A stretch of 25,246 nt of DNA, taken from positions 1-25,246 of the IMG/VR virus record IMGVR_UViG_3300031758_000528. One strand, given 5' to 3'. This DNA comes from a virus. The notes beneath the pieces are model-generated. The model was not told the DNA's origin. It saw nothing but the letters and a program-made list of their open reading frames with translations, and made no database searches. Each line of letters begins with the position of its first letter. Position 1 is the stretch's first letter. Positions 1 to 25,246 of the stretch are shown one piece after another. The position numbers and the translations under genes are program-made.

Positions 1-288
1 GTAGAAGTTAAAACAGATAGATTGGCACATAGCACAGGAAACCTTGCAATTGAATATAAATGCAGAGGTAAATGGTCAGGCATCAGTACCACTCAGGCTG
101 ATTGGTGGGCATTCGTTCTATGCAATCACAGCCACATTTTAATGATTCGGACAGGTGAGTTAAAATCTTTAGTAAAAAGGTATCACCTTGATGGAAAGAT
201 AAAAAGAGGTGGAGATGATGGCTTATCTGAATTTGTCCTTGTTCCTTTAGAAGACATCCTTTATTTTGACCATGTAATGTTAAAATGA
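1..288 (+). CDS. PD-(D/E)XK-like nuclease, 5' truncated by window
   Basis: The frame is open from base 1 and stops at TGA 286-288, so the gene starts before the window. The TTG at 22 is only an internal codon. The visible protein begins VEVKTDR, an E-x-K motif following a hydrophobic strand, then has TGNLAIEY and a GKWSGISTTQADWW segment. This combination (EVK strand, then a Gly-rich turn with SGIS-T and an aromatic pair) is what I know from small phage proteins of the PD-(D/E)XK nuclease superfamily. The upstream acidic residue of the active site would lie outside the window, so catalytic competence cannot be judged. Its position next to replication genes fits a DNA-processing role. The nuclease call is a family-level inference from motifs. 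Confidence 0.6.
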   Translation, partial: VEVKTDRLAHSTGNLAIEYKCRGKWSGISTTQADWWAFVLCNHSHILMIRTGELKSLVKRYHLDGKIKRGGDDGLSEFVLVPLEDILYFDHVMLK

Positions 289-294
289 TAAAAT

Positions 295-540
295 ATGAAA
301 TCCTTAAACGCTAATTTAGAAAATTCAGTTCCCCATGTCTTATATGATATTGAACTGCCATTCCCAGAACGTACAGAAAAAGCAATCCACTTCAAATGCC
401 TAAAAGATGCAGCTAACTTCTTGGGTTATCCGTACAATCAACTCTATGCCCTAAGGCATCCAGGTAAACGGATAAAAGGAAAAAATGGTAAAACTTATGC
501 ATTAAGGATAAAAAAAATTGAAAGAGAATTGCAGAAATAG
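295..540 (+). CDS. small phage protein of unknown function, possible DNA-binding domain
   Basis: This is an 81-residue basic protein starting six bases after the preceding stop. Residues about 32-72 (FKCLKDAANFLGYPYNQL ... GKNGKTYALR) look like a short helix-turn-helix-type module: an amphipathic DAANFLG helix, a second helix, then a basic GK-x-GK loop and a beta strand. This layout resembles NUMOD1-like or excisionase-like DNA-binding segments, but the match is loose. The C-terminus is strongly basic (KIKKIERELQK). There is no signal peptide or membrane segment. A terminator-bearing RNA element follows immediately, so this gene probably ends a transcription unit. Function is unknown. Confidence 0.55.
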   Translation: MKSLNANLENSVPHVLYDIELPFPERTEKAIHFKCLKDAANFLGYPYNQLYALRHPGKRIKGKNGKTYALRIKKIERELQK

Positions 541-543
541 TTT

Positions 544-551
544 TATATTTG
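544..551 (+). promoter_or_regulatory. candidate -7 promoter element (TATATTTG)
   Basis: TATATTTG is an exact match to the Bacteroidota -7 consensus TAnnTTTG and lies directly after the stop codon of the preceding gene. The -33 element is weak: the nearest candidate is ATTG at 517-520, 23 bases upstream, slightly farther than the usual 19-21. If used, transcription would start near 556-558, at the 5' edge of the hairpin cluster. Confidence 0.35.
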
Positions 552-556
552 TGGTA

Positions 557-655
557 AGCAAATACGAATTTGAGGTAGAGTGCAGATTCGTGTTTGAAGG
601 TTCAAACGTAACTGGGGATTCAGGTAAACACTCTACACCTGTTTCCCCTTTTTTT
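557..655 (+). ncRNA. structured RNA with kissing-loop complementarity and intrinsic terminator
   Basis: This non-coding stretch can form three consecutive hairpins. Hairpin 1 pairs ACGAAT (564-569) with ATTCGT (586-591). Hairpin 2 pairs GTTTGA (592-597) with TCAAAC (602-607). Hairpin 3 pairs GGGGA (614-618) with TCCCC (644-648) and CAGGT (621-625) with ACCTG (637-641), separated by a 2x2 T/T internal loop and followed by seven Ts (649-655), the layout of an intrinsic terminator. The loop of hairpin 1 contains GTAGAGTG (575-582), a perfect 8-base complement of CACTCTAC (629-636) in the loop of hairpin 3. A TAnnTTTG promoter match precedes it and the replication gene starts five bases after the T run. 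It could be a free small RNA or a leader/attenuator controlling the replication gene. I do not recognise a known RNA family. Confidence 0.5.
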
Positions 656-659
656 ATTT

Positions 660-1325
660 ATGGCAAAAGACCCTGCTGTGCTATTATACACATCTGATTT
701 TCTAAGCGGAACAAGAACGATGACCAATGAAGAAGTCGGGATGTATATCATCCTGCTTTGCCTACAACATCAAAATGGTAAGCTAACCGAAAGGGATATG
801 CTAAGCATATGCAAAACGTATGTAGAGCCTGTGTTTTCTAAATTTGATTTAGTAGATGGATTTTACATTAACAAAAGGATGTATGAAGAGGCTGAAAAGC
901 GAAGCAAGTACACCGAAAGTAGAAGAAACAATGCAAGTGCTAAGCATATGCTCAAGCATATGGATAACCATATGGAAAATGAAAATGGAAATATAAATGA
1001 TAATATAAATAATAATATAAATATAAAAGAGAAAGCAAAAAAGTTTATCAAACCAGAATTATTTGAAGTTCAGAATCACTTTGAGGACATCGGGTATTTA
1101 GATGAAGCAGAAAACTTTTTTAACTATTACGAAAGCAATGGTTGGAAGGTAGGGAAAAATCCTATGAAAGATTGGAAAGCAGCATCAAGAAATTGGATTA
1201 AAAACACAAAAAACTATAAAAGAAATGATACCACTAAATCAAACTCTGACCTCTATGCTCAACGGAGAGCAGAAATGTACGAAATCGCAGCAATCATTGA
1301 CAGAGAGCGAGGCATTAGACCTTGA
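660..1325 (+). CDS. phage replication protein (YdaU/DUF1376-like, replisome organizer type)
   Basis: The N-terminus (MAKDPAVLLYTSDFLSGTRT, then MTNEEVGMYIILLCLQHQNG and KLTERDMLSICK) matches the winged-helix-like N-terminal domain of phage replication proteins related to DUF1376/YdaU; it spans about residues 1-85. A low-complexity linker (95-122, four-residue repeats KHML, KHMD, NHME, NENG, NIND, NINN, NINI) leads to a C-terminal domain of about 100 residues with aromatic and lysine-rich segments (FFNYYESNGWKVGKNPMKDW), typical of the part that contacts DNA or a helicase loader. Such proteins open the phage origin and recruit host replication enzymes. The ATG at 660 is preceded by a T-rich terminator tail and no ribosome binding site, but MAKDPA is the conserved start of the family. 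The linker DNA is a repeat array and may be the origin itself. Confidence 0.75.
   Translation: MAKDPAVLLYTSDFLSGTRTMTNEEVGMYIILLCLQHQNGKLTERDMLSICKTYVEPVFSKFDLVDGFYINKRMYEEAEKRSKYTESRRNNASAKHMLKHMDNHMENENGNINDNINNNINIKEKAKKFIKPELFEVQNHFEDIGYLDEAENFFNYYESNGWKVGKNPMKDWKAASRNWIKNTKNYKRNDTTKSNSDLYAQRRAEMYEIAAIIDRERGIRP
942..1025 (+). repeat. seven 12-bp tandem units inside the replication gene; candidate origin
   Basis: Seven in-phase 12-bp units run from 942 to 1025. CATATG recurs at 945, 957 and 969 (units aagcatatgctc, aagcatatggat, aaccatatggaa). After one transitional unit, AATATAAAT recurs at 990, 1002 and 1014. The left half therefore looks like iterons and the right half like an AT-rich unwinding element, the arrangement of the lambda origin within gene O and of other phages whose origin sits in the initiator gene. 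The array encodes the protein's low-complexity linker, so it could alternatively be selected only at protein level. Confidence 0.5.
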
Positions 1326-1974
1326 GAGATTCCGCAATAGCAGAATCACTACAAGCATAAAAGAAACGAGCATGGCTCTCTTTATTGATGAATTGTTAAA
1401 AGGAATGTCAATGCTTGGCATGAAAGGTGATAAACTTCCTTCACAGCCAGAAATGGTAAATATGTATAAATCAGTATTGGAAGAATATCCTAACCTAAAA
1501 ATCGGGGAATTAAGCCTTGCCTTCAGTTTAGCAGCAAAGGGAAAGTTAGATATGGAAGCGGAAACGTATCAAAACTTTTCAATGCTTTACTTGCATAGGA
1601 TTCTGAGGTCCTTTGCGAGATATGGAATGCAGAAGCTATCAGAAATGAAACCAAAGCTGGAAGAAAGCAAATGGCAGCCAAGAGAGGTTATGGATGATGA
1701 AAAGGTTGCTTTATCATTGGAATGCTATAAAAAATTCAAGCAATGGGATAATATAGTATTCGGGATTGATTCCTTTAAAATCCTATACAACAGAGGGGTG
1801 CTTAAATTTAACTCGGTTGAAATTGTTAAAGAGGTGAAGGAACTGATGACTGCTAAAATGATGAAAAGTCATACCTATACAAAGCAGGACATCAGAGCAT
1901 TGATGGAAGATGATGACTATATGGAGCATCAATGTTACAGGCTTGTTCTTTCTAAATACTTTGATACACTATGA
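1225..1974 (+). CDS. phage replication-associated protein of unknown function
   Basis: This largely helical protein of up to 249 residues follows the replication gene in another frame. A helix-rich core (about residues 50-120) contains LFIDELLKG, LPSQPEMVNMYKSVLEEYP and LKIGELSLAFSLAAKGKLD, a pattern I associate with phage proteins encoded beside replication initiators. The C-terminal half is charged and helical. The start is uncertain: ATG 1225 overlaps the upstream gene by 101 bases; ATG 1255 and TTG 1297 give shorter overlaps; ATG 1372 follows a purine-rich AAGAAACGAG and gives no overlap. The residues just before 1372 look like part of the first helix, so I favour an upstream start. The next gene overlaps the stop as ATGA. 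A helicase loader or partner role is a guess from position. Confidence 0.65.
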   Translation: MIPLNQTLTSMLNGEQKCTKSQQSLTESEALDLERFRNSRITTSIKETSMALFIDELLKGMSMLGMKGDKLPSQPEMVNMYKSVLEEYPNLKIGELSLAFSLAAKGKLDMEAETYQNFSMLYLHRILRSFARYGMQKLSEMKPKLEESKWQPREVMDDEKVALSLECYKKFKQWDNIVFGIDSFKILYNRGVLKFNSVEIVKEVKELMTAKMMKSHTYTKQDIRALMEDDDYMEHQCYRLVLSKYFDTL

Positions 1975-2279
1975 AAGATTTAACAGCAGGAATGATTACC
2001 AAGATAGCCATGATTGAAATGGAGATGAAAGGTTACTTTGTTTGGAGGCATAACAATTTAGCAGTACCTGGCAGAAAGTTCAATGGATTGAAAGGAGTGC
2101 CTGATATAATCGGTTTTGATAAAAAGACAGGTTTATCAGTTTTTTGCGAAGTCAAGACAAAAAATGATAAAATATCAGAATATCAAGCTAACTTTATGAC
2201 CAGAGCAAAAAAGGCAGGATGCATGGTATTCATCGCAATGGATGACAACAGCAATGTTTTGATAAAAGAATGGGAATGA
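1971..2279 (+). CDS. VRR-NUC domain nuclease
   Basis: This 102-residue protein has the compact VRR-NUC fold of the PD-(D/E)XK superfamily. The order is an N-terminal helix, GYFVWRHNN strand (residues 21-29), LKGVPDIIG with the catalytic Asp45, the CEVKTK strand with Glu60 and Lys62, then SEYQANF with Gln72 and a KKAGCMVFIA segment. All expected active-site residues (D, E-x-K, Q) are present, so it should be an active metal-dependent nuclease. Stand-alone phage VRR-NUC proteins are thought to act on branched or replication-intermediate DNA, which fits its place after two replication genes. The start overlaps the preceding stop as ATGA (1971-1974). Confidence 0.85.
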   Translation: MKDLTAGMITKIAMIEMEMKGYFVWRHNNLAVPGRKFNGLKGVPDIIGFDKKTGLSVFCEVKTKNDKISEYQANFMTRAKKAGCMVFIAMDDNSNVLIKEWE

Positions 2280-3091
2280 AAACCATAAATAGTTTATCAG
2301 GAGGAAAGACAAGTTCATATATGGCAGTTCATTATCCTGCTGACTATAACATTTTTGCATTGGTTACAATAGAAGAGCCAAAGGCTGCACCAAAAGACAA
2401 AGGTATCATTCAATATGTTTCTGATAAAATAGGCAAAGAATTTATAGCAACCGCAGAAGATGATAAAACTTTAACAGTATTGCGTGATTTAGAACAAATG
2501 TTAGGGAAAGAAATAATATGGGTTAATGGTAATTCATTTGAAGAAGTAAATCGGAAGGTTACAGGAGGTAAAGGATTACCCAATCAGATGTGGAGGTTTT
2601 GCACAACTGAGATGAAAATGCGACCCATTTTTGATTGGTGGTTTAAAAATGTAGGCGAAAAGGTAAAAATGAATATCGGCATAAGATATGATGAAATGGA
2701 AAGGGCAGAAAGGATAAGAAACACCTTTAAAGGCATTGTAGGAAAAAGAGGAACTAAAAACAAATGGGAAGAAATAGAATGGAGAGAAGCATCATTTCCT
2801 TTAGTTACCAATAAAATAATACATCCAAGAGTGGTGAGTTGGGCAAATTCAACTAATTTAACTTTCCCATCTGATTCCAATTGTGTAGGTTGTTTTTGGA
2901 AGAGCATAAACCAACTGCGTAAAAATTGGGAGGACAACCCAGAAAAAATGCAATGGTTTGCCAATCAAGAAAATGATAAAAAAAGGTGGAAGAAAGAAAT
3001 GACATATGATAAAATTTTAAACGTAGGTCTGCAAATGGATTTTAACTTTGGGGAAGGTGCAGGATGCCAGTCAGGATATTGTACTGATTAA
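2270..3091 (+). CDS. PAPS reductase-like ATP pyrophosphatase family protein
   Basis: The N-terminus carries a PP-loop (SGGKTS, residues 10-15, followed by SYMA), the ATP pyrophosphatase signature of PAPS reductase-type enzymes. Cysteines that could bind a metal or Fe-S cluster are at 111 (RFCT), 205 and 208 (CVGC) and 266 and 271 (GCQSGYC). The family activates a substrate by adenylation; members include PAPS reductases and DndC of DNA phosphorothioation. Phage-borne members are common but their substrate is mostly unknown. No Dnd partners are visible here. The start may be ATG 2270 or, more typically, ATG 2276, which overlaps the previous stop as ATGA. Neighbours are nuclease and sigma-like genes. 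A DNA or tRNA sulfur modification role is possible but not shown. Confidence 0.8.
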   Translation: MGMKTINSLSGGKTSSYMAVHYPADYNIFALVTIEEPKAAPKDKGIIQYVSDKIGKEFIATAEDDKTLTVLRDLEQMLGKEIIWVNGNSFEEVNRKVTGGKGLPNQMWRFCTTEMKMRPIFDWWFKNVGEKVKMNIGIRYDEMERAERIRNTFKGIVGKRGTKNKWEEIEWREASFPLVTNKIIHPRVVSWANSTNLTFPSDSNCVGCFWKSINQLRKNWEDNPEKMQWFANQENDKKRWKKEMTYDKILNVGLQMDFNFGEGAGCQSGYCTD

Positions 3092-3607
3092 ATGAATATA
3101 ACCCGTAACCATATTATCTCAGAACTTTACAAAGATAAAGACATTGCACAGGCAATAGCGAAGATGCAGCCTGTTGAATTGCAGGATGATTTACGGCAGG
3201 AGATGTTTATGGTTCTTTGCGAAATGGATGAAGATAAACTGATTGGAATGCATCAAAGCGGATATTTAAAGTTCTATCTTGTCAGGACAATGCTCTCAAT
3301 GATAAAATCCAATAGGTCAACTTTCTTTAACAAATTTAGAAAGCAGGTTGAAGAATGGGATAGCAAGTATGATAGCAAGGATGAGAACTTAGAGTATCAA
3401 GATGAAATGATTGTAAAGTTAAATCAGAGCATGAATGTCCTGCATTGGTATGAAAGGGAGATTTTTAAGCTATATTCTGAAAGCGGAATGAATATAATGG
3501 AACTGAGCAGGAATACTAAAATACCATATCGGTCATTAAGCATGACAATAAAAAAAGTTAAAACATATCTTTACTACAAGGTCCGAAACATGACAATAAA
3601 AGAATAA
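3092..3607 (+). CDS. sigma-70-like (ECF-type) regulatory protein
   Basis: This 171-residue protein has a two-part layout like small sigma factors. Residues about 26-75 (LQDDLRQEMFMVLCEM, then a YLKFYLVRTMLSMIKS helix) resemble region 2, and residues about 115-165 (WYEREIFKLYSESGMNIMELS, then IPYRSLSMTIKKVKTYLYYK) resemble the region 4 helix-turn-helix that reads the -35/-33 box. The linker is acidic and low complexity. Such genes occur in Bacteroidota phages, often between early and late blocks, and may redirect host RNA polymerase to phage promoters. It starts directly after the preceding stop (TAA/ATG). It could also be a DNA-binding protein that lost sigma activity; region 2 is weak. Confidence 0.7.
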   Translation: MNITRNHIISELYKDKDIAQAIAKMQPVELQDDLRQEMFMVLCEMDEDKLIGMHQSGYLKFYLVRTMLSMIKSNRSTFFNKFRKQVEEWDSKYDSKDENLEYQDEMIVKLNQSMNVLHWYEREIFKLYSESGMNIMELSRNTKIPYRSLSMTIKKVKTYLYYKVRNMTIKE

Positions 3608-3618
3608 AACCCAAAACC

Positions 3619-3870
3619 ATGATAACAGTTAAAATTATCCTAACAGCAATCCTGACATCTTTCTATTTCATTGATATGGGAAGATTCCCCGAGAAATGGA
3701 AGATAAACGTAAAGCCTTTCAATTGCCATATGTGTTTATCATTCTATCTGGCAGTCATTTACTTTTGGCTTCCTTCATTCGTAGTAAGCACATTATTCGT
3801 AGCCTTTGCGAGTGGGGTATCTGCTCCATTATTCCGCAATTTCCTAAACAATTTATTCTTTAAGAAATGA
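3619..3870 (+). CDS. small membrane protein with CxxC motif
   Basis: This 83-residue protein has two predicted membrane segments, about residues 2-18 and 41-65, linked by a short basic loop with a KPFNCHMCLSF motif (Cys36, Cys39). The pair of cysteines just before the second helix could bind metal or form a disulfide. The C-terminus is basic (FFKK). Similar two-helix proteins with a KPFNCxxCLSFW-like motif occur in Bacteroidota phages; their function is unknown. It is translated between the sigma-like gene and an AT-hook-like gene, and its stop overlaps the next ATG. Confidence 0.6.
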   Translation: MITVKIILTAILTSFYFIDMGRFPEKWKINVKPFNCHMCLSFYLAVIYFWLPSFVVSTLFVAFASGVSAPLFRNFLNNLFFKK

Positions 3871-4151
3871 CACAATCAGATAAAGATTTTATCAATCAGC
3901 ATATCATCAACTTTGAATCGGTAAGGATTGGTTTCCTTCGTAACATTCCGATTGATGTTTTGAATAGATATGAAACAATCTATCGCACCTACCTTGACCC
4001 GAATTATATTTTAACAGCATGGTGTTCAGCCTGTGTTATGGACATGATGAAAAGGCTATTGGCTTATTGGGATGATGTAAACGTAGAGAAAGAAGCAGCA
4101 GCAGAGCCTGAGATTGTTAAACCAAAAAGAGGCAGACCTGCAAAGAAATGA
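3867..4151 (+). CDS. small phage protein with C-terminal AT-hook-like tail
   Basis: This 94-residue protein has a helical N-terminal part with RYETIYRTYLDPNYILTAWC (35-53) and a cysteine pair (Cys53, Cys56), then an acidic linker and a basic end KPKRGRPAKK. The RGRP core flanked by lysines is the hallmark of AT-hooks, which bind the minor groove of AT-rich DNA. The family appears to be a small conserved phage protein with no known function. It overlaps its neighbours by four bases on both sides (ATGA), so it is probably translationally coupled to the membrane protein before it and the methyltransferase after it. Confidence 0.6.
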   Translation: MTQSDKDFINQHIINFESVRIGFLRNIPIDVLNRYETIYRTYLDPNYILTAWCSACVMDMMKRLLAYWDDVNVEKEAAAEPEIVKPKRGRPAKK

Positions 4152-4711
4152 AAGAGATAATAAACAACCATTCCAATGGTAAACTAATAAGCGAAGAAGC
4201 ATTTCTGAAGGCTGAACTTGAAATGGGCATTGGTTTTCACAATCCTGCCTTTACTAATTTAGCAGCAGAAGTGGCAAAGATTGTTAGACCATTAGGACAA
4301 AGCATTCTTGACTATGGAGCAGGAACAGGAGTTTATGCTGATGCCTATCACAAAGCAGGAATGGAAACGTATGTTTATGAAATCTTTGAATCACATAGGA
4401 ATTACATTCGGCAGAATGCTCCTCATTTAACAATAATAGACAAGCCGATAACTACCGATGTTCTTTCATGGATTGAGGTTGCAGAGCATATGACTGATTC
4501 GGAAATAGATGCATTGTTAGAAAAGATAAAACCTAAATATATCCTTTTCTCATCTACTCCAGAGCATACGGAATGGGATTATGAGTGGGGGCATATTAAC
4601 ATTTGCAGTCATGAGGAATGGGTTAAGATGTTTGAATCCTATGGATATAAATTAGAACAGAATCTATCACACCCAACACCCTGGGCAAAACTATTTAAAT
4701 GCGAATTTTAG
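4148..4711 (+). CDS. class I SAM-dependent methyltransferase
   Basis: The 187-residue protein has a Rossmann methyltransferase core. Motif I is ILDYGAGTG (residues 53-61), the acidic end of strand 2 is in VYEIFE (Glu78 or Glu81), and WIEVAEHM (108-115) matches the EVxEHI segment of the Methyltransf_11/23 group. A strand 5-like LFSSTPEH and the WGHINICSHEEW segment (147-158) follow. This subgroup usually methylates small molecules or sugars rather than DNA; there is no DPPY motif. It overlaps the following glycosyltransferase gene by 13 bases, so the two enzymes are probably made together and may act on the same glycan or modified base. Confidence 0.8.
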   Translation: MKEIINNHSNGKLISEEAFLKAELEMGIGFHNPAFTNLAAEVAKIVRPLGQSILDYGAGTGVYADAYHKAGMETYVYEIFESHRNYIRQNAPHLTIIDKPITTDVLSWIEVAEHMTDSEIDALLEKIKPKYILFSSTPEHTEWDYEWGHINICSHEEWVKMFESYGYKLEQNLSHPTPWAKLFKCEF

Positions 4712-5706
4712 CAGTCGGTTCAAGACAATCAGGAGTATCTTATCATAGGCTTTTTGTTCCTACTATGTATCTTCCGAAGCAGTATGCAATGCTGACAGAT
4801 ACATTGACAGAGGAAGAACTTGATAAAGGATATGATATAGTTTTTATCAATCGTTATGTAATAGGTCATGAGGCGAATGATATAGACAACCTCCGCAAAA
4901 AGTACGGCTTTAAATTAGTTGTTGACATAGATGATTATTGGCATCTTGATGTTTGGCATATGCTTTATTCTACCTATCCTGTTCAACGAATCATTGACCA
5001 CATTAAGATTGCAGATGTAGTTACCTGCACCAATGAAAGGCTATACAATGAAATCAAGCAGCTAAATAACAACGTACACATCCTTCCGAATGCTTTGCCT
5101 TATGGTGAGGACCAATTCACTACTGATAAAACAGAATCAGATTTAGTTCGTTTCATCTGGGCAGGTTCGGCTACCCATGAAAAAGACATGGCTATTCTGA
5201 AAAGACCGATGCAAAGAATATCAGCAGACCCTTTTATCAAAAGCAAAGCACATTTTCAAATATGCGGATATGAACCTGATAATACAATAAAGACCCCGAT
5301 ATGGCACAGGATGATTGATAACTTTCTCTCAGGGTTCAATGTCAATGGAAATATCAGAGAAGGATTGCCTGTGGACCTTTACATTAACTTTTACAAAGAA
5401 GCAGATGTCAGCCTTGTTCCTTTAGTGGAATCAAGGTTTAACGGCATGAAATCCAATCTTAAAGTATTGGAAGCAGCGACTAAATCCTTGGCAGTTATCT
5501 GCTCAAATGTTCAACCATATTCAGAATGCCCTTATGTGATTAAAGTAAACAGGCAGTCCGATTGGTTTGAATCTGTTAAAAAAGTTTGCAAAGATGCTAT
5601 TTATAGAAAAGAGATGGGTGAAGCCAATCGTGAGTGGTGCTTAGAAAACTTTGATATCAGAAAAATAAATATAGAACGAAAACAAATCTTTGAATCATGC
5701 CTGTAA
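4699..5706 (+). CDS. glycosyltransferase (GT4-like, GT-B fold)
   Basis: This 335-residue protein starts MRILAVGS and has the two-domain look of GT-B glycosyltransferases. Features include a GVSYHRLFVP segment near the N-terminus, DIVFINRYV (about 46-54), VVDIDDYWHLD (74-84), a domain boundary at HILPNALP, then VRFIWAGSATHEKD (second Rossmann half), a DVSLVPL segment and SNLKVLEAATKS, the E-containing stretch that in GT4 enzymes contacts the nucleotide sugar. Such enzymes transfer a sugar from a nucleotide donor. In phages they glycosylate DNA, virion proteins or host surface polymers; the target here is unknown. It overlaps both neighbours and is likely co-translated with the methyltransferase. 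Confidence 0.8.
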   Translation: MRILAVGSRQSGVSYHRLFVPTMYLPKQYAMLTDTLTEEELDKGYDIVFINRYVIGHEANDIDNLRKKYGFKLVVDIDDYWHLDVWHMLYSTYPVQRIIDHIKIADVVTCTNERLYNEIKQLNNNVHILPNALPYGEDQFTTDKTESDLVRFIWAGSATHEKDMAILKRPMQRISADPFIKSKAHFQICGYEPDNTIKTPIWHRMIDNFLSGFNVNGNIREGLPVDLYINFYKEADVSLVPLVESRFNGMKSNLKVLEAATKSLAVICSNVQPYSECPYVIKVNRQSDWFESVKKVCKDAIYRKEMGEANREWCLENFDIRKINIERKQIFESCL

Positions 5707-5882
5707 GCAAATGCGAAAACGGAAAATGGAAGATTGGAGCAGGAAACTGCATTTACCCTACAAGAGAGAAAGCCATTGAGGTCTGGACAGCCATCCTTGC
5801 CTCAGGCAGATATGAAAACGGCAAGAAAGAAAATGATAAAAAAGAAGATTCTAATCGGAATAATTCCGAATTAAAGTCATAA
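5697..5882 (+). CDS. small phage protein of unknown function
   Basis: This 61-residue protein opens with MPVSKCENGKWKIGAGNCIY, a short beta-hairpin-like module with two cysteines (Cys6, Cys18), followed by TREKAIEVWTAIL, a helix. Tiny proteins with this K-C-x-NGKW-IG-G-C pattern are recurrent in phage genomes and have no known function. The C-terminal third is low complexity (Lys, Asn, Glu, Asp). It overlaps the glycosyltransferase stop by ten bases. Confidence 0.65.
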   Translation: MPVSKCENGKWKIGAGNCIYPTREKAIEVWTAILASGRYENGKKENDKKEDSNRNNSELKS

Positions 5883-5903
5883 ATTTAACAAAACATCAAA
5901 ACT

Positions 5904-6101
5904 ATGAATGCTACAATCAGATTCAACCTCAATGAAAAAGATGATAGGATGGCTCACATGAGATGCATCAAATCAACGGACATGGCTCTTGCTCTCTTTA
6001 AGATTCAGGAACTTGCTATGGAATATGAGCATATAAACATAGTCCAACTGAATGATATCTTTGAACAGTACAACATCACATTAAATGAAATCATTTGCTA
6101 A
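5904..6101 (+). CDS. small phage protein of unknown function
   Basis: This 65-residue protein begins MNATIRFNLNEKDDR, a beta strand followed by an acidic turn, then STDMALALFKIQELAMEYE, an amphipathic helix. The pattern (xATxxFNLxE ... ALxxI-ELA) resembles a widespread family of tiny phage proteins found near replication or packaging genes, of unknown function. It is preceded by a leader with ATTTAACAA (5883-5891), the same motif seen before the protease, capsid and structural genes. Its end overlaps a zinc-ribbon ORF. Confidence 0.6.
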   Translation: MNATIRFNLNEKDDRMAHMRCIKSTDMALALFKIQELAMEYEHINIVQLNDIFEQYNITLNEIIC

Positions 6102-6222
6102 ATTTGTGGCAGCATGGGTTACCTGCCGAAACTGCCGAAAGAAATACACAATCACAATTCATAAACAACAAAACCAATCGCTATGCCCACATTGCCAAAG
6201 TGTAAACCAGAGCAAAAAGTAA
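6085..6222 (+). CDS. small zinc-ribbon protein
   Basis: A 45-codon ORF runs from ATG 6085 to TAA 6220-6222. It has two Cys pairs, CRNC (residues 14-17) and CPHC (34-37), separated by 16 residues that look like a beta hairpin (KKYTITIHKQQNQS), which is the plan of a minimal zinc ribbon. The rest is basic. It overlaps the gene before it by 17 bases and the membrane-protein ORF after it by 40 bases, in different frames. Regularly spaced CxxC pairs at the right distance are unlikely by chance in such a short frame, so I regard it as real. The function is unknown; nucleic-acid or protein binding is plausible. Confidence 0.55.
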   Translation: MKSFAKFVAAWVTCRNCRKKYTITIHKQQNQSLCPHCQSVNQSKK

Positions 6223-6380
6223 CCCTCAAGGATTATTTATCTGATATCTGGTTCATCATCGTTAGGACCTTTCAGATAGTTTATTTCATGACAATAGGAA
6301 TGATAATTTTCGCTTTTGTACTCATCGCAATAGAAGCAGCATTTACATCAAAAGAACTCATTCATATATTTAGAAAATGA
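6183..6380 (+). CDS. small single-pass membrane protein
   Basis: This is a 65-residue protein with a basic N-terminus and a long hydrophobic stretch from about residue 24 to 52 (WFIIVRTFQIVYFMTIGM onward), then a short charged end. It is probably an inner-membrane protein. The start at ATG 6183 lies inside the zinc-ribbon gene; TTG 6192 is a possible alternative and no in-frame ATG follows before residue 36. The stop overlaps the start of the ParB-methylase gene. Its function is unknown; I see no features that specifically mark it as a holin. Confidence 0.5.
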   Translation: MPTLPKCKPEQKVTLKDYLSDIWFIIVRTFQIVYFMTIGMIIFAFVLIAIEAAFTSKELIHIFRK

Positions 6381-7558
6381 ACATGAATATAACAATCGCA
6401 AAAATATCAAGCATCAAGCCTAACCCGAACAATCCCAGATTGATAAAGGATGACAAGTTCAAGAAACTTGTTAAATCAATCCAAGAGTTTCCTGAGATGC
6501 TTAACCTTCGCCCTATCGTAGTTAATGCAGATAGTGTAGTCCTTGGAGGAAACATGAGGCTAAAGGCTTGTAAAGAAGCAGGACTGAAGCTCGTACCTGT
6601 AATCTATGCAGAAGATTTAACAGAAGAGCAGCAAAAGCAGTTTATCATTAAGGATAACGTTGGATTCGGAGAGTGGGATTGGGAGGACCTTGCTAACAAT
6701 TGGAATGCTGAAGAATTATCAGAATGGGGTTTAGATATTCCTGATTTCAAGGTCCAAGAGGTAGAGGTAGAGGAAGATGATTATGAAATACCAGAACATC
6801 TAAAAACAGATATTGTACTTGGAGATATATTTGAAATAGGAGAGCATCGTTTACTTTGTGGTGATTCAACAGATAGCGAACAGGTTGCAAAATTGATGAA
6901 TGGACAACTTGCTGATATGTGCCACACAGACCCTCCATATAATATTGATTATGAAGGTGGAAGCAAAAAAAGAGAGAAAATTGCTAATGATAAACTTGAA
7001 GATTTTCCTAAATTTTTATATGATGTTTATACAACAATATCAACTGGTTTAAAAAAAGGTGGTGCAATTTATGTATGGCACGCTTCATCTGAAACTCATA
7101 ATTTTATACAGCAATTTTTAGATGCTGGGTTTTTATTCAAATCTTATATAGTGTGGAATAAAAACAATAGTACATTCGGAAGGTCTGACTATCATTGGAA
7201 GCATGAACCTTGTATTTATGGTTGGTTAGATGGTGCATCTCATAAATGGCATGGAGATAGAAAGCAGACAACAGTTTGGGATATAGATAGACCATCTCGT
7301 TCTGACGAACACCCAACAATGAAACCAATACCATTGTGTAGTAAGCCTTTGGAAAACTCATCAACAATAGGTGATATCGTTTTAGATGTTTTTTTAGGTA
7401 GTGGCTCAACAATGGTTGCAGCACATCAACTTAAAAGAAAATGCTATGGCATGGAACTTGACCCAAAGTATTGCCAGGTGATAGTGGACAGAATGATAAA
7501 ACTTGACCCGACTTTAGAAGTCAAAAGGAATGGTAAAAAATATATCAAAACATCGTAG
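6377..7558 (+). CDS. ParB-like domain / DNA methyltransferase fusion
   Basis: The 393-residue protein joins two domains. Residues 4-100 are a ParB/sulfiredoxin-like domain (IKPNPNNPRL, then LRPIVVNADSVVLGGNMRLKA with the GxxR-type motif at 58-61, then FIIKDNVGFGEWDWE). Residues 145-393 are a DNA methylase: GDIFEIGEHRLLCGDST, catalytic DPPYN (185-189), HPTMKP (312-317), and SAM-binding DVFLGSGST (338-346). DPPYN preceding the SAM motif marks the beta class, which methylates adenine N6 or cytosine N4. ParB-methylase fusions just upstream of terminase genes are common in phages and probably protect phage DNA or mark packaging sites; no partner endonuclease is visible. The core from about 6900 to 7430 looks more AT-rich than its ends, which may reflect mosaic exchange. 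Confidence 0.88.
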   Translation: MNMNITIAKISSIKPNPNNPRLIKDDKFKKLVKSIQEFPEMLNLRPIVVNADSVVLGGNMRLKACKEAGLKLVPVIYAEDLTEEQQKQFIIKDNVGFGEWDWEDLANNWNAEELSEWGLDIPDFKVQEVEVEEDDYEIPEHLKTDIVLGDIFEIGEHRLLCGDSTDSEQVAKLMNGQLADMCHTDPPYNIDYEGGSKKREKIANDKLEDFPKFLYDVYTTISTGLKKGGAIYVWHASSETHNFIQQFLDAGFLFKSYIVWNKNNSTFGRSDYHWKHEPCIYGWLDGASHKWHGDRKQTTVWDIDRPSRSDEHPTMKPIPLCSKPLENSSTIGDIVLDVFLGSGSTMVAAHQLKRKCYGMELDPKYCQVIVDRMIKLDPTLEVKRNGKKYIKTS

Positions 7559-7567
7559 CAACATCGT

Positions 7568-7951
7568 ATGGCAACTTTAACAGGAAAGGGAAGGAATGGC
7601 GGTAAACTGATGCGACCTGCAAAGGGTGAAACAATGAACCCGAATGGCAGACCGAAGAAGTATATTACTTTGTTAAAGGAGCAAGGCTACAAGTTGAGTG
7701 AGGTAAATGATACAATACAAACAATCATGTCAATGGATATGGAGGAACTGAAGCAGGTATGGGATAATCCTAAAGCTACTATATTGGAAAAGACCATAGC
7801 CAATGCTTTGATGACAAGCCTAAAGAAGGGAAGCCTTTATTCCATTGATACTTTGTTAAATAGAGTTTACGGAAAGCCAAAGGAGACAAGCCAGGTAACA
7901 ACCGATGGCAAAATTGAGGTAGTATTCACACAGGGTAAGACAATTCTATGA
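7568..7951 (+). CDS. putative terminase small subunit (DUF5681-like)
   Basis: This 127-residue protein has an N-terminal basic segment with NPNGRPKK (residues 24-31), the signature of DUF5681 proteins, followed by a helical region with a TILEKTIANALMTSLKKGSL helix and NRVYGKPKE near the end. DUF5681-type proteins are regularly found directly before the large terminase and are taken to be the DNA-recognising small subunit. The stop overlaps the ATG of the large terminase gene (ATGA), supporting coupled translation. There is no classical helix-turn-helix, so the assignment rests mostly on position and the GRPKK motif. Confidence 0.72.
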   Translation: MATLTGKGRNGGKLMRPAKGETMNPNGRPKKYITLLKEQGYKLSEVNDTIQTIMSMDMEELKQVWDNPKATILEKTIANALMTSLKKGSLYSIDTLLNRVYGKPKETSQVTTDGKIEVVFTQGKTIL

Positions 7952-9105
7952 TTCTTGAACTACCTGCTCCACATATTAACCAACAAGGAATCCTTGACAA
8001 CTCAAGCAGATTTCGTGTTATCATGTGTGGTAGGAGATTCGGCAAGTCAGAACTCTCACAAATAGAAATAGTAACCAATGCCATTGTAGGAAGGTCAGTC
8101 GCATATATAACCCCAACCTATGCCCTCGCAAAAACCTTCTTTGATAAATTAGCCAAGGCAGTACCATTTGAATCCAACAGGTCAGATTTAACAATAGCCT
8201 TTCCGAATGATGGCTCGGTCCAATTCTTTACAGGTGAGAGGCTTGATAACCTGCGAGGCAGGAAGTTTCACTTTGTTGTCATTGATGAGGCTTCATTTAT
8301 TCCTAACCTTGAAGATGGATGGTTAAATTCAATCCGTCCTACCCTTACCGATTACAAAGGCAGGGCATTGTTTCTGTCAACTCCTAAGGGCAAGAATTAC
8401 TTTTATTCCTTGTACCTCAAAGGAATTAACGGAGAACTTGATTGGGCATCTTTCAAGTTCAGCACCTATGACAACCCATACATTGATAAAATGGAGGTTG
8501 ATGATGCAAGGACACAGCTACCGGAAGCGGTATTTGAGCAGGAATACATGGCGAACCCTGCCGAGAATGCTGCTAATCCATTCGGCTCTGCTTTTATCAG
8601 GCAATGTACTTTTCCGCTATCAAGCTATCCTGTGGTATGTTACGGAATAGACCTTGCTAAATCTTTTGACTTTACTGCCATTGTTGGTTTGGATAAGAAT
8701 GGGTCAGTAGCATACTTTGACCGATTCCAGAAGGATTGGAGGCAGACAAAGCAGACAATCATTAATTTAACAAAAGCACCTATCCTTATGGATAGCACAG
8801 GGGTGGGAGACCCTATCTTTGAGGACCTGCAAAGGGAAGGCTTAGAAGTTACAGGCTTCAAGTTTAGCCAAACATCCAAGCAGAACCTAATGGTCGGTCT
8901 TGCTTCAGCCATTCAGCAAAGGAGGATAACATTCCCAGAAGGGGCAATATCATCGGAATTGGAAATCTTTGAATATCAGTACACAGCCACAGGGGTAAGG
9001 TATTCTGCACCGCAAGGCTTCCATGATGACTGCGTTATGGCTTTGGGTCTGGCATGGCAGCACCTTCAAAGCAATACAGGAACAGGCAGATATTCATTTC
9101 TTTAG
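7948..9105 (+). CDS. terminase large subunit
   Basis: The 385-residue packaging motor protein has an N-terminal ATPase and C-terminal nuclease. The Walker A-type motif is CGRRFGKS (27-34), Walker B is FHFVVIDEAS (107-116; Asp113, Glu114) and the coupling motif is LSTPKGKN (143-150). The RNase H-like nuclease has its acidic residues in YGIDLAKSFD (Asp235), MDSTGVGD (Asp282) and FHDDCVMALG (Asp360, Asp361). It translocates and cuts concatemeric DNA at the portal. It is at the short end for the family. Unusually, it is followed by tail genes rather than the portal, which lies about 10 kb downstream. Confidence 0.95.
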   Translation: MILELPAPHINQQGILDNSSRFRVIMCGRRFGKSELSQIEIVTNAIVGRSVAYITPTYALAKTFFDKLAKAVPFESNRSDLTIAFPNDGSVQFFTGERLDNLRGRKFHFVVIDEASFIPNLEDGWLNSIRPTLTDYKGRALFLSTPKGKNYFYSLYLKGINGELDWASFKFSTYDNPYIDKMEVDDARTQLPEAVFEQEYMANPAENAANPFGSAFIRQCTFPLSSYPVVCYGIDLAKSFDFTAIVGLDKNGSVAYFDRFQKDWRQTKQTIINLTKAPILMDSTGVGDPIFEDLQREGLEVTGFKFSQTSKQNLMVGLASAIQQRRITFPEGAISSELEIFEYQYTATGVRYSAPQGFHDDCVMALGLAWQHLQSNTGTGRYSFL

Positions 9106-9165
9106 AATATAACGGCGATATTTACCGCAGTAAGATAATTTATCAAACTTTATCTATTTACAATT

Positions 9166-9834
9166 ATGACATGGAATGATGTAACAGTTTTTCAATGGCA
9201 GCAGTTAAATGAACTTTATGCCAATGCTGAAGGTCTTACCGATATGGACATATCCGTAAAGGCAGCAGCAATCCTGACCAATCAAACAGAGCATGAGATT
9301 GATAGCCTTCCTATAAGCCATTTAAAGCCACTTCTTGCCTCTATTTCTTTTGTCCATGAGGAAATACAACCTAAGGCAGTAAAGTGGCTTAAAATCAACG
9401 GGAATCGTTACAGGTGCTTATATGACATCAGGCAGATGCCTGTGGCTCGGTATATTGAATCTAAGCACTTCAGTTCCGATGTAAATGGCAATCTTCACAG
9501 AATCATGGCTTGTATGGTCATGCCACAGAAAAGGGGATTGTTCGGATGGAAAGATAAAAAATACAATGCAGCGGACCATTCATCCTATTCGGATGATATG
9601 TTATCCGCTCCGATAACTGCCGTTCTCGGTTCGGTTGTTTTTTTTTATCAAGTTTACAGAGTTTGGATAAAGATTTCAAAGGACTATTTGATAGCGGACA
9701 TGATGAAGAAGGGAGTGAGCAGGTATCAGGCAGAAGCAGCACATCAGGCTTTATGCAGCATTTTGGATGGTTTTATCAAGCCTCATTGGTTGCCGAGTAT
9801 GAAAGAATCCCACTACAAGAGGCTTATGAGTTAA
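9166..9834 (+). CDS. tail assembly chaperone (gpG-like)
   Basis: This 222-residue, mostly helical protein starts MTWNDVTVFQWQQLNELYAN, a form typical of tail assembly chaperones of Bacteroidota phages (a short strand, then a helix counting small acidic repeats), followed by ISVKAAAILTNQTEHEIDSL. A second region (KWLKINGNRYRCLYDIRQMP, 91-110) matches the beta element that precedes the helical end. It carries a T9 tract late in the gene where a -1 shift would enter an overlapping frame. These are the expected properties of the lambda gpG/gpGT system, in which the chaperones recruit tail-tube subunits to the tape measure. The tape measure is four genes downstream. Sequence identity to gpG is not expected; the call rests on layout and frameshift. 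Confidence 0.65.
   Translation: MTWNDVTVFQWQQLNELYANAEGLTDMDISVKAAAILTNQTEHEIDSLPISHLKPLLASISFVHEEIQPKAVKWLKINGNRYRCLYDIRQMPVARYIESKHFSSDVNGNLHRIMACMVMPQKRGLFGWKDKKYNAADHSSYSDDMLSAPITAVLGSVVFFYQVYRVWIKISKDYLIADMMKKGVSRYQAEAAHQALCSILDGFIKPHWLPSMKESHYKRLMS
9639..9645 (+). other. probable -1 ribosomal frameshift site (T TTT TTT)
   Basis: A run of nine Ts (9638-9646) contains the slippery heptamer T TTT TTT, correctly phased to the 222-residue frame (codons 9640-9642 and 9643-9645). A -1 slip after 9645 enters a frame open to the stop at 9927-9929, giving a 254-residue fusion. The heptamer type and the late position in a chaperone-like gene fit programmed frameshifting. I did not identify a convincing downstream stem-loop. 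Confidence 0.6.
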
Positions 9835-9929
9835 ACACATTGAACTTCCTCAATGACCTTTCCTATCTGAAGTCCAAAGCAGAGTATGAAAGCGAATTGA
9901 TAAAACAAGCATATGGCAAAAAGCACTAA
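9645..9929 (+). CDS. -1 frame extension of the tail chaperone (gpT-like)
   Basis: This is the part expressed by a -1 slip at 9639-9645: 94 codons ending at TAA 9927-9929. The first 30 or so codons overlap the 0-frame end and are Ser/Gly-rich and linker-like; the rest (HFGWFYQASLVAEYERIPLQ, then EAYELNTLNFLNDLSYLKSK) is a well-formed helical domain that clearly encodes protein, including beyond the 0-frame stop at 9834. In lambda the corresponding T domain binds tail-tube subunits. An independent start (ATG 9663 or 9753) is the alternative; neither has a good leader. The stop overlaps the next ATG by 17 bases. Confidence 0.6.
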   Translation, partial: LSSLQSLDKDFKGLFDSGHDEEGSEQVSGRSSTSGFMQHFGWFYQASLVAEYERIPLQEAYELNTLNFLNDLSYLKSKAEYESELIKQAYGKKH

Positions 9930-10644
9930 TCAGATACAGAACGAGATTGCAGCGAATGAAGCCTTGATTGAGGAGTTATCAAAACTGCAAGAAAATATAA
10001 CAAGAAAAAAACCGACTAATAAATTCCAAGAAGAAGGATATTCTGCACTTCCTATAACTGAACAAACCATACTTGCCTATGCTACGGAATTTATCAAAAA
10101 GGTAAGAGAGAATCTTGATGCTTTAAATAAAATTGATACAGGTGGATTGGATAGGGATATCCAAAAAGGAGAATTGATAAAACAATCTGGAGTTTATACA
10201 ATAGAAATCGGATATCCTAAAACAAGCAAGGCAGCAGGATATTATGATTATGTAAATAAGGGTGTTAAGGGTAAAGATTCACAGCTACCAAACTCACCAT
10301 ATAAATTCCAAACTCGTACTCCTTCATTAAATGGTCCAATGGTTTTAGCGATTCAAAAATGGATGAAGCGAAACGGAATATTGGGCAGGAAACAGAAATA
10401 CAGCATAACAGGACTTGAAAAAAAACGTAAAGCCATTTCAGAACTTGATTCATCAAGGCAGGGAGCATGGCTGATAGCAAGAAAGATAAAAAGACAAGGT
10501 TTGCCTAAAACAGGCTTTTTTGATAATGCGATTGAACAATACTTCGGAGATTCATTTGCAGCAGCTATGGCTAAATCCGTAGGCTCAGACATCAGGGTAG
10601 GTGTAAAGCAGGTAAATTCCCTAATTAATGACAAGAATAAGTAA
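9913..10644 (+). CDS. putative neck/tail protein (HK97 gp10-like?)
   Basis: This is a 243-residue protein with a helical N-terminus (QIQNEIAANEALIEELSKLQ) and a core with AAGYYDYVNKGVKG (about 114-127), YKFQTRTPSL, AIQKWMKRNGILG and AWLIARKIKRQGLPKTGFFD. The YY-x-YVxxGV segment followed by a W-containing helix and a GxxxTxFF end resembles the general plan of HK97 gp10-type head-tail or tail-completion proteins, but the match is distant. It is encoded immediately after the tail chaperone. Probably a virion or assembly protein; the exact role is not established. Confidence 0.45.
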   Translation: MAKSTNQIQNEIAANEALIEELSKLQENITRKKPTNKFQEEGYSALPITEQTILAYATEFIKKVRENLDALNKIDTGGLDRDIQKGELIKQSGVYTIEIGYPKTSKAAGYYDYVNKGVKGKDSQLPNSPYKFQTRTPSLNGPMVLAIQKWMKRNGILGRKQKYSITGLEKKRKAISELDSSRQGAWLIARKIKRQGLPKTGFFDNAIEQYFGDSFAAAMAKSVGSDIRVGVKQVNSLINDKNK

Positions 10645-10646
10645 CA

Positions 10647-11828
10647 ATGGCAATAACAGTTAATAGCACTCCCGAATCCTATGCATCGGCACATGATGAC
10701 CTTTGGTTGGTGGTAACATCCACAAACATGGCATCTACCAACTTCAAATTTGTGTTTGATGTCTACATAAATTCCGTACAGGTAGCAAGGGTAAAGCAAT
10801 ATCCAGACCCTACATCATCAAAAGGCTATTTCAATGCAGGGAACATTGTCCGTAATTACTTGGCATCATATTTCAAGCCTAACAGCACACAAACACTTTT
10901 CAGCTATGATGGAGATGACATATATGTCAACTATGAAATAAAGTACGGGGAAGAATACGGAGGAACTACCTACACCAATTTGACTACTGCTACTTACAGA
11001 GCATTTAACTTTTACAATCCCCCATTCCGCAATCCTTCAACATCATACTTTAGCAATTTTGTTACCAAGTGGATAAGCAACAGGGATTTATCAAACATTG
11101 ACTGTGCCTTTTCTGAAAAGATGTATATCGGTTGGATGAATGCCTCAGGAACTACCACATCAATGACTGCAACCATACAAAAGTATTCTGAATCGGGTGC
11201 TACCTCAGGCAGTCCATCCACAGGCTCATCAGAAACAATCAGCAGTTTTGGATTGCTTGATGTATCTCCTTCTGCCATTAATACTTACCTTGGTTCATCT
11301 TTTATCAGTTCATCTGATTATGCCTATGGGGTAAAGTTAAATTATTCATCTACGTCATCCGATGAAATCAAGGTAAAGCTAAACTGCAATCCAAGATTTA
11401 CTCCTATATCATTGCACTTCCTTAATCAATTGGGAGGATATGACACTTTTGTTTTCCGTTTGGTTAATAAGGAAAGCAGGGCAATTGATAAAAAGAGTTA
11501 TCAGAGAATGAATTGGCAGTATGATTCTGGAAGCACATCCATGAGGACCTATGACAGCTACAAGCGAATCAATCCAGGTATTGTGAACTTTGCTATTGAC
11601 CAATCTGTAACATATAGGCTTACATCCGATTATATAAATCAAACGAATTACAATTGGATAAAGGAATTATTGGCTTCGCCTGAGGTTTACATGGAGCAGG
11701 GCGGTTACTATTATCCTTTTAACATAACCTCAAGCCAATGGCAGCAGAAGCTAAGAGTATCGGATAAAATGTTTAATCTTGAGATTGAAGGCGAGGTAAA
11801 TCAAAAAATCAATAGCCAATTCAGATGA
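10647..11828 (+). CDS. tail structural protein, probable tail tip/distal tail component
   Basis: This 393-residue protein is rich in Ser, Thr, Tyr and Asn with alternating hydrophobics, typical of beta-sandwich virion proteins. A PISLHFLNQLGGYDTFVFRL segment (about 251-270) and the NKESRAIDKKSYQR that follows are features I associate with a conserved tail protein of Bacteroidota phages. No enzyme motif is seen. It overlaps the next gene's start by four bases, and the pair precedes the tape measure, so both probably form the tail tip. A Dit-like role is possible but unproven. Confidence 0.6.
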   Translation: MAITVNSTPESYASAHDDLWLVVTSTNMASTNFKFVFDVYINSVQVARVKQYPDPTSSKGYFNAGNIVRNYLASYFKPNSTQTLFSYDGDDIYVNYEIKYGEEYGGTTYTNLTTATYRAFNFYNPPFRNPSTSYFSNFVTKWISNRDLSNIDCAFSEKMYIGWMNASGTTTSMTATIQKYSESGATSGSPSTGSSETISSFGLLDVSPSAINTYLGSSFISSSDYAYGVKLNYSSTSSDEIKVKLNCNPRFTPISLHFLNQLGGYDTFVFRLVNKESRAIDKKSYQRMNWQYDSGSTSMRTYDSYKRINPGIVNFAIDQSVTYRLTSDYINQTNYNWIKELLASPEVYMEQGGYYYPFNITSSQWQQKLRVSDKMFNLEIEGEVNQKINSQFR

Positions 11829-13879
11829 TAAGAACTGAAATTTATATAGAGAATCAAAGGCTTGATTTAACAAAAGACATATCAACGGAGTTTACCTATG
11901 CCATTGATGACATTAAGGACTTCGCTTCACGAAATACATCTTTTTCCAAAACCATAGTAATTCCTGGCAATGATGCTAACAATAAGTTATTCGGTCATAT
12001 ATTCAAGTTCGGCTCTGCCAATGCTTACAATCAGGGACAACCGAACGTGGGTTACAACTTCAATGCTGCCAAGTCAGCATCATGTTACATCTATGTAGAT
12101 AAAATACAAATCTTTAAAGGTGTTTTAAGGCTTTTAGAGGTAATCATTGATGGCGAGAAGATAGAGTATGAATGTGCTGTTTTTGGGGAATTAGGAGGTT
12201 TTATTTCCGCTTTAGGTAATAGCAAACTTGAAGATATTGATTTCGGCATTGCGAATCAGAATTGGAATGAATTAACAATTGCTGATTCATGGAATAACGT
12301 ATCAGGTGGAGGGGTTTATTATCCTTTGATTGATTATGGGCAGGTCAGTACAAACAAAGCGGATTGGGATTTTAAAGCCTTCAAACCTGCACTCTATGTA
12401 AAGCAATACATGGACAAGATTATCACAGGCTCAGGATATACCTATTCTTCAACCTTCTTTACTACCAATCTTTTCAAAAGGCTGATTATCCCTTCAAATG
12501 CTACTACATTGACAACGGACAGCAGCAATGCTTTCTATGCCAATGCAAATGTAGCAACCTATAACACAGATAATTATCCTGACTTTACTACAACGACAGC
12601 AGGTAACTTCACTCTGGTTGGTTCTGCTTACAGGTATAATGGAGCAACCACATTTAGCTGCACTCTTAGGCTAAGGCTTGAAGGGGATTTTACGGATGTA
12701 TTTCCAGACCCTGCACCTTCTACGGATGTAACAGTTTCCCTGCAAAAGAACGGAACGGATGTGGCATCGCAGACATTTACTGTCTATTCCGAGCCTCAAG
12801 GCTATTTTGTGGACTTCAGTTATGCAACGAGCCTCAGTACGAATGACACTATCAATGCCTATGTAACAAGTGCTGCTACTCAATACACAGTTGATGAGGG
12901 TGCTTTGTGGGTTGTCAGCGATACTATCAGTCAAGTTCCTGTTGGATATAATGAGCCAATAACAATTAACAATTGCATCCCGAAAGGTATCTTTCAAAGA
13001 GATTTCTTTGCATCAATTGTTAAAATGTTCAATCTATATGTAACAGAAGACAAGGATAAATCAAAGCATCTAAATATAGAGCCTTACATTGACTATTACG
13101 ATACATCAGGAACTAAATTAGATTGGACCTATAAGGTAGACCACAGCAAAGTCATAAGGCTGAAGCCTATGTCTGAACTGAATGGTAGATACTTTGAGTT
13201 CAAGTACAAAACGGATGTGGACTATTACAATGAGCAGTATTTTAAAAAGTATGCTCAAGCCTATGGCGATTTTATAGAGGATACAGGCTATGAGTTCGCA
13301 AATGATAAACAAACAGCGGAGGTGATATTCGCATCCACTCCTTTGGTTGGATATTCTGGACAAGACAAGGTTTATAGCACAATTTTGAAAATATCAAACC
13401 AAACATCCAATATATCAAACAATGTAGAGGACAAGACAGAACATACTATCCGCATTTTACAGGCTAAAAAGATTACAGGAGTAACATCTTATGCGATTAA
13501 GAACGGAGCAACAACCTTGACTAACAAAACCGATTACGGATATGCAGGTCATCTCAATGACCCTGATGCTCCAACATCAGATATTAACTTCGGTTCACCA
13601 AAAGAACTTTACTTTGTTCTGGCTACTGCTTACCCATCAGCTAACCTGTATAATGGCTATTGGTCCGAGAATGTAGCTGAGATAACTGATAAAGATAGCA
13701 AACTGCTGACCTGTAATATGCTATTAAAGGAATCAGATATCTATGGCTTAGATTTTAGCAAACTGATATATATCAATGGCAGCCTTTGGAGAATTAACAA
13801 AATCATGGACTACAATCCGATGGACTTGAATACGACAAAGGTTGAATTTTTAAAAGTGATTGAATTAACATACGCATAA
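11825..13879 (+). CDS. large tail protein, probable baseplate/tail-tip (Tal-like)
   Basis: This is a 684-residue protein. The N-terminal 150 residues (TEIYIENQRLDLTKDISTEF, then IDDIKDFASRNTSFSKTIVI, GNDANNKLFGH, FKGVLRLLEVIIDG) form a conserved module found in large tail proteins of Bacteroidota phages. The middle (about 200-390) is a Thr/Ser-rich beta region with an inserted receptor-like or carbohydrate-binding-like domain. The C-terminal part has FKYKTDVDYYNEQYFKKYAQ, and ends in beta-rich sequence close to DFSKLIYINGSLWRINKIMD. It is adjacent to the 393-residue tail protein and the tape measure. The call as tail-tip protein is inferred from position, size and composition. Confidence 0.6.
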   Translation: MIRTEIYIENQRLDLTKDISTEFTYAIDDIKDFASRNTSFSKTIVIPGNDANNKLFGHIFKFGSANAYNQGQPNVGYNFNAAKSASCYIYVDKIQIFKGVLRLLEVIIDGEKIEYECAVFGELGGFISALGNSKLEDIDFGIANQNWNELTIADSWNNVSGGGVYYPLIDYGQVSTNKADWDFKAFKPALYVKQYMDKIITGSGYTYSSTFFTTNLFKRLIIPSNATTLTTDSSNAFYANANVATYNTDNYPDFTTTTAGNFTLVGSAYRYNGATTFSCTLRLRLEGDFTDVFPDPAPSTDVTVSLQKNGTDVASQTFTVYSEPQGYFVDFSYATSLSTNDTINAYVTSAATQYTVDEGALWVVSDTISQVPVGYNEPITINNCIPKGIFQRDFFASIVKMFNLYVTEDKDKSKHLNIEPYIDYYDTSGTKLDWTYKVDHSKVIRLKPMSELNGRYFEFKYKTDVDYYNEQYFKKYAQAYGDFIEDTGYEFANDKQTAEVIFASTPLVGYSGQDKVYSTILKISNQTSNISNNVEDKTEHTIRILQAKKITGVTSYAIKNGATTLTNKTDYGYAGHLNDPDAPTSDINFGSPKELYFVLATAYPSANLYNGYWSENVAEITDKDSKLLTCNMLLKESDIYGLDFSKLIYINGSLWRINKIMDYNPMDLNTTKVEFLKVIELTYA

Positions 13880-13880
13880 G

Positions 13881-15611
13881 ATGGCACAGGAAATAGTAGG
13901 TATAAAAGTTGAAGTTGATAGTAGTGATGTCGGTAAATCGGTAGGCTCATTAAAGCAGCAGTTACGACAGGCACAAAATGATGTAACTGTACTTTCTGAA
14001 AAGTTTGGTGCTACATCAAAAGAAGCTATTGAAGCAGCTAAGAGAGCAGCACAGCTAAAGGATGCTATCGGTGATGCCAAAGCATTGACAGATGCCTTCA
14101 ATCCTGATGCTAAATTCAAAGCATTATCTTCTACACTTTCTGGTGTTGCAGGTGGATTTGCAGCGGTCCAAGGTGCTTTGGGATTGCTTGGTCAAGAAGG
14201 AGAGGACGTTCAGAAAACATTGGTTAAAGTTCAATCTGCTTTAGCACTTTCTCAAGGATTGCAGACAGTAGGCGAAAGCATTGATTCATTCAAGCAGTTA
14301 GGAGCAGTAATTAAAAATTCTGTTAGTACAGCCTTTGGTTCTCTTAGGTCAGCCATTATCAGCACAGGTATCGGTGCATTGGTTGTAGCACTTGGATTAC
14401 TTATTGCAAACTTTGATACTGTTAAAAAGGTTGTACTAAATCTCTTTCCTGGACTTGGAAAACTTGCAGGATTTGTGCAGGGTCTTGTTCAGAAGTTTAC
14501 AGATTTTGTTGGTGTTACATCTGAATCCGGACGGCAGCTTGATGCATTGAAAGCTAAAACGGATAGGAATGCAGAAGCGATTCAGAACAGAATAAAGGTT
14601 TTACAGGCTCAAGGAGGAAAGGAAAAAGAGATTTATGAACTGACTAAGCGTTTAGCAGATGATGAACTTTCATTTTTAAAGAAGAAAGCATCAAGTGAAG
14701 ACCAACTAACAAAGGAAGAAGCGAAAAGATATAGGGAATTAAATAACGAAAAGGCTGTACTTGATGCAGCAGAACAACGAAGGCTTAATGAATTAGAAGA
14801 AGCAAGAAGAAAAAAAGCACAGGAGGCAAGAGAGCAAAGAGAAAAAGAAGAATTAGAGCATCAGGAAAGATTGAAAAAAATAGTTCAAGATTTCAATGAA
14901 GCAGAAGATAAAATAAATGAGCAAAGGAAGAAAGATGCCATAGAAGCACAAAAGAAGCAGGATGAAGAAGATGCTGCTGAAATGGAAAGGATTGCTGAGG
15001 AACAAACTAAAAAAGATAATGAGGAATATGAAAGGCAGAATAAGATAAAGCTAAAGGCATTACAAGACCAAAAGGCATTAGATGAAGCAGAATTAAAATC
15101 AACAAGAGAACTGCAAGAAGCAAAATTTGCAGCAGTTAGTGGAGGTTTACAATTGTTAGCAGGGCTTGTATCAGAGAATGAAAAAATAGCAAATGCATTG
15201 TTTGTTGCTGATAAAGCATTAGCAATTGGTAAAATCATTGTAGATACACAAAGAGAAATTGCAGGAATTGCTGCTGCGAATGCACCGCTTGGACCTTTGG
15301 GAATACCTGTAACAGCTGCACAGATTACTGCTGCTAAAATCAGGGCAGGTATTGGGATTGCAACAATAACTGCTGCGACAATTGCTAAATTTAAAAAAGG
15401 CTCTGCAAGTGTTGGAGGTTCCGGAAACGTACCTGCACCAAGTGCTGCCCCGATAGCACCTGTTGCACCTCAAGCACAATTGACACAATTAAATCAGCAA
15501 TCCATAAATCAATTGGGTTCAGCAACTTCAAGAGCCTATGTATTGGAAAGCGATGTTACTAACTCACAGGAAAAGATAACAAGAATAAACAGAGCAGCAA
15601 GGCTCGGATAA
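13881..15611 (+). CDS. tail tape measure protein
   Basis: This 576-residue protein has a typical tape-measure plan. There is an N-terminal helical domain (1-145, Ala/Gln/Lys-rich), a strongly hydrophobic segment (about 158-177, STGIGALVVALGLLIANF), a long charged coiled coil (about 215-415, Glu/Lys/Arg/Ala-rich), and a second Ala/Gly-rich hydrophobic region (about 440-505) before a Pro/Ala/Gln-rich tail. At roughly 1.5 angstroms per residue, a common rule for such proteins, tail length would be near 85 nm. It fixes tail length and later leaves with the DNA. It follows the tail-tip genes, the reverse of the usual order. Confidence 0.85.
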   Translation: MAQEIVGIKVEVDSSDVGKSVGSLKQQLRQAQNDVTVLSEKFGATSKEAIEAAKRAAQLKDAIGDAKALTDAFNPDAKFKALSSTLSGVAGGFAAVQGALGLLGQEGEDVQKTLVKVQSALALSQGLQTVGESIDSFKQLGAVIKNSVSTAFGSLRSAIISTGIGALVVALGLLIANFDTVKKVVLNLFPGLGKLAGFVQGLVQKFTDFVGVTSESGRQLDALKAKTDRNAEAIQNRIKVLQAQGGKEKEIYELTKRLADDELSFLKKKASSEDQLTKEEAKRYRELNNEKAVLDAAEQRRLNELEEARRKKAQEAREQREKEELEHQERLKKIVQDFNEAEDKINEQRKKDAIEAQKKQDEEDAAEMERIAEEQTKKDNEEYERQNKIKLKALQDQKALDEAELKSTRELQEAKFAAVSGGLQLLAGLVSENEKIANALFVADKALAIGKIIVDTQREIAGIAAANAPLGPLGIPVTAAQITAAKIRAGIGIATITAATIAKFKKGSASVGGSGNVPAPSAAPIAPVAPQAQLTQLNQQSINQLGSATSRAYVLESDVTNSQEKITRINRAARLG

Positions 15612-15621
15612 ATTTAACAAT

Positions 15622-16506
15622 ATGGAAAAGAAATTACCCATTTTCAATTTAGAGATTACAAACGAAGATGACAGCGATGTAGAGGTGGACTTTGTGGCAT
15701 TGGTTGACCGCCCTGCCATTGAGAGGCAGTTTCTTGCCTTCGCTGAAGATTCATATAACGATTACCCAGAGGCAGCGGTAAATAATGCTAAAAGAGCATT
15801 GAAATGGGCAGAAGAACATGGTTGGGGCGATTGCGGAGAATCAACAGGTAAAATAAGAGCCAATCAAATAGCCAACAGGGAGAACCTGACAAGGGATACT
15901 ATTGCAAGGATTAGCGGTTTCCGTAGGCATCAGCAGAATAAAGATGTGCCATACTCTGAAGGGTGCGGAGGTTTAATGTGGGATGCCTGGGGAGGCGATG
16001 CCATGATTGATTGGGCAGAACGTAAACTGAGGCAGATTGAGAAGCAATCCTTTGCTATACAAGATGAGGAAGAAAAGATAATCTCAGGTCCTTTGATGTT
16101 GGCAGATACTCCCATTTATAGGAATGACCAAAATGGTGAATACTATGTCCAATTCACTAAGGACACCATTAAGCAGATAGCACAAAAGTTTTTCCGCAAA
16201 GGTTATCATCAAAATGTTAATCTGATGCATGACAGCGGAAGCATTGTTAATGGACTTACCATGTTTGAATCTTGGATAAGTGATGAAAAGCGAGGCATCA
16301 AGCCAATGTTAGGTTTTGAAAACGTACCTGATGGCTCATGGTTCGGTTCTTTCAAAGTTGAAAATGATGATGTATGGAAACTGATAAAGGAAGGAAAAGT
16401 TAAAGGATTCTCAGTAGAAGGTGTTTTTAATTACCGAAAAACAGGCGATAAGAAATATGAGGCTATGTGGCAGGAGATAGTTGCCATCTTAGAACAGGTC
16501 CGCTAA
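15622..16506 (+). CDS. XkdF-like prohead protease with inserted helical domain
   Basis: Residues 16-40 (SDVEVDFVALVDRPAIERQF) and 155-270 match the XkdF-like phage protease family: SGPLMLADTPIYR, KFFRKGYHQNVNLMHD with candidate catalytic His203, and KVKGFSVEGVF with candidate Ser264. Prohead proteases cleave scaffold and capsid proteins during maturation. Between these parts, residues 48-141 hold a separate helical domain (YPEAAVNNAKRALKWAEEHG, TGKIRANQIANRENLT, GGLMWDAWGGDAMIDWAERK) seen in other phage proteins but of unknown function. The gene is followed by an intrinsic terminator and then a promoter candidate for the scaffold/capsid genes. The leader holds ATTTAACAA one base before the ATG. 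Confidence 0.8.
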   Translation: MEKKLPIFNLEITNEDDSDVEVDFVALVDRPAIERQFLAFAEDSYNDYPEAAVNNAKRALKWAEEHGWGDCGESTGKIRANQIANRENLTRDTIARISGFRRHQQNKDVPYSEGCGGLMWDAWGGDAMIDWAERKLRQIEKQSFAIQDEEEKIISGPLMLADTPIYRNDQNGEYYVQFTKDTIKQIAQKFFRKGYHQNVNLMHDSGSIVNGLTMFESWISDEKRGIKPMLGFENVPDGSWFGSFKVENDDVWKLIKEGKVKGFSVEGVFNYRKTGDKKYEAMWQEIVAILEQVR

Positions 16507-16530
16507 CCCATACAAGTGATAAATAAAGTA

Positions 16531-16564
16531 AAGGCTTAGATATTCTCTGAGCCTTTTCTATTTT
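16531..16564 (+). terminator. intrinsic terminator after the protease gene
   Basis: AAGGCTTAGA (16531-16540) pairs with TCTGAGCCTT (16546-16555), with one G-T wobble and a five-base loop, followed by a T-rich run (ttctatttt, to 16564). It ends the tail/protease transcription unit before the capsid genes. Confidence 0.7.
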
Positions 16565-16593
16565 GCCGAATGTTAAATAGTTAACTACTTATG
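16562..16593 (+). promoter_or_regulatory. candidate promoter for scaffold/capsid genes
   Basis: TTTG at 16562-16565 is followed after 20 bases by TACTTATG (16586-16593), a seven-of-eight match to TAnnTTTG. The spacing and motifs fit the Bacteroidota -33/-7 promoter. It sits between the terminator and the next ATG at 16608, leaving a leader of only about ten bases. Confidence 0.5.
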
Positions 16594-16607
16594 GCTAAAA
16601 TCGTTTT

Positions 16608-17228
16608 ATGACTCCATTGGAAGCTATACAAAAGATTCAGCAGATGTTCACTGACAACGGCATGATGCCTGTTGCGGAAGCACCTGCGGCACAAATGGCA
16701 GAGGAATCTGCCGAACCTATTGAATCCGTAAAGGAATACGTTTTGATGTCAGGACAGAAGGTTTTGATTGATAAACTTGAACTTGGCGGTAAAGTTATGA
16801 TTGTAGATGAAGCAGGTCAGCAATCTCCTGCTCCTGTCGGTGAGCATGAACTCGCTGATGGCACTAAAATCGTTCTTGATGAAGCAGGAACTATCCTTGA
16901 ATTGGAAGTTCCAGAAGCAGACAAGGTAGAAGAGGAAATCATCCCTGATGCTCCTGCCGAACCTTCTGCTGAAGAACTGATGAAGAAGAAGATTGAAGAA
17001 ATGCAGAAGCAATTGGATGAAATCAAGATGTCCTATGATGCTAAATTGGCTCAACAAGAGGCAAGATTCAGCAAAGGTATCAGCGATTTGTCTGATGTTT
17101 TGGTTCAACTCATCAACACTCCATCTGCTGAAGCTACTGAGCAACCAAAGGACAAATTCAACGTTCATGTAGAAAGCAAAGAGGCAAAACTTGAAAGGTT
17201 TTTGCAGTTTGCTAAATCAATAAAGTAA
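16608..17228 (+). CDS. putative capsid scaffolding protein
   Basis: This is a 206-residue, strongly acidic protein rich in Glu, Ala and Pro. A beta-like module (PVGEHELADGTKIVLDEAGT, residues 76-95) is preceded by a similar stretch (YVLMSGQKVLIDKLELGGK, 44-62), suggesting a tandem repeat of a hairpin. A coiled coil (about 120-155, EELMKKKIEEMQKQLDEIKM) and a basic end follow. Proteins of this size, charge and coiled-coil layout directly between protease and capsid genes are normally scaffolds. The module resembling a decoration or fibre hairpin leaves open that it stays in the virion. Confidence 0.6.
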   Translation: MTPLEAIQKIQQMFTDNGMMPVAEAPAAQMAEESAEPIESVKEYVLMSGQKVLIDKLELGGKVMIVDEAGQQSPAPVGEHELADGTKIVLDEAGTILELEVPEADKVEEEIIPDAPAEPSAEELMKKKIEEMQKQLDEIKMSYDAKLAQQEARFSKGISDLSDVLVQLINTPSAEATEQPKDKFNVHVESKEAKLERFLQFAKSIK

Positions 17229-17257
17229 AATTTTTTTAACAATAAAAATCAAATAAA

Positions 17258-18208
17258 ATGGGATTTAGTGTAGGAACATTGGCTAACTATACAAAAGAAA
17301 ATGAGGCTCTCCTTGTAGCTTCATCTGTATTGGGTAGCAAAACTGCCTCTCTGATTAAAGATAGGGGCAACGTTATGGTAGGTGTAAAATCTGCCGAAAC
17401 CATCAACATCATGGATACTGATGCAATCTTCCAAGATGGTTCTTCTTGTGGTTTCACCGCTTCTGGTACTACCTCTTTCACTCAGAGGACTGTAACAGTA
17501 GGCAAAATCAAGGTTAACGAAGCATTGTGCTTGAAAGACCTTGAAGCAAAATACTTGCAGAAGGCTCTCCCTGCAGGTTCTATGTACGACAGCATGGTTT
17601 ACTCTGAAGAGTATTCTAAGCGTAAGGCTGAGAAAATCGCCGAGCAACTTGAAAAAACTTTGTGGCAAGGTTCAACTGCTTCAGTTGATGTTAACCTTAA
17701 CAAGTTCCAAGGTATCACTACCTTGATTACTGCCGCAGGTGGTTCTGTTGTAAATGCTAACACAGTTGCAAATCATGGTGTTGTAGAAACTGCAATCACC
17801 GATGCTAACGTAGTATCTATCTTTGATGATATCTACAAGGCTATCCCTGCACAGGTTGTTGATAAGGATGATATCGCTATCTTCTGCGGTATGGATGTTT
17901 TCCGTACTTACACAGTTAAGTTGAAGAATAGCAACCTGTACCACTACCAATACGATGCCAAAGCTAATGGTGAGTTCTACCTGCCTGGCACTAACGTAAA
18001 GGTAATCGCTGTTCAAGGTTTGAATGGTAGCGGTAAGATTGTAGCTGCTCGTATCAGCAACTTCTTCATCGGTACTGACCTTCTGAACGAAGAGGAAAGA
18101 TTTGAAATCTTTTACGCAAAAGAAGCCGACCAGGTGCGTTTCGTATCAGAATTCAAGATGGGTGTTAACTTCGCCTTCCCTGATGAGATTGTGAAGTTCT
18201 TCGTCTAA
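17258..18208 (+). CDS. major capsid protein (HK97-fold)
   Basis: This 316-residue protein follows the scaffold-like gene. The N-terminus (MGFSVGTLANYTKENEALLV) and the body with TFSQ-like TSFTQRTVTVGKIKVNEALC, ADQVRFVSEFKMGVNFAFPD and an E-loop-like hydrophobic region are consistent with capsid proteins of Bacteroidota phages. Codons look more C/G-ending at highly used sites (for example aac, ttc, gac) than in neighbours, in keeping with high expression. A leader with TTTAACAA (17235-17242) precedes it and a strong hairpin terminator follows. The fold call is by context and composition, not by a diagnostic motif. Confidence 0.85.
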   Translation: MGFSVGTLANYTKENEALLVASSVLGSKTASLIKDRGNVMVGVKSAETINIMDTDAIFQDGSSCGFTASGTTSFTQRTVTVGKIKVNEALCLKDLEAKYLQKALPAGSMYDSMVYSEEYSKRKAEKIAEQLEKTLWQGSTASVDVNLNKFQGITTLITAAGGSVVNANTVANHGVVETAITDANVVSIFDDIYKAIPAQVVDKDDIAIFCGMDVFRTYTVKLKNSNLYHYQYDAKANGEFYLPGTNVKVIAVQGLNGSGKIVAARISNFFIGTDLLNEEERFEIFYAKEADQVRFVSEFKMGVNFAFPDEIVKFFV

Positions 18209-18221
18209 GATTTAACAAATA

Positions 18222-18250
18222 AGGTGGGAGAGTAAAATCTCCCATCTTTC
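18222..18250 (+). terminator. intrinsic terminator after the capsid gene
   Basis: AGGTGGGAGA (18222-18231) pairs with TCTCCCATCT (18238-18247), ten pairs with one G-T wobble, loop GTAAAA, then TTC and T/A-rich sequence. The T run is short, so it may be partial, letting some polymerases reach the next gene. Confidence 0.6.
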
Positions 18251-18273
18251 TATAACTTTAAAAAATTAACAAA

Positions 18274-18786
18274 ATGGCTTGTGCTTTAACACAGGGTTAT
18301 ACTTTGGACTGCAAAGACAGTTTAGGTGGTATTAAAGCCGTTTGGTTTATCGCTTTTGACAATGTTACTGCCGTAACGGAAGCCTCTGGTGTTGTTTCAG
18401 CGATTACCAAAGCAGCAGGTAAAGTGTTCTATAAATACCAATTGGTAAAGAATACAGGAAGCCTGACTGAAAATATCACCGCTTCCGTAGAGAACGGAAC
18501 TGTCTTTTATGCTCCTGAGTTGACCATAATTCTCAATAAACTTCAAGCCAATACAAGGAATGAAATCCTTCTTTTGGCTCAGAATAATCTGATGGCAGTT
18601 GTTCAAGATAGCAACAGCAAATACTGGCTCTTGGGCAAAATCAATGGACTTGACCTGACAGCAGGTAATGCTGCCACAGGTACTGCACAAGGAGATAGAA
18701 GCGGTTATACTTTGACCTTCACAGGCGGTGAACCTGCTCTTGCTCCTGAGGTAAACAGCGGTATCATTGCAGGTCTTACTTCCTAA
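18274..18786 (+). CDS. abundant structural protein, tail-tube candidate
   Basis: This 170-residue beta-rich protein has a MACALTQGYTLDCKDSLGG start, an ENGTVFYAPELTIILNKLQ segment (about 74-92), NTRNEILLLAQNNLMAVVQD, and a conserved GLDLTAGNAATGTAQGDRSG region before its acidic end. I know this pattern from structural proteins encoded directly after the capsid gene in Bacteroidota phages. The size and fold pattern are compatible with a tail tube, but no proof is visible. It is bracketed by terminators on both sides, and its leader carries ATTAACAAA right before ATG, both consistent with separate, strong expression. Confidence 0.65.
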   Translation: MACALTQGYTLDCKDSLGGIKAVWFIAFDNVTAVTEASGVVSAITKAAGKVFYKYQLVKNTGSLTENITASVENGTVFYAPELTIILNKLQANTRNEILLLAQNNLMAVVQDSNSKYWLLGKINGLDLTAGNAATGTAQGDRSGYTLTFTGGEPALAPEVNSGIIAGLTS

Positions 18787-18818
18787 GGCTTTGGGGTTTT
18801 TAATAGGTTAGTGAAATG

Positions 18819-18850
18819 AGCCATCCTTCGGGGTGGCTTTTTCTTTTCCT
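18819..18850 (+). terminator. strong intrinsic terminator with TTCG tetraloop
   Basis: AGCCATCC (18819-18826) pairs with GGGTGGCT (18831-18838), eight pairs with one wobble, closed by a TTCG tetraloop, and is followed by TTTTTCTTTT. This is a textbook terminator separating the structural gene from the portal operon. Confidence 0.85.
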
Positions 18851-18882
18851 GCAAAAAGTAGTGATTGTTCTATTTAGCATTA

Positions 18883-19260
18883 ATGATACATCTCACGAAA
18901 GATAGTACCCAATTTGTCTATTTAACATTAACGGAGAAGGAAACTTTGACTACTCCGAATTATCTTTTTCGTTTTGTGAATCGTGAAACGAGAGTAGAAG
19001 TTACCTTTGTTTTGTTAAATGCTGCCGATGTTAGCCTGTTCAAGGATAGGTACAATAAATTCAGCATTGACGTAAACAAATACTTTGGTTGGGCAGATGC
19101 AGGGGAATGGCTTTACTATATCTATGAACAAGCAAGTGCGTACAATAAGGAGTATTCAGAAGCGACAGGATTGCTTGAAGAAGGGATAATGAGATTAAAT
19201 GATTCCGAAAGTTTCAGCTATGTGCAGCATTCGGTTGATAATACATACATAACAAGATGA
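18883..19260 (+). CDS. small phage structural/assembly protein of unknown function
   Basis: Starting at ATG 18883 the protein has 125 residues; a longer reading from TTG 18865 adds six hydrophobic residues and is less likely. The N-terminal half is beta-rich (QFVYLTLTEKETL, YLFRFVNRETRVEVTFVLLN), the C-terminal half is helical with WLYYIYEQAS and GLLEEGIMRLN. This layout recurs in small proteins beside the portal gene in Bacteroidota phages. No catalytic motif is seen. The stop overlaps the portal start (ATGA). No clear promoter was found between the preceding terminator and this gene, so partial read-through may supply it. Confidence 0.6.
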   Translation: MIHLTKDSTQFVYLTLTEKETLTTPNYLFRFVNRETRVEVTFVLLNAADVSLFKDRYNKFSIDVNKYFGWADAGEWLYYIYEQASAYNKEYSEATGLLEEGIMRLNDSESFSYVQHSVDNTYITR

Positions 19261-21257
19261 TGAACGATTTAATCATATTGAATTTCCAAGAGGCAAGACA
19301 GCCTGAGTATAGGGAAAAGAAAGGCAGCAAAGGTGGTTATATTGAGTTCGGTGAACGCAATGACTACCCGAACTATCTTTTGGCTCTCTACAACAAAAGT
19401 GCTAAACATAACAGCATTGTAAAAGGAAAGGTAAACTATATTATTGGCAATGGATGGGCAACGAAAGAGGCTGACCCTGCTGCTGAATCTTTTATCAAAT
19501 CACCCAACCCTTATGAGAATTTGAATGACCTGACAAGGAAGGTGAGCATTGATATTGAGATTTTTGGAGGTGCTTATCTTGAGGTTATTTGGTCCGTTAC
19601 AGGTGGCAACATTGCATCTGTTTCTCACATTGATTACACCAAGATTCGCAGCAATCATGACAATACTCAATTTTGGTATAAAAAGGATTGGAACGATAGG
19701 AAATATGAGCCTATCATCATGAATGCTTTCAATACTGATTTGAGGCAAGGAAAGCAGATTCTTTACATAAAAGAATATAGACCTGGACTTGATACCTATG
19801 CTCTGCCTGGCTACATGGGTGCTTTGAACTATATTGAATCTGACATTGAAGTCAGCCGTCATGTTTTGGGCAATGCTCAGACAGGATTCTCTGCTTCTAA
19901 ATTGATTACCCTTCCGAATGGTGAGCCTTCACCTGATGAGAAGCGGAACATTGAAAGAAGGTTTACAGATAGATTTAGCGGTAGCGATGGGAAGAAATTC
20001 ATCCTTTCCTTTACCAATGACCCTGCAAGGAAACCTATTATTGAGGACCTTGGAGCATCGGATATAACAAAAGAAGATTTTAGCAGGGTTGATGCCATAA
20101 TTCAGCAAAACTTGTTTAGTGGACATCAGATTACTTCACCTGCTTTGTTCGGTATTGCCGAGCCTGGCAAGTTGGGAACAAGAACCGAGATTAGGGATGC
20201 ATACGAGATATTTAAAAGTACCTATTCAAATGATAAACAGCAGTTCCTTGAATCTGTCTTTAATATGTTAGCGGTTATCAAGGGAAGCAGAACATTGATG
20301 TATATCAAGCCTGTTGAACCTATTGGGTTTGAACTTAGTGAGGCTGCCTTGCTTCAGATAGCACCAAAGGAATGGTTACTTGAAAAGGCAGGAATTGATA
20401 TAAGCCAATATCAGCCTGAGGTAAATCCTGCTACCGCTCCTGCTGCCGAACAAGCACAGATTAACGAGAATTTAAAGAATCTTACGGGTAGGCAATATCA
20501 GCACCTGCAAAGGATAATCAGAGAATTTAGCAAAGGTAAACTGACCAAAGAAATGGCTTCTACCATGCTAAAATCAGGTCTTGGATTGACTGACAATGAT
20601 GTTAACGTAATGCTTGGCATTGATGACAATCCAGACACAGAAGATTATTCTTTCAATAAATCATTGACCGAAGATGAGGTTATCGGTCTGTTCGCTGCCT
20701 ATGGTGAGCCTTTAGAAGATTATCAGATATTAAGCAGAAGGGCGGTTTTTAGTCAAGCACAGGCTTTTGCTGAAGAAGATTTAATTGATAAAACAAAGGA
20801 CAAGCAACTGCTAAAATTGATTGATGACAATCCACTTATCAGCATTGATGAGATGGCTAAAGCAGTAGGTAAAAGCAGGGAGTTTGTTCAGAGCAGGGTA
20901 TCTTATTTGATTGAAAAAGGTGCGGTTGTTTACGATACACAGAAGCAGACAAGAAAACTGACAAAGCCTTTGAACAAGTTGGTGGATGATATGGAGATTA
21001 CCACTTTTGAAGTAAAGTATGTCTATGATTGGAAGCCAATTGTTCCTGTTGACCAAAGGGACACTCCAGAGCATCCATCCCGTAACTTTTGCAAAAGGTT
21101 GATGAGAGAGCAAAGGACATGGACAAGGGATTCAATAGAAAGGCTTAGTGCTATGCTTGGTTATAGTGTTTTTGACCGAGGCGGTGGATGGTGGGGTGAT
21201 TCATTCAGTTGTAGGCATAGATGGGAACAGGTAACAGTTGTTAAAAAGAAAAAATAA
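19257..21257 (+). CDS. portal protein with C-terminal winged-helix-like and MuF-like extension
   Basis: This 666-residue protein begins with a portal body (about 1-400): IEFGERNDYPNYLLALYNKS, IVKGKVNYIIGNGWA, the VSIDIEIFGGAYLEVIW region, the hydrophobic stem-type YALPGYMGALNYIESDIEVS, and ITSPALFGIAEPGKLGTRTE. Beyond that are a Gln/Leu helical linker, a segment resembling a winged helix (518-560: LLKLIDDNPLISIDEMAKAV, GKSREFVQSRVSYLIEKGAV), and a Cys/His/Trp-rich end (584-666: PEHPSRNFCKRLM, GYSVFDRGGGWWGDSFSCRH) that looks like the tail of a MuF-type head protein. The portal ring is the DNA gate and terminase dock. Its extension makes it longer than most portals and may replace a separate MuF gene. 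The next gene begins as TAATG. Confidence 0.88.
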   Translation: MMNDLIILNFQEARQPEYREKKGSKGGYIEFGERNDYPNYLLALYNKSAKHNSIVKGKVNYIIGNGWATKEADPAAESFIKSPNPYENLNDLTRKVSIDIEIFGGAYLEVIWSVTGGNIASVSHIDYTKIRSNHDNTQFWYKKDWNDRKYEPIIMNAFNTDLRQGKQILYIKEYRPGLDTYALPGYMGALNYIESDIEVSRHVLGNAQTGFSASKLITLPNGEPSPDEKRNIERRFTDRFSGSDGKKFILSFTNDPARKPIIEDLGASDITKEDFSRVDAIIQQNLFSGHQITSPALFGIAEPGKLGTRTEIRDAYEIFKSTYSNDKQQFLESVFNMLAVIKGSRTLMYIKPVEPIGFELSEAALLQIAPKEWLLEKAGIDISQYQPEVNPATAPAAEQAQINENLKNLTGRQYQHLQRIIREFSKGKLTKEMASTMLKSGLGLTDNDVNVMLGIDDNPDTEDYSFNKSLTEDEVIGLFAAYGEPLEDYQILSRRAVFSQAQAFAEEDLIDKTKDKQLLKLIDDNPLISIDEMAKAVGKSREFVQSRVSYLIEKGAVVYDTQKQTRKLTKPLNKLVDDMEITTFEVKYVYDWKPIVPVDQRDTPEHPSRNFCKRLMREQRTWTRDSIERLSAMLGYSVFDRGGGWWGDSFSCRHRWEQVTVVKKKK

Positions 21258-21853
21258 TGAGCAGAAACGTATTATTCATATCAGTTGATACTATCAAGGA
21301 CAGAACAGGACTTCATTTTAATGTTGACCCTAAGTTGGTGTTTCCTGACATCTTGTATGCTCAGGATGCCTACATTCTTCCTGCCTTGGGAACTGCCCTT
21401 TATGAGAGATTGCAAGATGGGATTGAGTGCGGTGATTTGAACTGCGATGAGGAAACTTTGCTTAATACTTACATAACCCCTTGCCTTGTTTACTATGTGA
21501 TGAGTGAACTGCCGATGGCTTTGTCTTATCAATACTACAATAAAGGAGTGGTAAGGAAAAGCGGTGATGGGCAGACAGAACCTTCAGCATCTGAACTTAC
21601 TGATGTGGCAAATAGGTATTCTGCAAGGGCAGAGTTTTACAAGCAAAGATTGATAAAATGGCTGAAGCAACAGAATAGCCAAAGCAAGTTTAGTGAGTAC
21701 AGCAATCCAGGGTCAGGAGTTGATACAATCGTTCCCGACAATGAAGGTTACACTACAACGATTTGGCTCGGTGATGATTGGTGTGATGGCAGATATTTAA
21801 CCTTTGAAGAGAAATATCAAGGTAACATAAACAGATGCTGCAATGGCAAATAA
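21257..21853 (+). CDS. head-tail connector protein (DUF6712-like)
   Basis: This is a 198-residue protein with a helical N-terminal domain: VLFISVDTIKDRTGLHFNVD (residues 5-24), FPDILYAQDAYILPALGTAL (29-48), LLNTYITPCLVYYVMSELPM. This is the pattern of the DUF6712 family that I know as connector proteins directly after the portal in Bacteroidota phages, comparable in role to gp6-type adaptors that bind the portal base. The C-terminus is Gly/Asp-rich and ends with a cysteine pair (RCCNGK). The start overlaps the portal stop by one base. Confidence 0.75.
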   Translation: MSRNVLFISVDTIKDRTGLHFNVDPKLVFPDILYAQDAYILPALGTALYERLQDGIECGDLNCDEETLLNTYITPCLVYYVMSELPMALSYQYYNKGVVRKSGDGQTEPSASELTDVANRYSARAEFYKQRLIKWLKQQNSQSKFSEYSNPGSGVDTIVPDNEGYTTTIWLGDDWCDGRYLTFEEKYQGNINRCCNGK

Positions 21854-22004
21854 GACCTATTCAAAAAAGAATCAGGAGAAACTAAGGGTATTTTTAGAAA
21901 AACAAAAGCAAGGAAATGACATTAAATCAAGTGATAAAGCAGATAGAGGACATCGGAAATGCTCATCAGCAAATCAAGACAGTATTCTACGGAAGTGCCT
22001 TTGA
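21843..22004 (+). CDS. doubtful small basic ORF
   Basis: A 53-codon frame starts at ATG 21843, inside the end of the connector gene, and ends inside the next gene. Its first 25 residues are lysine-rich and helical (MANKTYSKKNQEKLRVFLEK), while the remainder lies in the shadow of the following gene and looks like random reading. It fills the 62-base gap between genes, which is the only argument in favour. Confidence 0.25.
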   Translation: MANKTYSKKNQEKLRVFLEKQKQGNDIKSSDKADRGHRKCSSANQDSILRKCL

Positions 22005-22359
22005 TTTGTTGTCTAAAGGCTCAGATGTTCAATATCCTGTCATGTTGTTTGATTTATCAAATGCTTCCATATCAGGTAAGGTTTTATCCTTGTCTTTTAG
22101 CTTTTTCTTCATGGACAGGATGCTTCCTGAGGAAACCAATTACAATGATGTTCTATCTGACCAATTATTAACGGCTCAGGATATTATTGCTCAATTGGAT
22201 TACAATGATTTTGATTTCACATTGCAGGAATCAGCATCTTTAAATTCATTCATGGAAAATACTCCTGACCTGTTGGCAGGATGGCAGACAGATATAACTT
22301 TGGATTTGCCATACATCTACAATAGATGCGAAGTTCCTTCTGATTACAATTATTCATAA
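21916..22359 (+). CDS. putative tail terminator/completion protein
   Basis: This is a 147-residue alpha/beta protein with an N-terminal helix (TLNQVIKQIEDIGNAHQQIK), the FYGSAFDLLSKGSDVQYPVM segment, strands with SLSFSFFFMDRM and a long helix (DVLSDQLLTAQDIIAQLDYN). The alternation and the position directly after the connector match proteins I would place as tail terminator or head-tail joining in Bacteroidota phages. There is no catalytic motif. Its function is inferred from fold pattern and position. Confidence 0.5.
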   Translation: MTLNQVIKQIEDIGNAHQQIKTVFYGSAFDLLSKGSDVQYPVMLFDLSNASISGKVLSLSFSFFFMDRMLPEETNYNDVLSDQLLTAQDIIAQLDYNDFDFTLQESASLNSFMENTPDLLAGWQTDITLDLPYIYNRCEVPSDYNYS

Positions 22360-22381
22360 TTAACTATTTAAATAAAAAGAA

Positions 22382-22729
22382 ATGGGAAGCGATTTTAGAC
22401 CTGCTAAGTTTGACATAAAAATGTGGAGGAATGACACATGGGTAGAGGTTTTTGCCTTGACCCAAAACAGCACTCCTATTTCATTGGTCGGTGCTACCAT
22501 TTACATTCATATTGTTAAAGGCTGCGAGGCTACACCTACAATGACTTTGACAAATGGTTCTGGCATAACAATCACAGGAGCAGGTAATAATCAAATAAGT
22601 GTTAGCAAACTGATAAACATTGATAAAGGGAACTATAAATGGGATTTACAAGTTAGTTACTCTGGCGGTGTCGTAAAGACATATCTTGAAGGTGAATTTA
22701 TTGTTTATGATGATGTAACAAAACCATAA
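22382..22729 (+). CDS. baseplate/fibre base beta-sandwich protein (BppU N-terminal-like)
   Basis: This 115-residue protein has the alternating strand pattern and SLVGATIYIHIVKG ... GNYKWDLQVSYSGG motifs of the domain that starts BppU-type baseplate proteins and many phage fibre proteins. It directly precedes the tail fibre and probably anchors or starts it. The stop is separated from the fibre ATG by only three bases. Confidence 0.6.
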   Translation: MGSDFRPAKFDIKMWRNDTWVEVFALTQNSTPISLVGATIYIHIVKGCEATPTMTLTNGSGITITGAGNNQISVSKLINIDKGNYKWDLQVSYSGGVVKTYLEGEFIVYDDVTKP

Positions 22730-22732
22730 AGC

Positions 22733-25246
22733 ATGAGTATTGAGGTTAATGCAACGGAGCAACTGATAACAGTTAATGCGACAGAAACAAGTATTGATGT
22801 CAATATCACAAGTCAGGTCGTAGATGTAAATGCTACGACTTCTGTCATTGAGGTTGATGCTTCCAATGGTCCAGGTCCTCAAGGTCCGCAAGGTCCTGCG
22901 GGTCAAGGTGTTCCTGTTGGTGGAACTACTGGTCAGGTATTGGCAAAGAATAGTGCTACGGATTACGATACAGAATGGGTTGATGCAGGAGTGGGAACTG
23001 TTACTTCAGTCAATGCTTCTGGTTCAGTTGGTATATCCGTATCGGGTGGACCGATTACATCCTCAGGAACATTAACGATTACCAATACAGCACCTGACCA
23101 AGTTGTAAGCCTTACTGCAAGCGGTGGCACAGTTATCACAGGAACTTATCCAAGCTTTACCATTTATTCAGATGAAACGAGTGGGTATGTACCTTACACA
23201 GGTGCTACACAGAATGTAGATTTAGGAGAGTATGAACTGAAGGCAGGTCAACTAACTTTAGATACATCACCAACGGGAACGGCTGCGGTAGGTACAACAA
23301 GATGGAATGATACTATTGGAAGCAGTGAAACCACATTAAAGGGTGGGTCTGTTATTTTAAAGAATGGTGTTGATTTAGTTGCAAGGGTAGTAAATAAAGT
23401 ATCACCGAATCAGACATTAACAAAAGCACAATATCAAGCGGTAAGGGTAAGTGGAGCACAAGGTCAAAGGTTAGCTGTGGCATTAGCACAGGCAAATAAT
23501 GACAACAATAGTGCTGATACAATAGGATTGGTTACTGAAACCATAACAACCAATCAGGAAGGATTTATCATAACAGTTGGTCAATTAGAAAATATAAATA
23601 CCACAGGCTCTCTGCAAGGCGAAACATGGTCGGACGGTGATGTTATTTATCTATCGCCTACAATAGCAGGTGCTTTAACAAATGTAAAGCCTATTGCACC
23701 GCAGCATATAGTTGTTATTGGTTATGTAGAGTATGCTCACCAAAACAATGGTAAATTGTATGTGAAGGTGATGAATGGTTGGGAACTCGGCGAGTTGCAT
23801 GATGTAACAACAGCAGGTGCAACCAATGGACAAGTTCTTGCGTACAATTCATCTCTTGGCATATGGCAACCAACAACAAACGGAAGCGGTACTGTTTCAT
23901 CTGTTAACCTTACAGCAGGAACAGGTATTTCAGTTAGTGGCGGTCCTATTACTTCAAGCGGTTCTATCAATGTCGTAAATACTGCTCCTGACCAGGTTGT
24001 TTCTTTGACAGGTGCAGGAACAACATCAATCAGCGGAACTTATCCTTCGTTCACGATTACATCCAATGACCAATACACAGGAACAGTTACTTCGGTAGAT
24101 ATGTCCGTTCCGACAGGATTGGCTATTTCTGGAAATCCTATTACGAGTGCAGGAACATTGGCTTTATCTTTAGCATCAGGATATTCAATCCCTACAACAG
24201 CAAGTCAAGCGAATTGGGATAGTGCATATAATGATAAAATAAATTCAGCATCAGTTACAGGAACGACTACAAAAACTTTAACTTTAAATCAGCAGGATGG
24301 AGGAACGATAACTGCATCTTGGACTGATTATGACACAGCACCTGTAACATCTGTTTTTGGAAGAACAGGGGCGGTTATTGCTCAATCTGGAGATTATTCT
24401 ACTACATTGGTAACTGAAGGAACTAACCTTTATTACACCGATGCCAGAGCAAGGGCAGCCATCACTTTAACTACAACAGGTTCAAGTGGCTCTGCTACTT
24501 ATGTAGGCGGAACTTTGAACATTCCAACTTATACTCTTAGCGGTTTAGGTGGAGTTCCTACAAGCAGGACTTTAACAATTAATGGAACTTCTTATGATTT
24601 AAGTGCTGATAGGAGTTGGTCTGTCGGTACGGTAACAAGTGTGGATTTAAGCGTTCCGACTGGGTTTGCTATTAGTGGCAACCCAATTACCTCAAGTGGC
24701 ACATTGGCTCTTGCCTTTGCTACGGGGTACTCTTTGCCAACAAACGCCTCTCAAACAAATTGGGATGCCGCCTATAATGACAAAATAAATAGTGCATCTG
24801 TAACGGGTACGACAACCAAGACACTTACTCTTAACCAACAAGATGGTGGTACTATCACGGCCTCATGGACGGACATTAACACCGATGCCGTAACGAGTGT
24901 ATTCGGGAGGACGGGTGCGGTTGTGGCAGCGAGTGGGGACTATACTACTACGCAAGTAACGGAGGGAACGAACCTATACTACACAGAGGCGAGGGTAAGT
25001 GCCAATACCGATGTGGCAGCTAACACAGCAGCGAGGCATAGTGCGGTTACATTGGGAACGGCTAATGGTTTGAGTTTAAGCACTCAACAACTTAGCCTTG
25101 CTTTGGCGAGTGGTAGCACTACGGGTGCTTTGAGCAGTACCGATTGGACTACTTTTAATTCCAAACAAGCTGCCCTCAATGGAACGGGTTTTGTTAAGAT
25201 TAGCGGAACGACAATAAGCTATGATAATAGCACATATTACTTGGCA
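22733..25246 (+). CDS. modular tail fibre, 3' end beyond window
   Basis: This frame is open for 838 codons to the window end. After an N-terminal Val/Asn/Ile/Thr stretch of beta repeats (1-42) comes a short collagen-like Gly-x-y run (GPGPQGPQGPAGQG, about 44-57). Then there is one GTVTSV module, a domain with QRLAVALAQANN, GLVTETITTNQEGFI and GDVIYLSP (about 210-350) that is common in phage fibres, a second GTVSSV module, and two 125-residue modules starting GTVTSVD with a TSVFGRTGAV motif. The C-terminal receptor-binding part is not in the window. The protein is Ser/Thr/Gly-rich, as expected of elongated trimeric fibres. Codon choice changes near the second 125-residue module. Confidence 0.88.
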   Translation, partial: MSIEVNATEQLITVNATETSIDVNITSQVVDVNATTSVIEVDASNGPGPQGPQGPAGQGVPVGGTTGQVLAKNSATDYDTEWVDAGVGTVTSVNASGSVGISVSGGPITSSGTLTITNTAPDQVVSLTASGGTVITGTYPSFTIYSDETSGYVPYTGATQNVDLGEYELKAGQLTLDTSPTGTAAVGTTRWNDTIGSSETTLKGGSVILKNGVDLVARVVNKVSPNQTLTKAQYQAVRVSGAQGQRLAVALAQANNDNNSADTIGLVTETITTNQEGFIITVGQLENINTTGSLQGETWSDGDVIYLSPTIAGALTNVKPIAPQHIVVIGYVEYAHQNNGKLYVKVMNGWELGELHDVTTAGATNGQVLAYNSSLGIWQPTTNGSGTVSSVNLTAGTGISVSGGPITSSGSINVVNTAPDQVVSLTGAGTTSISGTYPSFTITSNDQYTGTVTSVDMSVPTGLAISGNPITSAGTLALSLASGYSIPTTASQANWDSAYNDKINSASVTGTTTKTLTLNQQDGGTITASWTDYDTAPVTSVFGRTGAVIAQSGDYSTTLVTEGTNLYYTDARARAAITLTTTGSSGSATYVGGTLNIPTYTLSGLGGVPTSRTLTINGTSYDLSADRSWSVGTVTSVDLSVPTGFAISGNPITSSGTLALAFATGYSLPTNASQTNWDAAYNDKINSASVTGTTTKTLTLNQQDGGTITASWTDINTDAVTSVFGRTGAVVAASGDYTTTQVTEGTNLYYTEARVSANTDVAANTAARHSAVTLGTANGLSLSTQQLSLALASGSTTGALSSTDWTTFNSKQAALNGTGFVKISGTTISYDNSTYYLA
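22994..23170 (+). repeat. fibre repeat A, copy 1
   Basis: This 59-codon module starts GTVTSV and contains ISVSGGPITSSG and NTAPDQVVSLT. It aligns without gaps to the copy at 23888-24064 at protein level. Confidence 0.8.
23888..24064 (+). repeat. fibre repeat A, copy 2
   Basis: This 59-codon module starts GTVSSV and shares GISVSGGPITSSG, NTAPDQVVSLT and GTYPSFTI with copy 1. The two copies flank the QRLAVALAQANN domain. Confidence 0.8.
24080..24454 (+). repeat. fibre repeat B, copy 1
   Basis: This is a 125-codon module starting GTVTSVD. It contains LAISGNPITS, WDSAYNDKINSASVTG and TSVFGRTGAV, and aligns gap-free with the copy at 24626-25000. Confidence 0.85.
24626..25000 (+). repeat. fibre repeat B, copy 2 (recoded)
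   Basis: This 125-codon module is about 83% identical in protein to copy 1 (104 of 125 by my count), yet it uses mostly different synonymous codons, with more acg, ggg, gcg and gcc. Between 24782-24874 and 24236-24328, 31 identical residues are encoded with 23 different codons. Confidence 0.85.

Follow-up and report, generated by a model that had tools for sequence, protein, structure and literature searches.

What is the function of the short, densely structured region that lies between a promoter box and the first codon of a replication gene in this viral DNA? The window considered here is the whole stretch of 25,246 nt that was analysed (IMG/VR record IMGVR_UViG_3300031758_000528, positions 1-25,246). 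The first-pass annotation had described three adjacent hairpins in it, with two loops able to kiss, and had suggested a small RNA, a copy-number regulator or an attenuator. Read directly and with the help of RNA folding, positions 544-660 contain in order a -7 box, hairpin 1, a small alternative hairpin, the terminator hairpin, seven U and an ATG (Table 1). The element does adjoin the start of a replication gene, as had been proposed; this gene matches Pfam PF07120 (E 3e-8), and its PHROGs matches are a primosomal protein and a DnaD-like helicase loader.

Table 1. Positions of the element and of the gene behind it in the window.
Feature	Position	Strand	Basis
Bacteroidetes -7 promoter box TATATTTG (TAnnTTTG class)	544-551	+	Sequence; kept in related elements
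Putative transcription start region	556-558	+	Deduced from the -7 box
Hairpin 1, 5' end of the RNA (arms 559-572 / 583-596)	559-596	+	RNA fold
Loop 1 GTAGAGTG, kissing sequence	575-582	+	Sequence, shuffles, covariation
Hairpin 2, GUUUGA-AGGU-UCAAAC, possible alternative fold	592-607	+	Pairing in 12 sequences
Terminator hairpin	614-648	+	RNA fold and covariation
Loop 3 CACTCTAC, kissing partner of loop 1	629-636	+	Sequence, shuffles, covariation
U-tract of the intrinsic terminator	649-655	+	Sequence; T-run beside ATG recurs in related elements
Downstream gene, DUF1376-like N-terminal domain, primosomal / replication-initiator type	660-1325	+	Pfam, PHROGs

The promoter match that had been noted is present, but it is of the Bacteroidetes type, and a sigma-70 reading was dropped because the box fits that type instead. 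A TTG at 518-520, 26 nt upstream of the -7 box and thus slightly far, is a putative -33 element. Across 29 families, the stretch 22-25 nt ahead of the -7 box is enriched in TTG (15 occurrences), as should be the case for a Bacteroidetes promoter, and the distance from the box to hairpin 1 is usually 3-13 nt.

The RNA fold of 557-655 has a free energy of -32.3 kcal/mol (z = -3.9), and none of 200 shuffled sequences was equally stable. Hairpin 1 comprises 14 bp and a 10-nt loop, while the terminator hairpin carries an 11-nt loop and is followed by the seven T that had been recognized as its tail, in agreement with an intrinsic terminator. A simple terminator scan of the window did not pick up 614-655 because this loop is larger than the scan's 8-nt limit. 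The description as three adjacent hairpins stands for hairpin 1 and the terminator hairpin but not for hairpin 2: hairpin 2 and hairpin 1 use positions 592-596 in common, the latter in its lower 3' arm, and therefore cannot both be complete; hairpin 2 is an alternative that, in the window's own group of relatives, competes with the foot of hairpin 1 and not with the terminator. Among the 12 distinct sequences of this group, hairpin 2 has 98.6% of cells paired and one pair with double changes; for hairpin 1, of which 10 pairs were counted, the paired share is 99.2% of cells, with double changes in three stem pairs. In a second group (24 sequences), an alternative GGUUA/UAACC pairing was noticed by eye, and one-sided stem changes nearly all lead to G-U wobbles, which points to an RNA rather than a DNA structure. 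A UGAA/GGA internal loop flanks the kissing loop of the terminator hairpin in L186, L049, L058, L507 and L578; being present in only 5 of 29 families, it was dropped as a general conserved feature.

Loops 1 and 3 are exact 8-nt reverse complements, as claimed at the outset, and the window contains a single loop pair with this spacing, whereas none of 100 shuffles has one. Relatives among phage contigs were collected via the downstream protein, a DNA pattern and a genome scan. In the window's own group all eight loop pairs are kept and none is broken, two of the eight being changed on both sides; the loops read GTAGAGTG/CACTCTAC, GTAGTGTG/CACACTAC or GTAGTGAG/CTCACTAC. In the second group, five of seven loop-loop pairs are changed on both sides and none on one side, with a single unpaired cell. 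The controls applied to both groups were a shuffle, which ignores kinship, and a slid partner, which corrects for it, and the slid-partner score was far under the observed one in each. The search of homologous regions for compensatory changes thus found strong loop-loop covariation in two groups. A third group, retrieved by a pattern that did not include the loops, retains one of three complementary loop pairs at 84 of 85 unique sites, the lone exception having an unrelated 5' part. Since many related viruses alter the letters yet keep the match, the loop contact appears to be real, and as judged from these sequences it is near certain that the element exists and that its loops are paired. What was found, complementarity between two hairpin loops that co-varies, is that of an intramolecular kissing-loop RNA class, to which the predicted RNA would belong.

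This pairing extends well beyond the closest relatives. When regions upstream of KDPA genes were picked only by the promoter box and a T-run, a complement of at least 7 nt was found at the loop position in 23 of 25 families, an upper figure for true elements because a handful of the longest matches represent something other than the loop pair. The corresponding value for cross-family pairings, in which the 5' part of one family was joined to the 3' part of another, was 21.7%, and this control is inflated because some loops are common to several families. A gene-blind detector, which requires the box, a hairpin, a complementary terminator loop and a T-run but no gene, identified 133 unique elements in the loci examined, a number that is not a frequency because some loci were retrieved by loop patterns; 114 of them lie within 30 nt of an ORF start. 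Plain reverse and plain complement controls gave 30 and 27 matches, with 2 and 3 at an ORF start. Together with the shuffles and the cross-family pairings, these controls rule out chance pairing. A gene-free scan for TTTG..GTCGCAG..CTGCGAC recovered 12 elements; each has the stems, the T-run and the -7 box and adjoins an ATG. With one representative for each of the 29 families, the spacing from loop start to loop start is 45-57 nt in 28, and an ATG follows closely after the T-run. Many elements have loops of exactly 7 nt that are fully paired, for example GTTGT-GTGCGAG-ACAAC with CGAA-CTCGCAC-TTCG in L211. A longer variant with a loop-to-loop distance of about 86 nt precedes a different early gene (MNIYKPTPLPVAYCDEQ.. 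/ MEKINLYKPTKL..) at L212:2148+ and in the long contigs G013 (L504) and G015 (L508); its loops (TAGACCC, TGAACCC, TTAGACCC) differ yet stay complementary.

The genes behind the element are diverse. Sorting by simple motifs assigned about 94 of the 114 ORF-adjoining elements to replication-type genes and about 12 to HNH/NUMOD-type genes, the rest preceding other genes. The replication-type genes bear N-terminal domains of the DUF1376, Lin1244_N and HTH_36 types or others without a Pfam match, and the RNA also precedes HNH/NUMOD4 endonuclease and methyltransferase genes; a tie to one protein family was dropped, as the downstream genes bear different domains. Different gene types can follow one and the same RNA group at an identical junction, the gene being swapped exactly at the boundary of element and ATG. 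For the replication gene of the window and its homologues, the N-terminal domain is swapped at this junction, while several versions have a C-terminal region with ..YYESNGWKVGKNPMKDWK.. in common. If the replication operon begins with an extra gene (methyltransferase, HNH or small ORF), the element remains ahead of that gene. In some relatives coding sequence directly precedes the replication gene and no element is found there; in several of these the element lies one gene further upstream.

Most of 20 long contigs contain one clear element, and three loci hold two. In L084, a second element and an HNH gene lie between the genes for the large terminase and the portal; this HNH/NUMOD4 cassette (L084:7431-8002), between terminase large subunit and portal-like genes, has its own promoter and kissing-loop RNA. 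In L437, one element precedes an ABC/GNAT-domain gene and another the replication gene; the former gene (L437:2048-3197, 382 aa, similar to ABC-ATPases and GNAT acetyltransferases) is an insertion ahead of the replication gene and has a leader RNA of its own. Both elements of L528 precede HNH-type genes. The two loop pairs differ in all three loci: GTAGGAT/GTGAGAT in L084, GTAGGAT/GTACGAG in L437 and GTCGCAG/TCGGGCAGG in L528.

The carriers of the element are viruses of Bacteroidetes-type bacteria. In 396 Bacteroidota genomes, two loop-specific pattern scans gave pattern matches, yet the detector saw no true element in the loci taken from them, and no integrase (PF00589) was found in the 20 long contigs; a prophage source was dropped on these grounds. 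The regions around the replication genes of three isolated Bacteroidetes phages, Alistipes AS73P1, Parabacteroides PDS1 and Porphyromonas phage005b, lacked an element with the exact -7 box; these phages were reached by tblastn with a query that was partly made up beyond its first 40 residues, is not a database sequence and served as a probe only.

What, then, might such an RNA do? The structural part of the original suggestion is upheld by covariation, occurrence in many phages and the lack of an Rfam match, and among the roles named the attenuator is favoured, none being proved. A leader is preferred because 114 of 133 elements adjoin an ORF start and the element is kept before non-homologous genes, including outside the replication operon. 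It is also the simplest reading because the terminator lies 100 nt past its own promoter and a few nucleotides ahead of an operon's first gene, recurs across unrelated families and moves with gene cassettes. The kissing pair would connect the earliest part of the transcript to the loop of this terminator. The element may accordingly be viewed, at about even confidence, as an attenuating leader that acts in cis: kissing between the 5' hairpin and the terminator loop would adjust read-through into early phage genes, so that the loop contact probably controls how much of the downstream gene is made. In such a leader, host RNA polymerase would start just ahead of hairpin 1, and as the terminator hairpin emerges its loop would form 7-8 Watson-Crick pairs with loop 1 to give a compact kissing structure in cis. 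Most transcripts would then stop at the U-tract, yielding a short RNA of about 100 nt, while the remainder would read through into the gene whose ATG follows a few nucleotides on. The loop contact would set termination, most likely by strengthening or timing it, and would thereby limit expression of the early replication operon or of the HNH cassettes. Transcription, read-through, the effect of kissing on termination, the direction of that effect and any signal are what we infer in this model. Against it, kissing between two completed hairpins may leave the strength of a terminator unchanged, no anti-terminator both conserved and mutually exclusive was established, expression of the replication genes may follow another route, and some relatives lack an element directly before the gene.

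The main rival, which is unlikely but still a real prospect, is a phage small RNA, with a promoter and terminator of its own, that acts in trans on host or phage RNAs; the kissing pair would then only shape or stabilize the molecule. The anatomy of a small-RNA gene is complete here, and stable small RNAs are typically compact two-hairpin RNAs. Phages are known to encode small RNAs such as PreS, VpdS and OOP (review PMC12197685). An independent small-RNA gene needs no neighbouring ORF, however, and the element almost always adjoins the start of one in the same direction, even in cassettes elsewhere in the genome.

The other explanations are less likely. An improbable one is a concentration-sensing attenuator, in which the terminated RNA, proportional to the number of phage genome copies, would act in trans on leaders still being transcribed, pairing with their loop 1 before their loop 3 has been made and thereby shifting read-through of the replication operon. 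Loops that diversify yet remain complementary are consistent with this, as are the differing loops of all three two-element loci, which would be expected if cross-talk is avoided; these cases are only three, however, and pairing in cis should normally outcompete pairing in trans. A broader proposal, doubtful but somewhat easier to entertain, is a new phage leader-RNA class with mutual recognition between a 5' hairpin and the terminator on one transcript, by means of a fast-evolving private loop code; this code would prevent cross-talk among the leaders of one phage or of co-infecting phages, and the terminated RNA would report genome copy number to the replication operon. A DNA-level element, that is, a replication origin or recombination boundary with inverted repeats transcribed by happenstance, would suit the position before replication genes and the gene exchange exactly at the element/ATG junction, but the strand-specific order of promoter box, hairpins, U-tract and ATG, the wobble pairs in the stems and the copies before HNH genes among virion genes make it highly improbable. 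Least probable is a multimerizing RNA for assembly or packaging, as in phi29 pRNA, with loop 1 of one molecule binding loop 3 of another: co-varying complementary loops on one RNA would permit chains or rings, but the constant 45-57 nt spacing suits an intramolecular contact, the window has an ordinary terminase large subunit and no Rfam match was obtained.

An attenuating leader of this kind would have partial counterparts among known systems. Attenuators of the pT181 type have a structured leader before a plasmid replication gene, a kissing partner that is an antisense RNA from the opposite strand, and a known anti-terminator (PMC4878617). The phage element likewise places a structured leader carrying an intrinsic terminator ahead of a replication gene and has kissing hairpins, whose contact decides the outcome in pT181; its two loops, by contrast, lie on one RNA. 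Of 29 families, one has a -7 box for an antisense transcript in the 100 nt that follow loop 3, as against two in the control, and the candidate antisense transcript was dropped for want of a conserved box, this search having covered the -7 box only while other promoter types are possible. RNA I and RNA II of ColE1 are mutually antisense and pair completely through kissing loops of about 7 nt; the phage element has loops of similar length and full pairing, but the match is between two different hairpins of one transcript. In P1/P7-like phages, the C4 antisense RNA undergoes processing and blocks the mRNA of an antirepressor; it resembles the element as a phage leader RNA with internal complementary segments, while the element has no Rfam match at gathering score. 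In phi29 pRNA, a phage RNA of similar size with co-varying complementary loops, the loops link separate molecules in the packaging ring, whereas the element has no Rfam match above threshold and another gene context. Attenuators with kissing contacts are thus known; what appears to be new is that the partner is the terminator of the same RNA.

The impression that no known family is involved was borne out by the Rfam 15 covariance models, none of which matched the window or 20 related loci above the gathering threshold, permissive searches giving chance-level matches or none. No description of such an element was found in the literature searched, which lay outside subscription journals. It is apparently an undescribed and widespread RNA family, with well over a hundred environmental phage contigs and about 30 natural, different loop pairs. 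Should it control termination, it would represent a new way of attenuating transcription and provide Bacteroidetes with ready-made orthogonal RNA switches. The timing of replication in these phages becomes a question in its own right, and an RNA leader is here seen to persist while the gene behind it is swapped. Two further genes of the window may be mentioned. That at 2270-3091 would be an auxiliary metabolic type of gene in a phage, judging by its similarity to phosphoadenosine phosphosulfate reductase (PHROG 424, E 9e-26), and that at 6377-7558 fuses a ParB N-terminal domain to an N6/N4 DNA methylase (Pfam PF02195 and PF01555).
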